The translations under genes were made by a program, and so were the position numbers. The notes under the pieces are model-generated. The model was not told where the DNA came from and made no database searches. It saw only the letters and a program-made list of their open reading frames with translations. A DNA stretch of 64,000 bases from Candidatus Methanomethylophilaceae archaeon (GTDB lineage: Archaea; Thermoplasmatota; Thermoplasmata; Methanomassiliicoccales; Methanomethylophilaceae), in assembly GCA_944322255.1 (NCBI GenBank), contig CALUOK010000002.1, positions 1-64,000 of the forward strand, written 5' to 3'. Every line of letters starts with the position of its first letter. Position 1 is the stretch's first letter. This document shows, piece after piece, positions 1 to 64,000 of this stretch.

Positions 1-300
1 GATGAGATGATGAACACATCGGCAGTGGAGCGTCAGAACCTCACGATCAGACTTCTGTCGTCAAGGGCCAGGCGCCGTACCGTGGCCTTCGGAAGGTCGA
101 TAGAGGCCGTCCAGGCCTCTCTCGAACTTCTGAAGGCGAACTACAATCTGTGCATGCCGCACTCTTCACTCTCCCTGCGTGGACGGGAGAATGATGGAAA
201 TCACAAGTCGGTCACGCCTGCGATGAGGATGGGATTGACCGATCATGTCTGGAGTATCGGAGAGTTGATGTCTTTTTATTATAGACAAAATATCAACTAA
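1..300 (+). pseudogene. C-terminal end of an IS transposase (cut by window edge)
   Basis: The frame is open to the window edge and ends at a stop at 298-300. The protein has the pattern NTSAVERQNLTIR near its start and MGLTDHVWSIGELM near its end, as in the widespread IS1-like DDE transposases (NTSxVERxNLTxR ... TDHVWxxEEL). The glutamate in VERQN would be the last catalytic acidic residue. The rest lies outside the window, so it is unclear whether the element is intact. Followed by about 800 bp of decayed sequence. Confidence 0.7.
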
Positions 301-1124
301 AAGTATCACATCACCACTAAAAGTTGATAACGAGAATTCGTTAAAAGTAGCTTGACTCCAATCTGCTTGAACAGTTCATTCTATGACTTCGTTTATCTCC
401 AATTGTCTCCGATGCATGTCATCTTGAGCTACTTCAGCAGGTTGATCACATCCGGCACCTACATCTTTCTGATTATGGACGACTTCTTCATGCACTCGAT
501 GAGAGTAATGCGAAACCTCAGAGATTAGGAGTTGACCAGGAGCCCGCCTACGGCGAATTCCTAGTCAGACTTACAGCTGAAACCAACCAGAAGATCAGTC
601 TGGAACGGAAGAAGTCGTACTCGACGCCGTCCCTCATCCTGCACTGGATGCAGAGCTCCCGCCATTGGGACCCGAAAGCGAGGAAGATCTGGTTCAGGAT
701 AGTTGCAGAAAAGGGGAACCCCCGCACCAGTGCCTCCTCGGCGAACTGATGAATAACAGGAAGCTCGGACCGAGAAATGGAGATGCTGCAGACCTCAGAT
801 TCGGAATGGCCGAAAAGGCTCTGACCCCGCCGGGAAATGATGGGGGCAGTCTCGTATCCCGTGGTGAGTAGACATCGAGACGGGAGAGATCCGCACGTCA
901 TGATGTCGCCAGGTGGCACAGCCCCGATTCTCTCACTGATAGTCAGCGCCTACGCCATTGTCGACACATGTATGAGGGCAATGCACTCATGCACTGGTTC
1001 GGAGGGAACATCAAGAGATGCAATACCTCCAGTCGGTGTAGGCCTGCTGAGTGGATTCCATGGAATCCCCTCATCGAGATCCGGCGATGAATCCGCAGGT
1101 GGTGATGAGAGTCGGGGCTGAACT
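301..1124. other. Gene-poor decayed region after the transposase
   Basis: No convincing gene. Two plus-strand frames stay open longer than neighbouring frames but lack a proper start: 387-749 (about 120 codons, none of ATG/GTG/TTG before the middle, containing the run LILHWMQSSRHW) and 872-1090 (72 codons, containing YEGNALMHWFGGN). Both look like fragments of former genes, plausibly left by insertion-element turnover. I cannot assign a family to either. Confidence 0.4.
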
Positions 1125-2927
1125 TCACTCGCTGGATTCATCATCCCCGCGATACCCATGGGGACGGAACACCGGCCCGGGGCCTCCAGTCATGACCGTG
1201 TTCAGGAGCACGTTGTGGAAATTCGACAGCGGGTCACCGTGTCCTGTCAGGAACCTCCCATTCCTAACGGATTCCACCGTGTTCAGCAGGTGCGTCGAAT
1301 ACCGTGAACCACCTAGAAGATCGGTGTCCAGCCTGTCTCCCGTACCGACCACCAGCGGATTCCACCTCATGTTGTCCAGGAGGTATGCTTGAGACATCTC
1401 GCATCCGCGATACACCAGGTACCTTCCGCGGTTGATCTCGAAGACCAGATCCCCGTGGACCCTCTTCCCCATGATATTCATCTCCCCTCTTCCGACGTAC
1501 CTGGTGTCCCATCCCCTCATGTTCAGACGACAACGGGCGGACATCAGATCGGACAGGGCCGCCATGTAGAGCTCCCGGTTCATCACCCCCACGTCCCCGT
1601 TCCATGGATCGATGAACCTCCTGTTCTTGCCCCATCCCGATCCGCTGTTGGAGAAAGAGATGAGAGCCGAAGGCGACATCTGTATCAGACACAGCGTCGG
1701 GAGGACCACCATGTCGTCGATCACCTCAGGATACCAATGTATGGCGGAATCGACCAGCCCGTCCGGATAAGACAACGTCTTGGCCCACGACCCTCCCGGT
1801 CCGATCTTGCTCCAGACCTCGGCCGATCCCCTCATCACCTCGATGTCTTCCTCGTCGAGGACTGGCCTGGAGCCCCATGATTCCCTACGGAGGTCGTCGC
1901 CCGGATCCTCCCCGAACCAGAACCTCGCATCCGTCTCGCCCGCGGCCTCCGCCTTGGACCTCATCTCCCTCATCCTCAATAGCTCGGCCTCCACACCTTC
2001 CCTCATCCTCTCCAGATGGTCGAGTACGGTGGTCTTGATGCCTTTCGATGCCTTCTTGGCCCCGCTGCTGTCCGCAAGGGACCTGTCCCCGTTGACCAGG
2101 TCCAGATACAACTCGGGCCCGGTCAGTCCTTTCACGGTCTCCCCTATGCTGTTGCAGTTCTCCAGGAACGTCTCGAACGGTGCCGTGTCCTCGTACGTCA
2201 GCGGATAGCGTCCGCGGACTGGGAGTTCGACTTTGTACTCCCCGTCGTTGGTGGATATCTTGATGAACAGCGTCTTTCCGGAAGACTCGAGCCTCCTCAG
2301 AATCAGTCCGCGCGTCACCGTCCTCCTGCAGAAGCTGGTGCTCAGGAGCATGTCTACGATCACCGTCACTGGATTGTGGGAGCTTAGACCCCTCGGAACA
2401 AGAGGGAGGAACGACGTGTAGGGCCACGGCTGTTGGACCTCTGGCCCGCCCATGACCCTGAGCCTCCCTCCGGCGTACTCTGCGAACGTACCCAGGTAGT
2501 CGACCAGTGCGGTTAAGCCGGCATCCGTCTCGTTCGGGAAGTAGAGCTTGCGGTTCCGGACGTTGGAGGTCTCATCCTTGACCAGGATGCCTCTGTCCAC
2601 CAGATCCTCCAGGCCCTTCCTGGTGGCCTGGTAGTTGAACCTGCTCCTCGTCTCCCTCCTCAGACTTCCGTCTTCGTTCTCGATATCCACCGTCTCCACA
2701 GGACCTCTCATGAAAAGACCGTCGTCGAAGCACCTGCCGATCCCGGTCACATCGTTGTGACGGTAGTACGGAGGGAACTCTTCCAACCCGTAGACGGAGG
2801 GGTCGTCGCCATTGCCGGCCCCATGGCCTTCACAGTACACCTCGTCCAGCATATGATGCAGCAGCCAGAACCTCAGTTCAGACGGCCTGTACGATTCCCT
2901 GTCTTCCATGATCGCGTCCCATCCCAT
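1125..2927 (-). CDS. Hypothetical protein, 600 aa, unrecognised
   Basis: Large intact reading frame with archaeal codon use. The N-terminal ~120 residues (RPSELRFWLLHHMLDEVY ... GLEDLVDRGILVKDE) could be a winged-helix-like module; a charged helical stretch follows at about residues 290-330, and the C-terminal half is rich in Trp, Tyr and Gly. I recognise no catalytic motif, membrane segment or signal peptide. The start is either ATG 2927 or ATG 2909; a TATA-like CATATCC around 2935-2942 would suit 2909. It is divergent from the NYN gene across a short AT-rich gap. It may belong with that gene pair functionally, but this is only proximity. Confidence 0.6.
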   Translation of the reverse strand: MGWDAIMEDRESYRPSELRFWLLHHMLDEVYCEGHGAGNGDDPSVYGLEEFPPYYRHNDVTGIGRCFDDGLFMRGPVETVDIENEDGSLRRETRSRFNYQATRKGLEDLVDRGILVKDETSNVRNRKLYFPNETDAGLTALVDYLGTFAEYAGGRLRVMGGPEVQQPWPYTSFLPLVPRGLSSHNPVTVIVDMLLSTSFCRRTVTRGLILRRLESSGKTLFIKISTNDGEYKVELPVRGRYPLTYEDTAPFETFLENCNSIGETVKGLTGPELYLDLVNGDRSLADSSGAKKASKGIKTTVLDHLERMREGVEAELLRMREMRSKAEAAGETDARFWFGEDPGDDLRRESWGSRPVLDEEDIEVMRGSAEVWSKIGPGGSWAKTLSYPDGLVDSAIHWYPEVIDDMVVLPTLCLIQMSPSALISFSNSGSGWGKNRRFIDPWNGDVGVMNRELYMAALSDLMSARCRLNMRGWDTRYVGRGEMNIMGKRVHGDLVFEINRGRYLVYRGCEMSQAYLLDNMRWNPLVVGTGDRLDTDLLGGSRYSTHLLNTVESVRNGRFLTGHGDPLSNFHNVLLNTVMTGGPGPVFRPHGYRGDDESSE

Positions 2928-2987
2928 CAGAGGATATGAATCCTTTTCAGTTTTACTTTTTGATTTGAAATTTACAAAACTGACCTG

Positions 2988-2997
2988 CTATATCAAT
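2988..2997 (+). promoter_or_regulatory. TATA box of the NYN gene
   Basis: CTATATCAAT lies 17-26 bases before ATG 3014, the distance expected for a leaderless archaeal transcript, and supports that start. Confidence 0.5.
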
Positions 2998-3013
2998 CAC
3001 AAGACGATATCCT

Positions 3014-3643
3014 ATGTTCGGTGATTCGAATGAAGCACACCGACAATGGATACAACACAGGATCTGCAGACAGCCTCCCAATAAGGGGGTGGCACCAGTG
3101 ACCGTCTACAGCACGCATCCGGACGATAGGGTGATGGTGTTCATCGACCTGAGGAACATCACCGAGGGCTGCGGACCGGACTCGGACTACCTGAGGATAG
3201 ATCTGGAATGGATGACGGACAGGCTCTGCGACGGCAGAAGGCTGATGCGCGCATTCATCTTCGACGGGAAGCACATCGTCAACGGCGTGGACGTGTCCAA
3301 GACGTTCCACGACATCCTGGCACGCTGCGGGTTCACGATGGTCGCCAGGGACTGTTGCACGCTCGGCGTGGACAGACAGAAGGAGGTCGACGTCGCCCTG
3401 GGATGCGAGATGGTCGTACGCGCTTGCAGGGACCAGTACGACGTGGCGGTGCTTGTCTCCGGCGACAGGGACTTCGTGCCTGCGGTGGAACATGTGCAGG
3501 ACATGGGGAAGAGGGTGGAGGTGGCGAGCTTCGACTCCTCCGCGAGCATAGGCCTTAGAAGGGTCTGCGACCGCTTCAGATCCCTGGACGAGATGCCCGT
3601 GCTCATGCTGAAGAACCCCTGTCTGACGGAGGTGTCCGAATGA
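3014..3643 (+). CDS. NYN-domain (LabA/DUF88-like) ribonuclease
   Basis: 209 aa. After ~40 variable residues comes a PIN-like NYN fold: VFIDLRNI (first acidic residue plus Asn), KEVDVALGCEMV in the middle, and VLVSGDRDFVPAV followed by GKRVEVAS. These match the acidic residues that bind metal in NYN nucleases, which cleave RNA. The start at 3014 follows a TATA box; ATG 3134 is an alternative that would keep only the domain. The stop overlaps the next start (ATGA at 3640-3643), so the two proteins are translationally coupled. NYN proteins serve in RNA decay and some defence systems; the RNA target here is unknown. Confidence 0.75.
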   Translation: MFGDSNEAHRQWIQHRICRQPPNKGVAPVTVYSTHPDDRVMVFIDLRNITEGCGPDSDYLRIDLEWMTDRLCDGRRLMRAFIFDGKHIVNGVDVSKTFHDILARCGFTMVARDCCTLGVDRQKEVDVALGCEMVVRACRDQYDVAVLVSGDRDFVPAVEHVQDMGKRVEVASFDSSASIGLRRVCDRFRSLDEMPVLMLKNPCLTEVSE

Positions 3644-4329
3644 CCATGACTGCCGGCGACCTAACGGGGCTGTGCCCCTCCTCCCAGGATGACGACGTGG
3701 CCATGCTGAGCTTCACCACGGACTCGCACGGGAACATCTGCAGCAACTGGAGGGGCAAGAGGGTGTATCCCGCATGGGATCACGAGGGCGTGATATCCCC
3801 GGGCGAGTCCTGGTGCTGCATGATGGAACTGAACCCGAAGAACGGGGGCAACTACTTCGCCACCCCCATCCGCAAGATCGATTCCTCCTTCCTCGCCGAC
3901 CTCGGCGGGGAGCAGCTGGAACGCATCGCGGAATGCCTGCTGACCAACCACAGGGACGAGGTCCTCGATGCGATCGGCGGTCGTGTGATCAGGGATGCCG
4001 ACCCTGTGGTGGCGGTGGCTCAACCGGTCTCCGACCCGCATGGTTCGGACCCTGCCGAGGGTGCTCCAGCCATCGTCCACGACGGTTGCCCCGGCATCTA
4101 CTACGATGGTTCAGACTCCCTCAGATCCCAGCTGTTCGATGACGGATACTACGCGGTGCTGTTCAGCAAGGACCGCAGGAACCTTGTGATCCGTCCAGAC
4201 CGCAGGGGATATGCATGCGTAGGCGGCACCCTGACAGTCCACGGGATCTCCGGGATGCTGAGATGGACACCGGGCGAGCACCGTTGCGCCCACATATCGG
4301 AGGACGGGTCGATAGCCGTAGCGGAGTAA
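3640..4329 (+). CDS. Hypothetical partner of the NYN protein
   Basis: 229 aa, starting inside the stop codon of the NYN gene. Two parts are visible: residues ~20-85 (LSFTTDSHGNICSNWRGKR ... GESWCCMMELNPKNGGNYFATPI), a compact possibly beta-rich domain, and residues ~150-229 (GIYYDGSDSLRSQLF ... HISEDGSIAV), also beta-like, joined by a linker rich in Pro, Gly and Asp. No enzyme motif seen. The tight coupling to the nuclease suggests an RNA-binding adaptor or inhibitor, which is inference. A strong hairpin follows. Confidence 0.6.
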   Translation: MTMTAGDLTGLCPSSQDDDVAMLSFTTDSHGNICSNWRGKRVYPAWDHEGVISPGESWCCMMELNPKNGGNYFATPIRKIDSSFLADLGGEQLERIAECLLTNHRDEVLDAIGGRVIRDADPVVAVAQPVSDPHGSDPAEGAPAIVHDGCPGIYYDGSDSLRSQLFDDGYYAVLFSKDRRNLVIRPDRRGYACVGGTLTVHGISGMLRWTPGEHRCAHISEDGSIAVAE

Positions 4330-4342
4330 ACAAGTTAACCTG

Positions 4343-4378
4343 GACCCCCAGCATAGGAGGTGAATCGTGCTGGGGGTC
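4343..4378 (+). terminator. Hairpin after the NYN operon
   Basis: Perfect 11-bp inverted repeat (GACCCCCAGCA / TGCTGGGGGTC) with a 14-nt loop. The loop contains AGGAGGTGA, a strong Shine-Dalgarno sequence, so besides terminating the operon it could present a ribosome site for the small frame that starts at 4367. Confidence 0.5.
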
Positions 4379-4477
4379 TGGGACGATATCATATACACCC
4401 TTGAATCGATTGACCTGGTCACAACAGCATGTTCCAAGTTCTGGTACAGATCCGGATTCAATCCTTTGACCGAATAG
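4367..4477 (+). CDS. Possible 36-aa peptide with GTG start
   Basis: GTG 4367 follows AGGAGGTGA at ideal spacing and opens a 36-codon frame (VLGVWDDIIYTLES...). The same leader string GGAGGTGAATCG precedes the small zinc-ribbon gene near 9632. No homology recognised; it may instead be the broken front of a lost gene. Weak call. Confidence 0.25.
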   Translation: MLGVWDDIIYTLESIDLVTTACSKFWYRSGFNPLTE

Positions 4478-4688
4478 GACTGCGGGATGATATGCAATCT
4501 CGAGAACAGAAAGATCCAGAACAGGTCCCGACCCCCTCATCATACGACTTTTTCGAACCCGCATTTCCGATTCTCAAACCAGACTTTTATAAACTACAAT
4601 CTCAAAATCTCTCCATTCTGATACACAATGTAGCAGGATTCGTGATAGTATTTAAAGAGACAATCTCCGAATCGAAAAATCACGCCCG

Positions 4689-4970
4689 TCATGAGTTCAG
4701 TTCTCTCATCAACTCCTCGAAGGTCATCCAGTGGGTGTCTGGATCTTTCAGGGCACGTTCGGCCTCCGCGATGGCATCCAGGGTCTCCTGACTGAGGTAC
4801 GACTCCTCCGACGGGAGAGGCCACCTGCCGGATCTGGCACATTCCAGGAGAAGGAAGAACAGGGCGTCCTCCACAGACAGGTCCTGCTCATCCAGCACCC
4901 TCATAGCCTTAGAATAGCTCTCGGCTCCCAACTCGATGCTGACCTCGACCTTCACGAAGTCCTCGCTCAT
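4689..4970 (-). CDS. RelB/DinJ-like antitoxin without a visible toxin
   Basis: 93 aa from ATG 4970. The N-terminus (VKVEVSIELGAESYSKAMRV) fits a short strand followed by helices as in ribbon-helix-helix DNA-binding domains, then SVEDALFFLLLECARSG and a C-terminal tail (DTHWMTFEELMRELNS) of the type that wraps a RelE/YoeB/YafQ toxin. Neither flank encodes a toxin: aconitase is divergent, and the downstream gap is AT-rich and empty. It may be a solitary antitoxin, a regulator, or the survivor of a broken module. Confidence 0.65.
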   Translation of the reverse strand: MSEDFVKVEVSIELGAESYSKAMRVLDEQDLSVEDALFFLLLECARSGRWPLPSEESYLSQETLDAIAEAERALKDPDTHWMTFEELMRELNS

Positions 4971-5025
4971 GGATGCTGTACAGTTATCGTATGCATTTCT
5001 ACCTTTCCACGCACGCGCGCACTTC

Positions 5026-5036
5026 TTATAATATAC
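5026..5036 (+). promoter_or_regulatory. TATA box of aconitase
   Basis: CTTATAATATA lies about 32-42 bases before ATG 5068, with AGGAG at 5053-5057. It stands in the divergent gap shared with the RelB-like gene. Confidence 0.5.
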
Positions 5037-5067
5037 CTGAATAACCGAGAACCAGGAGAATCCGCTC

Positions 5068-7704
<2,637 letters not shown>

Positions 7705-7713
7705 ACACTTCAA

Positions 7714-7740
7714 GGGGGCGTGCCGGACGGGTGCGCCCCC
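7714..7740 (+). terminator. Hairpin after aconitase
   Basis: GGGGGCG (7714-7720) pairs with CGCCCCC (7734-7740) ten bases after the aconitase stop. Confidence 0.5.
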
Positions 7741-7783
7741 ACCCCTTCGACACATACCTGCCTCCGGATGTCTGGCACATTGC

Positions 7784-7847
7784 AAATTCCGTGTTTTTCG
7801 GGTAAAAAATTCCGTGTTTTTCGGATGATGAATTCCCTGTTTTTCGG
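7784..7847. repeat. Three 18-bp repeats at 23-bp period
   Basis: Units at 7784-7801, 7807-7824 and 7830-7847, consensus AAATTCCGTGTTTTTCGG; the third has GAATTCCC at its start. Exact 23-bp spacing places them about two helical turns apart on one DNA face. They lie past the 3' end of the DUF234 ATPase gene; the core TTCCGTG recurs twice just before that gene's promoter (9498-9535). This pattern suggests protein-binding sites, not CRISPR. Confidence 0.7.
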
Positions 7848-7989
7848 AGACATCCGCCCTCCTACCCGACCACGATTCGTCGACGTCGATCCCGAGGCTC
7901 TGCCGCATCCGCTGGAAGAAGAAGCCTCGGACGCCGTCGGATGAAGGGGCTGAACCGACACCATCTGTCCGGACAAGGGGCACCGACGG

Positions 7990-9459
7990 TCATCTGGCCG
8001 CCCCTGATGCCCACTCCCCGATGTCGTCCAATGACACCAACCTAATCCTCAGGTCAGGCCTCTCCTCGGCGAAGTCCAGCAGGTCCGACCTGAAGCCCTC
8101 TCTGGAGAACATCATGTACTCTATGTTCTCCCCGCCCATCTTCGCCATCCCCGCACGCCTCTCCAGCTCCCTGAACTCCGGCATCCCGCACATCCTGCGG
8201 GAGAACTTGCATTCGCCCATGAGCACGGCGATCATGTCGCCACGGTATACCTCCGCCACAAGGTCCACATCAGCATCCTCCGTGACCACCTTCCCCTGCT
8301 CGTCCCGCAGCTTCTCACCGTCATCGCCGATCACCGGCACCTTCCCCCACCATCTGCCGCACCATCTGCAGGATTCCGTCGCCGTTACGTACTGGGCGCA
8401 CACGTACTCGAAACGCCTGCCGTAGAAGGTGTCTATGGCACCTCTCAGCCTTCTGAGGGCGTCCTCCCTCCTCAGGTTCAGCAGTGCCTCGTTGCCGGAG
8501 AGCACCGAGTAGAAGAAATCCATGAACCCGTCACATATGCGATAGCTCACCTTGGACTCACGGACGTTCTTCACGGTCCCGTAAGGAGACGACCTCTCGA
8601 CATATCCGATCAGCTGGAGGACGTCCAGCATATCGCGACACCTTGACTGCGACAGGTCGGCCTTCTCGGCTATGACCTTCAATGTGCTAGCTCCCCTTCC
8701 TATCGCGGTCATCACCCTGTTGTAGGTTTCCTGGGGAGACACCTCTATGGAGAGCAGGCTCCTGGCCTCAAGATAGAGCGACGGGACCTGGCCAAGGAAC
8801 AGCTCGGATATGGCCTCGTCCACGCTTCCGAACGCAGAGAAGAGCTCATGGTACAGGGGCACCCCCGAACATATCGCGTACGCCCTCACCCTGTCGGCCT
8901 CGGAAAGGCCCTTATGGAACCTGCTGGCCTCCGCATAGGAAAGGGGGCGGAGCATCATCTGTATCGGGAACCTCTGGAACAGCGGTCTCCCTCCGTCGTT
9001 GAGCTCCCTTAACATGGCGCTGACCGAGGAACCGCATATTATCAGGAATATGTTCTGTCTCTTCAGTCTCCCGTCCACATAGCGCATCAGTTTGGATGGG
9101 ACGTCATCGAAGAGCTCAATCGCATCGGGCAGTTCATCGATGGCCACGACTGTCCTCTCCTTCGGTTCCAGCGATCCGAGGAAACCGATCAGGTCGTTGA
9201 AATCGTGCACCCTCTTCCTGACATCACCGCTGTCCTCGCCTGTGATCTCTGCGATGTCTATGGCCATGTTGTCCAGGACTGAATCAGCATCGGTGCCCGC
9301 CAGATCGAACCGGATGCTGGGCTTGCCCTCGCAGAACGTGTCTATGAGCGTCGTCTTCCCGACCCTGCGACGGCCCACTATGGCACATGTCCTGATGGCC
9401 TCCGTCGAGTAATACAACTCAAGCTTCCTGAGCTCGTCCTCACGTCCTATGAACACCAT
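7990..9459 (-). CDS. Archaeal AAA ATPase with DUF234 C-terminus
   Basis: 489 aa from ATG 9459. Starts with MVFIGREDELRKLELYY, the usual opening of this family, then Walker A (VGRRRVGKTTLID), Walker B (TVVAIDELPD), a winged-helix segment (~270-330) and a C-terminal nuclease-like DUF234 region (EYVCAQYVTA ... LVAEVYRGDMIAVLMGECK). The frame extends upstream to 9549, but an AATAAAATAC TATA-like box at 9481-9490 lies inside that extension and 22-31 bases before 9459, so I chose the inner start. The family is common in archaea and some bacteria; its role is unsettled. Lower GC than its neighbours hints at acquisition. Confidence 0.85.
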   Translation of the reverse strand: MVFIGREDELRKLELYYSTEAIRTCAIVGRRRVGKTTLIDTFCEGKPSIRFDLAGTDADSVLDNMAIDIAEITGEDSGDVRKRVHDFNDLIGFLGSLEPKERTVVAIDELPDAIELFDDVPSKLMRYVDGRLKRQNIFLIICGSSVSAMLRELNDGGRPLFQRFPIQMMLRPLSYAEASRFHKGLSEADRVRAYAICSGVPLYHELFSAFGSVDEAISELFLGQVPSLYLEARSLLSIEVSPQETYNRVMTAIGRGASTLKVIAEKADLSQSRCRDMLDVLQLIGYVERSSPYGTVKNVRESKVSYRICDGFMDFFYSVLSGNEALLNLRREDALRRLRGAIDTFYGRRFEYVCAQYVTATESCRWCGRWWGKVPVIGDDGEKLRDEQGKVVTEDADVDLVAEVYRGDMIAVLMGECKFSRRMCGMPEFRELERRAGMAKMGGENIEYMMFSREGFRSDLLDFAEERPDLRIRLVSLDDIGEWASGAAR

Positions 9460-9480
9460 ATTGGTGCCATCTGGATCTGC

Positions 9481-9535
9481 GTATTTTATTGTTCTTATTT
9501 TCCGTGAAAAATTATTTTTCACTTTTTTTCCGTGA
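9481..9535 (-). promoter_or_regulatory. Promoter and twin motif of the DUF234 ATPase
   Basis: A TATA-like box (9481-9490) is preceded on the minus strand by two copies of TTTTCCGTGA (plus-strand 9498-9507 and 9526-9535, 28 bp apart). They share TTCCGTG with the triple repeat beyond the gene's other end and may be binding sites for the encoded protein or another regulator. Confidence 0.45.
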
Positions 9536-9645
9536 TAAATTTTTTTCAACTCTTCGACCGATGTGTTCCAGACCCCTTGAGCCCGGAGCCCGCTTGTACT
9601 CCCCTTTATAAACCTCCACCAGGATTTCCTCTGGAGGTGAATCGA

Positions 9646-9738
9646 ATGTTCTGCGGAATCTGCGGCAAGAAGAACCCGGACGACGCCGTCAGGTGCGAGG
9701 CCTGCGGCAACATCATCGCTCCGGAGAAGGACGAGTGA
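9646..9738 (+). CDS. 30-aa zinc-ribbon protein
   Basis: MFCGICGKKNPDDAVRCEAC contains two Cys-x2-Cys knuckles (CGIC, CEAC), a complete zinc-ribbon of the kind often found at the front of longer proteins. It has its own TATA box (TTTATAAA, ~9605) and a strong GGAGGTGA at 9633-9640 before ATG 9646. It sits just upstream of the Hyf-like operon and may act with it or be independent. Function unknown. Confidence 0.65.
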   Translation: MFCGICGKKNPDDAVRCEACGNIIAPEKDE

Positions 9739-9805
9739 CTACGTACCGTCCGTACAGTAAGGTTTAAGGTGGAATCGTTCTAAACCCGCGACCGGAAGTG
9801 CTATT

Positions 9806-11737
9806 TTGGTCGGGACGGGCGACATCGGTCTGGATTCGGTCTATCTAATCATCCTGTTCGCGCCCGCCGCGATCGGCATGCTCTGCGGGCTCTGCGGACG
9901 CTCCGGAAGACTGCCGGGGATCCTGTGCGCCGTGTCCTGCGTCGCCGGCATCCTGTGCTTCCCGTTCCACACGTTCAGCCCCGGGCTCTCCTACGAGCTG
10001 CCCGTGGGATCGTACCTGGGCGCCTATGCGGTCTCCTTCGACCAGCTGGGCTCCATCTTCATATCGGTGTCATCGGTCGTCTTCCTGATGGTCATGACCC
10101 ACATGTCCCATTCCGGCCACGGGTACACGCCGAGGTACTCGGGCATGTGCTGCGCCCTCTTCCTCGCGGTGACCCTGTGCATGTGCGCCGACTCCGCCAT
10201 CCTCCTGCTCCTGGCATGGGAGGCTGTGTCCATGGTCACCTTCCTCATGGCCCGCACAGACGGGAACGAGTCGGCGAGATGGAGGTTCCTGGCGGTGACC
10301 CACATCGGAGGCCTGGTCCTGATGGCCGTCTACGGGTACATGTGGGCGGCCACCGGCAGCGGGTACCTCCACGACTGGCAGGGCGTCGGAGGGATCGTCG
10401 GACCCACGGCGTCCGTCATCATGGTGCTCCTGCTGTTCATCGGCTTCGGAACCAAGCTCGGGACTGTCCCGTTCCACGCCTGGATGCCAGACATGTACGC
10501 CGCATCCCCCACCCACACCACCGTCCTCCTCACCACGGTGTGCTCCAACGCCGCCGTGCTGATGCTATTCAGAGCCGTCTACGCCTACGTCGGTGCCGAC
10601 GGGATGACCGATGCCGGCATGGTCCTGGTGGTCCTGTCTGCGGTCACCGCCCTGTGGGGCGCCATGGAGTCCATGATCCAGACCGAGCCCAAGAGGATCC
10701 TCGCCTACTCCAGCATGGAGAACATGGCCCTGGTGACCCTGTGCCTGTCCCTGGGCCTGGTGTTCTCCCCCAGCAGCCCCAGCCTCACCGCGCTGGTGAT
10801 CCTGGCCGGGCTGCTCCACGCACTCAACCACTCCGTGTTCAAATCTCTCATGCTCCTGACCGTGGACTCCGTGGAGGACGTCACCGGCGAGAGGCAGATC
10901 GACAGACTCGGGGGCCTGGCCAAGGTCCTCCCGGCCCTGTCCGCCGTGGCGTTCGTCGGAGTGGCGTCACTGGCCGCCATCCCGCCCATGAACGGGTTCA
11001 TCAGCGAGTGGCTGATGCTTCAGTCCCTGATCGGCACCGACGCCATCGCCTCAGACCTCAGGGTGGCCATGCCCCTGCTGGTCGCCATGATGGGGGTCTG
11101 CGGGATGATAGTGGCCACGTCCTACGCCAGGCTGTTCGGCTTCATGTTCCTGGGCCGCCCCCGGTCAAAGGGGGCCTCCGAGCCCAGGCCCCTGAGGAAG
11201 GGGTCCATCGGGCCCGTCGCCGTCCTCGCCGGCATGTGCGTCGCCATGGGCATGCTGTCGTACCCGCTGATGGACGCCCTGTCCGAGGGCGCCTGCGCCG
11301 TGGCCGGCATCGACGCCTCCTACAGGGACGGGCTGTCCGGCAGCCTAGAGCCCCTGACCCTGGGGATCATGATATTCGGCACCATCGCGGTGGTGCTGGT
11401 CGCGTCCAGGCTGTTCTCCCGCGGGAGGACGGAGACCGACATCTGGGGATGCGGCGGCACCCTGGACGAGAGGATGCAGTACTCCTCCGAGGGATTCTCG
11501 CAGCCGCTGGTCAGGGTATTCCACCCGTTCTACGGGGACACCTCCGGGATCGAGGGCGGCAGGTACCGCACCAGGTTCCAGGAGCCCTTCGTCAAGTACA
11601 TCTACATCCCCCTGGGCAGCATCCTGCTCAGGACCTCCCTGCAGGTGAAGCGCCTGCAGACCGGGAACATCCAGACCTATCTGGGATACATCCTCGCGAC
11701 GCTGGTCGTCGCCCTCATGGCGGTGAGGCTCCTATGA
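9806..11737 (+). CDS. Hyf-like membrane subunit, HyfB/NuoL family
   Basis: 643 aa, many membrane helices, starting at TTG 9806. It carries the antiporter-type core of complex I and group 4 hydrogenases: Glu139 in LLLAWEAVSMVTF and Lys217 in FGTKLGTVPFHAWMPD, then LAYSSMENM and a lateral C-terminal extension typical of HyfB/HycC. Such subunits move H+ or Na+ across the membrane. First gene of six; its stop overlaps the next start (ATGA at 11734). The HyfB-like assignment is firm at family level, but the complex is probably not a hydrogenase (see the large subunit). Confidence 0.88.
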   Translation: MVGTGDIGLDSVYLIILFAPAAIGMLCGLCGRSGRLPGILCAVSCVAGILCFPFHTFSPGLSYELPVGSYLGAYAVSFDQLGSIFISVSSVVFLMVMTHMSHSGHGYTPRYSGMCCALFLAVTLCMCADSAILLLLAWEAVSMVTFLMARTDGNESARWRFLAVTHIGGLVLMAVYGYMWAATGSGYLHDWQGVGGIVGPTASVIMVLLLFIGFGTKLGTVPFHAWMPDMYAASPTHTTVLLTTVCSNAAVLMLFRAVYAYVGADGMTDAGMVLVVLSAVTALWGAMESMIQTEPKRILAYSSMENMALVTLCLSLGLVFSPSSPSLTALVILAGLLHALNHSVFKSLMLLTVDSVEDVTGERQIDRLGGLAKVLPALSAVAFVGVASLAAIPPMNGFISEWLMLQSLIGTDAIASDLRVAMPLLVAMMGVCGMIVATSYARLFGFMFLGRPRSKGASEPRPLRKGSIGPVAVLAGMCVAMGMLSYPLMDALSEGACAVAGIDASYRDGLSGSLEPLTLGIMIFGTIAVVLVASRLFSRGRTETDIWGCGGTLDERMQYSSEGFSQPLVRVFHPFYGDTSGIEGGRYRTRFQEPFVKYIYIPLGSILLRTSLQVKRLQTGNIQTYLGYILATLVVALMAVRLL

Positions 11738-12666
11738 TCGTGGTGGAGGTCCTCCAGGCGGTGCTTCTCATCGCCCTGGCCCCGCTGATGTCGGGGATCG
11801 TCTCGAAACTCAAGGCCGGGATGCAGAACCGCCCCGGTGCCGGCGTGCTCCAGCCCTACAGGGACCTGTACAAGCTCTGCCGCAAGGGCCGCGCCGTGTC
11901 CGGGAGCTGCTCCTGGATATTCCACGCCGTGCCGGTGGTGTGCATGGCGTCCATGCTCATCCTGGCGGCAATGACGCCGTTCGTCTACACCGGCGTGCTG
12001 GCCCCCTACGGCGGTCTGGTCACCGTGGTCTACATGTTCACCATGTACCGCTTCGCCATGGTCCTCGGCGGACTGGAGGGCGGAAGCACCTTCGGCGGGA
12101 TGGGCAGCAGCCGCGAGATGATGATGTCCGTGCTCATCGAGCCCGCCCTGCTGCTCGGCATCGCGACACTCGCCGTCCTGTCCGGCGCCGGGACCGACAT
12201 GGGGGACATCTCCGAGGCCATAGCCACCATGGGCGTCGCCGCCGTCGGACCCGCCCTCATACTCGCCGCCTGCTCGTTCATGATCACCCTCCTGGCGGAG
12301 AACGCCAGGATCCCGTTCGACAACCCCACCACCCACCTGGAGCTCACCATGGTCCACGAGGCCATGATCCTGGAGTACTCCGGCAAGGAGCTGGCCATGA
12401 TGGAGTACTCCTCCATGCTGAGGATGACCGTGTTCATGGCCATGCTGGGGTCGCTGTTCCTCCCCTGGGGCATATCGTGCACCGGCGAGCCCGTGAGCCT
12501 CGTCGTATCGCTGGTCCTGGCGCTGGCCAAGATGCTGGTCATCGCCTTCGCCATGGCCCTGGTGGAGTCGGTGCTGTGCAAGTCGAGGCTGTTCAAGGTC
12601 CCGAACCTGCTGACCGTGTCGTTCGCCCTGTCGCTGATAGCGATGATATCCCTGTACATTCTGTGA
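11734..12666 (+). CDS. Hyf-like membrane anchor, HyfC/NuoH family
   Basis: 310 aa with about eight membrane helices. NuoH-family features: LKAGMQNRPGAGVLQPYRDL near the N-terminus, ENARIPFDNPTTHLELTMVHE in the middle (the conserved acidic loop beside the quinone or electron-transfer site), and EYSGKELAMMEY. It anchors the soluble arm to the ion-pumping subunits. Coupled to the HyfB-like gene by a 4-bp overlap. Confidence 0.9.
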   Translation: MIVVEVLQAVLLIALAPLMSGIVSKLKAGMQNRPGAGVLQPYRDLYKLCRKGRAVSGSCSWIFHAVPVVCMASMLILAAMTPFVYTGVLAPYGGLVTVVYMFTMYRFAMVLGGLEGGSTFGGMGSSREMMMSVLIEPALLLGIATLAVLSGAGTDMGDISEAIATMGVAAVGPALILAACSFMITLLAENARIPFDNPTTHLELTMVHEAMILEYSGKELAMMEYSSMLRMTVFMAMLGSLFLPWGISCTGEPVSLVVSLVLALAKMLVIAFAMALVESVLCKSRLFKVPNLLTVSFALSLIAMISLYIL

Positions 12667-12676
12667 GGTGCAAGAG

Positions 12677-13336
12677 ATGGACCAACTGATATCCGCGAAC
12701 CTGGTGGACCTGTGCGCCGTCCTGATGCTCCTCACATCGGTGATGGCGGTGGCCACAACCCGCATGAAGCCCCTGATCACGCTGTTCTCCCTGCAGTCGG
12801 TGTTCCTCGCCGCCGAGGCGTTCATCGTGGCGTACACATCCGGGGAGTCCCACATCTACATCATGTGCGCCCTGACCCTCGTACTCAAGGTGGTCGTCAT
12901 GCCCAGGATGCTGCTGTACATCATGGGCAAGATCCACGTGGACAAGGAGGTGGACCTGAGCATCGGCATACCCGGGTCGCTGCTGGCCTCCGGGTTCATG
13001 ATATTCGTGTCGTACTACATCGCCGAGCCCCTGATATCCACCATGGAGACCGTGGAGAGGAGCTGCCTGGCCATCTCCCTGTCGATCATCCTGATCGGGC
13101 TGCTGATGATGTGCACCCGCAGGAAGGCCATCACCGAGACCATCGGCCTGCTGATGATGGAGAACGGCCTGTTCCTGGGCGCCATCGCGCTGTCCCACGG
13201 CATGCCCCTCATCGTCGAGATCGCCGCGTTCTTCGACGTGATGGTGGCGGTGATCATCATCGGCATCTTCGCCAACAGGATCAACAAGTCGTTCAACTCG
13301 GTGGACACCTCGTTCCTCAGGAGGCTGAAGGAATGA
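12677..13336 (+). CDS. Hyf-like membrane subunit, HyfE family
   Basis: 219 aa, hydrophobic, similar in layout to HyfE (fused NuoK-like segment): LITLFSLQSVFLAAEAF and ETIGLLMMENGLFLGAIAL with an intramembrane Glu, plus FFDVMVAVIIIGIFANRI. I chose ATG 12677 because GAGGTG (12665-12670) sits at Shine-Dalgarno distance; GTG 12668 is an alternative. Stop overlaps the next start. Confidence 0.88.
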   Translation: MDQLISANLVDLCAVLMLLTSVMAVATTRMKPLITLFSLQSVFLAAEAFIVAYTSGESHIYIMCALTLVLKVVVMPRMLLYIMGKIHVDKEVDLSIGIPGSLLASGFMIFVSYYIAEPLISTMETVERSCLAISLSIILIGLLMMCTRRKAITETIGLLMMENGLFLGAIALSHGMPLIVEIAAFFDVMVAVIIIGIFANRINKSFNSVDTSFLRRLKE

Positions 13337-14796
13337 ACGCCGACATCCTCGTCCTGGTGGCGGCGATGGTGGCCTCGTCGCTGCTGTGCATCGCGGTCAG
13401 GAACAGGAAGGCCGTCTCGACGGTCATGCCCGCATGCTCCCTGCTCCTCCTGGCCCTGTGCCTGAACCTCTGCGTCCCGGTGCTCGGGGGAGAGGTCGTC
13501 GACGACGGCGTGTTCTGGATGGACCCGCTGTCGGCGGTGTTCATGCTGCTGGTGGCATTCGTGGGGTTCGTCGCGTCCCTCTACTCCCGCGCCTACATCG
13601 GGCTGGAGGCGGAGGAGGGCGTGGTGTCCAGGAGGGAGAACGGAGTCTACTACTCCCTGCTGATCGTCTTCATCTCGGTGATGATGCTCACATTCACCGT
13701 CAGGTCCATGGCCGTGGTCTGGCTCGGCATAGGCGCCACCACGCTGGTCTCCACGTTCCTGGTCGGGTTCTACAGCAGGGACGAGTCCACCGAGGCCGCC
13801 TGGAAGTACATCATACTGTGCTCCGTGGGCATCACCATAGCGCTGTTCGGGCTCACCCTCGTCTACGCGTCCACCGTCGGCGTCATAGACTCCGACCACG
13901 CCCTGGACTGGCCCGCCCTCATGGAGCACGCCTCCGAGCTGGACCCCAACATGATGAGGATGGCCATGGTGCTGATCATCGTGGGCTTCGGGACCAAGGT
14001 GGGGTTCTTCCCCATGCACACCTGGCTTCCCGACGCCCACAGTCAGGCCCCCAGCCCCATCAGCGGGCTGCTGTCGGCGGTGCTGCTGAACTGCGCCATG
14101 TACGGCATACTGAGGTTCTACGGCGTCTCCGAGGTCCTGGACCCCGGGTTCGCCTCCACCATCATGCTGGTGTTCGGGTTCCTGTCCCTGGGAGCCGCGG
14201 CGTTCTTCATCATCACCTCCAGGGACCTGAAGAGGATGCTGGCCTACTCCAGCATAGAGAACATGGGCCTGATCGCCATAGGGTTCGGCATCGGCACGCC
14301 GGTGGCCATCGCCGCGGCGCTGCTGCAGATGACCGCCCACTCCGTGACGAAACCGATCCTGTTCTTCTCCGCCGGCAACGTCATACAGTCATACGGCACC
14401 CGCGAGATGTCCAGGATCAGAGGCGTCTCCAGGTCCATGCCCTTCACGGCCGCCGCGCTTGCCGTGGGCACCCTGGCCATAGTGGGGTGCCCCCCGTTCT
14501 CCGTGTTCGTCGGGGAGCTGTCCCTGATGCTGGGGGCGCTGGACTCCGGCATGGCCTGGGCGGTGGCGCTGACGGTCGCCCTCCTGGCGATAGTCTTCGC
14601 CGGCATGGCCAGGAACGTCTTCCCCATGCTCTCCGGCGAGCCGCCGGAGTACGCCCGCGACCTGAGGGGGTTCTCCCGCACCGCCCCGCTGGTGATCCTC
14701 ATCGTGGCGACCCTGGCCCTCGGCCTGTTCATGGCCGAGTCGGTCTCGGACTGGATCGGCAACGCCGCGTCATCCGTCACGGGGGTGTTCCCGTGA
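13333..14796 (+). CDS. Hyf-like membrane subunit, HyfF/NuoN-M family
   Basis: 487 aa, about 14 membrane helices. FGTKVGFFPMHTWLPDAHSQAPS carries the conserved Lys and the helix-breaking Pro region; LKRMLAYSSIENMGL and LQMTAHSVTKPILFF follow. In the related helix WxxIExTTL I would expect a Glu, but here residue 134 is Gly (WLGIGATTLVSTFLVGFY). If the alignment is right, one proton-channel carboxylate is missing. ATGA overlap with the gene before. Confidence 0.88.
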   Translation: MNADILVLVAAMVASSLLCIAVRNRKAVSTVMPACSLLLLALCLNLCVPVLGGEVVDDGVFWMDPLSAVFMLLVAFVGFVASLYSRAYIGLEAEEGVVSRRENGVYYSLLIVFISVMMLTFTVRSMAVVWLGIGATTLVSTFLVGFYSRDESTEAAWKYIILCSVGITIALFGLTLVYASTVGVIDSDHALDWPALMEHASELDPNMMRMAMVLIIVGFGTKVGFFPMHTWLPDAHSQAPSPISGLLSAVLLNCAMYGILRFYGVSEVLDPGFASTIMLVFGFLSLGAAAFFIITSRDLKRMLAYSSIENMGLIAIGFGIGTPVAIAAALLQMTAHSVTKPILFFSAGNVIQSYGTREMSRIRGVSRSMPFTAAALAVGTLAIVGCPPFSVFVGELSLMLGALDSGMAWAVALTVALLAIVFAGMARNVFPMLSGEPPEYARDLRGFSRTAPLVILIVATLALGLFMAESVSDWIGNAASSVTGVFP

Positions 14797-16241
14797 TCTC
14801 GCAGGTTCGGACCGACCGCGAGGGCTTCAGGGCCTCCGCCATCGACCTGGACTCCGACGGCTACCGCCTGATGGACATGTTCACCGAGGAGCCCTTCGGG
14901 GACGCGGGCGCGGTGTCCGCCCTCTTCAGGAGGGGGGACGACGTCGTCAGGCTGTGGTACCCCACCGACGGCCGCGGCGTCACGCTCTCCAGGGACATCC
15001 CCTGCGCGTCCCCCTTCGAGAGGAGGATGGCCGAGATGTCCGGCATCACGTTCGACATGGGGACGGACCCCATAGTCTACCGCAGGAGGGGCGACGGACA
15101 CCCCCTGCAGAAAACCCCATATGATAGATCCACGGAGGTCCGCATCCCCCTGAAGCCCAACTCCACCGTGGGGGACGACGTATTCGAGATCCCCGTGGGC
15201 CCTGTGCACGCGGGCATCATCGAGCCCGGCCACTTCAGGTTCAGCGTGGCCGGGGAGCCCGTCATAGAGCTGAACCCCAGTCTGGGCTACACCCACCGCG
15301 GCATCGAGAAGCTGATGGAGGTGCCGGCCGGCAGGGACATGTCCCGCCTGGTGGAGAGGATCTCCGGGGACACCTGCGTGGCCAACTGCATCGCGTACGC
15401 CGAGATCATGGAGTCCGACACCCGGATACCGCGCAGGGCCAGGATCATACGCGTGCTGATGGCCGAGATGGAGAGGCTTTACAACCACATCGGCGCCGTC
15501 ACCGGGATCTGCACCGACACCGCCTTCAACGTCCCGTCTGCCATGGGCTCCGGGATCCAGGAGAGGGTGTTCAGGATGAACATGAGCCTGACCCGCCACA
15601 GGCAGCTGATGAACTGCGTCGTGCCGGGAGGGGTCCGCAGGGACATCCCGGACTCCAGGCTCAGGGAGCTGGACGACTTCCTCATCAGACTGAAGTTCGA
15701 CCTGATGGACCTGACCGACAGGATGATGGACAGCCCGGCCCTCCAGGACCGTCTGGAGGGGACCGGCGTGCTGACCAACGCCAAGGCCGTCGGGATCGGG
15801 GCCGTGGGCCCCATAGCCAGAGCCAGCGGCGTCAGGTCCGACGTGAGGAGGGAGCTGGATTACGAGTGCTACGGGGACCTGGGCCTGAACCTGTGCTCCG
15901 ACGACAGGGGCGACGTGAACGCCAGGACCATGGTCAGGATCGGGGAGATCTACGAGTCGATCAACCTGGTCCACCAGTGCGCCGAGATGCTGGAGCCGGG
16001 GGAGACCAGGGTGAGGGCGGTGCCGTCTGACGGGTTCCACTGCTCCGTGGTGGAGGCCCCGAGAGGGGAGCTGGTGCACTCCGCCGTCGTCCGCGACGGG
16101 AGGGTCTGGAGGTACAGCGTGCGCGACCCGTCCTTCGTGAACTGGTTCGGCATGTGCCACGCCGTCCCCGGGAACGTGGTCCCGGACTTCCCGCTGATCA
16201 ACAAGAGCTTCGGGCTCTCCTACGCGGGGAACGACCTCTGA
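14793..16241 (+). CDS. Hyf-like large subunit (HyfG/NuoCD family) lacking nickel ligands
   Basis: 482 aa: an N-terminal NuoC-like part (~1-125) fused to a NuoD-like part (GPVHAGIIEPGHFRF, LGYTHRGIEKLME). Real group 4 hydrogenases have RICGxC and DPCxxC, whose four Cys bind Ni-Fe. Here the first site reads ERISGDTCVANC (Ser191 and Thr194 where Cys is needed) and the second RDPSFVNWF (Ser447 and Asn450). All four ligands are therefore replaced, and Cys195/Cys199 sit at the wrong spacing. The protein should still fold and couple to the membrane arm, as in NuoD or MbxL, but should not activate H2. Its true electron acceptor is unknown. Confidence 0.85.
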   Translation: MISQVRTDREGFRASAIDLDSDGYRLMDMFTEEPFGDAGAVSALFRRGDDVVRLWYPTDGRGVTLSRDIPCASPFERRMAEMSGITFDMGTDPIVYRRRGDGHPLQKTPYDRSTEVRIPLKPNSTVGDDVFEIPVGPVHAGIIEPGHFRFSVAGEPVIELNPSLGYTHRGIEKLMEVPAGRDMSRLVERISGDTCVANCIAYAEIMESDTRIPRRARIIRVLMAEMERLYNHIGAVTGICTDTAFNVPSAMGSGIQERVFRMNMSLTRHRQLMNCVVPGGVRRDIPDSRLRELDDFLIRLKFDLMDLTDRMMDSPALQDRLEGTGVLTNAKAVGIGAVGPIARASGVRSDVRRELDYECYGDLGLNLCSDDRGDVNARTMVRIGEIYESINLVHQCAEMLEPGETRVRAVPSDGFHCSVVEAPRGELVHSAVVRDGRVWRYSVRDPSFVNWFGMCHAVPGNVVPDFPLINKSFGLSYAGNDL

Positions 16242-16247
16242 GGTGAG

Positions 16248-16997
16248 ATGATGTTCGCTACGAGTCTTTCCAATCTTGTCGGCAGGGGGAGGAACACCGT
16301 CCCCGCCGACGACATCATGGACGGCAGGGGCACCATGCCCATGTCGTCTGAACGGTGCACCGGATGCGGGTCCTGCGCGGAAAACTGCCCCACCGCCGCG
16401 ATATCCATATCCGACGACGGATGGTCGGTGGACCTGGGCAGGTGCATATTCTGCATGGACTGCGCCATGGTCTGCCCCGCCGATGCGATAGCCGAGGTCC
16501 CGGCACCCGACTACGCCCTGTCCAGGGACGACCTGGTGGTCCGCAGGGAGACCGACGTCGCCTCCATCGAGGGGGTGCTGGACGAACGCACCCGCAGGAT
16601 GTTCTCCGAATCACTGGCGATACGCGAGCTGGACACCGGGTCCTGCAACGCGTGCGAGATCGAGCTCAACTGCATGTCCAACCAGTTCTACGACGCCCAC
16701 AGGTTCGGGATCAAGGTTGTGGCCTCCCCGCGCCACGCGGACGCGCTTGTCGTCACGGGACCGATGGCCGAGAACATGAGGGAGGCCGCGGTCAGGACGG
16801 ACGAGGCGACGCCCTCCCCGAAGCTGATCGTCGCCAACGGCACCTGCGCCATATCCGGCGGGGTGTTCGTGGGAGGCGACGTGGCGCCGTCGGGGATCTC
16901 CGACGTGCTGGAGCCCCACATCTACATCATCGGATGCCCTCCGTCGCCCGACAGGGTCATCCGCTCGTTGGCCAAGGCCCTCGGGATGCGTCACTGA
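16248..16997 (+). CDS. Fusion of 2[4Fe-4S] ferredoxin and NuoB/HyfI-like small subunit
   Basis: 249 aa. Residues 37-47 and 66-76 are two classic cluster motifs (CTGCGSCAENCP, CIFCMDCAMVCP), equal to HyfH/NuoI. Residues ~120-249 are a NuoB-type subunit with Cys133 and Cys136 (GSCNAC), Cys200 (NGTCAISGG) and Cys230 (IIGCPPSPD), the four ligands of cluster N2. HyfH and HyfI are usually separate proteins; here one chain carries the whole iron-sulfur wire. Electrons would come from ferredoxin or an unknown donor; no NADH or F420 module is in the operon. Start ATG 16248 has GAGGTGA before it. Confidence 0.88.
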   Translation: MMFATSLSNLVGRGRNTVPADDIMDGRGTMPMSSERCTGCGSCAENCPTAAISISDDGWSVDLGRCIFCMDCAMVCPADAIAEVPAPDYALSRDDLVVRRETDVASIEGVLDERTRRMFSESLAIRELDTGSCNACEIELNCMSNQFYDAHRFGIKVVASPRHADALVVTGPMAENMREAAVRTDEATPSPKLIVANGTCAISGGVFVGGDVAPSGISDVLEPHIYIIGCPPSPDRVIRSLAKALGMRH

Positions 16998-17998
16998 ACG
17001 ACCACGACGGTGCACTTGGCGTTGGCCACTATGGAGTTGGACACGCTGCCCATGATGACCCTGTCCAGGGACGTCTTCCCGGACCTGCCGACGAATATGG
17101 TGCCGCAGCCGAACCTGGAGGCGGCGCTGAGGATCTCCGCATCGGGGACCCCGGACTCCACTATGACGTGCGCATCAGCCCCTCCGGCCCTCGCCTTCGC
17201 GAGTGCGGCGTCCGCGAATGAATGGGTGCGGTCGATGTCCGCCTGGGTCTCGGACCCCCGGGGTATGACGGACAGGATGTACAGCTTCTCGCCGTGGAGG
17301 ACCGCCTCGGATATGGCGTGGTCCAGGGCCTTCTCCGTGTTCTCCCTTCCGTCGTAGGCAACCAGCATGGTCATGCCCACCGCGTATGTCGGAGGGGATA
17401 TGAATGTGTCGAATCGGCCTCGCAGGAACATCGTGTCCGAGACTATCGTCGGGGTCTTCTTCGAAAAAGCGATCCCGTACATCAGGACCTTTCCAGACAT
17501 GCCGTTCGCGTAGTCGTTGTCACGTATCTGCTTCAGCGCCCCCTGGGCCAGTGCCATCATGCGTTCCTCGGTCGGACGGTCCTCCCTGGTGTGCTTCACC
17601 TCTATGATGATGTTCGGCCCTACGCCCCTCTTGCGCTTCAGCCTTATGTCGTGGTATCCTTCGCCTGATTCGAAGTCCGCCGTGATGTCGTAGTTGCCGA
17701 ACAGGTTCATCAGCAGTCCAGCGATGAACGCCTGGTACGGGTACTCGTTCACGAGGATCCTGCCACTGATCACGCGCTCGAACAGATCCTTCATGTTGAG
17801 ACCTATGGCCTCCTCATCATCGGAGAGGATGGCCTTGGACAGCTCCTTCATCGCACCGCTCATGCCATCGCACCCCAGTCTGTCGATGACCATGTCGCCG
17901 TACACCCCGTACATCTCCCTGTTGGGGATGCGGAGCGAATACCTTTCACCGTCGGGGATGGCGGTGAGGTGTCCTGAGAATGCGAGGACGCTGTACAC
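16991..17998 (-). pseudogene. PD-(D/E)XK C-terminal part of a broken AAA gene, fused to a universal stress protein domain
   Basis: The open frame reaches upstream to about 18107, where it should join the AAA gene; GTG 17998, preceded by AAGGAG, could start it now. Residues 1-~180 match the C-terminal nuclease-like domain (DUF1703 type) that follows AAA-ATPase_like domains, with YHDIRLKRK and IIIEVKHT as active-site residues. From Met209 (MTMLVAYDGREN) a complete UspA domain follows, including the nucleotide site GRSGKTSLDRVIMGS (G-x2-G-x9-GS). The ~27 residues between them look like translated spacer, so the stress gene may once have been separate, starting at 17374. The gene end overlaps the convergent Hyf-like operon by 7 bp. 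Confidence 0.7.
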
Positions 17999-18081
17999 CT
18001 CCTTCCCGAGATCGCTTATGTCCGCGAATGTGACTCCGGGCCTGATATCGGATTGGATTGACTCCCCTGATCCGAGTGCGA

Positions 18082-19068
18082 TTAGGTTCTTGTAGGTGTC
18101 CTCGGTATGGCGAGGAGATCGCTGATGATCCCGTTCCCGCTGGTTCCGGCCCAGTACGGCTTGGGATTGAAACCGGAATCGACATAGTTCAGAATGCTCC
18201 AGGGATTGTATATGTCCGCATCACCGAAGCGGTACCCGTCATACCATTCCCTCGCCTCCGCGAACTTTTCAGGATGACCGAAATCACTGCACATCCTCTC
18301 GACCTCCGACGAGGTGAATCCGAACATCTCGTCCATGGATGTGCTCAGGATGTTGTCCACCTTCAGATTGTTCAGTCCCGAGAAGATGCTCTCCTTCGCG
18401 ATCTGCATGACCCCCGTGACCACACCGAATTTCAAAGACTTCCTGCTCTTCAGCACATTGGACAGGAAATCCCTGATGAACTCCACTATGTCGTGCTGGA
18501 ACGGCTTTCCGTACGAGGAGTTCAGCGGATGGTCGTACTCGTCTATGAGTATCACGACCTTCCTCCCATGGATGGTCTCCAACATGTCGGACAACACACC
18601 GAGGGAATCCTTCAGGTCCACGACGTCTGCTCTTCTGTACAGGATGTTGTCGTAACGGATCCTCATCGGGTCGTCGGCTTCGAGGTGCTCCCTTATCTCC
18701 GGAAACTCCCCGTACAGCTTGGAGATCCTGCTTCCGACACTGGTTACGAACACATCGTATGAGGATGTGTACACATCCTTCATGTTGAGAAAGATCACCG
18801 GATACGCGTTCTTCTCGGGATCGTCGGGACGCAGTTCCGTTATCTTCAGATCGTCGAACCACGTGTTGCCTTTGTATCTTTGATTCAGGTACGAGTCCAG
18901 CATGTTCAGGTTCGTGCTCTTTCCGAATCTGCGCGGGCGTGTGATGAGATGGACCTTCGTCAATCTGCGATTGAGGATCTCATCGATCAGCGGGGTCTTG
19001 TCGACGTAGTATCCGTCCTCATCGCGGATCTCCTGGAAATCGTCCACCCCTATCGGAACCGCCCTCAT
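18082..19068 (-). pseudogene. AAA-ATPase_like N-terminal part, separated by a frameshift
   Basis: Start at ATG 19068 (MRAVPIGVDDFQEIR), 23-32 bases after a TATA box (CATTATAAC, plus-strand 19091-19100). P-loop RPRRFGKSTNLNML and Walker B VVILIDEYDHPLN are intact, as is the family signature PYWAGTSGN. The normal continuation (EDTYKNLIALGSGESI) is found in another frame from about 18107, so a one-base change near 18100-18110 splits the gene. It may be real decay or a sequencing error. This family is abundant and often variable in gut microbes; its function is unknown. Confidence 0.75.
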
Positions 19069-19244
19069 GATTGCCATTATGCCATCGGACGTTATAATGA
19101 TTGATGGCCGACAGAGGTTCCACACAATGTCATGGTATCGACATCCCGGGATCCGCATGACCTACCGAGGCCATCTCCCTGGATCACGGATGCGACATCA
19201 TCGCGATAATGTATTTATTAAAGAACCGAATGGGGGACGTCTGT

Positions 19245-19317
19245 GGGCCCGTGGGGTAGCTTGGTATCCTTGTGGCTTCGGGAGCCATTGACTCCGGTTC
19301 AAATCCGGGCGGGCCCA
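19245..19317 (+). tRNA. tRNA-Pro (anticodon CGG)
   Basis: 73 nt folding as a full cloverleaf: acceptor stem GGGCCCG/CGGGCCC, D-arm with GGTAGCTTGGTATCC, anticodon loop TTCGGGA with CGG at positions 34-36, T-arm TCCGG-TTCAAAT-CCGGG, discriminator A. CCA is not encoded and no intron is seen. A TATA-like TTTATTA lies about 30 bases upstream. It reads CCG codons. The flanks are patchy accessory DNA. Confidence 0.92.
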
Positions 19318-19564
19318 CTCATCCCCATCCAGCAGTCTGCATCGTCCTGCTTATGTTCTCATCGATGTACCGATTTGTGCACCCTTCCCGAATCCTTCGG
19401 ACCCACTCGTCTGGATGGATGCAATCGGCTTATCCGCGAACCACTCCCGCATCCGCTTGCCTGTGCAACACTTGCCCACTCATGACCCTGGAGGGAAACG
19501 ACCCATACCGGTCATCATGGTACTGCTTGAACCGTTTATATCGCGTAAAGGCCATCCTGAGAAC
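19318..19564. other. Non-coding gap between tRNA-Pro and the nucleotidyltransferase
   Basis: No gene seen. A TATA box (GTTTATAT, about 19534-19541) near the end drives the next gene. Confidence 0.5.
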
Positions 19565-19870
19565 ATGGGCGATGTGAGGGAGCACACGTTCGAGGAGCTC
19601 TGCCGGATAGTCGGAGCCATAGCCACGGCCTACGGCATGAGACGTGTGTACCTCTTCGGCTCCAGAGCCCGCGGCGACAACACCGCGGACAGCGACTACG
19701 ACTTCTTCGTCGTCCCCGATGACGACTGCGGGATGTTCAGGCTCGCCGGATTCTTCGGCAAGCTGCAGGAGGCCCTCGGCGACGTGGATGTGGTTTGCTA
19801 TGACTCCGCTGAGGGGGAGGACTTCACGGAGAGGATCTCAGAGGATCTGAGATTGGTCTACGAGGCCTGA
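19565..19870 (+). CDS. MNT-type nucleotidyltransferase domain protein
   Basis: 101 aa. Contains YLFGSRARGDNTADSDYDFF, the G-S-x10-D-x-D signature of minimal nucleotidyltransferases (MntA/MNT), and a third carboxylate in DVDVVCYD. Such proteins can AMPylate a HEPN toxin partner. No HEPN gene follows; the next gene is a P-loop kinase. A TATA box 25 bases upstream fixes the start at 19565, excluding a longer N-terminus. Alone, it may be an orphan antitoxin or have another role. Confidence 0.75.
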   Translation: MGDVREHTFEELCRIVGAIATAYGMRRVYLFGSRARGDNTADSDYDFFVVPDDDCGMFRLAGFFGKLQEALGDVDVVCYDSAEGEDFTERISEDLRLVYEA

Positions 19871-20030
19871 TTCCGAACCCCGGAGATCATCATAGGACAC
19901 TCCGATGGTATGGCCAGGACATCCGACACTTCAACGCCTGCTTGGAGGAAGCACAGACGTCGATACGGTAGCGACAACCGACCGCACCGTTCATCTACCT
20001 GCTGGAACCTGCAGACCCCGAGGGCATGCG

Positions 20031-20537
20031 ATGAGGATAGCCATACTCGGCAACAGCGGAAGCGGAAAGTCCACCCTGGCGAAGAGGCTGGCCGACCGCT
20101 TCGGCGTGCCACTGCTCTACCTGGACACCGTCAACTTCGAGAGCGGATGGGTCGAGAGGGATGCCGAGGAGAAGGCCCGCGACGCCGCCCGGTTCATGGA
20201 GAACGAGGACTGGGTCATCGAGGGGAACTACCTCAAGCTACTCCTGGACGAGCGCCTGGACAGAGCTGACGCGATAATCATCCTGGACTACGGCCGCTGG
20301 GTCTGCCTCTCGGGTGCTCTCAGGCGCTGGCTCCGCTACAGGGGGACGGTGCGCGAGAGCATGTCCAACGGCTGCGTCGAGAGGCTGGACTTCGGATTCC
20401 TGAGATGGGTGACCTTCGGGCAGTTCTCAAACGGGAGGGCGGATATGCTCAGGGCCATCACGGACCGCTACCCGGGGAAGGCCCACCTGTTCCGCACCAG
20501 GAGGGAGCTGGAAGGCTTCCTGGAGTCCTTCCTTTGA
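20031..20537 (+). CDS. P-loop NTPase, FlaR/adenylate-kinase-like
   Basis: 168 aa. Walker A GNSGSGKSTLAKRLAD at residues ~8-22, then LYLDTVNFESGW and WVIEGNY, as in the small kinases often named 'topology modulation protein' (FlaR). The substrate is probably a small molecule or nucleotide; that is not shown. Start ATG 20031 is the only good one before the P-loop. Confidence 0.75.
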   Translation: MRIAILGNSGSGKSTLAKRLADRFGVPLLYLDTVNFESGWVERDAEEKARDAARFMENEDWVIEGNYLKLLLDERLDRADAIIILDYGRWVCLSGALRRWLRYRGTVRESMSNGCVERLDFGFLRWVTFGQFSNGRADMLRAITDRYPGKAHLFRTRRELEGFLESFL

Positions 20538-20652
20538 TCGTCCTCGCTGGGATCGCTCCCTGAACAGACGGCATCCGCGGACGTGGTCTACTGCCCTTGA
20601 ATTCGATTAATTTAAATTAATTTGTTTTAATTTAAATTATATTTGTTCGTAT
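20538..20652. repeat. AT-rich palindromic stretch
   Basis: The stretch around 20605-20641 is almost pure A/T with repeated TTAATTTAAATTAA-type palindromes that can fold on themselves. It borders the TnpB remnant and could be the end of a lost IS200/IS605 element. Confidence 0.35.
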
Positions 20653-20760
20653 TTGAATAGATCCGTTCCCATGCAATGTCGACGATTCGTGATGGCCCGA
20701 TGTCCGTTGTGCGGTCTCGGGACGGACCGCGACCGGAACGCGGCACGCGACATCTCGGGA
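20653..20760 (+). pseudogene. TnpB (IS200/IS605) C-terminal remnant
   Basis: The short segment CPLCGLGTDRDRNAARDI is the last zinc-knuckle and RuvC end motif (CxxCG..xDRDxNAAxxI) of TnpB/OrfB proteins. Nothing of the upstream RuvC or TAM-recognition regions remains. It happens to be in frame with the following gene, whose own promoter lies between them, so it is a scar, not a fused domain. Confidence 0.6.
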
Positions 20761-20895
20761 TCCTTCCCAGAATCGGCCCAGTTCCGGTGCCCCGAGGCTG
20801 TTCCCGCGGTATTTCGGCGCATAAACTCGGATATCCGCCGTAACACGCGAAATCCCATCGGTAACGCTCATATACCCTCGTTGAAATCAAGGGTC

Positions 20896-21906
20896 ATGGA
20901 TTTCGAACTGATGTTCTGCCCATACTGCGGCGGAGACATCGACTCCACCGACGAGTCGAGGTACCTCTGCCTCAGCTGCGGGAAGTACATCTACACCGAC
21001 CGCGAGAGCCTGCACCACTTCATCCGCCCGGGTGAGCTGGTGGACTCCTTCAAGGACGCCCTCGCGGCCCTGGATGACGACAACCTGTCCAAGGCGCAGA
21101 CCATCGCCGACGACATCCTCACCGCCTCGAACGAGACGGACTTCGACGCCTTCTTCCTCAGGGGAGCGGTCTACGCCCGCCAGGGGGAGGACGGCAAGGC
21201 CTTCAACGACTGGAAAAGCGGCCTGGAGCTCCTGACCGCCTACACCAACATCGACGCCTACATCTGCCTCATGTCCCGCTGCATATCCGAGATGATATAC
21301 GGGAAGGAGGAGGAGTTCGTCGACTTCCTGCCGGTGAAGTACATCGACAAGGTCTGCGACGAGATCCATCTCGACACCAACGAGTCCTGCAAGGCGTTCT
21401 TCTACTACAACGTCTACCTCGATTACAGGAAGATCCTGGGGAGGAAGGACAAGAACAGCGACGAGGGCTTCAACGAGGTCGTCCCCAAGCTCTTCAGGAG
21501 AGTGGTCGCCTACCACCGCAACCTCTGGTGCCTCACCCGCGTGATCGAGGAGTACCTGGCCTCCATCGGCTACGACCCCGAGACCTACGAGGACGACGAC
21601 CTGGAGGACGCCCACGTGTACGACCTCCTGGCGCAGTGCCTCAGAAAGTACACCAAGGACATGACCGTCGAGGAGATGCGCTCGGTCATGGAGAAGTGGG
21701 ACGACGACAGGCTCAAGGAGAACGAGGAGCGCCTGGCCGCCCTCATGCCCCACCGCACCGACGGCATCGTCGGCAAGCTCCTGTCCAGGAAGTCCGCGGA
21801 CTCCGAACCCGTCGACCTGGAGACCGGCGTCGAGAACTACGTCAGGCACCTGCTCCTGCTGGACGTCCCCGAGGGATGCTCAGAGGAACCCGAGGTGCTC
21901 GAGTAA
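20896..21906 (+). CDS. Zinc-ribbon and TPR-like helical protein
   Basis: 336 aa from ATG 20896, 21-27 bases after TATA-like CATATAC (20869-20875). N-terminal zinc ribbon (FCPYCGGDID ... YLCLSCGKYIYT), then acidic helices resembling tetratricopeptide repeats (DFDAFFLRGAVYARQGEDGKA). The last third (EEMRSVMEKWDDDRLKENEE) may be coiled. Probably a cytoplasmic binding protein; function unknown. Its 3' end overlaps mntP by 27 bp, tail to tail. Confidence 0.7.
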   Translation: MDFELMFCPYCGGDIDSTDESRYLCLSCGKYIYTDRESLHHFIRPGELVDSFKDALAALDDDNLSKAQTIADDILTASNETDFDAFFLRGAVYARQGEDGKAFNDWKSGLELLTAYTNIDAYICLMSRCISEMIYGKEEEFVDFLPVKYIDKVCDEIHLDTNESCKAFFYYNVYLDYRKILGRKDKNSDEGFNEVVPKLFRRVVAYHRNLWCLTRVIEEYLASIGYDPETYEDDDLEDAHVYDLLAQCLRKYTKDMTVEEMRSVMEKWDDDRLKENEERLAALMPHRTDGIVGKLLSRKSADSEPVDLETGVENYVRHLLLLDVPEGCSEEPEVLE

Positions 21907-22440
21907 GATCCTGAGTCCGATCACGATAAGGATCGCACCGCCGACCAGCTCGGCCTTCTTTCCGAACCTGTCACCGAACAGGCTCCCGATCTTCACTCCG
22001 AAGGCGGAGATGAGGAACGTGATCACACCGATGAGCACGGCGGACGTCATGATGTCGTCGCCTGTCATGGCCAGGGATATGCCCACGGCGAGCGCGTCGA
22101 TGCTCGTGGCGATCGCCAGCACCAGCATGGTCCTGAACCCCGTGTCGGCGTCGACGCCCTCCTCCTCGTCGGAGAGGGCCTCGCGGATCATGTTGACCCC
22201 TATCACCGCCAGCAGGAAGAACGCGATCCAGTGGTCGTAGGCGGCGATGTAGTCGTAGAACGCCGCTCCCAGATAGTACCCGATGACGGGCATCAGGGCC
22301 TGGAAGAAACCGAACCACACCCCGACTATCAGGATGGACCTGATTCCGGGCCTCTTCATGGCCAGGCCCTTGCATATGGCCACCGCGAAGGCGTCCATCG
22401 CCAGGCCCACGGCGACCAGTACGAGGCTCAGCATGTCCAT
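21880..22440 (-). CDS. mntP: Putative manganese efflux pump MntP
   Basis: 186 aa with six membrane helices. DUF204/MntP features include LAMDAFAVAICKGLAM and IATSIDALAVGISLAM, two internal repeats each with membrane-embedded Asp. It exports Mn2+ when in excess. A TATA box (plus-strand 22461-22470) lies 21-30 bases before ATG 22440, inside the 3' end of the upstream gene. No Mn riboswitch is visible. Confidence 0.9.
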   Translation of the reverse strand: MDMLSLVLVAVGLAMDAFAVAICKGLAMKRPGIRSILIVGVWFGFFQALMPVIGYYLGAAFYDYIAAYDHWIAFFLLAVIGVNMIREALSDEEEGVDADTGFRTMLVLAIATSIDALAVGISLAMTGDDIMTSAVLIGVITFLISAFGVKIGSLFGDRFGKKAELVGGAILIVIGLRILLEHLGFL

Positions 22441-22459
22441 GCCGGAGGAATCCTGGTCC

Positions 22460-23386
22460 TCATATATAATCAGAAATGCGGGACGCGTCCCTGCCCTGCA
22501 GGTCCACCACCGTGTCCCTGGGCATGACCGCGCCCCACAGGAGCTCGGTGTCGTCGGAGTAGAGCCTGCGCCTGGACGGATCGGCGTCCCTGTGGCCGGC
22601 GTAGCAGTAGACGCAGCCGTGGCCGCAGGTGTCGTACTCCCCGATGTCGATGCTCTTCACGCAGGTGCACCCCTCCCTCAGCGGGGAGGACTGCGTCTCG
22701 TAGGGGATGTCCAGCGACCTCATGGCCCCGGTGTCGAAGCAGGCCCTGCGCTCGATGCCGAATGCCGAGAGGTCCCTGTCCCCGCAGCAGCAGCTCAGGG
22801 TGATGCCGTGGTCGCGGGCGATCCCGGATGCCATCCTGGCGAAGGCGTCCTGCTCCGCCGGCGACACCCTGCGGATGGTCCCGGACTCCTCCAGCCTGAT
22901 CAGCTTGCCGTAGACGTCCACGAAGCTGAACACGCAGCGGTCGGTCCACCTGGAGGCCTCCCTGCACATCATCTCGAACTTCCTGCGGTGGTACTCCAGC
23001 GATATCCCCCGGTTCAGGATCACCGGGTCGTATCTCCACACCATCCTGTCCCTGCCGATCCTGCCGGCGATCTCCTCGCAGGCGTCGCTTATGTCGGCCT
23101 TGAACGGGACCCCTGGCTCGATGTCCCTGCCGTACGGGGTCAACGTGATGTGGAACAGGGTCATGTGGCCCATCCCGGCGATCTCCCCGAGGTGCGGGAC
23201 CATGGGCCTGGGGTCCTTGCTCATGAAGATGATGCAGTCAACGTTGCGCCTGGTCAGGTCTATGCGGTGGACCGTGGTCCTGGACACAGGGTTGCGAACC
23301 AGCACGTACCCCGCCCTGAGGCGGTTCATCATCCACTCCGAATGGAACGCGGGGATGTCGGTGCGGCGGCTGGCGCAGATTATCAT
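22460..23386 (-). CDS. DUF1848 protein (radical-SAM/SplB-related)
   Basis: 308 aa. Starts IICASRRTDIPAFHSEWM, the DUF1848 opening, and near the C-terminus has YDTCGHGCVYCYA, a Cys-rich motif probably binding an iron-sulfur cluster, plus VWRYDPVILN. Related to spore-photoproduct-lyase-type proteins, but lacks the usual radical-SAM CxxxCxxC near the front. I chose ATG 23386 by family start; ATG 23449 would add a non-conserved leader. It sits among DNA-repair genes, which may hint at its role. Confidence 0.75.
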   Translation of the reverse strand: MIICASRRTDIPAFHSEWMMNRLRAGYVLVRNPVSRTTVHRIDLTRRNVDCIIFMSKDPRPMVPHLGEIAGMGHMTLFHITLTPYGRDIEPGVPFKADISDACEEIAGRIGRDRMVWRYDPVILNRGISLEYHRRKFEMMCREASRWTDRCVFSFVDVYGKLIRLEESGTIRRVSPAEQDAFARMASGIARDHGITLSCCCGDRDLSAFGIERRACFDTGAMRSLDIPYETQSSPLREGCTCVKSIDIGEYDTCGHGCVYCYAGHRDADPSRRRLYSDDTELLWGAVMPRDTVVDLQGRDASRISDYI

Positions 23387-23496
23387 CCCGTCTCCGCATG
23401 ACGTCCTCGTAGTCAAACCCGACGAACGGTTGGACGTATAATCCATCATAAATTCCCTGGAAAAGCACTTTACATCCGAGGACCATACGAGCCCCC

Positions 23497-23970
23497 ATGC
23501 CTGGACCGTGCATCCTCTCGTGCATCACCCTGATCGGCACAGTGAACATCGCCGAGGACGGTGACGGCAACATCATGGGAGTCTACCTCCCCAACAGCAA
23601 CCTCCCCTGCATGGAGGACGGGGAGACCGACGTGCTCCTGGAGGCGGCGGCCCAGCTGAACGAGTACTTCTCGGGCAAGAGGCGCGAGTTCGACCTCCCC
23701 CTTTCCTACGGCGGGACGGAGTTCCGGACCTCGGTCCTCGACGCCCTCAGGGAGATCCCCTACGGGGAGACACGCACCTACGGGGAGATCGCGGAGTCCA
23801 TCGGATCGCCCAGGGCGTACCGCGCCGTGGGCACCGCCTGCGCGGAGAACCCCCTGCCCATCGTCATCCCCTGCCACAGGGTGGTCCCCTCCTCCGGAGG
23901 GATAGGGAGCTACGCCGGCGGGTCGTCCATGAAGAGGCGCCTCCTCGACTTCGAGAGGGAGAACGCTTGA
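23497..23970 (+). CDS. ogt: Methylated-DNA--protein-cysteine methyltransferase
   Basis: 157 aa. Active-site motif IVIPCHRVVPSSG with the acceptor Cys, preceded by the helix-turn-helix segment YGETRTYGEIAESIGSPRAYRAVG that binds DNA and flips the base. It removes O6-alkyl groups from guanine in a suicidal reaction. TATA-like CTTTACAT lies ~27 bases upstream. Overlaps the following alkylation-repair gene by 4 bp, a dedicated two-gene repair operon. Confidence 0.93.
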   Translation: MPGPCILSCITLIGTVNIAEDGDGNIMGVYLPNSNLPCMEDGETDVLLEAAAQLNEYFSGKRREFDLPLSYGGTEFRTSVLDALREIPYGETRTYGEIAESIGSPRAYRAVGTACAENPLPIVIPCHRVVPSSGGIGSYAGGSSMKRRLLDFERENA

Positions 23971-24653
23971 CCGTCGACTTCCGCAGGATGCTCAGGGACG
24001 CCGCCGAACCGGAGCTGGCCGCCTTCAACTCCAAGCTCACCCCTGGCAAGGAGGGGATCATCGGGGTCAGGGTCCCGGTCATCAGAGACATAGCCAGGAA
24101 GGTCGTCCGCGACGGTTGGGAGCAGATCCTCGACGGGGAGCCGGAGAGCTTCGAGGAGGAGATGCTAAGGGGCGTTGTGATCGCCACCGCGCCTGTGACC
24201 GTGGCCGAGAAGATCTCACTGACCGAGGGTTTCCTGGACTACGTGGACAACTGGGCCACATGCGACATATTCTGCAACTCGTGGAAGTTCGGGAAAGGGG
24301 ATTCGGAGGCCGTCTGGGACTACTTCTCGGGCCTGATCGATTCCGGCGAGGAGTACAGGATGAGGGTGTCCGTCATAGCCAGGATGTCGCACTTCGATGA
24401 TGAGGGACACTCCCGCATGCTGCTCGAGGACCTGGCGGCCCACGACAACCCCGGGTACTACTACCGCATGGGGGCCGCATGGGCGGTCTCCGTGGTGTAC
24501 GTGCACCATCCGGACATGGTGGAGGAGCTGCTCCGCTCCGGAAGGCTTGAGGTCTGGACCCACAACAAGTCGATTCAGAAGATCCGCGAGTCCAGACGCG
24601 TATCGAAAGAGGACAAGGAGAGACTGAACGCCCTCAGGCGCACATCTCCCTGA
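23967..24653 (+). CDS. DNA alkylation repair protein (AlkD-like)
   Basis: 228 aa, all-helical with HEAT-like repeats. GIIGVRVPVIRDIARKV near the start and DNWATCDIFCNSWK in the middle (Trp and Asp of the base-excision site) match AlkD-type glycosylases, which remove 3- and 7-alkylpurines. TTG start 23967 overlaps the ogt stop (TTGA), so the two are co-translated. Ends 20 bp inside the convergent gene. Confidence 0.85.
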   Translation: MTVDFRRMLRDAAEPELAAFNSKLTPGKEGIIGVRVPVIRDIARKVVRDGWEQILDGEPESFEEEMLRGVVIATAPVTVAEKISLTEGFLDYVDNWATCDIFCNSWKFGKGDSEAVWDYFSGLIDSGEEYRMRVSVIARMSHFDDEGHSRMLLEDLAAHDNPGYYYRMGAAWAVSVVYVHHPDMVEELLRSGRLEVWTHNKSIQKIRESRRVSKEDKERLNALRRTSP

Positions 24654-25194
24654 CGATCCTCTCGATCTCGTCGGCGTTGGCGTCTCCGACCCTGGCGCCC
24701 TTCCTCTCCAGGAAGGTCCATCCGCGCCTCTCGCACTCCTCTCTGAACTCGGGGCTGGTGACCGCGATGAGCTTGCCGTCGTCGATCTCGTCGGCCTCCA
24801 GGAACATGGAAAACATGTCCTTGGGGACACACAGGATGACCTTGTCGAAGGGCTTCATCATGAAGGACGTCTGGGAAACGAAGTTCCTGTCCAGGTCGGC
24901 CTGGATGTACTCCTCCCTGTTGGACATGACGTTCGGGTACTCCATGATCTGGTAGTTGCCCGGGACGAACCCGTACTTGGTGGTGATCACCCCGAACGAC
25001 ACGTCGCAGAGCTTCTCCCCCCTGTCGTTCTCGGCGGTGTCCAGGCGCTTCACCAGGTTCTTGACCTCGGTGACCCTGCCTCCGAAGATGTTGAACGCCG
25101 TGTCGATGCGGTTCTTCGTGAGGAAGACCGTGGAGTCGTTGGTCACGATGAGGATCCTCTTCATCAGCTTGGTCTCGGTGTAGATCTTGGTCAT
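24634..25194 (-). CDS. Uncharacterised protein of the hypA-hypD operon
   Basis: 186 aa, starting one base after the hypD stop (TGA-C-ATG). Sequence begins KRILIVTNDSTVFLTKNRID and has mixed alpha/beta character (FDKVILCVPKDMF, GKLIAVTSPEFREECERRGW), possibly a Rossmann-like fold. Only two Cys, no metal motif. Third gene after hypA and hypD, so it may aid hydrogenase maturation; this is guilt by association. I do not recognise the family. Confidence 0.6.
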   Translation of the reverse strand: MTKIYTETKLMKRILIVTNDSTVFLTKNRIDTAFNIFGGRVTEVKNLVKRLDTAENDRGEKLCDVSFGVITTKYGFVPGNYQIMEYPNVMSNREEYIQADLDRNFVSQTSFMMKPFDKVILCVPKDMFSMFLEADEIDDGKLIAVTSPEFREECERRGWTFLERKGARVGDANADEIERIVREMCA

Positions 25195-25195
25195 G

Positions 25196-26281
25196 TCAGT
25201 ACCTCTTGGGTCCGAGCCTGTAGGCGATGCTGCAGTTGCCCTCGGCGGAGACCATGCAGGGCCCCATGGGGTTCATGGGCTTGCAGACCTTCCCGAACAT
25301 GGGGCACTCCTCCGATCTGATCAGTCCCCTCAGGACGTCTCCGCACCTGCATCCCCTGGCCTCCACATCCACCTCGGGCGTGAGCTTCAGGATGTCCTCG
25401 TGGACCTTGGTGGCGTCGTGGTCCTGGAACTCGGGCTTCAGGGCCAGGGCGCTCTTCGGGATCACCGGGAACCCTCTCCAGGCGCGGTCCACCGGCTCGA
25501 AGGTGTCCCACATCAGGTCCAGCGCGGTGGGGTTGCCCTCCGGCCTGACCAGCCTGGTGTACTCGTTCTCCACCTCATGCCTGCCCTCCTTGAGCTGCTT
25601 GCAGAGCATGTAGCAGGACATCAGGATGTCCAGGGGCTCGAACCCGGCGATGACCTGCGGGACGTGGTGCGCCTCGGAGACCGGCTCGAACATCTTCGTG
25701 CCGGTGATGACGGCCACATGGCCGGGCATGATGAACCCGTCGATCCTGTTCTCCCCCAGGTCGAAGAGGGCCTGGATGATGGGAGGGCAGATCCTGTGGC
25801 AGCTGTAGACGCTGAAGTTCTCGGGGCAGTCGTCCTTGTGGAGCGGGACGGCGGTGGACGGGGCGGTGGTCTCGAACCCCACGCCCACGAAGACCAGCGG
25901 CTTGTCCGGCTGGTCCCTGGCCATCTGGACGGCGTCGTCGATGGAGTAGACGATCCTGACGTCGGCGCCGTCGGCCTTGGCGTCGAAGAGGGAGCCTGCG
26001 GTGGTGGGGACCCTCATCATGTCGCCGAACGCCGTCACGGTCACGCCGTTCCTGGCCAGGGTGATCGCCTCCGCGACCTCCCTGCTGGTGGTGACGCACA
26101 CGGGGCATCCGGGACCCTGGGCGATGTGGACGCCGACGTCCTCGAGCATCTCCTCGAGCCCGAAGCGCACGATCGTGTCCTGGTGGGTTCCGCAGATGTG
26201 CATGAGTCTGACATCCACGTTCATCTCCCCGATGCGCTCTAGGATCTTCTTCGCCGTCTGCTCGTCCCTGTACTTGAACAT
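25196..26281 (-). CDS. hypD: Hydrogenase maturation protein HypD
   Basis: 361 aa, standard length. Shows the HypD signatures LMHICGTHQDTI, GPGCPVCVT, GFETTAPSTA and the C-terminal Cys set that holds a [4Fe-4S] cluster (RGCRCGDV ... CPMFGKVC). With HypC it assembles the Fe(CN)2CO group of NiFe hydrogenases. Start overlaps the hypA stop by one base (TGATG). Confidence 0.96.
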   Translation of the reverse strand: MFKYRDEQTAKKILERIGEMNVDVRLMHICGTHQDTIVRFGLEEMLEDVGVHIAQGPGCPVCVTTSREVAEAITLARNGVTVTAFGDMMRVPTTAGSLFDAKADGADVRIVYSIDDAVQMARDQPDKPLVFVGVGFETTAPSTAVPLHKDDCPENFSVYSCHRICPPIIQALFDLGENRIDGFIMPGHVAVITGTKMFEPVSEAHHVPQVIAGFEPLDILMSCYMLCKQLKEGRHEVENEYTRLVRPEGNPTALDLMWDTFEPVDRAWRGFPVIPKSALALKPEFQDHDATKVHEDILKLTPEVDVEARGCRCGDVLRGLIRSEECPMFGKVCKPMNPMGPCMVSAEGNCSIAYRLGPKRY

Positions 26282-26661
26282 CAGTCCGCCTCCTCAATAT
26301 CCATGCACTTCACCGTGCATGACTGGCCCTTCGTGACCGTGACCTTGCCGCCGCATTCGGGGCACGCGAGGATTGGTATCGAATGGGTGTCGAAATCCGG
26401 GTCGGTCAGGACCTTGGCGGGTCCCTTGTACCCGCAGTCCCAGCACTCCAGCTCGATGGGCTCGTGCTCCACTATGAACTGGGAGCCCTCGAGGATTGTG
26501 CCCTGTGTGACGATCTCGTAGGCGAAGCTCATCTGCTCCTCGCCCAGGTTGGTCAGATCGCCGATTATCACGGTGACGCTGTTCACCCTGATGACGTTGT
26601 ACTTCTGGAGCTCAGCGATCACAGCATCGACTAGGCTCGTCACGACCGACACTTCATGCAT
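26281..26661 (-). CDS. hypA: Hydrogenase nickel-insertion protein HypA
   Basis: 126 aa. Begins MHEVSVV, where His2 is the nickel ligand, and has a zinc site formed by CWDCGY and CPECGG. It delivers nickel to hydrogenase large subunits. TATA-like CTTAAACC lies about 20-30 bases upstream, making it the first gene of hypA-hypD-unknown. hypB, hypC and hypE are not in this window. Confidence 0.95.
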   Translation of the reverse strand: MHEVSVVTSLVDAVIAELQKYNVIRVNSVTVIIGDLTNLGEEQMSFAYEIVTQGTILEGSQFIVEHEPIELECWDCGYKGPAKVLTDPDFDTHSIPILACPECGGKVTVTKGQSCTVKCMDIEEAD

Positions 26662-26699
26662 CGGAGGGGAATCCGCGGTCTGGTTTAAGCCGATTCTCT

Positions 26700-27362
26700 T
26701 TAACGGAGGTTGTCAGCATAGAATTTGCAGAACTGTGACACGCGGCACCTGTCGCAGTGGGGGCGGTTGGGCTGGCAGACCACCTGCCCGTGCCTCACCA
26801 GGTACCTGTTGATGTCGGACCATCTCTCGCGCGGGGTGATGTCCATGAGGGCGAACTCCGTCTCCTCCGGGGTCTTCGTGTCCACCAGCCCCATGAGGTT
26901 GGATATCCTGTGGACATGGGTGTCCACGCAGACCGACGGGATGTCCATGGCGTAGGACCTGACACAGGCGGCAGTCTTCCTGCCCACCATGGGCAGCTTC
27001 AGCAGCTCCTCGGTGTCCCGCGGGACCTCGCCGCCGTACTCGTCCCTGAGCATCCTGCAGCAGTCCACGATGGCCTTCCCCTTCTGCTTGGGGAACCCGG
27101 CCGGACGCACCAGCTCGGCGACCTCGTCCGGGTCGGCATCCGCGATGGCGTCCACCGAGTCGAACCTGTGGAAGAGGTTGTCCGACGCCCTGCGGGTGTT
27201 GTCGTCCCTGGTCCTCTGGGACAGGATCGTGGCTATCAGCACGTGGAACGGGTCGCAGGGCCACTCCGGGTTGAGTCCCTCGGAGTTCCTCCCCGGGTAC
27301 ACCCCCTGGTCGTAGTCCTCGGCCAGTATGTTCAGGATCTGGCATATCTGCTCTGAAGCCAT
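26700..27362 (-). CDS. nth: Endonuclease III (DNA glycosylase/AP lyase)
   Basis: 220 aa. Helix-hairpin-helix LPMVGRKTAACV with the catalytic Lys, catalytic Asp in CVDTHVHRISN, and a C-terminal [4Fe-4S] loop with spacing C-x6-C-x2-C-x5-C (CQPNRPHCDRCRVSQFC). Removes oxidised pyrimidines. It overlaps the end of folC by 31 bp and is co-transcribed with it. Confidence 0.94.
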   Translation of the reverse strand: MASEQICQILNILAEDYDQGVYPGRNSEGLNPEWPCDPFHVLIATILSQRTRDDNTRRASDNLFHRFDSVDAIADADPDEVAELVRPAGFPKQKGKAIVDCCRMLRDEYGGEVPRDTEELLKLPMVGRKTAACVRSYAMDIPSVCVDTHVHRISNLMGLVDTKTPEETEFALMDITPRERWSDINRYLVRHGQVVCQPNRPHCDRCRVSQFCKFYADNLR

Positions 27363-28597
27363 TTCAACGCATCCTCCGCGGTGCGGAACGAACCGGTCAC
27401 CAGCACGTTCATGTCGTCCCTGTCCTCGAGGGCGGCGTCCATCGCCTCCGCCACGGTCGGGAACACGCCGTCCACGTGGCAGTACTCGGAAAGGATCTCG
27501 GCCACGCGCTCAGCCGGAGCCGCCCGGGGGGAGTCCGGCGATGCGGCGTAGACCTTCCCCGCGACCGGGGCCAGCTCCCTGGAGACGCCCTCGATGTCCT
27601 TGTCGCTGAGCATCGCCAGCACCAGGACCACCTTGCCGTAGATCTCGGAGATGTCCGAGTGGAGGCACCTCGCCCCGTTCATGGTGTGGGTGACGTCCAC
27701 AATCACCGGCTCCGCCATCAGCTTCTGCATCCTGCACGGCCACGAAACCGTCTCCAGACCCTCGCGGACGTGCTCGGAGATGGTCTCGTCGAACTCGGAC
27801 AGCGCCACCACGGCCTCGATGGCCAGCGACGCGTTGCGGGCCTGGTGCCTTCCCGGCAGGGCCACGGTGTAGCTCTCCCCCTTGTACACCATGTCCACGC
27901 AGTCCGGCCAGCTGGCCATGACCTGGGCGTCGGTGTCCATCACGCGGACCAGGGGACATCCCACCTCGGCCGCACGGGCCTCCAGGACGCGGTACACCTC
28001 GTCGGGGTTCATCGTCACGCAGGGAACACCCGGCCTCATGATGCCGGCCTTCTCCAGGGCGATCTTCTCGATGGTGTCCCCCAGGTACTCGGTGTGCTCC
28101 ATGCCTATGTTGTTGATCACGCAGACCTCCGGGGTGATCACGTTGGTGCTGTCCAGCCTCCCGCCCATGCCGACCTCTATGACCGATATGTCCGCTGAGA
28201 CCAGCGAGAAGTACTTCAGGGCCAGGACCGTGAGGACCTCGAAGTTCGTGCACTCCCTGCCCTCGGCGGCCATGGCCTCCACGTGGGGCCTCAGCATGCC
28301 GATCATCTGGACCAGGTCCCTGTGGGGGATCTCCTCCCCGTCGATGCGGATGCACTCGTTGACCCTCATGATGTGCGGCGAGGTGAACGCGCCCACCCTC
28401 AGACCGGACGCCTTCAGGATGGACTCCACCATCGCGCAGACCGATCCCTTGCCGTCGGTCCCGGCCACATGCACGTACCTCATCCCCTCGCGGGGGTCCC
28501 CGATGCGCCTCAGGAGCTCCTCCGTGTTCTCCAGGCCCGGCTTGATCCCCCTCCTGGTGAGACCGTCGAGCCATACGATGTTCCCGTCTGGGTCCAA
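27332..28597 (-). CDS. folC: Folylpolyglutamate synthase-like Mur ligase
   Basis: 421 aa. Mur-ligase signatures: VAGTDGKGSVCAM (P-loop), AFTSPHIMRVNECI, EVGMGGRLDSTNVI, and ALPGRHQARNASLAI. It adds glutamate to folate-type cofactors using ATP. In this archaeon the true substrate could be a tetrahydrofolate or a related pterin. Starts at TTG 28597, preceded by GGAG; a stop upstream in frame rules out an earlier start. Divergent from the ATP-grasp pair. Confidence 0.88.
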   Translation of the reverse strand: MDPDGNIVWLDGLTRRGIKPGLENTEELLRRIGDPREGMRYVHVAGTDGKGSVCAMVESILKASGLRVGAFTSPHIMRVNECIRIDGEEIPHRDLVQMIGMLRPHVEAMAAEGRECTNFEVLTVLALKYFSLVSADISVIEVGMGGRLDSTNVITPEVCVINNIGMEHTEYLGDTIEKIALEKAGIMRPGVPCVTMNPDEVYRVLEARAAEVGCPLVRVMDTDAQVMASWPDCVDMVYKGESYTVALPGRHQARNASLAIEAVVALSEFDETISEHVREGLETVSWPCRMQKLMAEPVIVDVTHTMNGARCLHSDISEIYGKVVLVLAMLSDKDIEGVSRELAPVAGKVYAASPDSPRAAPAERVAEILSEYCHVDGVFPTVAEAMDAALEDRDDMNVLVTGSFRTAEDALKWLQSRYARS

Positions 28598-28660
28598 AAT
28601 AATCTCCGGCGCCTCCCATACCGGACATTATTTAAAACCTATCGTTGCGATGACCGCGGC

Positions 28661-29527
28661 ATGAGGGGTGTATTCGTGTCGAACGCGTATCTCCGCGGCG
28701 AGAAGTTCTCCGAGCCGGGCCGCATGCTGTCCGCGGCGGCCGACGAGCTGGACGTGACCCTGGACCTCGTGACCAACGCGGACCTGCGGATACCCATCGG
28801 GGACCGTGTGGCCGCGGAGCGCGCCCTGGGCGATGCGGACTTCGTCCTGTTCTGGGACAAGGACGTCCGCCTGGCCGCCAACCTGGAGGTCTGCGGGTTC
28901 CCCGTCTTCAACAGCGCCCAGTGCATATCGGTGTGCGACGACAAGTGCCTCACGCACCTGGTGCTGGCACAGGAGGGCGTGCCGTCCATCGACACCATGT
29001 CCTGCCCCATGAGCTTCTCCGAGTACGACGACCTCTCCTTCCTGCGGTCGGCCGCCGACGCGCTGGGGTTCCCAATGGTCGTCAAGGACTGCTACGGTTC
29101 CTTCGGAAAGCAGGTGCACCTGGTCCGCGACATGGACTCCCTCGAGGGGATGTTCGCGGGACCCTACCGCCCCAGGATCCTCCAGAGGTACATCGAGTGC
29201 TCCGGATCGGACATCCGGCTGGAGGTGGTGGGGGACGAGGTCGTGGAGGCCGTCCGCCGCCACGGCCCCGAGGGGGACTTCAGGTCCAACTGCACCATCG
29301 GAGGGAGGATGGAGAGGTACGAACCGACTCCCGAGGAGAGGGAGCTGGCGCTCCGCGCGGCGGAGGCCGTAGGGGCGGACTTCTGCGGCGTGGACGTGAT
29401 CGTCTCGGAGGACGGCCCCGTGGTCTGCGAGGTCAACTCCAACGCCCACATCCGCAACCTGTACGAATGCACCGGGAGGGACGTGTCCTACGACATACTC
29501 CTCCACATCATCGACGCGGTCGGATGA
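28661..29527 (+). CDS. RimK-like ATP-grasp ligase A
   Basis: 288 aa. ATP-grasp core: VVKDCYGSFGKQVHL (ATP loop), RYIECSGSDIRLEV, FCGVDVIV and VCEVNSNAHI (metal-binding Glu/Asn). Resembles RimK, CofF and MptN, which attach amino acids, often glutamate, to cofactors or proteins. TATA TTATTTAAAA lies 21-32 bases before ATG 28661. Divergent from folC and overlapping a second ligase by 4 bp. Substrate not determinable. Confidence 0.82.
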   Translation: MRGVFVSNAYLRGEKFSEPGRMLSAAADELDVTLDLVTNADLRIPIGDRVAAERALGDADFVLFWDKDVRLAANLEVCGFPVFNSAQCISVCDDKCLTHLVLAQEGVPSIDTMSCPMSFSEYDDLSFLRSAADALGFPMVVKDCYGSFGKQVHLVRDMDSLEGMFAGPYRPRILQRYIECSGSDIRLEVVGDEVVEAVRRHGPEGDFRSNCTIGGRMERYEPTPEERELALRAAEAVGADFCGVDVIVSEDGPVVCEVNSNAHIRNLYECTGRDVSYDILLHIIDAVG

Positions 29528-30306
29528 CCATGGAGTGCTGGATCCTGTACGACAGGGCCGACCTGGAGCACAACCTGTTCTTCGCCGAGAGGCTCCGCGA
29601 CAACGGGGAGCGTCTGGGCATGCGCACACGCGTGGTCACCACGGACTCCATGGACGGCTGCCCGGACCTGGTGGTGTCCCGCGCCAGGGACTGGCACATA
29701 TCGGAGAAACTGGAATCCATGGGCACCAGGGTCTTCAACGACAGCCGCACCTGCAGGGTGTGCAACGACAAGCTGGAGACGTACAGGATGGCCGGGAGGC
29801 TCGGGATCCCGTTCCTGCCCTGCTCCGTCCCGGGAGAGGACCTCCCGGACGGGCCCCCCTGGGTGGTCAAGTCCCGCTCCGGACACGGCGGAGGACAGGT
29901 GGCCATGGCCGGGGACCGCGATGAGCTGGAGAGGATCGTCGACCGGATCCACGACCCGGTCGTGCAGGAGGCCGCACCGGTCCTGGGACGCGACATGAGG
30001 GCGTACGTACTGGACGGCGAGGTGCTGGCTTGCGTGATGCGCTCTTCTGAGAACGATTTCAGGGCGAACTACAGCCTCGGAGGTAAGGCGGAGCTGTGCG
30101 AACCTCCGGAAGAATGCTTAGGGATGATCGAGAAAGTGGTTTCGGAGCTCCACCCCGCGTTCGTCGGGGTGGACTTCGTCTTCGGGGACCGCCCCTACCT
30201 CAACGAGGTGGAGGATGTGGTGGGGACCAGGATGCTGTACTCGCTGACGGACCTGGACACCGCCCGTCTCCTCATGGAATGCGTTCACTCGAAGAGGTCC
30301 CTGTAG
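29524..30306 (+). CDS. RimK-like ATP-grasp ligase B
   Basis: 260 aa. VVKSRSGHGGGQVAM (ATP loop), VLGRDMRAYVLDG, FRANYSLGGKAEL and VGVDFVFGDRPYLNEVEDVVG. Same family as the gene before but clearly diverged; the metal-site Asn of ligase A (EVNSN) is replaced by EVEDV. The pair is translationally coupled by ATGA and may form a heteromer or act in series. The 3' end overlaps the convergent asparagine-synthase gene by 22 bp. Confidence 0.8.
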   Translation: MTMECWILYDRADLEHNLFFAERLRDNGERLGMRTRVVTTDSMDGCPDLVVSRARDWHISEKLESMGTRVFNDSRTCRVCNDKLETYRMAGRLGIPFLPCSVPGEDLPDGPPWVVKSRSGHGGGQVAMAGDRDELERIVDRIHDPVVQEAAPVLGRDMRAYVLDGEVLACVMRSSENDFRANYSLGGKAELCEPPEECLGMIEKVVSELHPAFVGVDFVFGDRPYLNEVEDVVGTRMLYSLTDLDTARLLMECVHSKRSL

Positions 30307-31079
30307 ATGGAGTCCACGAGCTCGGGGTAGGTCATGCCCTTGTCCTTGGCGACCTCCCTGACCAGGTCCATGGTTCCGGATCCGTACTGGGCGGCCTTCT
30401 TCCTCTTCTCCGCGATGAACGGGTAGCCGAGGTTCCTGGCGACCTGCCTGAGGACCATCTTCCTGGAGTCCCCGTCCAGGGGCTTCAGGTCCTTCAGGTC
30501 CATGGCGTTCACCTGCATGGTCACGATGGGGTCCATGTAGGGATACAGGATCTTCTTGCCGAAGTGGTCCGCGACGATGGTCTCGTGGGGGATGGTCGAG
30601 GTGATGAGCTTGCCGAGGTCGGCCTTCCTGGTCCTGACCAGCTCGTCGTCGGCCATTCCGACGTACTTGTTGTATCCGTAGAACAGCTCGTCGGATCCCT
30701 GCCCGCCCAGGATGTACTTCTCGTGGACGGTCTTGCAGACGAAGAACAGCGGGAGCTCGAACGAGAGCGTGAGGGGGCTGGAGGTCCTGGTTATGGAGAT
30801 CATCTCCCTGAGCCTCTGCTCGATGTTGTCCTTGGTGATGGGTATGTGGAGCCACGGGAGTCCGAGCCTCTCTGACATGTCCTGCGCCATGACGACGTCG
30901 TAGGACTGGTCCTTACCAGATGTGTACAGGGTCACGGACCTGGCGTAGTCCTTGGCGACCGCCGCCACGAGTCCGGAGTCCAGTCCTCCGGAGAAGGCGA
31001 CTGCCACGTCCTGGTCCTCGACTCCCGCCCTGATGGCGGAGACGATCGCGCGCTGGAGATTCTCGATATCGGCCGACAT
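30285..31079 (-). CDS. Stand-alone asparagine-synthase-type amidotransferase domain
   Basis: 264 aa. Contains the PP-loop pyrophosphatase motif AFSGGLDSGLVAAVAKD and GGQGSDELFYGYNKYV, as in the C-terminal half of AsnB. The N-terminal glutaminase (Cys2) half is absent, so it would need free ammonia or another donor. Start ATG 31079, about 30 bases after a TATA box (TATAAAAC). Divergent from nikR. It could be an asparagine synthetase relic or an enzyme adenylating a different carboxylate. Confidence 0.8.
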   Translation of the reverse strand: MSADIENLQRAIVSAIRAGVEDQDVAVAFSGGLDSGLVAAVAKDYARSVTLYTSGKDQSYDVVMAQDMSERLGLPWLHIPITKDNIEQRLREMISITRTSSPLTLSFELPLFFVCKTVHEKYILGGQGSDELFYGYNKYVGMADDELVRTRKADLGKLITSTIPHETIVADHFGKKILYPYMDPIVTMQVNAMDLKDLKPLDGDSRKMVLRQVARNLGYPFIAEKRKKAAQYGSGTMDLVREVAKDKGMTYPELVDSIYRDLFE

Positions 31080-31160
31080 GCTGGCGGTATCGCCCCCGCC
31101 CCTTTTAAGTTTTATAGAGGATTGCGGACCGATCCCCGCACACACCGCGGAGATGCGCGT

Positions 31161-31174
31161 ACGGGACGTCCCGT
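31161..31174. promoter_or_regulatory. 14-bp palindrome in the nikR divergent promoter
   Basis: ACGGGACGTCCCGT is a perfect palindrome between the promoters of nikR and the asparagine-synthase-like gene. A looser repeat GTGCG-N9-CGCAC overlaps its right side. It may be an operator; it does not match the E. coli NikR half-site GTATGA. Confidence 0.4.
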
Positions 31175-31236
31175 GCGCCGTGAGCGCGCACGCATCCTGT
31201 GTAAAGTGTTAATACCGCCAACCCGTTCCCCATCCC

Positions 31237-31677
31237 ATGGACGGCGTCACACGCATCGGTGTCTCCCTGGAGCCCGAACTTCTCAAGGCTTTCGATGAAT
31301 CCATCTCCAAGAAAGGATACGTGAGCAGGTCCGAGGCCATACGCGACCTCGTCCGCGACTCCCTCGCGGAGAACGAGTGGAAGAACGAGGACGAGTGGAT
31401 GGTTGGGACCATCGTCATGGTCTACGACCACACCATGAGCGCCGTCGGCGACAAGCTCACCGACCTGCAGCACGACCACCAGTCGCTGGTCAACACCTCC
31501 GTCCACATCCATCTGGACCACGACAAGTGCATGGAGATCCTCATCTGCGAGGGCAGGCTCGGGGACCTCAAGGCGTTCGCCAACGAGGTCACCTCCATAA
31601 AGGGCGTCCTCAGGGGAAGGCTGACCATGGCGGCCCCGTCGTCCGGTAACCTCCACCACATCGGCCACAGGAACTGA
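31237..31677 (+). CDS. nikR: Nickel-responsive regulator NikR
   Basis: 146 aa. N-terminal ribbon-helix-helix DNA-binding domain (TRIGVSLEPELLKAFDESI, residues 4-22, with YVSRSEAIRDLV) and a C-terminal ACT-like domain with the nickel site His79, His90, His92 and Cys98, the same spacing as in E. coli NikR. Binds DNA when nickel is plentiful and usually represses nickel uptake. TATA-like GTTAATACC lies ~28 bases before the ATG. Confidence 0.95.
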   Translation: MDGVTRIGVSLEPELLKAFDESISKKGYVSRSEAIRDLVRDSLAENEWKNEDEWMVGTIVMVYDHTMSAVGDKLTDLQHDHQSLVNTSVHIHLDHDKCMEILICEGRLGDLKAFANEVTSIKGVLRGRLTMAAPSSGNLHHIGHRN

Positions 31678-31678
31678 T

Positions 31679-32254
31679 TCAGACCACTCCGTCCACGCCC
31701 AGGACGACCACGGCCACCTTCGGGTCGCTCACGCCGAACCTGGAGCCGATCGCCTCAGCCGACGACGCCGAGGGATAGAACGATACGGCGTCCGCCCCCG
31801 GCAGGCCGGGCACCGAAAGACGGCTGGACAGCATCACCATCCTGGCGTCACGGTTCCCGATCAGACCGGGGTAGATCACGAATCCGTCGGATATCCACAC
31901 CATGTCGTCCCTGTTCTCGAAGAGGTCCCTCATCCCAGGCGGGACGTCGTGTCCTATGACCTCGCCCAGCTCGTCGACCATCTGCATCGTAACCTGCTCC
32001 GGGCGCGGGAACGAGGCGTCGCAGAACAATGCGTAGTGCCTTCCCATCGCCGCGCAGTCCAGGATGCCGCGGTTCTCCACCTCCATGCCTCCCGACACCG
32101 CCTTTATCGATGACTCGATCCGGCACACCTCGTCCACGAGGTCCCCGTCGAGGGGCTCCGCTCCGACCACTCCAGCCATGGACCTCAGTGCCGAGAGCAG
32201 GCCGCACTCGTCCGCTCCCGCCTCCCCGGCACCTATCGCCGACACGATGCTCAT
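31679..32254 (-). CDS. Hypothetical protein, 191 aa
   Basis: Start ATG 32254 is set by TTATAC about 21-27 bases upstream; the frame could extend further but that would include the promoter. Soluble, alpha/beta composition, several short hydrophobic strands (MVWISDGFVIYPGLI, PKVAVVVLGVDGV). No motif recognised. Convergent with nikR, ending one base beyond its stop. Confidence 0.6.
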   Translation of the reverse strand: MSIVSAIGAGEAGADECGLLSALRSMAGVVGAEPLDGDLVDEVCRIESSIKAVSGGMEVENRGILDCAAMGRHYALFCDASFPRPEQVTMQMVDELGEVIGHDVPPGMRDLFENRDDMVWISDGFVIYPGLIGNRDARMVMLSSRLSVPGLPGADAVSFYPSASSAEAIGSRFGVSDPKVAVVVLGVDGVV

Positions 32255-32396
32255 GCGGGCAGGAATGCATTGGATGTATAATCCAATTTCGGTGCGTCGT
32301 CCTTTTCTTTTAATTATAATACTTACGCGAGGTGACACCCGATTCAAACGTTGTCCGATTAAGTATTAATAAAACCCAAGGCGTGCTGACGAATCG

Positions 32397-34700
32397 ATGA
32401 AGAAGCTGATTATCACCGAGAAGGCAAACGCTGCCAGGAGGATCTCCACCATTCTTTCCGACGGTAAGTCGCACTCCTCCACATCCGGCGGCGTGACGGT
32501 GATATCCTTCGAGTCCGGAGGCGACGACTACGACGTCGTGAGCCTCAGGGGACACATCATCGAGCTGGACTACCCCAAGGAGTACAACGACTGGAGCGGC
32601 ACGTCCCCGGTCGACCTGGTCTACGCCCCGCAGGTGAAGACGGTCAGGGTGAAGTCCATCCTCAACATGATCAAGGAGCTCGCGGCCAAGGCCGACGAGA
32701 TCATCATCGCCACCGACTACGACAGGGAGGGAGAGCTCATCGGCATGGAGACCGTCCGCGAGGCGGGGGCCGACATGAGCATCGTCCGCAGGGCCAAGTT
32801 CAGCGCCCTCACCAAGGGCGAGGTTGAGAACGCCTTCAGGAACCTCACCGAGCCGGACAAGAAGCTGGCGGACGCCGCCGAGGCCAGGCAGATCATAGAC
32901 CTGGCATGGGGTGCCGTGCTCACCAGGCTCATCTCGCTGTCCTCCGGACAGGTCGGGAAGAACTTCATGTCCGTGGGCAGGGTCCAGAGCCCCACCCTGA
33001 AGCTTCTGGTGGACAGGCACGAGGAGATCGAGAGCTTCGTGCCCAAGCCCTACTGGGAGATAGTCGGCAAGTTCGGCATACTTGCGTTCAAGGGCTCCCA
33101 CGAGTCCAACCCGTTCTGGGACAAGGACGAGGCCGAGGCGATCCTCTCCGTGGTCACCGACCACACCGAGGGCACTGTGAAGTCATTCGAGGTCACCCCC
33201 AAGGAGGAGTACAGGCCCGCCCCGTTCGACACCACCCAGATGCAGGTGGAGGCCAACAAGATCGGAATCCCGCCCACCACGGCGATGAAGCTGGCCGAGG
33301 ACCTGTACACCGGAGGTTACATCTCGTACCCCCGTACCGAGAACACCGAGTACCCCAAGACCCTCAACCTGAGGTCCGTGCTCGAGAAGCTCAAGGACGG
33401 GGAGTTCAAATCGGAGGCCGAGGAGATCCTGGCCCAGGAGAAGATCATCCCCTCCAAGGGCAAGAGGAGGACCACGGACCACCCGCCCATCTACCCCACC
33501 GCGGGAGCGTCGGCAGACAAGATGAAGGGCGACAAGTGGAAGCTGTACGAGCTCATCGTCAGGAGGTTCCTGGCGACCGTCGCACCCAACGCCGAGTCCG
33601 AGGTCACCAACTGCGTCATCGACGTGGGAGGGGAGAACTTCAACGCCGAGGGCTACGTCCTGAAGAAGAAGGGATGGAAGAAGTACTACGGCAAGTACCT
33701 GAAGTCCTCCGACTCCAAGCTGCCCGCTCTGAAGGTCGGCGACAAGGTCGACATCAGGTCCATGAGCATCGTCGAGTCGGAGACCAAGCCGCCGTACAGG
33801 TACAACCAGGGTTCGCTGATCCAGGAGATGGACAGGCTCCAGCTGGGGACCAAGTCCACCAGGCACGACATCATCGGGAAGCTGTACTCCAGGAATTACG
33901 TCCAGGGCAACTACATGATCCCCACCCCCAGCGGGATCGCGCTGACCAAGGCGCTTGAGAACCACGGCGGGGGGATCACCGAGCCGGACATGACGGCCAA
34001 GCTCGAATCGGACATGCTGAAGATCATGGACGGCGAGCGCACCCTCGACTCCGTGGTCACCGAGTCCCAGGACATGCTCCACGACGTGGCCCAGAAGATA
34101 TCCGACGACTCCGAGGAGATCGGCACGGAGATCAAGGCCGCCCTCAGGTCGCAGCAGCACATCGGCATATGCCCGTCCTGCGGCAACAACATGACCATCA
34201 AGAGGTCGAAGAACGGGAACTTCATCGGATGCGACGGCTACCCGGAGTGCAAGCGCGCCTACCCGGTGCCCAGGGGCGCCCTCATCCAGACCGTGGACAG
34301 CGTGTGCCCCGTCTGCGGGCTCCCGCAGCTCAGGATCATCAGGAAGGGCAACCCGCCCTCGCTGCAGTGCATAGACCCCAAGTGCACCAGCAACACCGAG
34401 AAGAACGACCTTGGCCCCTGCCCCACCTGCGAGAAGGGAAGGCTCAGGATCATGTACTCCAAGGCCGGCAAGAGGTTCGCCGGATGCTCCGAGTGGCCCG
34501 CGTGCACCCAGACCTATCCGCTCAGGCCCAGGGGCAGCATCTCCTACGCCGGCAGGCAGTGCACCATATGCAAGGCCCCCATGATCAGCCTCGGGAACAC
34601 CGAGGAGTGCATCAACCCGGACTGCCCCGGAAGGAAGAGGTCCAAGTCCAAGAAGGCCGAGAAGACCGAGGCGGACAAGGCCGAGACGCCGACAGAATGA
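32397..34700 (+). CDS. topA: DNA topoisomerase I (type IA)
   Basis: 767 aa. Toprim domain at the N-terminus (LIITEKANAARRI; IATDYDREGELIG), active-site Tyr311 in GGYISYPRTENTEYP, and a C-terminal tail with four zinc ribbons (from CPSCGNN, CPVCGL, CPTCEKG and CTICKA). Relaxes negative supercoils by single-strand passage. Ends in a Lys/Glu-rich tail. Preceded by a roughly 140-bp AT-rich gap with promoter-like TATTAATAAAA before the ATG. Confidence 0.96.
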   Translation: MKKLIITEKANAARRISTILSDGKSHSSTSGGVTVISFESGGDDYDVVSLRGHIIELDYPKEYNDWSGTSPVDLVYAPQVKTVRVKSILNMIKELAAKADEIIIATDYDREGELIGMETVREAGADMSIVRRAKFSALTKGEVENAFRNLTEPDKKLADAAEARQIIDLAWGAVLTRLISLSSGQVGKNFMSVGRVQSPTLKLLVDRHEEIESFVPKPYWEIVGKFGILAFKGSHESNPFWDKDEAEAILSVVTDHTEGTVKSFEVTPKEEYRPAPFDTTQMQVEANKIGIPPTTAMKLAEDLYTGGYISYPRTENTEYPKTLNLRSVLEKLKDGEFKSEAEEILAQEKIIPSKGKRRTTDHPPIYPTAGASADKMKGDKWKLYELIVRRFLATVAPNAESEVTNCVIDVGGENFNAEGYVLKKKGWKKYYGKYLKSSDSKLPALKVGDKVDIRSMSIVESETKPPYRYNQGSLIQEMDRLQLGTKSTRHDIIGKLYSRNYVQGNYMIPTPSGIALTKALENHGGGITEPDMTAKLESDMLKIMDGERTLDSVVTESQDMLHDVAQKISDDSEEIGTEIKAALRSQQHIGICPSCGNNMTIKRSKNGNFIGCDGYPECKRAYPVPRGALIQTVDSVCPVCGLPQLRIIRKGNPPSLQCIDPKCTSNTEKNDLGPCPTCEKGRLRIMYSKAGKRFAGCSEWPACTQTYPLRPRGSISYAGRQCTICKAPMISLGNTEECINPDCPGRKRSKSKKAEKTEADKAETPTE

Positions 34701-34734
34701 GCCCGTTATAAACCCATTAAATAGGCTTTTTATG

Positions 34735-34761
34735 GTAACACGAATATTGAATTCGTGTTAC
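34735..34761. terminator. Perfect hairpin between convergent genes
   Basis: GTAACACGAAT (34735-34745) and ATTCGTGTTAC (34751-34761) form an 11-bp stem. It lies between the topA stop and the convergent small gene and may serve both strands. Confidence 0.45.
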
Positions 34762-34799
34762 AGTTTAATCTTCTTAAAACGATGCATTTTTGAACGCGC

Positions 34800-35072
34800 T
34801 CAGAAAAGCTCGCAGTCGGCTTCGTCGACCCCGTTGAAGTGGTCGTTGAGAGCGTCGATCTCGCGGGATATCCTTGCGTTCCTGCAAGTCATGCACTCGA
34901 GTTCCTTGCCGAGGCTGAGACGCAGCTTCATCTCCGAGCGGTCCAGAATCACTATGCGACCGCACTCACAGTACACACTCATGGCTGCGTTTCCGCAGAT
35001 TCTGTCCAGAGTACGCAGGTTTGCGTTGCGTGACGCGTAGCTACCGCTGTAGGAATCGTCTTCCTCGATCAA
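34800..35072 (-). CDS. Small Cys-rich protein
   Basis: Up to 90 aa from TTG 35072, with GGGGGAGAG before it; an internal ATG (MSVYCECGRIVILDRSEMKL) near 34982 would give a shorter product. Two Cys pairs (CECG, CMTC) around 30 residues apart look like a zinc-binding or treble-clef-like fold. Acidic C-terminus. Family not recognised. Confidence 0.5.
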   Translation of the reverse strand: MIEEDDSYSGSYASRNANLRTLDRICGNAAMSVYCECGRIVILDRSEMKLRLSLGKELECMTCRNARISREIDALNDHFNGVDEADCELF

Positions 35073-35345
35073 TTCTCTCCCCCGAGATTACGCACTGATA
35101 CGGAGCCTCCAATCCCATCCATAGGCTCCATACACGCGCCTATCTCCCTATGCCTATGCCCAATATAAGCCTTGCCACATGGCTTCTTAGACTGGAATTT
35201 CTATCCAGCCCTAACGCCGTTGAATCCCTGATTTAGGTGTTTTGACAATGGGTTAATTTTAAATATATCCTGTTTACGAAAATCGGGCCACGAAATCCGC
35301 AGAAAACGGCGAAACGGAACCTGAACGAATCGTTTAAATAATGTT
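35073..35345. other. AT-rich gap between small Cys protein and enolase end
   Basis: No gene seen. It contains TATA-like strings (TTTTAAATATATCC at 35255-35268, GTTTAAATAATG at ~35333) pointing to unannotated transcription, possibly a small RNA, but I see no conserved structure to support one. Confidence 0.35.
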
Positions 35346-35371
35346 GGCGACGACCCCGGAGGGCCGCCGCC
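35346..35371 (-). terminator. Terminator of enolase
   Basis: On the minus strand an 11-bp GC stem with G-U pairs (GGCGGCGGCCC / GGGTCGTCGCC) and a short loop is followed by a T-rich run, 14 bases past the enolase stop. Confidence 0.5.
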
Positions 35372-35384
35372 GTTGATGTTTGGA

Positions 35385-36659
35385 TCAGATCCTGAACTTC
35401 GAGACGCCGGGGAACCTGGCCTTGGAGCCGAGCTCCTCCTCGATCCTAAGGAGACGGTTGTACTTGGCCGTCCTCTCCCCGCGGGCGGGCGCGCCGGTCT
35501 TGATCTCGCCGGATCCCCAACCGACGGACAGGTCGGCGATGGAGGTGTCCTCGGACTCCCCGGACCTGTGGGATACAACGACGTTGTATCCGTTGTCGAA
35601 GCTCATCTGCGCGGCGTCTCCGGACTCGGTGATGGTTCCGATCTGGTTGACCTTGAGCAGGAGCGCGTTGGCCGCGCCCTCGTCGATACCGCGCCTGAGG
35701 CGCTTGCTGTTGGTGACGAACAGGTCGTCTCCGACGATCTGCACGTGGCTGCCGATCTTCTTCGTGAGCTCGGCGGTGGCCGCGAAGTCGTCCTCGAAGA
35801 AGGGGTCCTCGATGCTGATCAGCGGGTGGGCCTTGGTCAGCTCGACGTAGTGGTCGGCCAGCTCGCCGGCGCTCAGCTTCATGTCGTCGACGTCGTAGAC
35901 GCCGTCCTTGTAGAACTCCGAGGAGGCGGCGTCGATGGCGAGGAACACGTCCTTGCCGGGCATGTATCCCGCATCGGACACGGCGGACACTATGGTGGAG
36001 AGGGCCTCGTCGACGGTGTCCAGGGGCGGGGCGAACCCTCCCTCGTCGCCGATGTTGATTGCTCCCACTCCGTACTTCGACTTCAGGATGGACTTGAGGT
36101 GCATGTAGACCTCGGAGGACATCCTCAGGCACTCGGAGAAGGACTCGGCGCCGGCGGGGATGATCATGCACTCCTGGATCCTCAGGTTGCCTCCGGCGTG
36201 CTTTCCGCCGTTGATGATGTTCAGCATCGGCACGGGGAGCGTGACGTGGTCCCCTCCGATGTGCTCGTAGATCGGAACGCCCTCTGCGAAGGCTCCGGCC
36301 CTTGCGACGGCGAGGGAGACGGCGACGGTCGCGTTCCCTCCGAGCCTGGTCTTGTTCTCGGTGCCGTCCAGCTCGATCATGGCCTCGTCGATCGCCCTCT
36401 GGTCGGTGGGGTCCATCCCGGTGATCTTCCCGGCGATCTCGGTGCGGATGTTCTCGACGGCCTTGAGCACGCCCTTTCCGCCGTACCTGTCGCCTCCGTC
36501 CCTGAGCTCGTGGGCCTCCCAGGTCCCGGTGGACGCCCCCGAGGGCGCGATGGCCGTGATCCTGTGGCCTTTGACGGTGACCTCCGCCTCGACTGTGGGG
36601 TTCCCCCTGGAGTCGAGGACCTCCCTTGCCCAAACCTTCTCGATCTGCATTGAATTCAC
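35385..36659 (-). CDS. eno: Enolase
   Basis: 424 aa, full length. Contains EVLDSRGNPTVEAEV, SGASTGTWEAHELRD, metal ligand region SIEDPFFEDD, LLKVNQIGT with the catalytic Lys, and SHRSGESEDTSIADL. Converts 2-phosphoglycerate to phosphoenolpyruvate in glycolysis and gluconeogenesis. Start overlaps the end of the response-regulator gene by 4 bp. Confidence 0.97.
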   Translation of the reverse strand: MNSMQIEKVWAREVLDSRGNPTVEAEVTVKGHRITAIAPSGASTGTWEAHELRDGGDRYGGKGVLKAVENIRTEIAGKITGMDPTDQRAIDEAMIELDGTENKTRLGGNATVAVSLAVARAGAFAEGVPIYEHIGGDHVTLPVPMLNIINGGKHAGGNLRIQECMIIPAGAESFSECLRMSSEVYMHLKSILKSKYGVGAINIGDEGGFAPPLDTVDEALSTIVSAVSDAGYMPGKDVFLAIDAASSEFYKDGVYDVDDMKLSAGELADHYVELTKAHPLISIEDPFFEDDFAATAELTKKIGSHVQIVGDDLFVTNSKRLRRGIDEGAANALLLKVNQIGTITESGDAAQMSFDNGYNVVVSHRSGESEDTSIADLSVGWGSGEIKTGAPARGERTAKYNRLLRIEEELGSKARFPGVSKFRI

Positions 36660-37597
36660 TCCTTGTCGTACTTGTACATGCCGTGCAGCAGTATGCTGCG
36701 GTCCTTGTCGGTGAGAGGTGCGGAGCTCACCGACAGGGCGAAAGTGCAGGCCTTGGTGGTCCCGGACCTAAGCTCCCTGAGCATTATGAGGGACTTGTTT
36801 ATCCCGTTGGCCTCGATTATGTCCCCGAATGTGTCAAAGACCACCACGGGCTTCGACTTCTCCGATATGAACTGTGAGATGCGGACGATCAGCGACCCCA
36901 GGCCCTGGATCTCCATGGATCCAGACCTCCCGCTGGATGTCAGGGGCACGACGTCCATGCTGACGTAGCTGAACCTCTCCTTGATGGCCTTGGCCCTGTC
37001 GGACGTGATGATGAGAATGCTGTACTCGTTGGTGTCGAAGTTGGACACGAACTCGTAGATCTTCTCGGGCTCGGGCTCGAACATCACGTACGACTTCCCG
37101 AACTCTATGCCGCTCTCGGACAGGTCCGGAGGCGCCTCGACGGGCTCCGGCTTCTTCCTGCGCAGGATGCCGCCCTGGCGGCCCTCCTTCTGCTTCTTCT
37201 TGCGCTTGGACTTCCTGCCCGACTCGGCCTCCACGGCCTCGGCCTCGGAGATCTTCATCTCCTCCAGGACGTCCAGGATGTCCGACGACTTGAACGGCTT
37301 GTTCACCCACCCCTTGATGTAGGGGTTGTCCGTGGGCGCGAGCTCGGCGGCAGACTTGATGAGGATGACCTTGAGGTCGATGTTTGGAAGCTCCTCCTTG
37401 GCGCGGGATATGACGTGCATCCCGTCCTCGTCCCCGACCCAGGAGTCCAGCATGACCACGTCCGGCTCGAAGGACTTGATCTTCTCGACCGCCTCGTCGA
37501 CGGTGCTGGCCATGCGCACGTTGTGGTCCCTCTCCACGAGGATGTCCCTGATGATCTCCTGGACCGCCACGTTGTCGTCGACTATGAGAATCTTCAT
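36656..37597 (-). CDS. Response regulator with DUF835 output domain
   Basis: 313 aa. N-terminal receiver domain: acidic pair in VDDNVAV, phospho-acceptor Asp in VVMLDSWVGDEDG, Lys in NKPF. Then a basic linker (~125-150; SKRKKKQKEG) and a DUF835 domain (~160-313: GKSYVMFEPEPEKI ... VVVFDTFGDII), common in archaeal signalling proteins. No DNA-binding domain. No histidine kinase nearby. Coupling to enolase suggests shared expression, not necessarily shared function. Confidence 0.88.
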   Translation of the reverse strand: MKILIVDDNVAVQEIIRDILVERDHNVRMASTVDEAVEKIKSFEPDVVMLDSWVGDEDGMHVISRAKEELPNIDLKVILIKSAAELAPTDNPYIKGWVNKPFKSSDILDVLEEMKISEAEAVEAESGRKSKRKKKQKEGRQGGILRRKKPEPVEAPPDLSESGIEFGKSYVMFEPEPEKIYEFVSNFDTNEYSILIITSDRAKAIKERFSYVSMDVVPLTSSGRSGSMEIQGLGSLIVRISQFISEKSKPVVVFDTFGDIIEANGINKSLIMLRELRSGTTKACTFALSVSSAPLTDKDRSILLHGMYKYDKE

Positions 37598-37749
37598 CCG
37601 GCGTCAGCTCCGCCAGGTCATCATGATGGAGCCATATAACATATCTGATAGCCCAAAAAATTCATGGATCGGGGCCCCGGCCATAGCCGGAGCTGGTCCG
37701 AATGAGAACCGGCCGATGGCCGGCCGTAAAAATCAATGTGAAGCAGCAA

Positions 37750-37899
37750 TCACTGCTTCCTGCTCTCTTTGGCCTTGGGCCTAAGGTCGCGGGACCCGCA
37801 CTTCCTGCACTTGTCAGCCTTCTTGGGGTTGGTGGCGTAGCAGGACATGCAGACGGTCTTGTCAAGGAGCCTTGCCTCGGCCTCTTTGAAGCGTGCCAT
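37750..37899 (-). CDS. rpl40e: 50S ribosomal protein L40e
   Basis: 49 aa. Zinc site CMSC-x10-CRKC ([19 protein letters not shown]) and the basic tail PKAKESRKQ define archaeal L40e. It binds the large ribosomal subunit. ATG 37899 follows a TATA-like TTTATATTA at ~37930 and AGAGG before the start. GC-rich inverted repeats downstream (around 37705-37725) may terminate it. Confidence 0.95.
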
Positions 37900-38000
37900 T
37901 TTTATTCCTCTGGGACAGCGAATAAAGAGGTAATATAAAAAGGATTCAGCCGTCCCTTTTATAAAGGACCGGATGGGGCGGAACCGACACCGTCCGCCGC

Positions 38001-38642
38001 TCACCAGAGGGAGCCGAACAGCCTTGAGAGGACCTCCCTGTCGCAGTCCAGACAGTAGTCCACGAACCCGGCCAGGTCCCCGGGGTCCGAGACGAACACC
38101 TCGTACTCTCCCCTGGTGCGGAGGAACTCCGCCTCGGTCGAGACGTACTGGAACTCCTTGTCCGTCCTACCCAGCAGCTGGGCGTACCATATCCTGGCCA
38201 CCGTCCCCGTCCCAGCTCCGAAGGGCCTCGCGGCCAGGATCCCGCGGTGGGCTATTGCGGCGATGACCGTCATCGGGAGGTCCGACATGAAGCAGCGGTC
38301 GAAAAGGTCCTTCAGCCTCTCCTGTGCGCCCTCGGTGAAGCCGCGGTCGTCCGGATGGGTTATCTCGTGCACCCTCTGCAGGGAGTCCGGGTCCCACAGG
38401 TCCACCTCGTCGGCCATGGCGTACGCGGCCCTCAGGATGCTGGGGTCCAGGGACTCGAAGGTGGCCAGGGCCTCGACGGACCTGTCCCTGACATCCTCGC
38501 GTATGGTTATCGAGCAGAGCCCCTCGAGGGCGCCGCCGCACAGGTGCATGAGCCTGTCGACCTCCGCCATCTTGGAGAGCGTCCCCTCGCCGGGTGTGAA
38601 AAGATCGTCCGAACCCGTCACGACCGAAAGAACGTCGTCCAT
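38001..38642 (-). CDS. Degenerate Fic-family protein
   Basis: 213 aa. The segment [20 protein letters not shown] aligns with the Fic core HPFxDGNGRxxR, but the catalytic His is Arg139, the acidic residue Ala143, Asn is Thr145 and Arg is Thr147, while Pro140, Phe141, Gly144, Gly146 and Arg150 remain. It should therefore not transfer AMP. Upstream helices ([34 protein letters not shown]) also resemble Fic. An intact Fic gene lies at 56.7 kb. Third gene after DUF4443 and a TIM-barrel protein; perhaps a regulator or decoy. Confidence 0.65.
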
Positions 38643-38664
38643 CTATTTACGGATGGAGCCGGGA

Positions 38665-39603
38665 TCAGGGGAAAAGCGAGCGCTGCTGACGGAAGTCCTC
38701 CAGCATCCCGACCTTCGACCCGGGCATCTCGTGGGTCACGAAGTCGGGCTCCAGGAGCTCCACCAGCCTCAGGCATGCGGGGTCGGAGAACGGCATGTGC
38801 TGGTCTATGCTCGAGATATGGCCGAAGGCGTCGGAGATGTACGCCATCAGGTCCCCGCCCGGGCGCCTCTCCTCGAAGGTGCTGCGGTAGGGCCAGGAGG
38901 CGCTCCAGTGGAGATGCATCGTGGTCACCCTGTCCACCAGGTCCGAGCAGTACCCGGAGAAGATGCGCTCCAGCGCCGCTATGCCGTCCTGCTCGGTATC
39001 CACGCCGGGAAGGCAGTTCATCATGTGGCCGGTGTCCAGGCATATGCCCCAGCCGTCGAACTCCAGGCGGGACTCCAGGCGCCTGAAGTCGGTGTCGTCC
39101 AGCAGCCTGAGGCCGGCCCACCACAGGTTCTCGAAGAGGATGGGGAACGGGGGCTCTCCGCCCGGGAATCCGGACACGACCTCGTTCATCATCTCCGCGG
39201 TGCAGTCTATTACCCTGCCGCCGTCCAGCGTGGGCTCCCTGAGGATCAGCCCGTCCAACTCGCCGTCCCCTGCGTGGAACACCCCGTATGCCGGGTCCAG
39301 GACGGACGCGCACTCGATCGCCCTGGTGACGTTGGCGACCACATCCTCCCTGCTCCTCCCGAACATGTAGAAGCGGGAGTAGTCGTCGTCCATCTCGTAG
39401 GGCCTTCCCTCCCAGGCGGCCATCCAGTCGGTGGCGTACGGGAGGTGGACCGATTCGGTAACCCATCTGTACCAGGGGTCCGGGACGTCGTACGATGTCA
39501 GCAGCTCCAGCCCGTCGGCTCCTACAGAATCAAGTGTGGAGCGGGCGTCGTCGCCGAGGACCGACCTGTCCTCGTAGACGGTGTAGCTCAGGAGGTGGCG
39601 CAT
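38665..39603 (-). CDS. Xylose-isomerase-like TIM-barrel protein
   Basis: 312 aa. Sugar-phosphate isomerase/AP-endonuclease 2 superfamily: GLELL and HLPYATDW near the N-terminus, ILFENLWWAG with a metal-binding Glu, CLDTGHMMNC, and MHLHWS. Such proteins bind divalent metal and act on sugars, inositols or damaged DNA. Substrate unknown. Starts one base after the stop of the DUF4443 gene. Confidence 0.8.
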   Translation of the reverse strand: MRHLLSYTVYEDRSVLGDDARSTLDSVGADGLELLTSYDVPDPWYRWVTESVHLPYATDWMAAWEGRPYEMDDDYSRFYMFGRSREDVVANVTRAIECASVLDPAYGVFHAGDGELDGLILREPTLDGGRVIDCTAEMMNEVVSGFPGGEPPFPILFENLWWAGLRLLDDTDFRRLESRLEFDGWGICLDTGHMMNCLPGVDTEQDGIAALERIFSGYCSDLVDRVTTMHLHWSASWPYRSTFEERRPGGDLMAYISDAFGHISSIDQHMPFSDPACLRLVELLEPDFVTHEMPGSKVGMLEDFRQQRSLFP

Positions 39604-39604
39604 G

Positions 39605-40189
39605 TCAGAACATGTTGAGGGCGGCCGACACCGCGGCCTCCACCGCGGACGTGTGGGTGTCCCCGCCGCCGATGATCAGGGCGTCGGACTGCGTTATGCC
39701 GGTCTCCTTGCGGATCTTGTACGCGGACTCCGGATCCTTCTCATCGAGGTTCCAGTCCGGAGGGATCATCAGGTTGCCGTCGCGGATGACGATGGTGGTG
39801 CACCCCTCCCCGCCGACCTTGATCCCGATGTCCCTCTGCTCCATCCCGTTGTTGACCTTGTCGGCACCTCCGAGGACCAGCACGGCCTGCTGGAACTTGC
39901 CCACCACGGAGCCCTCGACGTAGATGTCCACGGGCCTGATGGGCAGCTGGGACAGGAACGCCTGGCCGGCCTTGGTGATGGTTATGCCGGTCTGCTTGAT
40001 CAGGATGAAGTCCCACTCTTTGAGGGTGTCTATGATCCTGCGCATGCTCCCCTCTCCGACTCCTACCTCCTCGGCCAGTCTCTTGCGGCCCATGCGCCTG
40101 CCGTCAGACAGGATATGGAGGGCCCAATAGACGTTGGCGTCGTTGAAACGGAACATTGGACCGAACTGCGGTTCATCAATAATCTTCAT
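39605..40189 (-). CDS. Winged-helix regulator with DUF4443 domain
   Basis: 194 aa from ATG 40189. Residues ~20-70 form a winged helix (YWALHILSDGRRMGRKRLAEEVGVGEGSMRRI, helix-turn-helix in GVGEGSMRRIID), followed by a DUF4443-like C-terminal domain (VLGGADKVNNGMEQRDI ... GGGDTHTSAVEAAV) that may bind a ligand. Likely regulates its own operon with the TIM-barrel gene. The ATG has GGTGT in front; GTG or ATG further up is possible. Confidence 0.75.
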   Translation of the reverse strand: MKIIDEPQFGPMFRFNDANVYWALHILSDGRRMGRKRLAEEVGVGEGSMRRIIDTLKEWDFILIKQTGITITKAGQAFLSQLPIRPVDIYVEGSVVGKFQQAVLVLGGADKVNNGMEQRDIGIKVGGEGCTTIVIRDGNLMIPPDWNLDEKDPESAYKIRKETGITQSDALIIGGGDTHTSAVEAAVSAALNMF

Positions 40190-40276
40190 AGACACACCAG
40201 TTGGATGATAATGCAAGTCATAGTGCTTAAAGATGCCCCTAGAGGGTACTCGAAGTCGCTCGAAGAAATGTAGTAT

Positions 40277-40296
40277 CCCCAGCCGTCTGGCTGGGG
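40277..40296 (-). terminator. Terminator of metK
   Basis: CCCCAGCC (40277-40284) pairs with GGCTGGGG (40289-40296) around a 4-nt loop, about 25 bases past the metK stop on the minus strand. Confidence 0.6.
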
Positions 40297-40319
40297 TAAG
40301 GTGTTTAAAAACGTGATCC

Positions 40320-41543
40320 TCAGAAGGTGCGGACCTTTCCGTCGATGATCATGTCGGAGACCTTGTCAACATTGTCCAGCCAGTCGGCGGCGATGGACTC
40401 GGCCTCGGCCTTCCACTTACCGAGGTTGGGGTTCTCCTCGGCGTCGGGGAGCACGATCTGCACGGAGGCGTTGAGGGGCTCGGAGACGGGCTTTCCGATC
40501 TGGGACAGGAGCCTGACCCTGATCTCGGCCTCGTTGGTGACTTGCTTGGCGACGTCGTCGGCGATGAGCTTGGACATGACGTTGTAGATCTTTCCGATGT
40601 GGGTGATGGGGTTCTTTCCGGAGGTGGCCTCCATGGACATGGGCCTGTAGGGGGTGATCAGACCGTTGCATCTGTTACCCCTTCCGACGGATCCGTCGTC
40701 TCCCATCTCCTGGGACATTCCGGTGCAGGTGAGGTAGTAGACTCCGCGGTCGTAGTCGTCTCCGGTGTTGATGTCCAGCTTGAAGTTGACCTTCTCGCCG
40801 CCGATGATCTTCAGGGCGTTGTCGTAGACGCTGTCGTACAGGTCCTTGATGGAGGACTGGTAGTGGCCGGCGTCGTCGATGCGCTTGTCGATCATGGCGC
40901 AGGCGACGGTCATGGTGATGTCGCTTCCGACCCTGGAGGCCATGACCTTGACGTCCTGACCGGTCTCGGGGAGCTTGCTCTTGAGGGCGCCGTTGATGTA
41001 CTCCTCGGTCTGGAGAACGAGGGTGTCGGTGAGGGAGTAGGGGGCGTATCCGACACCGAAGGAGGTGTCGTTGGCCAGGTGGCCGGATGCCTTGTAAACT
41101 CCGGTGAGGTCGTCGGATCCCATTCCGAGCTTGGCGTCCAGGATGATCTCGGAGTCCACATCGAGGTTGGGGAAGGTCTTCCTCAGGTACTCCCTGGCTG
41201 CCTTGAGAGCTACAGGCTTGCAGGGCAGGGACTTCAGGTCCTCGCCCTCTCCGACGTGGGTTGTGGCGCGTCCGACGAGGAGGATGTAGGACGGGTCGAT
41301 GATGTGTCCGCCTCCGAACTTGGGAGCGGCCTGACCGGCGGCGATCTGGGTCTCGTCGGTGTTGTGGTGGAGGACGTGGCCGAACTCCTTCTTGTACATC
41401 TTGCACAGGGCCTTGCTGACCTCCTCGGCGAGGGCGTCGGCGACACTGTCGGGGTGTCCGATTCCTTTCCTCTCGACGATCTCGACGCGTTTCATGGGGA
41501 CGGGGATCTCGTTGAGACCCTCTACGTAGATGTTCTTGCTCAT
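40320..41543 (-). CDS. metK: S-adenosylmethionine synthetase (archaeal type)
   Basis: 407 aa. Archaeal MAT family: [72 protein letters not shown]. Makes S-adenosylmethionine from ATP and methionine. Start ATG 41543 is preceded by AGAGGTT. A helix-turn-helix/CBS regulator is divergent; its CBS pair could sense adenosyl compounds and control this gene (inference). Confidence 0.97.
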
Positions 41544-41601
41544 CTGAATAACCTCTTGAGCAAGGCAATATTTTTCCATTAATAAATAGTGTGGTGGGAA
41601 T

Positions 41602-41617
41602 TATTCTTATACGAATA
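41602..41617 (+). promoter_or_regulatory. Palindrome enclosing a TATA box
   Basis: TATTC-TTATAC-GAATA: perfect 5-bp arms around the TATA core, 18-33 bases before ATG 41635. A repressor bound here would block TBP; autoregulation by the XRE-CBS protein is likely but unproven. Confidence 0.45.
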
Positions 41618-41634
41618 TCGTCTTAGCGCCTGGC

Positions 41635-42198
41635 ATGAACTTCCCCCCGGCGTCGGACATCAAGCGCATCCGCAAGTCCCTGGACATCACCCAGACGGAG
41701 CTGGCTGCGGCGTCCGGCGTCAGCCAGAGCACCATCGCCAAGATCGAGCGCGGAAGGATGTCCGCCAGCTACGAGACGGTGGTCAGGCTCTTCGAGACCC
41801 TGGACAGCATCGGCAAGGAGGAGAGAAGGGACCTGACGGCGGCAGACGTAGCATCCGACAAAGTCGTGACCGTGCAGAGCACCGACAGGGTGCACCAGGC
41901 CTCCGACCTCATGAGGGCCACCGGATACTCCCAGCTGCCGGTCCTCAAGGGCGACGTCCCGGTGGGGAGCATATCCGAGGGGGGGATCTTCGACCTCCTG
42001 AGACAGGGGACCACCATGGAGCAGCTCGGCCAGACCGTGATATCCAAGGTCATGGACGAGTCCTACCCGGTGGTGGCGGACAGCACCCCCATCTCCTCGG
42101 TGACCTCGCTGATGGGCAGCGCCGGAGCGGTTCTGGTGTCCAGGAAGGGGAAGATAGTCGGCATGATAACCAACGCCGACATGCTGAAGCTGATCTGA
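41635..42198 (+). CDS. XRE-type regulator with CBS domain pair
   Basis: 187 aa. N-terminal helix-turn-helix (IRKSLDITQTELAAASGVSQSTIAKIERG), then two CBS domains (KVVTVQSTDRVHQASDLM ... VISKVMDESYPVVADSTPI). CBS pairs usually bind AMP, ATP or S-adenosylmethionine. A TATA box 23-29 bases upstream fixes the start. Divergent from metK, a good candidate target. Confidence 0.88.
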   Translation: MNFPPASDIKRIRKSLDITQTELAAASGVSQSTIAKIERGRMSASYETVVRLFETLDSIGKEERRDLTAADVASDKVVTVQSTDRVHQASDLMRATGYSQLPVLKGDVPVGSISEGGIFDLLRQGTTMEQLGQTVISKVMDESYPVVADSTPISSVTSLMGSAGAVLVSRKGKIVGMITNADMLKLI

Positions 42199-42204
42199 GG
42201 AAGA

Positions 42205-43137
42205 TCAGCGGTTCTCAGGGGTGCGGACCCCGTCGTAGCGGAGCCCCGCGGAGGTGAGGGTGAACAGTCCCATGTCCTCCGCCACGTATGATTCAGGGAA
42301 CACCGACCTGGCCTCCGCCTCCACGGCGGAGCGGTCGTCGTAGCGGTTGCTTATGTGTGTGAGGATGAGATGTCTGGCACATGCGTCCCTGGCGATCTCC
42401 GCGGCCTGGCGGGCGGTGGTGTGGAAGTGGTCGACCGCCTGCGCCGCCTCCGACTCCATGTACGTGGCCTCGTGCACGATCACGTCCGCTCCCCTGACGG
42501 CCTCGTCCTCCGTGGGGCACGGACGGGTGTCGCCGCTGTACGCCACCCTCTGCCCCGGGATCACCGGGCCGATGACGTCCTCCGGTCTCACACCGTTCAC
42601 GGTCTCGCCGTTCTTCAGGCGGGCCATGTCGCGACCGGACGTCACGCCCATGGAGCGGGCCTTCGCGGCGTCCAGCTTCCCAGGCCTCTGCCTGTCCTGG
42701 ACCACGTACCCGACGGATGCGATGCCGTGGTCCGTGGCGTACACCGTCACGGTGAGCCCGTTGACATCCAGGGACTCCCCTCCGGACACCTCCCTGACCT
42801 CGACTGGATACTGCGTCTCGCCCTCTGTTACCGACATCATGGCCTCCAGAGCCGCCCCGACGCCCGGGGGTCCGCAGACCAGCAGCGGGTCGGTGCGGTT
42901 GGACAGGCTCATGGTCTGCAGCAGTCCGGGAAGGCCGAATACGTGGTCGCCGTGCAGATGCGTGATGAGCACAGCACGGATCTTCATGAAGGAGAATGGG
43001 GAGAGCATCAGCTGACGCTGCGATCCCTCCCCGCAGTCGAGGAGGATTATGTCGGAACCGCTCCTCACGGCTATGCATGAGGTGGAATGCTCCTTGGACG
43101 GCACCGCGGCGCTCGTCCCCAGAAACAGTATCTCCAT
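42205..43137 (-). CDS. rnz: Ribonuclease Z
   Basis: 310 aa. Metallo-beta-lactamase fold with LLDCGEGSQRQLM, the zinc motif ITHLHGDHVFGLPGLL, YSGDTRPC, and HEATYMESE / LTHISNRYDD at the end. Trims the 3' end of tRNA precursors. Start ATG 43137 overlaps the stop of the small zinc-finger gene by one base, so the two are coupled. Confidence 0.95.
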   Translation of the reverse strand: MEILFLGTSAAVPSKEHSTSCIAVRSGSDIILLDCGEGSQRQLMLSPFSFMKIRAVLITHLHGDHVFGLPGLLQTMSLSNRTDPLLVCGPPGVGAALEAMMSVTEGETQYPVEVREVSGGESLDVNGLTVTVYATDHGIASVGYVVQDRQRPGKLDAAKARSMGVTSGRDMARLKNGETVNGVRPEDVIGPVIPGQRVAYSGDTRPCPTEDEAVRGADVIVHEATYMESEAAQAVDHFHTTARQAAEIARDACARHLILTHISNRYDDRSAVEAEARSVFPESYVAEDMGLFTLTSAGLRYDGVRTPENR

Positions 43138-43349
43138 CAGTAGTAGGAGTCGAGTTCCCTGTCGGTCTTGGTCTGCTTCTTGAACTCCTTGTAGTGCTCC
43201 TTGCACAGGTGGACCTGACGCAGATCGTTGGATTTCAGGGACAGCGAGGTCTTGGCGACCTGCTTGATGTTGAAGGACCTCTCAGCCGGGTTGCTGCAGC
43301 CCTGCACGTCGCAGGTCTCCTCCGCAGCACCGTGTTTTGCCAATGCCAT
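43137..43349 (-). CDS. Small zinc-finger protein coupled to RNase Z
   Basis: 70 aa from ATG 43349, chosen because AGGAGGTT sits 8 bases upstream; ATG 43373 would place that signal inside the gene. Candidate ligands CDVQGCSNPAERS and HLCKEHYKEFKK form a C-x4-C...C-x2-H finger. Basic C-terminus, possibly RNA-binding. Co-translated with rnz, hinting at a role in tRNA processing. Confidence 0.65.
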   Translation of the reverse strand: MALAKHGAAEETCDVQGCSNPAERSFNIKQVAKTSLSLKSNDLRQVHLCKEHYKEFKKQTKTDRELDSYY

Positions 43350-43587
43350 GACCGGTGTAACCTCCTGACACATAGATATAGCTGGCTACGGAGAACGCGT
43401 GGAAGACGAGGGAACGCCGCGGCGTCCCGGACTCGTGCCCGGGGCAAGGGTTCCGCCACGGCGTCATATGTATCGACGGCAACCGACATAACCCCATCCA
43501 CGAACATGTACGGGACGCCCTCCCTGACCGCGCTGGCTCCCATGAAATCATCATTTTTATGTACGACTCAGTGGCATGTGGTCGGCG

Positions 43588-44250
43588 ATGACCAAGGTAT
43601 CCCCGTCCATGCTCTCCGCCGATTTCTCCAGATTCGGGGAGGAGCTCGTCCGCATTGAGAAAGCCGGTGCCGACTGGGCGCACCTGGACGTCATGGACGG
43701 GATGTTCGTCCCCAACATCACCTTCGGGGCACCCGTCATAAAGTCCATCAGAAAGTACTCGGACATGCCGTTCGACGCCCATCTGATGATCCAGGACCCG
43801 GTCAGGTACGTCGACGACTTCGCCGCGGCCGGGTGCGACTGCATCACCGTGCACTGCGAGGCCACCGGGGACATCCACGCCGCCATGAACAGGATCGACA
43901 AGAAGGGGCTGAGGGTCGGCATATCGCTGAACCCGGAGACCCCCGTGGAGGACGTGTTCCCGTACCTGGAGGACGCGGACATCGCCCTCGTCATGACCGT
44001 CCATCCGGGATTCGGCGGCCAGTCGTTCATAGAGGACTGCGTCGGCAAGATAACCGCGATCAGGGAGTGGGCCAACAGGAACAACCCGAGCCTGGAGATA
44101 TCCGTGGATGGCGGGATCAACTCCATCACCGGGAAGACCTGCGTGTCCGCGGGCGCGTCCGTCCTGGTGGCCGGGTCGTCGCTCTTCAAGCTGGACGACA
44201 TGGCCCCGACCATCGCCGAATGGAAGACGTACGGCCCCAACCGCGGGTGA
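43588..44250 (+). CDS. rpe: Ribulose-phosphate 3-epimerase
   Basis: 220 aa from ATG 43588. SPSMLSADF, AHLDVMDGMFVPNITFG, FDAHLMI, MTVHPGFGGQSFI and SVDGGIN give the full metal-dependent epimerase site (His, Asp, His, Asp). Interconverts ribulose 5-phosphate and xylulose 5-phosphate. TATA TTTTTATG at 43553-43560 predicts transcription starting near 43583, after ATG 43576, so I use 43588. Fully phosphopentose-type enzymes are patchy in archaea. Confidence 0.9.
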   Translation: MTKVSPSMLSADFSRFGEELVRIEKAGADWAHLDVMDGMFVPNITFGAPVIKSIRKYSDMPFDAHLMIQDPVRYVDDFAAAGCDCITVHCEATGDIHAAMNRIDKKGLRVGISLNPETPVEDVFPYLEDADIALVMTVHPGFGGQSFIEDCVGKITAIREWANRNNPSLEISVDGGINSITGKTCVSAGASVLVAGSSLFKLDDMAPTIAEWKTYGPNRG

Positions 44251-44254
44251 TGGC

Positions 44255-45283
44255 ATGGGAGTCAACCTTTCACCCATCACCGAGGCCACGGAGATCGAGC
44301 TCTCGGACCTCCGCGGGAAGAGCGTCGCCATAGACGCGTACAACACGATATTCCAGTTTCTCTCCATCATAAGGCAGCCGGACGGGAAGCCCCTCCAGGA
44401 CTCCCAGGGGCGCGTGACGTCCCATCTGTCCGGGATCCTGTACCGCACCGCCAACCTCATCGAAGCGGGCATCGAGCCGTCCTTCGTCTTCGACGGCAAG
44501 CCCAACGAGATGAAGGCAGGGACCATCGAGGAGCGCATAGCCCGCAGGGAGAAGGCCATGGTGGAGTATCAGCAGGCCCTGGAGGAGGGAGACCTGAAGA
44601 AGGCGTTCTCCAAGGCGCAGCAGACCTCCCGCATGACGCCCGACATCCTGGAGACGTCCAAGGAGCTCCTGACGCTGCTCGGCATACCGGTGGTCCAGGC
44701 CCCCAGCGACGGCGAGGCCCAGGGCGCGTACATGTGCATGAAGGGCGACGTCTACGCCTCCGCATCCCAGGACTACGACTCCATACTGTTCGGGGCCCCG
44801 CTCCTGGTGAGGAACCTCACGATCTCCGGCAGGAGGAAGGTCCCCGGCAAGAGCGTCTACAAGGACGTCAAGACCGAGGTCGTGGACTCCGCCAAGATGC
44901 TGGAGGACCTCGGGATCACCAGGGAGCAGCTGGTGGACGTCTGCATCATGATCGGTACGGACTTCAACGCCGGCGTCCCCGGGATCGGACCGAAGAAGGG
45001 CCTGAAGCTGATCCAGAAGCACGGCGACCTGGCGACGGTCATGGCGAAGACCGACATCGACATACCCGAGTACGAGGACGTGAGGGCCATATTCCTAAAC
45101 GGCCCGAGATCCGACGACTACTCCGTGAAGCAGGGCAAGGCCGACCCGGAGGGCGTCCTGGAGCTGATGACCGACCACGGGTTCTCGGCGGACAGGGTGA
45201 CCACGGTCCTCAACAAGATAGAGGCCGCCCGCAAGGCCGAGTCCAACAGAAGGAAGCAGAGGTCCCTGGACCAATGGTTCTGA
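44255..45283 (+). CDS. fen: Flap endonuclease 1
   Basis: 342 aa. N-region GKSVAIDAYNTIFQF, internal SDGEAQGAYM and SQDYDSILFG, and GTDFNAGVPGIGPKKGLKLI (helix-2-turn-helix). Ends in QRSLDQWF, a complete PCNA-binding PIP box. Removes 5' flaps in Okazaki-fragment maturation and repair. Overlaps the following acetyltransferase start by 10 bp. Confidence 0.96.
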   Translation: MGVNLSPITEATEIELSDLRGKSVAIDAYNTIFQFLSIIRQPDGKPLQDSQGRVTSHLSGILYRTANLIEAGIEPSFVFDGKPNEMKAGTIEERIARREKAMVEYQQALEEGDLKKAFSKAQQTSRMTPDILETSKELLTLLGIPVVQAPSDGEAQGAYMCMKGDVYASASQDYDSILFGAPLLVRNLTISGRRKVPGKSVYKDVKTEVVDSAKMLEDLGITREQLVDVCIMIGTDFNAGVPGIGPKKGLKLIQKHGDLATVMAKTDIDIPEYEDVRAIFLNGPRSDDYSVKQGKADPEGVLELMTDHGFSADRVTTVLNKIEAARKAESNRRKQRSLDQWF

Positions 45284-45880
45284 ACACTGACGACGGATGC
45301 GACGTCGTGGTCGCCGCCGGTCCCGACGTCGACGGAGCGGTCGCTTTCTACACCGACGGATGCTCCGAGATGGTTGAGGACCTGCTCCCGGACGGGTGCA
45401 GGTGCGTTTACCCTCCGGCGCGGATGGTGCGTGACGCCGCGGAGGACGGCGGGCTGATCGTCGCGAAGGACGGAGGGAGGATCGTCGCCGCCTGCATCCT
45501 GAACCGGAGTCCCGACGACGCGTACCTGGGAGCCAGATGGCTTACGGACCTCCCCGAGGGAGTTCCTCGTGCTCCACGCACTCCGCGTGTCCCCCGACCA
45601 CAGGGGGATGGGGCTGGCGGGGAGGCTCCTGGAGAAAGTGAGAGACCTGGCCCGCGCCAGGGGGTTCCGCTCGGTGAGGCTGGACTGCCTGGAGGGCAAC
45701 GAGGGGGCGTTCAGGCTGTACGAGTCCCACGGCTTCGTCCGGACCGACGTCGTGACGATCACCTACGAGGACATCGGCTCCCCTCGGCGCTTCCGCCTCT
45801 TCGAGCTGGTCCTCCGAGATGGCGTCAGCACTTCACGGTCAGCTTCACCAGGCTGCACCCCTCGGCGAGCCTCCTACTGA
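45274..45880 (+). pseudogene. GNAT acetyltransferase with a frameshift
   Basis: The first ~90 codons from ATG 45274 (VAFYTDGCSEMVEDLLPDG ... RIVAACILNR) encode the front half of a GNAT fold. The acetyl-CoA motif LHALRVSPDHRGMGLAGRLL and the end (RLYESHGFVRTD) appear in a different frame after about 45560. A one-base shift near 45545-45565 breaks the gene, unless it is a sequence error. The 3' end runs 56 bp into the convergent DUF3793 gene. Confidence 0.7.
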
Positions 45881-46490
45881 ACACGTCGCGGCACCTCTTG
45901 TAGCTCTGGAACTTCTTCTCGGCGGCCTCCACGTCGCCGTAGACCTTCCAGCACCCGATGCACCTGCTGCACTTGCCCTCGTTCTCGATGTAGCCCTTGA
46001 CGTCCTCCATGGGGTAGTCCAGGAAGACGCCGACCTCGGGCGGCATCAGGGGGCAGTGCGCGAACCTGTCGAAGAGCTCCGCCAGGGTAGACGAGCAGCT
46101 GCGGGCCGCGTATCCGTAGCAGGCGAGGAACTCCCTCACCTCCGGATCCCCCAGACGGGCCTCCAGCAGCTTCGGGCGGTAGACGTAGAGCAGGCATCCC
46201 TCGTCGTCGACGACCAGGAAGTCCATGCGGAGCCCCCTGTGGGAGAGCTCGTACTCCAGTTCGGAGACCTGCTCGAGAATACCATGAGGGTCGGAGTTCA
46301 CCCTGAACATGCTCCCGCACTTGAATCCGGCGAGAGTGGGCGCACAGTGACGGACTATGCGCTCGTGCAGGTCCGGGACGGAGGTTTCAGCATCCCCGGG
46401 GCATGTCTCAGTTTCGGGGGTGCCGGGCTCATGGAATACTATGTCGGAAAGTCCCCTTCCGCTGCACTGGTCAAGGTGTTCCGGCCTCAT
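45825..46490 (-). CDS. DUF3793 family protein
   Basis: 221 aa. HCAPTLAGFKCGSMFRV, the central segment LLYVYRPKLLEARL, and EVGVFLDYPMEDVKGYIENEG with a C-terminal Cys set (CSRCIGC) match DUF3793, often found near flavodoxin and iron-transport genes in gut microbes. Starts at ATG 46490, about 25-33 bases after ATTATATAC, with a palindromic operator-like site directly between. Confidence 0.75.
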   Translation of the reverse strand: MRPEHLDQCSGRGLSDIVFHEPGTPETETCPGDAETSVPDLHERIVRHCAPTLAGFKCGSMFRVNSDPHGILEQVSELEYELSHRGLRMDFLVVDDEGCLLYVYRPKLLEARLGDPEVREFLACYGYAARSCSSTLAELFDRFAHCPLMPPEVGVFLDYPMEDVKGYIENEGKCSRCIGCWKVYGDVEAAEKKFQSYKRCRDVFSRRLAEGCSLVKLTVKC

Positions 46491-46494
46491 GGTG

Positions 46495-46510
46495 TTTAGG
46501 ACATCCTAAA
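46495..46510 (-). promoter_or_regulatory. Operator-like palindrome TTTAGGA-N2-TCCTAAA
   Basis: Perfect 7-bp arms between the TATA box (46515-46523) and the start of the DUF3793 gene. A TTTAGG half-site recurs at 46525-46530 and CCTAAA at 46556-46561. TTAGG...CCTAA resembles binding sites of DtxR/IdeR/MntR-type metal repressors, so iron or manganese control is suggested. Confidence 0.5.
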
Positions 46511-46614
46511 GAAAGTATATAATGATTTAGGCTTGATTAAAAATTTGTAAACCAACCTAAAAGACTGGTTCGGGGGCGGTACCGATAAACATTCGCCGCA
46601 GGATACCTCGGTAC

Positions 46615-47334
46615 ATGGAAGGACAGGGGTTCGCGGACGCGCATCTGCATGTGGCCGAGTCTGGTTTCAGCCTCCGCTATCCCGACATCGGCCGGGCGGA
46701 GGTCCTGTTCGGATGCACCGCCAGACCCTCGGAGTGGGATGCCATGTCGTCCTGCGGTGTCCGGGGGACGGTCAGGTTCTACGGCGTCCATCCCTGGTAC
46801 TCCGGCGAATGGGATGAAGGAACCGCCTCGAGGCTGATCCGCATCCTGGAGGACGACCCCTGCGCCCATGTGGGGGAGATCGGCCTGGACTCCAAGCGCG
46901 GTGAGCTCTCCGGACAGATGCCCGCCTTCGAGGGGCAGCTGGACATCGCCTCGGACCTGGGGAGGATGGTCAACATCCACATGGTGGGATGCGAGAAGGA
47001 GGTCCTGGACGCTGTCCGTGCGCATGCCAGGGGATGTGGGGCCGTGATCCTGCATTCGTTCTCGTCCGAGAGCTACGTCAGGCCGTTCGCCGAGGCGGGC
47101 TGCCTCTTCTCCCTGAACCCCCGCATCCTGGCAAGGTCGGACGCGCGCCTGGTGCGCCTGGTCTCCGCCATACCAGAGGACAGGCTGCTGCTTGAGACCG
47201 ACGCCCCCTACGTCCCGAGGGACTTCTCGGGGATGGCGGACTTCGCGGAGAGGCTGGCGGAGAGGACCGGGAACACCGGCGAAGGGTTGATGACGAGGAC
47301 GCTGGATAACGCTAGGAGGATCGCTGATGTCTGA
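46615..47334 (+). CDS. TatD-like metal-dependent hydrolase
   Basis: 239 aa. TIM-barrel amidohydrolase: ADAHLHV, GVHPWYS, VGEIGLDSKRG, NIHMVGC, ILHSFSS and LLLETDAPYV provide the metal ligands of TatD nucleases. It may process DNA or RNA 3' ends. Coupled by an 8-bp overlap with the following ThiF-family gene. Confidence 0.85.
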   Translation: MEGQGFADAHLHVAESGFSLRYPDIGRAEVLFGCTARPSEWDAMSSCGVRGTVRFYGVHPWYSGEWDEGTASRLIRILEDDPCAHVGEIGLDSKRGELSGQMPAFEGQLDIASDLGRMVNIHMVGCEKEVLDAVRAHARGCGAVILHSFSSESYVRPFAEAGCLFSLNPRILARSDARLVRLVSAIPEDRLLLETDAPYVPRDFSGMADFAERLAERTGNTGEGLMTRTLDNARRIADV

Positions 47335-48043
47335 GATGAGCGAGAGGACGGGACTGCTGGTGGGCGAGGAGGGCATAAGGCGGCTCTCCGAGGCGTCGGT
47401 CATACTGGCGGGCGTCGGAGCCGTGGGCGGATACGCCCTGGAGGGCCTCGTCAGGGCGGGGATCGGCAGGATCCGCGTGGTTGACGCCGACACCTTCAGC
47501 GGCAGCAACCTCAACCGCCAGATACTGGCGACCGTAGACACCGTGGGAAGGCCCAAGGCCGACGTGGCGTGCGAGAGGGCCAGGTCGATCAACCCGGACA
47601 TCGAGATCGAGCCGATGAGGGTCCTGGTGGACGACAGCACCGTCGACGAGATCCTGTCCGGGGACTTCGACATCCTGGTCGACGCCATAGACACGGTCAG
47701 ATGCAAGATATCGCTCCTTAGGAAGGCGTCCGAAGTCGGCATCCCCACGTTCTCCTCCATGGGCGCCGCCCTGCACCTGGACACGCAGAGGATCCGCGTG
47801 GCTCCGCTGAGGAATACGTCCGTGTGCCCCCTGGCCGGTGCGGTCAGGAAGGGCCTCAGGGACGTGGACACGTCAGACATAACCTGCGTGTTCTCAGACG
47901 AGCCGCCGGTGTCCGTCCCCACCGAGAGGGACGAGCACGGCAAGAGCGTCCTGGGCTCCCTCCCCACGGTCCCGGCGGTGTTCGGCATGACCCTGGCCAA
48001 CCTGGCCATCGCAAGGGTGCTGGACGGACGGAAAATCCTTTAA
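47327..48043 (+). CDS. tcdA: ThiF-family protein, TcdA-like (tRNA ct6A dehydratase)
   Basis: 238 aa. E1-like core: ILAGVGAVGGYALEGLVRAG (nucleotide loop), VVDADTFSGSNLNRQ, and LVDAIDTVRCKISLL. Length and the VFSDEPPVSV segment fit TcdA/CsdL, which cyclises t6A in tRNA using ATP. AGGAGGA precedes ATG 47327. MoeB-type function is less likely because the Cys-pair zinc site is missing. Confidence 0.82.
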   Translation: MSEMSERTGLLVGEEGIRRLSEASVILAGVGAVGGYALEGLVRAGIGRIRVVDADTFSGSNLNRQILATVDTVGRPKADVACERARSINPDIEIEPMRVLVDDSTVDEILSGDFDILVDAIDTVRCKISLLRKASEVGIPTFSSMGAALHLDTQRIRVAPLRNTSVCPLAGAVRKGLRDVDTSDITCVFSDEPPVSVPTERDEHGKSVLGSLPTVPAVFGMTLANLAIARVLDGRKIL

Positions 48044-48065
48044 CCGACCGCCCAATCACCCTGGC

Positions 48066-48149
48066 ATGAGCAAAGGCAACATCAAGCTGATGGGAGTCGC
48101 GGCCGTCGTCATCGTCGTCTGCCTCCTGGTGTCCTGGGTCTACATGTGA
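48066..48149 (+). CDS. 27-aa single-helix membrane peptide
   Basis: MSKGNIKLMGVAAVVIVVCL continues hydrophobically to a stop at 48147-48149: a short charged front and one membrane helix. TATA-like CTTTAACC lies ~28 bases upstream, so it could be a leaderless gene. Too short for homology claims. Confidence 0.4.
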   Translation: MSKGNIKLMGVAAVVIVVCLLVSWVYM

Positions 48150-48290
48150 GGACCTTCCACCTGCTTTTTCCTGAAACGAGAAATATGACCTGCGGAGCCG
48201 TCAGGCTCCACACCGGTCAGCGACATCCGCGCCCTCCGGCCGGACCTCGACAGTCTTTTATCGTATGCGAGGATAGCCGACCGAAAGACC

Positions 48291-48313
48291 CCCGGGAAAA
48301 GAGAACTCCCGGG
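48291..48313 (+). promoter_or_regulatory. Hairpin in the ileS leader
   Basis: CCCGGGA (48291-48297) pairs with TCCCGGG (48307-48313). A TATA box (TCTTTTATCG, ~48254-48263) would start transcription just before it, placing the hairpin at the very 5' end of the ileS mRNA, followed by GAGGGA and ATG 48329. Confidence 0.4.
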
Positions 48314-48328
48314 ACATGAGGGAATGCG

Positions 48329-51274
48329 ATGATAAAGCAGATCCGCGCCAATTATAACGCCAAGGACATCGAGAAGGATGTCCAGGCATACTGGGACGAG
48401 ACCGACGCCTACCACAAGACGAAAGAGCACCGCGCCGAGGGCGAGAGGTTCTACTTCGTCGACGGGCCCCCCTACACCACCGGGGCCATCCACCTCGGGA
48501 CGGCGATGAACAAGACCGTCAAGGACATCCTGATCAGGTACTGGAGGATGTGCGGCTACAACGTCCGCGACCAGCCCGGGTTCGACATGCACGGCCTCCC
48601 GATCGAGGTCAAGGTGGAGAAGAACATCGGCGTCCACTCCAAGAAGGACATCGAGGAGCAGGGCATCGACAAGTTCGTCAACACCTGCAAGGAGTTCGCC
48701 CTGGGCCTCCACGCCGACATGACCGAGCAGTTCAAGCAGCTCGGGGTGTGGATGGACTGGGAGCACCCCTACCAGACGATCAAGCTGGACTACCTGGAGT
48801 CCGCGTGGTGGACCATCCAGAAGGCCGAGGAGAAGGGACTCCTCAAGGCCTCCAGCAGGGTCGTCACCTGGTGCCCCAGATGCGAGACCGCGCTGGCGGA
48901 GGCGGAGATCGAGTACTGGGACGAGACCGACCCCTCGATCATGGTGAGGTTCCCCCTCAGGGACGGCACCGGATCGCTCCTCATCTGGACGACCACACCG
49001 TGGACCCTCGCCGCCAACATGGCGGTGGCCGTCCACCCCGACTTCGACTACGCCAGGGTCAGGATGTCCGGCGCCAAGGGCACCGAGGACGTCATCATCC
49101 TGGAGTCCCAGGCGGAGTACGTCATGCAGAAGGGCGGTTACGAGAGCTTCGAGGTCCTTGAGAGGATGAAGGGCTCCCAGCTGGAGGGCCTGGACTACAT
49201 GCCCCCCTTCGAGCTGGAGGCCGCCCCGTCCAGCGAGTGGTCCTGGAGGGTCCTGCTTGCAGACTACGTCGAGGAGGACAACACCGGACTGGTCCACACC
49301 GCGCCCGGACACGGACCCGACGACTACGAGACCGGTAAGAGGTACGGCATCGCGCCGTTCTGCCCCGTGGCCGAGAACGGCAGGTACACCGACGAGTTCC
49401 CGATGCTGGCCGGCAAGAAGGTCAAGACCGTCGCGGACGAGGTCATCAAATACCTGGACGAGAGGAACCTCCTGTTCAACACCAGCAAGATCAAGCACAG
49501 GTACGGGCACTGCTGGAGGTGCAAGTCCCCGATCATCTACAGGAACACCAGGCAGTGGTTCGTCACCGTCCCCGACATCAAGGACAGGATGCTGGAGGAG
49601 ATCGACCGCGTCAAGTGGGTCCCCGACTGGGCCGGGTCCACCAGGGAGAGGAACTGGGTGGAGAACGCCAGGGACTGGTGCATCTCCAGGCAGAGGTACT
49701 GGGGGATCCCCATGCCCGTCTGGGAGTGCGAGTGCGGCGAGAGGAAGGTCGTCGGACAGTACGAGGAGCTCAAGGAGGGCGAGGGGTACACCGAGGGCAT
49801 GGACACCCACAGGCCCTGGATCGACGGCGTCACCTTCACCTGCCCCAAGTGCGGAAAGACCATGCACAGGGTCCCCGACGTCCTGGACGTCTGGTTCGAC
49901 TCCGGAGTCGCCGCTTGGGCCGACCTCGGATACCCCAGGAGGAAGGACGAGTTCGACCTCTGGTGGCCGCCGAGGTTCATCGTGGAGGCCCACGACCAGA
50001 CCCGCGGATGGTTCTACTCCCAGCTGGGAGCCGGAGTCATATCCTTCGACCGCGCGCCCTACGACGAGGTCATGATGCACGGATGGGTGCTCGACCCCAA
50101 GGGACAGAAGATGTCCAAGTCCCTGGGCAACGTCATCGAGCCCCTGGAGCTCATCGACCAGGTCGGAGCAGACTCTCTGAGATACTACCTGATCAAGAGC
50201 AACGCCCCCTGGGAGGACACCGCCTTCCAGAAGGACGGGCCCAAGAACGCCAGGAAGGTCCTGAACACCTACTGGAACGTGGTGAACTTCTCGTCCACCT
50301 ACATGCTCATCGACGGCTACGACCCCGATGCGCACACCCTGGAGGAGATGTCCCCCTACCTGAGGGACGAGGACCGCTGGATGATCTCCAGGACCGAGAG
50401 GATGGTGGCCTCCGCCACCGAGTTCATGGAGTCCAGGGAGCTGCACAAGCTGGCCAGGATGCTGGAGGACTACATCATGGAGGACCTCTCCAGATGGTAC
50501 GTCTGTCTGGTCAGGGACAGGTCCTGGTCCGAGGACGGGGACATGGCCAACGACAAGAACGCGTCCTACTTCACCCTGCACTACGCAATCATGAAGACCG
50601 CGCTGGTGCTGGCGCCGGTGGCCCCCTACATCGCGGAGGAGGTCTACCAGCACATGGGCGGCAAGATGCTCACCGTCCACATGGAGGACTGGCCGAAGTG
50701 CGACCCGTCCCTCATCGACGAGGAGATCGAGCACAGCATGTCCCTGGTCAGCGGCATCGTTGACATCGTGGCCGCCGAGAGGGCTAAGATGGGCTCCAAG
50801 CTCAGGTGGCCCCTGCTCCAGGTATTCGTCCGCGGCAACGACGCCGACGTGAACAAGGCCGTGAAGAGGTTCGACTCCGTCCTCTGCGACCAGGCCAACG
50901 TGAAGAAGATCGTGTACCTCGGCAAGGACGAGATCCCCGCCTCCGAGATGGAGCCCGTGGAGTTCGACGAGGGCACCATCTTCATCGACTTCAGCGTCAC
51001 GCCGGAGATCGAGGCCGAGGGCTACGCCAGGGAGCTCATCAGGAGGATCCAGCAGATGCGCAAGGACATGAAGCTCAACGTCGAGCAGTTCATCGTCTGC
51101 CAGGTCTCCGCCGAGGAGAGGCTGGTCGGCCTCTTCGAGACGTGGAAGGACCACATCTCCAACGAGGTCAGGGCCAAGTCCCTGACGTTCACCGGATCCC
51201 CCGAGGGAGCCCAGGTCAAGACCTGGGACGTCACCGGCAAGGAGATCACCATAGGCATCTCACCTGTGGAGTGA
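48329..51274 (+). CDS. ileS: Isoleucyl-tRNA synthetase
   Basis: 981 aa class I synthetase. PPYTTGAIHLGTAMNK (HIGH variant), GFDMHGLPIEVKVEK, editing domain (~200-390), WCISRQRYWGIPMP, and KMSKSLGNVIEP (KMSKS loop). Zinc-binding Cys pairs occur in CWRCK and CPKCG. Charges tRNA-Ile. Single-gene unit with leader hairpin and terminator. Confidence 0.97.
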   Translation: MIKQIRANYNAKDIEKDVQAYWDETDAYHKTKEHRAEGERFYFVDGPPYTTGAIHLGTAMNKTVKDILIRYWRMCGYNVRDQPGFDMHGLPIEVKVEKNIGVHSKKDIEEQGIDKFVNTCKEFALGLHADMTEQFKQLGVWMDWEHPYQTIKLDYLESAWWTIQKAEEKGLLKASSRVVTWCPRCETALAEAEIEYWDETDPSIMVRFPLRDGTGSLLIWTTTPWTLAANMAVAVHPDFDYARVRMSGAKGTEDVIILESQAEYVMQKGGYESFEVLERMKGSQLEGLDYMPPFELEAAPSSEWSWRVLLADYVEEDNTGLVHTAPGHGPDDYETGKRYGIAPFCPVAENGRYTDEFPMLAGKKVKTVADEVIKYLDERNLLFNTSKIKHRYGHCWRCKSPIIYRNTRQWFVTVPDIKDRMLEEIDRVKWVPDWAGSTRERNWVENARDWCISRQRYWGIPMPVWECECGERKVVGQYEELKEGEGYTEGMDTHRPWIDGVTFTCPKCGKTMHRVPDVLDVWFDSGVAAWADLGYPRRKDEFDLWWPPRFIVEAHDQTRGWFYSQLGAGVISFDRAPYDEVMMHGWVLDPKGQKMSKSLGNVIEPLELIDQVGADSLRYYLIKSNAPWEDTAFQKDGPKNARKVLNTYWNVVNFSSTYMLIDGYDPDAHTLEEMSPYLRDEDRWMISRTERMVASATEFMESRELHKLARMLEDYIMEDLSRWYVCLVRDRSWSEDGDMANDKNASYFTLHYAIMKTALVLAPVAPYIAEEVYQHMGGKMLTVHMEDWPKCDPSLIDEEIEHSMSLVSGIVDIVAAERAKMGSKLRWPLLQVFVRGNDADVNKAVKRFDSVLCDQANVKKIVYLGKDEIPASEMEPVEFDEGTIFIDFSVTPEIEAEGYARELIRRIQQMRKDMKLNVEQFIVCQVSAEERLVGLFETWKDHISNEVRAKSLTFTGSPEGAQVKTWDVTGKEITIGISPVE

Positions 51275-51288
51275 TCCCCGGACAAACA

Positions 51289-51308
51289 CCCGGCGGGGGA
51301 CCGCCGGG
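51289..51308 (+). terminator. Terminator of ileS
   Basis: CCCGGCGG-GGGA-CCGCCGGG: 8-bp stem and 4-nt loop, 15 bases after the stop, followed by a T-rich tract. Confidence 0.65.
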
Positions 51309-51387
51309 ATCTTCCATTTCTTCTTAGAACCGTCGACGGCCGTGTTGCCGCGATGGCCGACTGTGAACCGATCGTCAAAAGGACACT

Positions 51388-51693
51388 TCAGAGGGCGGGA
51401 TTCTTCGTGAGGACGCCCTCGATGTAGTTGAGATGGTCCACGATGTCCCTGCCCGTGTCGGTGAGCGAGATTATCACGGAGTCCCTCTTGCCGGAGACCT
51501 GCTCCTGGTGGATCATGCCGCGGTTCTCCATCATCTCCAGCACCTCAGGCACACGGTAGTTGCGTGTGACGTCCCTGTACAGGTCCATCTTCCTGCAGCT
51601 TCCGTGTTCGAAGAGATAGAACAGGATCGGAATGGCGTTCTTCTCCTCGAAGACCTTTATGCCCTCGGGATTGTAGTCGTCGTTGTACACCAT
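51388..51693 (-). CDS. Small winged-helix regulator
   Basis: 101 aa. IPILFYLFEHGSCRKMDLYRDV and VPEVLEMMENRGMIHQEQVSGKRD form a winged-helix domain as in MarR/PadR-type or archaeal 'YjcQ-like' regulators. No ligand domain. GGAGG precedes ATG 51693, and AT-rich promoter sequence lies beyond. Target unknown, possibly itself. Confidence 0.75.
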   Translation of the reverse strand: MVYNDDYNPEGIKVFEEKNAIPILFYLFEHGSCRKMDLYRDVTRNYRVPEVLEMMENRGMIHQEQVSGKRDSVIISLTDTGRDIVDHLNYIEGVLTKNPAL

Positions 51694-51711
51694 TTCCGTG
51701 CCTCCGCTTAG

Positions 51712-52098
51712 GAGATTATCCTCTTAGTATTAATCGTTCTCCATTTTATGGAATGCTAAATACCATGACTATCATTTATAGTCTAATCTGTGTAGTTTTA
51801 TGGAGTTATCTGTATCATGCTTAAAATTCCTTTGCATTCGACGTTTTTTCGGTTAATGTAATATAAATACAAGTTTAATTGGATTATATATCCATATATT
51901 AACTGTACTTAGATTCATAAATCCATAACAGAGTGATTCTCACCTGAAAAACGCCACAAAACAGCTAAAATTAATGAAAATAGTAATATATTCAAGAAAT
52001 TGATAAGAAATGTTAGTACAATTAGGATAATTCTAATCGACAGATAATGCAACGAAATTCGTGATCTCGGGAACCGCTGGACAGAATCGGGATTGTGA
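51712..52098. other. Very AT-rich gene-free segment
   Basis: About 390 bp that look far more A/T-rich than anything else in the window. Many TATA-like strings (GTAATATAAATAC, GGATTATATATCC, CATATATTAAC) and no reading frame of note. GGATTATATATCC is a near-palindrome. Could be a foreign insertion, a long regulatory region for the winged-helix gene, or a DNA-unwinding element. Nothing further is seen. Confidence 0.5.
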
Positions 52099-52119
52099 GG
52101 AGGGGCTTGTGACCCCTCC
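52099..52119 (-). terminator. Terminator of the phosphomevalonate dehydratase operon
   Basis: GGAGGGG (52099-52105) and CCCCTCC (52113-52119) form a 7-bp stem nine bases past the stop on the minus strand. Confidence 0.5.
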
Positions 52120-52127
52120 GGTCAGGT

Positions 52128-52904
52128 TTACTGCCTGATGAGCCTCTCGACCACGGGGGCCGTCTCCTTCACGGTGGCCATGCCGCCGATGTCCTCGGGA
52201 GCGACCCACTGGAAGGCCTCGTTCTCATCGTTCAGGACTGGGTCCGCCGCATCAAGGCGGAACAGGAACGGGTGGACCTGCCATAGGACCTTCCCCTCCC
52301 TGACGTAGACCGGGGGCAGAGAGGCGTCGGGCGCCCCGACGGAAAGTCCGGTCTCCTCCCCGATCTCGCGGACGGCCGCATCGGCGGGAGACTCCCCGTC
52401 CTCGATCTTGCCGGCCACCAGGGACCACATCCCCGGGAACGAGTGGCAGCGGTCGGGGCGCTTGAGCATCAGGACCTTCCCGTCCACCATGACCGCGGAG
52501 GACACGGTGGGCTTCATGACCACGTCCCTGATCTCCACGGTCCCGGCGGTGGCGTCGACCACGACCTCGTCCCCGTCCTCGAACATGTCGACGGAGGGGA
52601 CGGAGTCGACCATGGGGATGGATGAGATCACCGCGCCGGTAGCGACGATGGTCTCCGCCGACTCGTTCACGACCGCCGCCGGAGCGACGCCGTGGACCAT
52701 GAGGTCGTACATGACGAACGACCCGACGGTGCTGCCCTTGCCCTTGGGGAAGACCAGCACCTTGCCGGCCACGTTGCCCCCGTTCCCGACGCGGAGGTCC
52801 CCGGTGGAGCCGTCCACGCCCCCCAGGAAGCTGAGGGGCTCGTCGAGCTTGACCACGGTGCCGGAGGCCTTCCCCGCCATGATGGTGCGTCCTTCGATGA
52901 TCAC
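52128..52904 (-). CDS. Phosphomevalonate dehydratase small subunit fused to a Nudix hydrolase
   Basis: 258 aa from GTG 52904, which overlaps the stop of the large subunit (GTGA). Residues 1-~128 are DUF126 (IIEGRTIMAGKASGTVV, PLSFLGGVDGSTGDL, KGKGSTVGSFVMYDL), the swivel subunit of the archaeal enzyme that dehydrates 5-phosphomevalonate. Residues ~132-258 are a complete Nudix domain with the box G165-x5-E171-x7-R179-E180-x2-E183-E184-x-G186. DUF126 proteins are normally ~130 aa and end where Nudix begins here. The Nudix part could hydrolyse a diphosphate of the same pathway or a damaged nucleotide. Confidence 0.88.
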   Translation of the reverse strand: MIIEGRTIMAGKASGTVVKLDEPLSFLGGVDGSTGDLRVGNGGNVAGKVLVFPKGKGSTVGSFVMYDLMVHGVAPAAVVNESAETIVATGAVISSIPMVDSVPSVDMFEDGDEVVVDATAGTVEIRDVVMKPTVSSAVMVDGKVLMLKRPDRCHSFPGMWSLVAGKIEDGESPADAAVREIGEETGLSVGAPDASLPPVYVREGKVLWQVHPFLFRLDAADPVLNDENEAFQWVAPEDIGGMATVKETAPVVERLIRQ

Positions 52905-54076
52905 ATTACCAACTCCATGAGCGCGGAGATGTCCCTGCACATGGCCTTCTGCGAGCAGAGGGTCGGCAGATAGTTCCCGGCCTTCGCCGAGTTCGTCCCG
53001 GTGCGCTGGAACGTCCCCTCGATGGGGGCCACGACCATGCACGTGTCCGCCAGGACGGGACCGAACTCCTCCATGACCTTCACGTCCTCGGGACACTTGG
53101 ACCTGACCTCCTCGGAGGTGCAGAACCATATCTCGATGTCCTTGTTGACCTTCCTCTTGCCCTTCAGGAAGGCCGCGATCTGGTGCATCTCCTTCTCGGT
53201 GAGGTGGGGGCACCCGATGGCGATGAGCTGCACGTCCTGGACGGTGTTCAGCTTGTCGTAGGCGGCCTTCAGCTCCGGCTCGCCGATGTGGATGACCTCC
53301 AGGTCGGAGACGTCGAACCCGCCGGCCTCCGGAGTGGCGCCCTCTGCATGCCACAGCGCCACGGAACCCGACGCGGCCATTGCCGCCGAGAGTGTCTTGG
53401 CCTCCTCGACCCCCGGTGCGATCCCCCTGAAGTACGGGACCCGGGATCCGATGGCCATGCCGACGGCCTGTCCCAGGAGGGAGTACGAGAACACGGAACC
53501 GTCGATCTCGGCGTCGATCACCACGGTGGGCCTCCTCCTCTCGTCCAGGTGCAGGCCGTAGTTGGCGGTCTTGCCCAGGATCGCGGCGGCGAGGGCCCCG
53601 GGCCCTCCCTCCCTGTTGGTCCTGGCGCCGATGAACGAGTTGACGAACGACAGCGCCGAAGACTCCGCCCAGGCGACGTGGTCGCCGAAGGACGGCACGT
53701 TGGCGCCGGTGTACGGTGTGCAGGAGCATGTGGTCCTCACACCCATCTGACCGTAGAGGTCTATGATCCTGAGCTGCTTCTCGGCGAACCCCCTCGTGAT
53801 GTGCATCTCGGCCCAGCGCTCCCTGTCCATCCCGACGGGGTTGAGCGTGGACGGGACGCTGACCTTCGCGCCCCCCGCGGCCATGTCCTCGAGGTACTTC
53901 AGACCGCCGTCGCCGATGGTCTTGTAGGACGCCCCAGACAGGTGCGCCGACGTTATGTCGATGAGGTCCTCGGCCCCGTAGATCTTCCCCAGGGCGGTGA
54001 CGAGCTCCATCGCCTTCTGCATTCCCTCTCCCATCTCTCCGTTGAGGATGGCTTCCTCCTCCCTTGTGAGGTCCAT
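52901..54076 (-). CDS. Phosphomevalonate dehydratase large subunit (aconitase X)
   Basis: 391 aa, DUF521/AcnX catalytic subunit. ISAHLSGASYKTIGD-like start (DITSAHLSGASYKTIGDGGL), TTCSCTPYTGANVPSFGDH with Cys117/Cys119, WAESSALSFVNSFIGARTNREGG, and AIGCPHLTEKE bind substrate and a [4Fe-4S] cluster. Makes trans-anhydromevalonate 5-phosphate in the archaeal mevalonate route to isoprenoid lipids. TATA-like CTAAATAC lies 22-31 bases before ATG 54076. Confidence 0.92.
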   Translation of the reverse strand: MDLTREEEAILNGEMGEGMQKAMELVTALGKIYGAEDLIDITSAHLSGASYKTIGDGGLKYLEDMAAGGAKVSVPSTLNPVGMDRERWAEMHITRGFAEKQLRIIDLYGQMGVRTTCSCTPYTGANVPSFGDHVAWAESSALSFVNSFIGARTNREGGPGALAAAILGKTANYGLHLDERRRPTVVIDAEIDGSVFSYSLLGQAVGMAIGSRVPYFRGIAPGVEEAKTLSAAMAASGSVALWHAEGATPEAGGFDVSDLEVIHIGEPELKAAYDKLNTVQDVQLIAIGCPHLTEKEMHQIAAFLKGKRKVNKDIEIWFCTSEEVRSKCPEDVKVMEEFGPVLADTCMVVAPIEGTFQRTGTNSAKAGNYLPTLCSQKAMCRDISALMELVM

Positions 54077-54145
54077 GCAGGAGGAACGACGCCCGCGTAT
54101 TTAGGGTTCGGTTCCCCGGAAAGGGCTGGCACTGACGCGCCGGGC

Positions 54146-54514
54146 TCAGAGGAGGGCGAGGTACCTTCCGCCCACGGCCCCGAGGACGCAGACCACGGAG
54201 TTCAGGACGATGTTCCCTCCGGCGTTCCAGTACTGGCCGTCGCACAGGAGGTTGACGGTGTCGATGGAGAAGGTGGACATGGTGGTGAACGCTCCGAAGA
54301 AGCCAGTGAACACCATCGTCTTCACGGGACCGTCGGCGTAGATGCCGTAACGGAACATCAGGAAGGAGGCGAGACAGCAGCCGACGATGTTCACGATGAA
54401 CGTGGCCCATGGGAAGGCGGTCTCCACCGCACGGTACACGCAGAACCTGGACAGGGCGCCCAGGGCTCCGCCCACGGCGACTGCGACGAACGGGACCACG
54501 GAGCTCATGTCCAT
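54146..54514 (-). CDS. crcB: Fluoride channel CrcB/Fluc
   Basis: 122 aa with four membrane helices. GGALGALSRFCVYR, FIVNIVGCCLASFL (the conserved Asn) and GFFGAFTTMSTFSID (the TM3 Phe/Thr/Ser set) are hallmark Fluc motifs. Exports fluoride as a dual-topology dimer. A fluoride riboswitch was looked for upstream but not found. Confidence 0.93.
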   Translation of the reverse strand: MDMSSVVPFVAVAVGGALGALSRFCVYRAVETAFPWATFIVNIVGCCLASFLMFRYGIYADGPVKTMVFTGFFGAFTTMSTFSIDTVNLLCDGQYWNAGGNIVLNSVVCVLGAVGGRYLALL

Positions 54515-54586
54515 GGCCCGGTCATCGTCACGCAGTACTAACGGATTTCCCCCAGCATCCCGGAACCGACTGTCGCATCGTTGAAA

Positions 54587-54606
54587 TAGTTGTATAAATT
54601 CAACTA
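54587..54606 (+). promoter_or_regulatory. Inverted repeat around the MarR-gene TATA box
   Basis: TAGTTG-TATAAATT-CAACTA: 6-bp arms flank the TATA core exactly. Repressor binding would block TBP, a typical autoregulatory site for a MarR-efflux pair. Confidence 0.5.
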
Positions 54607-54609
54607 ATT

Positions 54610-55026
54610 ATGGAGCTCAAGGACGAGATGGAGCGCTGCATGGCCGCGATGCTGATGGACGACCTGTCGTTCTACAGGGACAGCCCCCGGGACATAGGCT
54701 ACCAGTCGCTGATCTACCTGAACCTCATCAGGTACAACGAGCGCATCACCGTGGGAAGGCTCGCCGAGATGCTGGACCTGGACAAGTCCACCGTGTCCCG
54801 CAAGGTCGACGCCCTGGTCGACGAGGGCCTGGTCGTCAAGACGAGGGACGGATCGGACGGCAGGATCGTCATCCTGGAGCTCAGCCCCGCCATGGACGAG
54901 CTCTACGACAGGTACGACGAACCCTATGCGCAGGCCATCCATAGGATCGGTTCCGAGCTGGGTCCGGAGGGGGTAGAGGCGGTGTGCCGCGCGCTCAGGA
55001 TCCTGACGGAGGAGATCTCCAGATGA
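54610..55026 (+). CDS. MarR family regulator
   Basis: 138 aa. Winged-helix core ITVGRLAEMLDLDKSTVSRKVDALVDEGLVVKT, with the wing TRDGSDGRIVILELS. Co-translated with a MATE exporter (ATGA), so it likely controls that pump in response to a toxic compound. Because the TATA box is only ~11-17 bases before ATG 54610, the in-frame ATG 54628 (MERCMAAML) may be the real start. Confidence 0.88.
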   Translation: MELKDEMERCMAAMLMDDLSFYRDSPRDIGYQSLIYLNLIRYNERITVGRLAEMLDLDKSTVSRKVDALVDEGLVVKTRDGSDGRIVILELSPAMDELYDRYDEPYAQAIHRIGSELGPEGVEAVCRALRILTEEISR

Positions 55027-56405
55027 CGTCCGGAACCGAACACGAGATGTACGGGCGCATGCCCGTGTGGCGCCTGTTCCTGAAATGCTCGATACCGGGG
55101 ATGATCTCCGGCCTGGTGTGGGCTTTCTGCTCGATCATGGACGGAATCTTCGTGGGGAACTTCCTGGGCAGCGACGCGCTGGCGGCGGTGAACCTGGCAT
55201 GGCCGGTCATGACGGTGTTCATGGCCGTGTCCGACATGGTGGCCGCGGGATCCTCCGTGAGGATCTCCATGCACCTCGGCAACGGGGACACGGACAGTGC
55301 CAGGAGGGTGTTCACGAGCTCCGTGAAGCTGATCGTGGCGATCTCCGTGGGTTTCCTGCTGGTGGGGGTCCTGCTGGGAGGGCCGATCGTGTCTGCGATG
55401 GGCGCCGAGGGAGAGGTGGCCGACATGGCGGCCCAGTACATCGCCGTGTTCTCGCTGTTCGCACCCGTGGGCCTGCTGTTCTTCGCCACCGACAACTACC
55501 TGAGGATATGCGGCGCGGTGAACCTCAGCATGTGGGTGAACATGGGCGTGGCGGCCCTGAACGTCGTCCTCCTCGCCGTCCTGATCGGATGGCTGGGATG
55601 CGGCACCTGGGCCAGCGCCTTCGCCACCGGCTTCAGCGTCGCACTGGGTTCCGTCGCGGCCCTGGTGCCGTTCCTCCGCAAGAGGTTCGTGCTCAGGTTC
55701 GTGGGCGGATGGATGGACATGGGGACGACGAGGAGGGTGCTCTACAACGGGACGTCCACGTTCTTCAACAGCGTGTCCGGCTCCCTGTTCGGGATAACAG
55801 CGAACGCGGTTCTGCTCTCGGTGGCCGGTAACGACGGTGTGGCGGCGTACGGCATCATCATGTACGTCAACTCGGTCGTCTTCTCCCTGTTCACGGGGAT
55901 GGACGCGGCAATGCAGCCCGCCATCAGCTACAACCACGGGTCCGGCGACGGACGCAGAGTCAGGTCCCTGTTCGTCGTCATGTCCGTCGCCTCGATGGTG
56001 ATGGGCGTGGCGGTGGCGGCGATGTGCGTGCTGGCGGACGGACCTCTGACCAGGCTCTTCCTGGGGAACAACAGTCCCGATGTGGCCGCCCTGGCCGAGA
56101 GAGGGCTCACGGTCTTCGCGCTGACGTACCTCCTGTCCTGGGTGGCGGTGAACATCAACCAGACCCTGGCCGCGACGGACCTGCCCGCGCACGCTCTGTC
56201 GATAGGCGTGATGTCCCAGCTCGTCGTGCCGACAGCGTTCCTGGTGCCGATGTCCACCCTGGGTGTGGACGGGGTGTGGTGGTCGATGTTGGCGGCCTCG
56301 GTGGGTTCTGCGGCATTCTCGGCTGCGATGCTTTGCCTGGGTGCCAGAAGGGGGATATTCAGGATGCACGGGCCGGCGGGCGGAAACGTGTCTGCGACCG
56401 GATGA
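55023..56405 (+). CDS. MATE family efflux transporter
   Basis: 460 aa, twelve membrane helices in two halves: PGMISGLVWAFCSIMDGIFVGNFLGSDALAAVNL in the N-half and ALLSVAGNDGVAAYGI-like AVLLSVAGNDGVAAYGI in the C-half. Exports drugs or metabolites with H+ or Na+. Operon with the MarR gene. Substrate unknown. Confidence 0.9.
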   Translation: MTSGTEHEMYGRMPVWRLFLKCSIPGMISGLVWAFCSIMDGIFVGNFLGSDALAAVNLAWPVMTVFMAVSDMVAAGSSVRISMHLGNGDTDSARRVFTSSVKLIVAISVGFLLVGVLLGGPIVSAMGAEGEVADMAAQYIAVFSLFAPVGLLFFATDNYLRICGAVNLSMWVNMGVAALNVVLLAVLIGWLGCGTWASAFATGFSVALGSVAALVPFLRKRFVLRFVGGWMDMGTTRRVLYNGTSTFFNSVSGSLFGITANAVLLSVAGNDGVAAYGIIMYVNSVVFSLFTGMDAAMQPAISYNHGSGDGRRVRSLFVVMSVASMVMGVAVAAMCVLADGPLTRLFLGNNSPDVAALAERGLTVFALTYLLSWVAVNINQTLAATDLPAHALSIGVMSQLVVPTAFLVPMSTLGVDGVWWSMLAASVGSAAFSAAMLCLGARRGIFRMHGPAGGNVSATG

Positions 56406-56460
56406 TAAAGGAAAGGTCGGACCGTCCGGGGCATGCCCTCCCCGAACTCGTCCTGTTGGA

Positions 56461-56613
56461 TCAGATTCCCTGGACCTTGATCATGAACCTGAGGCAGTAG
56501 GGGATCTTTCCGCCCTCCACGGCCTTGTGCGCCTCGACGCACTCCATGCAGTTGCCGTGCCTGGGGCAGTCGGTCTTGGGACAGTTGCAGTTGGGGTTGA
56601 GTTCCTGAGCCAT
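56461..56613 (-). CDS. Small Cys-rich protein (DUF6485-like)
   Basis: 50 aa. CNCPKTDCPRHGNCMECVEAH places six Cys in a row typical of short, probably zinc- or iron-sulfur-binding proteins found in anaerobes. ATG 56613. Family known by pattern only; function unknown. Confidence 0.65.
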   Translation of the reverse strand: MAQELNPNCNCPKTDCPRHGNCMECVEAHKAVEGGKIPYCLRFMIKVQGI

Positions 56614-56700
56614 AGGAGGCCGATTACATCCGGAAGATAGACAGATTCCCCGAGTCGACAATACGAAGGTCTAAAAGGTTGTGAGTATATTGATGTGTAT

Positions 56701-57621
56701 ATGCTCATCAAGGACATTCCGACATTCGATATCGGACCACAGGCATCCGAGCTCCTGGACAGAACAGATGAGCTTTGCGAGATGTGCAGACCGCTGATTA
56801 ATGGCCCGTGCAGCATGAGTATGGCTGATGCCGCACGCATGGAATCCATCCACGCCACGCTTGCCATCGAAGGCAACAGCATGGACATGTCTGTGATGAG
56901 AGACGTGATATCCCGGGTGACGGATGAAGGGCCTTTCGACGAGGTCGTGGAGGCTAGGAACGCAGCAAGGGCATTCGATGAGATCGAGGATGCCGACCTG
57001 TGGGATGTGGACGACCTCCTGAGGATCCACGACACACTGATGTTCGGATGCGTAGAGAAACCCGGATTCCGTGACCATGACGTCTGCATCGCCGACAGAG
57101 ATGACAACATCATCTATGTGGCACCCCATTTCGACATCGTAGAGCCCATGGTGGTGAAGCTGTTCGACTGGTGTGGGTCCTCAGAACTGCCGGCGCCTGT
57201 CATTGGCGCTGTTGCCCATTTCTACCTCGAATCCATACACCCGTTCCCAGACGGCAACGGGAGGATCGGCCGCCTCTGGCACTCCGTTGTGTTGCGCAGG
57301 TTCGACAAGGTTTTCGACATTGCTCCGATGGAGCCCGAGATTCTCGGGAGACGCCAGGACTACTACGATGTTTTGAGCAGATGTCAGAAGGATGATGCAC
57401 AGGATTGCACGCTGTTCATAGAGTTCTGCCTGGACACCTGCGTCTCGTCCCTGGAGAGACTCGCAGATGGGATTGGCATCCGAGCCACGGTTCCTGATTC
57501 CGGAACACCCGTCAGTCCTCTCCCTGACGAGGTTTCCTCACATCCGCGAACTGGAACTCCAATGCCTTGGGCAGGTCGGCGACCGCCATCTCGATCTGGT
57601 ATCCCACCTTGCCGGCGCTGA
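56701..57621 (+). CDS. Fic family AMP transferase
   Basis: 306 aa from ATG 56701; GTG 56695 is possible. Active site HPFPDGNGRIGR with His180, and an N-terminal inhibitory motif ATLAIEGNS ([S/T]xxxE[G/N]), so it is a self-inhibited class II Fic. It would modify proteins with AMP. Codon use is less GC-biased than neighbours. The last ~40 residues (SPLPDEVSSHPRTGTPM...) are read through the antisense of ybaK and probably do not belong to the ancestral protein. Confidence 0.88.
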   Translation: MLIKDIPTFDIGPQASELLDRTDELCEMCRPLINGPCSMSMADAARMESIHATLAIEGNSMDMSVMRDVISRVTDEGPFDEVVEARNAARAFDEIEDADLWDVDDLLRIHDTLMFGCVEKPGFRDHDVCIADRDDNIIYVAPHFDIVEPMVVKLFDWCGSSELPAPVIGAVAHFYLESIHPFPDGNGRIGRLWHSVVLRRFDKVFDIAPMEPEILGRRQDYYDVLSRCQKDDAQDCTLFIEFCLDTCVSSLERLADGIGIRATVPDSGTPVSPLPDEVSSHPRTGTPMPWAGRRPPSRSGIPPCRR

Positions 57622-57997
57622 AGTAGATCCTCTCCAGACCCTGCGCCGTGGAGTCGATGGTCACCCTCATGGGGCGCTTCAGACACAGAGGGGAGCACCC
57701 ACCGTGGACGTATCCTGTGAGCGGCAGGAGCTCGGCCGACTTCAGCATGGACACGGACTTCTCCCCCACGCTGGCGGCGGCCTTCTTCAGGTCCAGGTCA
57801 CCTGTGACGGGGACAAGGAACACGTAGTAGCACTTCGGCTTCCCGACGGTGACCAGCGTCTTGAAGACCTCCCTGGGGTCCTGACCCTGCACCGTCGCCA
57901 CGTCTATGCCGCTGAGGGCCCCACCCTCGTAGTGGTGGACGGTGTACGGCACGCCGGCCTTGTCCAGATGCCTCATGGGGTTGGTCTTCTGCTCCAT
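57512..57997 (-). CDS. ybaK: Cys-tRNA(Pro)/Cys-tRNA deacylase YbaK
   Basis: 161 aa. KTLVTVGKPKCYYVFLVPV, with the invariant Lys, TGYVHGGCSPLCLKRPM and the closing IYFSAGKVGYQIEM identify YbaK/EbsC. Hydrolyses mischarged Cys-tRNA(Pro). It overlaps the convergent Fic gene by 110 bp. Confidence 0.92.
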   Translation of the reverse strand: MEQKTNPMRHLDKAGVPYTVHHYEGGALSGIDVATVQGQDPREVFKTLVTVGKPKCYYVFLVPVTGDLDLKKAAASVGEKSVSMLKSAELLPLTGYVHGGCSPLCLKRPMRVTIDSTAQGLERIYFSAGKVGYQIEMAVADLPKALEFQFADVRKPRQGED

Positions 57998-58120
57998 GAT
58001 GGGCGAAACGCAATCATGGATATCAAAAGTTCGGGTCGTTGCTCAGAAGGACCACGAGACCGATGGTCGGACGGGAAGGTTCATTAACGACGGCGCATAA
58101 ACCCGAAACAGAGGCCTCAT

Positions 58121-58651
58121 ATGAGCAACATCTGGCACGACATCAACCCCAAGAGGATCTCCCCCAACGACTTCATGGTCGTCGTCGAGATCTCCAAGGG
58201 AAGCAAGAACAAGTACGAGCTCGACAAGGAGACCGGACTCCTGAAACTGGACAGGATCCTGTACACCTCCACCCACTACCCCGCCAGCTACGGCTTCATC
58301 CCCAGGACCTACGCCGACGACGGCGACCCGCTGGACGCCCTCGTGCTGTGCTCCGAGCCCATCATCCCCATGACCCTCGTCAGGTGCTACCCCATCGGGG
58401 CCATCAAGATGATCGACAACGGCGCCAACGACGAGAAGATCATCGCCATCCCCTACGACGACCCCACGTACAACGGCTACAAGGACATCTCCGAGCTGCC
58501 CAAGCACCTCTTCGACGAGATGGCCCACTTCTTCACCGTCTACAAGGCGCTGGAGAACAAGACCACGGCCGTCGACGAGATCATCGGGTCCGACAAGGTC
58601 GAGGCCATCATCAAGGGCGCCATCGACCACTACAAGGACTGCTTCTGCTGA
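58121..58651 (+). CDS. ppa: Inorganic pyrophosphatase (family I)
   Basis: 176 aa. EISKGSKNKYELDKETG, YPASYGFIPRTYADDGDPLDALVL with the metal-binding Asp cluster, and KIIAIPYDDPTYNGYKDI. Hydrolyses pyrophosphate from biosynthetic reactions. TATA-like CATAAAC lies ~27 bases upstream, a terminator directly after. Confidence 0.96.
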   Translation: MSNIWHDINPKRISPNDFMVVVEISKGSKNKYELDKETGLLKLDRILYTSTHYPASYGFIPRTYADDGDPLDALVLCSEPIIPMTLVRCYPIGAIKMIDNGANDEKIIAIPYDDPTYNGYKDISELPKHLFDEMAHFFTVYKALENKTTAVDEIIGSDKVEAIIKGAIDHYKDCFC

Positions 58652-58660
58652 GGTCCCGAC

Positions 58661-58680
58661 GGCCCCTCTCCGGAGGGGCC
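58661..58680 (+). terminator. Terminator of ppa
   Basis: GGCCCCTC-TCCG-GAGGGGCC: perfect 8-bp stem ten bases after the stop. Confidence 0.65.
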
Positions 58681-58730
58681 ATCATCAACCTCCTTACCTT
58701 CTCTCGATTCGCGCTCCGATCGGCACGCAT

Positions 58731-58919
58731 TCAGTTGAGATGAACCGGTCCGAATCTGCGGCCTGCCAAATCATATTTGAGGTTATCTACTATCTGCTGA
58801 TTCCACCCCCTGTTTTCATCATCCATCTGCTGAATGAGAGCCTGCTTAGCAGAATCGGGGCGAACCCCTGCGACATTCTCTGACTGATCCGGACACCCCC
58901 TCACATCATCAGGCTGCAT
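58731..58919 (-). CDS. Possible 62-aa protein
   Basis: Frame MQPDDVRGCPDQSENVAGVR through AKQALIQQMDDENRGWNQQI has plausible protein composition but no GC-rich codon bias, family or clear promoter. It may be real or decayed DNA. Confidence 0.25.
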   Translation of the reverse strand: MQPDDVRGCPDQSENVAGVRPDSAKQALIQQMDDENRGWNQQIVDNLKYDLAGRRFGPVHLN

Positions 58920-58988
58920 CCTTCACAGAGATTCAAACTGTGCAATCCCACCTGTCGGTTTTAACAATTGGAAGTGTTAACGTCGTTT

Positions 58989-59369
58989 ATGGAACACGAC
59001 ATGATCGTCTACGAGTCTGAGGAATCCATGATGAGGAACCCCGCCGACACCGAGAGGTTCGAGAGGTCCTACGCGGCGCTGAAGGCCGCCGGGATCGAGG
59101 TCGGCAGAGTCGTATGCTCTTCCATAGACGACGTCTCCGAGGGCGAGGCCGCGGACATCGTCGGGGAGAAGGGTCTCGGAGCCCTCCCGATCAGCATGTA
59201 CCAGGGGGTGTCGATCAGCGTCGGGGAGTACCCCTCCGACCAGGACCTGGCCGACTTCCTGGACGCGCCCGACGGCACGCTCAGCGTCAACAAGCAGGGT
59301 CCGCCTGCGATGGGCAACGACATCATGCCCGCCTGCGCCTGCGGCAGCAGGAACCCCAATAGGAAGTGA
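58989..59369 (+). CDS. ArsD-like thioredoxin-fold protein without the metalloid cysteines
   Basis: 126 aa from ATG 58989, 23-30 bases after TTTTAACA. The middle (RFERSYAALKAAGIEVGRVV ... GALPISMYQGVSISVGEYPS) follows ArsD, the arsenic chaperone/repressor. ArsD normally has a Cys-Cys pair near its start; here that stretch is MIVYESEESMMRNP without Cys. A new C-terminal tail CACGSRNPNRK adds two Cys. It may be a redox or metal carrier. Lies upstream of hypF. Confidence 0.6.
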   Translation: MEHDMIVYESEESMMRNPADTERFERSYAALKAAGIEVGRVVCSSIDDVSEGEAADIVGEKGLGALPISMYQGVSISVGEYPSDQDLADFLDAPDGTLSVNKQGPPAMGNDIMPACACGSRNPNRK

Positions 59370-59438
59370 ACCCCTTTCCGCCGGCCCCTGCGGGCGCGAC
59401 CCATCAGGTTATCAGATGCGAGCGCATATCCCCGGCCC

Positions 59439-61604
59439 ATGAGGATCATAATCGACGGCACCGTCCAGGGGGTCGGGTTCAGACCCTCCGTGTACCGTGC
59501 CGCCGTGCGCGTCGGGGCATCCGGCACCGTGTGGAACGACGGCTCCTCCGTGGTCATCGACACCGACCGCGGGGACGAGCTCCTCGATGCGCTCATGTCG
59601 GACCTCCCGCCGCTGGCCGAGGTCAGGTCCGTCAGGAGGGAGGACCTCGATTACACCGGAGGGAGCGGGTTCTCCATAGTCCCATCCTCCGGCCACGGGT
59701 CCGGAGCCTCCATCCCCGCGGACAGCGCCGTCTGCGACAGATGCGTGGAGGAGATCTTCTCGCCCGGTCGCAGGCACCTGTACCCGTTCACCACATGCAC
59801 CGACTGCGGGCCCCGCTTCACCCTTCTCAGGGGCATGCCCTACGACCGTCCGCTCACATCGATGGATACCTTCCCCCTCTGCCCGGAGTGCTCGAGGGAG
59901 TTCTCGGACCCGTCGGACAGGAGGTTCCACCACCAGACCGTGTGCTGCCCCAGATGCGGACCGGGCTACAGACTGGAGCTGCAGGACGGGACGCTGGTCG
60001 ACGGGGACCCCATCGCGAACCTGGCCCGCATGCTGGACGACGGAAGGCGCGCGGTTGTCAAGGGCTGGGGCGGGATGCACATCTGCTGCAACCTGGATGT
60101 GATCCCGGAGATGAGGGAGTGGTACGGGAGGCGGTACAAGCCCTTCGCCGTGATGGCCAGGGACATGGACGCCCTGCGCAGGTACGCCGACCCCACGCCG
60201 GAGGAGGAGCGGGAGCTGCTGTCCCCCCATCGGCCGATAGTGCTGGTCAGGAAGAGGGACATGGAGGAGACTGAGCTGGCCTCCCCCGGGCTCGACAACA
60301 TCGGGATGTTCCTGCCCTACACCGGGATGCACCACCTCCTGTTCTCCCATCTGGAGCACGACGCACTTGTCATGACGTCCGCCAACATCCCGGGGGAGCC
60401 CATGGTCACCGACGACGACAGGGCCAAGGAGCTGGGCGCGGACGCGTACCTCCTGCACAACCAGCCCATCCTTAACCGCGCCGACGACACGGTGCTGAGG
60501 ATGTTCGGGGACCGGACCCAGTTCATACGCAGGTCCAGGGGGAGCATCCCCTTCGGACTGGACATCGGCATGGGCGGCGACGCCGTCGCCCTCGGGGCGC
60601 AGGAGAACCTCACCGGGTCCGTCGCCTCCGGAGGCAGGATATGGCCCACCCAGTACATCGGGAACGGAGAGAAGATCGGCGTGCCCGAGTACCTAGAGGA
60701 GGCGGTCCGCACCCAGATGCGCTTCGTGGGATGCGAGCCCTCGGCGGTCGCTATCGACCTGCACCCCGGGTACGCCAACCGCAGGCTGGGCAAGACCCTG
60801 GCGCAGGAGAACGGGGCTGAGCTTGTCGAGGTCCAGCACCACTGGGCCCACGCCGCGTCCCTGATGGCCGACAACCGCATCGACGGTTGCGTGGCGCTGA
60901 CCCTGGACGGCACCGGCCACGGCGACGACGGGATGGCCTGGGGCGGGGAGGTTCTGGCGTCCGACTACGACGGCTACCGTAGGGTGGCGCACCTAGAGTA
61001 CATCCCCCTCCTGGGATCCGAGAGGGCGCTCTACGACCTCCGCAGGCTGAGGTTCGCAATAGACACCATGAACGGGACCGAGAACCACGACTTCACCGAC
61101 AGGGACGCCGCCGTTCTGACGAAGCTGATGGACAGGAGCGTCCGGAGCTCGTCGATGGGGAGGCTGCTTGACGCTCTCGCGTACTCCCTCGGGGTCTGCA
61201 GGGAGCGCACCTACGACGGCGAGCCGGCCATGAGGCTGGAGCCCCTGCTCTCAAGAGGCAGGCTGGTGGATGGATTCGAGACGGAGACCGTGGGAGGGGT
61301 GGTCAGAACAGCCCACCTGTTCGACAGGATCGACGGCAGCGTCAGGCCGGAGGACGCCGCATATTCCATCGTATATAATGTGATGCACGAGCTGGTGGAC
61401 TCCGCCGTGGCCGCCGCCGACGAGATGGGGGTGGAGCACATCGGCATAACGGGCGGGGTGTCCGTCAACACCGCCATTTCCAGGATGTTCAAGGATATGG
61501 TTATATCATCCCTCCATCTAACTGCGATGCATAAGGACGTCCCCAACGGGGACGGGGGCATCTCGGTCGGACAGGCCGCGATCGCCCTGAGGAGGATACA
61601 ATGA
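59439..61604 (+). CDS. hypF: Carbamoyltransferase HypF
   Basis: 721 aa. Acylphosphatase domain (IDGTVQGVGFRPSVYRAAV), two zinc fingers (CDRC / CTDC, CPEC / CPRC), YrdC-like domain (~200-370), and Kae1-like domain with VQHHWAHAASL and LDGTGHGDDGMAWGGE. Prepares the cyanide ligands of NiFe hydrogenases from carbamoyl phosphate. Overlaps the next gene by ATGA. Confidence 0.96.
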   Translation: MRIIIDGTVQGVGFRPSVYRAAVRVGASGTVWNDGSSVVIDTDRGDELLDALMSDLPPLAEVRSVRREDLDYTGGSGFSIVPSSGHGSGASIPADSAVCDRCVEEIFSPGRRHLYPFTTCTDCGPRFTLLRGMPYDRPLTSMDTFPLCPECSREFSDPSDRRFHHQTVCCPRCGPGYRLELQDGTLVDGDPIANLARMLDDGRRAVVKGWGGMHICCNLDVIPEMREWYGRRYKPFAVMARDMDALRRYADPTPEEERELLSPHRPIVLVRKRDMEETELASPGLDNIGMFLPYTGMHHLLFSHLEHDALVMTSANIPGEPMVTDDDRAKELGADAYLLHNQPILNRADDTVLRMFGDRTQFIRRSRGSIPFGLDIGMGGDAVALGAQENLTGSVASGGRIWPTQYIGNGEKIGVPEYLEEAVRTQMRFVGCEPSAVAIDLHPGYANRRLGKTLAQENGAELVEVQHHWAHAASLMADNRIDGCVALTLDGTGHGDDGMAWGGEVLASDYDGYRRVAHLEYIPLLGSERALYDLRRLRFAIDTMNGTENHDFTDRDAAVLTKLMDRSVRSSSMGRLLDALAYSLGVCRERTYDGEPAMRLEPLLSRGRLVDGFETETVGGVVRTAHLFDRIDGSVRPEDAAYSIVYNVMHELVDSAVAAADEMGVEHIGITGGVSVNTAISRMFKDMVISSLHLTAMHKDVPNGDGGISVGQAAIALRRIQ

Positions 61605-62608
61605 GCAACATTCTGTACGTTCTGCTGGACGGGGCCGAGGACGACCCCAACCCGCTCATGGACGGCAAGAAACCGATAGAGGTGGCGGAGATGCCCTATC
61701 TCGAGAGCAGGGCCCCCCACAGACTCAAGACCACGGGGCGCGGGTACACCCAGCTGTTCCTGAACGAGTTCTTCACCGGCCACCCGCCGGAGATCCCCCG
61801 CGCGGCCCTGGAGGCCCTTGGACTGGGGCTGCCCATCCAGGACCCGAAGCGCACCGCGTACCGCCTCAGCCCCGCCAGGGTCGGAGACGGCATGGTCCGC
61901 TGGTGCTACGACACCGACCCCATAAAGGACGAGCTGGAGGAGAGGGTGATGTCCCACATGGACATGCTCGCCGCCTACAACCCATCGATCAAGTTCTTCA
62001 TCGAGGGGCGCGCGGTGCTGACCATGGAGAGCGACGACGTCCCCGACCTCCCGGCCCCGCCCGTGGACGCCCCGTTCAAGGAGGTCCCCGGGGACCTGGG
62101 CAGGCTGGTGATGACGGTGGCGTCCGAGATGGACGGCGTGACCGGCTACCCCTGGGGATGCGGCAAGTTCGGCAAGCAGTACGACCCGTTCCCGGAGCTC
62201 TGCCCGATGACCGCGGTCTCCGACAGCCCCACATCCATGGGGATCTGCGCGTCCCTGGGGATGGAGACCCATGTGATAGACGACCTGGAGGAGAGGTTCC
62301 CCATAGCCCAGGAGGCCCTGGAGCGGGGGAACGTGTTCCTGCACATCGACGAGGTGGACGAGTACAGCCACCAGAAGGACCCGTTCAAGAAGAAGGCGGT
62401 CCTGGAGGAGGCCGACCGCCTCATGGAGAAGTACTTCCCCGACGTGGAGAACATAGTCTACTTCGTGGACCACGGCACGTCCTGCGTGACCGGGGAGCAC
62501 ATCCTGATGGACGTCCCCATCTGGACCAGCATCGACACCGGTCTCCCGGACGGCTCCATGATCGAGCTCAAGAAAGTGATCCAAACCCTTTCCCAGCACA
62601 AACGGTGA
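61601..62608 (+). CDS. Phosphoglycerate mutase-like protein (ApgM family, divergent)
   Basis: 335 aa. VLLDGAEDDPNPLMDGKKPI and MPYLESRAP open as in cofactor-independent ApgM, and PRAALEALGLGLPI plus VDHGTSCVTGEH near the end match metal-site motifs. The segment between, which in ApgM carries the catalytic Ser (GSDxA), is shorter and shows no such motif. Located between hypF and cobT, it may act as a phosphatase in cobamide synthesis instead of in glycolysis. Confidence 0.7.
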   Translation: MSNILYVLLDGAEDDPNPLMDGKKPIEVAEMPYLESRAPHRLKTTGRGYTQLFLNEFFTGHPPEIPRAALEALGLGLPIQDPKRTAYRLSPARVGDGMVRWCYDTDPIKDELEERVMSHMDMLAAYNPSIKFFIEGRAVLTMESDDVPDLPAPPVDAPFKEVPGDLGRLVMTVASEMDGVTGYPWGCGKFGKQYDPFPELCPMTAVSDSPTSMGICASLGMETHVIDDLEERFPIAQEALERGNVFLHIDEVDEYSHQKDPFKKKAVLEEADRLMEKYFPDVENIVYFVDHGTSCVTGEHILMDVPIWTSIDTGLPDGSMIELKKVIQTLSQHKR

Positions 62609-62613
62609 ATCAG

Positions 62614-63720
62614 ATGGAACTCGAACTCCCGCCCTCCCTGGGCGTATACGGCAACGAGAAGATCGCGAAAGACATCCTCTCCAGGATATGGGGCAAGCGC
62701 GGCGTGTTCACCTGCACGGTGGCCAACACCCGCACCTCCACCATACCCGGCGTCTCGGACGCCGGCGACACACCGGAGCTGACCATGTTCACCCCCGCCG
62801 CGGATGCGGAGATCCTCATCAGCGGCAAGGTCAGCTGCATGAAGGGGATCCCGATCAACCCCGGAGGCATCCCCACGCCCGCCACCCTGACGAAGGCCGC
62901 CCTGGAGCTCTCCAGCATGCCCTACTACATCGTCAACGGCGGATGCGAGGTGATCCCCTACGTCCCCTACTTCGACATGGGCGGCGAATGCGGCGAGAAG
63001 ATCATCACCGGGAAGTCAGTGAAAAACGTCAGGACCGAGTACGAGAAGGGCTACATGCTCGGCGAGATGCTCGCCAGGGCCTACGACTTCGTGGTCATCA
63101 GCGAGAGCGTGGCCGGCGGGACCACCACCGCCCTGGCGGTGCTCATGGCCATGGGCGTCCTGAAGGAGAACCTGGTCAGCAGCAGCTCCCCCAACAACCC
63201 GAAGGAGCTGAAGTCCAAGCTGGTCTCGGAGGCCCTCAAGGCCGCTGGCATAGAGCCCGGCGAGCTGAAGGACGACCCCCTGAGGGCGATCGAGTGCGTC
63301 GGCGACCCCATGATGCCCGCCAACATTGGCATCCTGTGCGGAGCAGCCAAGTCCGTACCCGTCATCGTGGGCGGGGGAACGCAGATGGCAGCAGTCATGG
63401 CCGGCGCCGTGGCCCTACATCCCGAACTCGTGGGCAACTTCTTCCAGGGCACCACCAGATGGCTCATGAACGACCCCAACTCCAGCATGAGCAGGATCAT
63501 GGACTGCATCTCGGACAGCATCCCCATCGTCTACGTCAACGTGGACTACGGCAGCAGCCCCTACGAGGGACTGCAGGCCTACGAGTGGGGGTTCATCAAG
63601 GAGGGCGTCGGCTGCGGCGGAGCCTCCGTGGGAGCCATCATCGAGTCCGCTGGGAGGATAACCCACGAGGACCTCGAGGCCAAGGTGCACGAAATCTACA
63701 AGGGGATCATGGGATTCTGA
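62614..63720 (+). CDS. cobT: Archaeal CobT-like phosphoribosyltransferase
   Basis: 368 aa. GGIPTPATLTKAALELSS, VAGGTTTALAVLMAMG, GDPMMPANIG and VGGGTQMAAVMAG match the archaeal nicotinate-nucleotide:base phosphoribosyltransferase family used to make the lower ligand of B12-type cofactors. GGTGA (62604-62608) precedes ATG 62614; GTG 62605 would overlap the previous stop. Last gene of the hypF operon. Confidence 0.88.
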   Translation: MELELPPSLGVYGNEKIAKDILSRIWGKRGVFTCTVANTRTSTIPGVSDAGDTPELTMFTPAADAEILISGKVSCMKGIPINPGGIPTPATLTKAALELSSMPYYIVNGGCEVIPYVPYFDMGGECGEKIITGKSVKNVRTEYEKGYMLGEMLARAYDFVVISESVAGGTTTALAVLMAMGVLKENLVSSSSPNNPKELKSKLVSEALKAAGIEPGELKDDPLRAIECVGDPMMPANIGILCGAAKSVPVIVGGGTQMAAVMAGAVALHPELVGNFFQGTTRWLMNDPNSSMSRIMDCISDSIPIVYVNVDYGSSPYEGLQAYEWGFIKEGVGCGGASVGAIIESAGRITHEDLEAKVHEIYKGIMGF

Positions 63721-63734
63721 ATCCCGGAAAACCG

Positions 63735-63750
63735 CGGGGCGCACGCCCCG
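63735..63750 (+). terminator. Terminator of the hypF-cobT operon
   Basis: CGGGGC-GCAC-GCCCCG: 6-bp stem, 14 bases after the cobT stop. Confidence 0.5.
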
Positions 63751-63772
63751 TACCATCACCTTCTCATAACAT

Positions 63773-64000
63773 CTACTCTTCCAGACGGTACAGGTTCCTG
63801 AGGGCCCTGAAGACCTCCGTCGCATCGTCCCCGGTGACCGTGTCCCCCTCCTCGAAGGGATGGTTGGCGTACATGATGTCGTGGGCGGCCATGGTGATGA
63901 GGTGGAAGAGCTCGCCCTTCTCCGTGAACGAGTACATGGGGACCCTCTGGCCGTACTCCCTGAGGCGGAACTTCAGTATCCCGCGAGCGGTGTACCTGTC
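63773..64000 (-). CDS. C-terminal part of an unidentified protein
   Basis: Open to the window edge; the last 75 codons read GILKFRLREYGQRVPMYSFT and HLITMAAHDIMYANHP, ending RLEE. Mostly helical, possibly the tail of a winged-helix or effector-domain protein. Convergent with cobT. No family assigned. Confidence 0.5.
   Translation of the reverse strand, partial: DRYTARGILKFRLREYGQRVPMYSFTEKGELFHLITMAAHDIMYANHPFEEGDTVTGDDATEVFRALRNLYRLEE

Follow-up and report, generated by a model that had tools for sequence, protein, structure and literature searches.

An energy-converting hydrogenase-related (Ehr) complex without Ni-Fe ligands in the Methanomassiliicoccales and clues to its electron acceptor

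The operon at positions 9806-16997 of the window, a 64,000-nucleotide stretch of DNA from a Candidatus Methanomethylophilaceae archaeon, encodes an energy-converting hydrogenase-related (Ehr) complex, a member of a family that is already known. As had been claimed in an initial annotation of this DNA, all four cysteines that would bind the Ni-Fe centre are missing from the large subunit, where Ser191, Thr194, Ser476, and Gly479 stand in their place. The sequences suggest that the complex is most likely a descendant of the group 4 [NiFe] hydrogenases that has no Ni-Fe centre.

The operon and its relatives

The operon consists of six packed genes on the forward strand, all of which have intact reading frames. 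The first gene (9806-11737) codes for a HyfB-like antiporter-type membrane subunit of 643 amino acids (Pfam Proton_antipo_M, 1.3e-39), for which the best NCBIfam match is hydrogenase 4 subunit B (5.8e-103). Its stop codon is overlapped by the ATG start codon at 11734 of the second gene (11734-12666), which encodes a membrane subunit similar to HyfC and NuoH (Pfam NADHdh, 1.1e-39, scanned from 11740). These are followed by the genes for a HyfE-like membrane subunit of 222 amino acids (12668-13336; NCBIfam hydrogenase 4 membrane subunit, 5.6e-28) and a HyfF-like antiporter-type membrane subunit of 486 amino acids (13336-14796; Pfam Proton_antipo_M, 4.5e-54; NCBIfam hydrogenase 4 subunit F, 3.1e-139). 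The large subunit, which resembles NuoC/NuoD and HycE/HyfG, is encoded by the fifth gene (14793-16241), an uninterrupted frame of 482 codons with a GTG start at 14793 that overlaps the stop of the HyfF-like gene at 14796. It matches Pfam Complex1_49kDa (3.7e-42) and, weakly, NiFeSe_Hases, and the closest solved sequence is subunit 5 of the formate hydrogenlyase of E. coli (HycE, 2.4e-47). The first match to its predicted fold is 7z0s_E; residues 60-168 were predicted with low confidence, and we therefore base no argument about a cavity on this model. The sixth gene (16248-16997) encodes the small subunit, in which two [4Fe-4S] ferredoxin motifs are fused to a NuoB/HycG-like domain (Pfam Oxidored_q6, 6.4e-26; Fer4, 4.5e-13).

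The Hyf-type gene order proposed in the initial annotation agrees with these Pfam and NCBIfam assignments and recurs in the relatives. Equally in line with that annotation, neither an NADH (NuoEFG) nor an F420 (FpoF) input module was found in the operon or in the genes adjoining it, and the operon contains no homologs of HyfA, HyfD, or FdhF. The upstream flank holds an ATPase_2/DUF234 gene that is unrelated to Ehr, and an aconitase gene (5068-7704, forward strand) located farther upstream is common to several genomes of the same genus. A downstream open reading frame (16991-17998, reverse strand), likewise unrelated to Ehr, combines a PDDEXK_9 segment and a universal stress protein (Usp) domain in one frame. 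Since Usp-like reading frames are located downstream of Ehr in many relatives, it may represent an insertion fused to Usp. The hydrogenase maturation gene hypD (25196-26281, reverse strand), about 8 kb from the Ehr operon, presumably serves the other hydrogenases of this genome.

To place the large subunit among the relatives of the group 4 hydrogenases, a check proposed in the initial annotation, we inferred a phylogeny from 104 large subunits with a quick method, SH-aLRT values being the only measure of support and the Geobacter type EhrL and the MbxL proteins of the Thermococcales being left out. The large subunit encoded in the window falls in a clade of 72 sequences without Ni-Fe ligands (support 99), where it groups with the Ehr large subunits and apart from the ligand-bearing hydrogenases. 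The next sequences outside the Ehr clade are ligand-bearing proteins from Brocadiaceae, Methylococcaceae, and Desulfotomaculaceae/Peptococcaceae, followed by HycE/HyfG, Ech, and Fpo/Nuo. Ten loci just outside the clade, from Brocadiaceae, relatives of Desulfotomaculum, and one Methylococcaceae MAG, have ligand-bearing or near-intact sites, and because they adjoin the Ehr clade, they mark the step before the loss of the ligands.

The operon also has the gene content of Ehr, with antiporter-type, NuoH-like, and Fe-S small subunits in a Hyf-like arrangement. The Ehr complexes of Nitrospira, Methanoperedens, Methylomirabilis, CPR bacteria, and Methanoplasma share with it both this order and the signature SGD...LSYxGND in place of the two CxxC motifs. 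They differ from it in that the HyfF-like subunit of the window lineage has no glutamic acid in TM5, and in that several relatives carry the ferredoxin-type motifs, here fused to the small subunit, in a separate reading frame. Hydrogenase-4 and formate hydrogenlyase (HyfG, HycE), to which the closest solved structure (7z0s) belongs, resemble Ehr in gene order and subunits, and the ligand-bearing sister group in Brocadiaceae, Methylococcaceae, and Desulfotomaculum has the PINKSF..Y and PVHAGIIEPGHFR-type motifs in common with Ehr. However, both groups have kept the two CxxC motifs, and HycE/HyfG also have C-terminal extensions that Ehr lacks. The Fpo-like complex of the same genome, an 11-subunit complex I, belongs like Ehr to the complex I family but forms a separate clade in the tree.

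PMC6147122 cites Coppi 2005 for the description of Ehr in Geobacter and Marreiros 2013 for its link to complex I. Ehr is excluded from HydDB as a non-hydrogenase family (PMC5037454). It has also been discussed in the literature for Riflemargulisbacteria, Saganbacteria, and ammonia oxidisers. In the passages that deal with it, Speth and Orphan 2018 (PMC6147122) note its presence in the Methanomassiliicoccales genome MALP and give its function as unknown. We identified Ehr in 58 of 147 genomes of this order, representing 19 of 30 genera. Thus, the suggestion that the operon encodes an additional energy-conserving complex of this archaeal group holds in the sense of an extra complex-I-like machine, but not in the sense of an undescribed one. 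The copies from the order form a single clade (support 97), the branching of which broadly follows the host families (f6, f2, and f1, the last of which contains the window), suggesting that Ehr is probably ancestral in the order and has often been lost. Consistent with losses, it is patchy in the genus of the window, where only a few genomes contain it. The same topology gives no support for a recent transfer into this genome. One genome carries two Ehr copies on different contigs (C96 and C16), which could be due to a duplication or to an assembly effect.

The former Ni-Fe sites and the acceptor pocket

The former ligand sites were placed with HMMER alignments to HycE, MbhL, and Nqo4 and with an alignment of the homologs from relatives. 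In the proximal site, ERISGDT (residues 188-194; 15354-15374, forward strand), Ser191 and Thr194 occupy the positions of both cysteines in RxCGxC, as had been read from the sequence. The distal site had been placed at DPSFVN (residues 445-450; 16125-16142, forward strand), with Ser447 and Asn450 as the replaced residues, but this is not a ligand site. The corresponding segment reads RAATYAN, REPTFPN, or SPSFCN/SASHCN in HycE, MbhL, and the cysteine-bearing proteins of Jettenia, Brocadia, and Desulforamulus, and relatives with SPSFCN/SASHCN at this position have both CxxC motifs, the distal one being located farther downstream. The C-terminal FPLINKSFGLSYAGNDL of the window protein instead aligns with FPLINKSFELCYSCTDL of Jettenia/Brocadia, which contains LCYSCTD, and with the DPCYSCTD segment of HycE/HyfG. 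The distal ligands were thus lost at Ser476 and Gly479, within LSYAGND (residues 475-481; 16215-16235, forward strand). With both of the Ni-Fe-binding CxxC motifs of group 4 [NiFe] hydrogenases replaced, the absence of ligands supports the earlier prediction that the complex would perform no H2 chemistry, as far as the hydrogenase mechanism is concerned.

The replaced residues are conserved in the relatives. Among 80 loci from many phyla, Ser191 and Asp193 are present in all 71 rows without a cysteine motif, and Ser476 and Gly479 are almost invariant in the same rows, while position 194 is occupied by T, S, N, or E. The loci were collected with the patterns PDFPL[IV]NK and [VI]RD[PA]SFxNW, so that the search itself biases the conservation of these two stretches; residues 191, 193, 476, and 479 are located outside both. 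Within the order, position 191 is a serine in every aligned large subunit except one, which has a cysteine, Asp193 is present in all, and Ser476 and Gly479 are present in all that reach the end of the protein. Since the whole Ehr clade, Nitrospira, Methanoperedens, and the CPR bacteria included, shows hardly any variation at the altered site, we reject a local mutation or sequencing error, an explanation that the initial annotation had proposed to check in related genomes.

The four N2-type cysteines of the small subunit (C133, C136, C200, and C230) are kept, as indicated by the conservation comparison, and so are both ferredoxin-type motifs, suggesting that electrons from ferredoxin can still reach the interface of the subunits. 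The end of this path has been remodelled. The positions that align with His38 and Tyr87 of T. thermophilus, which we take to be the quinone-ligand residues, are Ile143 and Gly192 in the Ehr large subunit, whereas the Fpo-like subunit of the same genome reads GPQHPFSHG and DRLCYA and has kept both ligands. The likeness to NuoD that had been drawn earlier is consequently valid for the fold but not for the quinone-ligand residues that characterise complex I and Fpo. The alignments suggest that the pocket differs from both known types and is neither a Ni-Fe nor a quinone site.

The membrane arm and the gene neighborhood

The HyfB-like subunit has kept Glu139 in TM5, Lys217 in TM7, and Glu401 in TM12, and the HyfC/NuoH-like subunit has retained its conserved acidic and basic residues, which makes ion pumping by Ehr plausible. 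The HyfF-like subunit has kept Lys221 in TM7 and Glu394 in TM12, but contains a glycine at codon 133 (13732-13734, forward strand), where sequence comparison places the TM5 glutamic acid equivalent to E144 of NuoM. A glutamic acid occupies this column in 92 of the 92 other Ehr/Hyf sequences that have it, as well as in HyfB, HyfD, HyfF, HycC, NuoL, NuoM, and NuoN of E. coli and in the antiporter subunits of the Fpo-like and Ech complexes of the window genome. The loss is common to five genera of family f1 (g1, in which one sequence has an alanine, g3, g5, g6, and g26), while the residue is kept in g4, g21, g22, and g23 and in families f2 and f6. In the subclade without it, the nearby conserved His at HyfF position 331 is mostly replaced by Gln. 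In complex I, a conserved ion pair links the TM5 glutamic acid to the TM7 lysine, and the charged residues of the axis are essential for catalysis (PMC9802314). It is a fair inference that pumping by the HyfF-like subunit is reduced in the window lineage, and the loss weakens the claim of pumping for this lineage.

A search for co-occurring redox genes, as suggested in the initial annotation, revealed a candidate partner in two families of the order, but none shared more broadly. In families f2 and f6, a gene for an HdrD-type protein with two CCG domains (HdrD1) is located head-to-head with, and upstream of, the Ehr operon. The two genes are divergent and separated by 6.1-7.8 kb, measured from HdrD1 to the large subunit gene, in 19 of the 20 f2/f6 genomes that have HdrD1 and EhrL on one contig; in the remaining genome, the distance is 20.7 kb. 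Some of the ten head-to-head loci that we inspected have a rubrerythrin-like gene in between. No linkage of HdrD1 to Ehr was seen in family f1, where the genes are more than 500 kb apart in two genomes (G033 and G072) and on separate contigs in the window genome. G033 does have an HdrD-like match close to Ehr, but its identity is only 24%, and it does not represent HdrD1. Furthermore, HdrD1 is also present in genomes without Ehr, and in one genome without a close Ehr match (G040), it is located near Ech.

The order has no HdrE, and it has been proposed that a membrane complex oxidising ferredoxin supplies HdrD with electrons, a role that has been assigned to the Fpo-like complex (PMC7374477). 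The only publication that we found to name HdrD, Ehr, and the order together is Speth and Orphan 2018, and its passages on these are silent on the gene pairing. In six f6 loci, an Ech-type operon with intact CxxC motifs follows directly after the Ehr operon. Ech is rejected as a general obligate partner, as it follows Ehr in f6 only and two Ehr-bearing genomes (G019 and G028) have no Ech-like match. Ten flanking proteins at six loci, five of which are from outside the Methanomassiliicoccales, include regulators, a porin, a kinase, a transporter, a VWA protein, and an aconitase, and no shared redox partner was found among them.

A possible role in heterodisulfide reduction

We tentatively propose, at somewhat less than an even chance, that Ehr pumps ions by oxidising ferredoxin and passes the electrons on to HdrD. 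Electrons from reduced ferredoxin would travel through the fused small subunit, along its two [4Fe-4S] motifs and its N2-like cluster, to an acceptor at the remodelled pocket between the small and large subunits, rather than to protons or to a quinone in a complex-I-type binding mode. The released energy would drive ion pumping through the HyfB/HyfC/HyfF-type membrane arm. In the Methanomassiliicoccales, the acceptor would most likely be the heterodisulfide reductase HdrD, acting on CoM-S-S-CoB in parallel to the Fpo-like complex; we infer this from the gene neighborhood, most indirectly for the window lineage. The ligand-less Ehr clade, the cluster cysteines, the mostly kept pump residues, the HdrD1 pairing in f2 and f6, and the absence of quinone ligands are all consistent with this proposal. 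Against HdrD as the acceptor speak the unlinked HdrD1 in f1, its presence in genomes without Ehr, and its assignment to the Fpo-like complex in the literature. Moreover, the CoM/CoB heterodisulfide cannot serve bacterial Ehr, which would make HdrD a lineage-specific partner.

The same fold as in NuoD and the conserved NuoH-like subunit would also suit the reduction of a membrane-soluble carrier, similar to methanophenazine or a quinone, that feeds other enzymes, as in complex I and Fpo. Genes for the synthesis of a liposoluble carrier have been reported in three Methanomassiliicoccales genomes (PMC4153887), but with Ile143 and Gly192 in place of ligands that the Fpo-like subunit of this very genome has kept, we regard this as rather improbable. 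It is unlikely that Ehr runs in reverse in vivo, with the ion-motive force driving the reduction of ferredoxin for biosynthesis from a less reducing donor. The fused ferredoxin-type motifs could work either way, and the reversibility of Ech has been discussed for the order (PMC4153887), but the operon contains no electron-donor module, and the proposed source of reduced ferredoxin in these organisms is Mvh/HdrABC (PMC7374477).

The Mbx/Mbs complexes of the Thermococcales are ferredoxin-type relatives of complex I with an altered Ni-Fe site, and the reduction of sulfur compounds such as polysulfide, proposed for them, could be extended to Ehr. The solved chain 6u8y_L, presumably Mbs, is a homolog of the Ehr large subunit (5.2e-27). 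This match is weaker than those to HycE and MbhL, MbxL lies outside the sample of the tree, and the neighborhood of Ehr revealed no sulfur genes, making such a role very unlikely. The patchy occurrence of Ehr in the genus would fit a decayed or misread hydrogenase, whose cysteines were lost recently or in error and whose operon is on its way out. Given that the residues in their place are conserved across phyla and that the six packed reading frames are intact, this already disfavoured explanation is extremely improbable.

Returning to the ferredoxin-oxidising pump that feeds HdrD, a more far-reaching version, which we consider doubtful, is that Ehr of the Methanomassiliicoccales represents a third kind of complex I relative. 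It would pump ions at the expense of ferredoxin oxidation and hand the electrons directly to HdrD, at a pocket serving as neither a Ni-Fe nor a quinone site, and in the window lineage, where one of the two antiporter-like subunits lacks the channel glutamic acid, the coupling stoichiometry would have changed.

Ehr is widespread in both bacteria and archaea, and the pocket, the pairing with HdrD in relatives, and the replacement of the TM5 glutamic acid by glycine provide three handles on its acceptor. The finding is of value for these clues and does not represent a new class of complex. Should HdrD receive its electrons from Ehr, this complex would account for part of the membrane ferredoxin:heterodisulfide activity that is now attributed to the Fpo-like complex.
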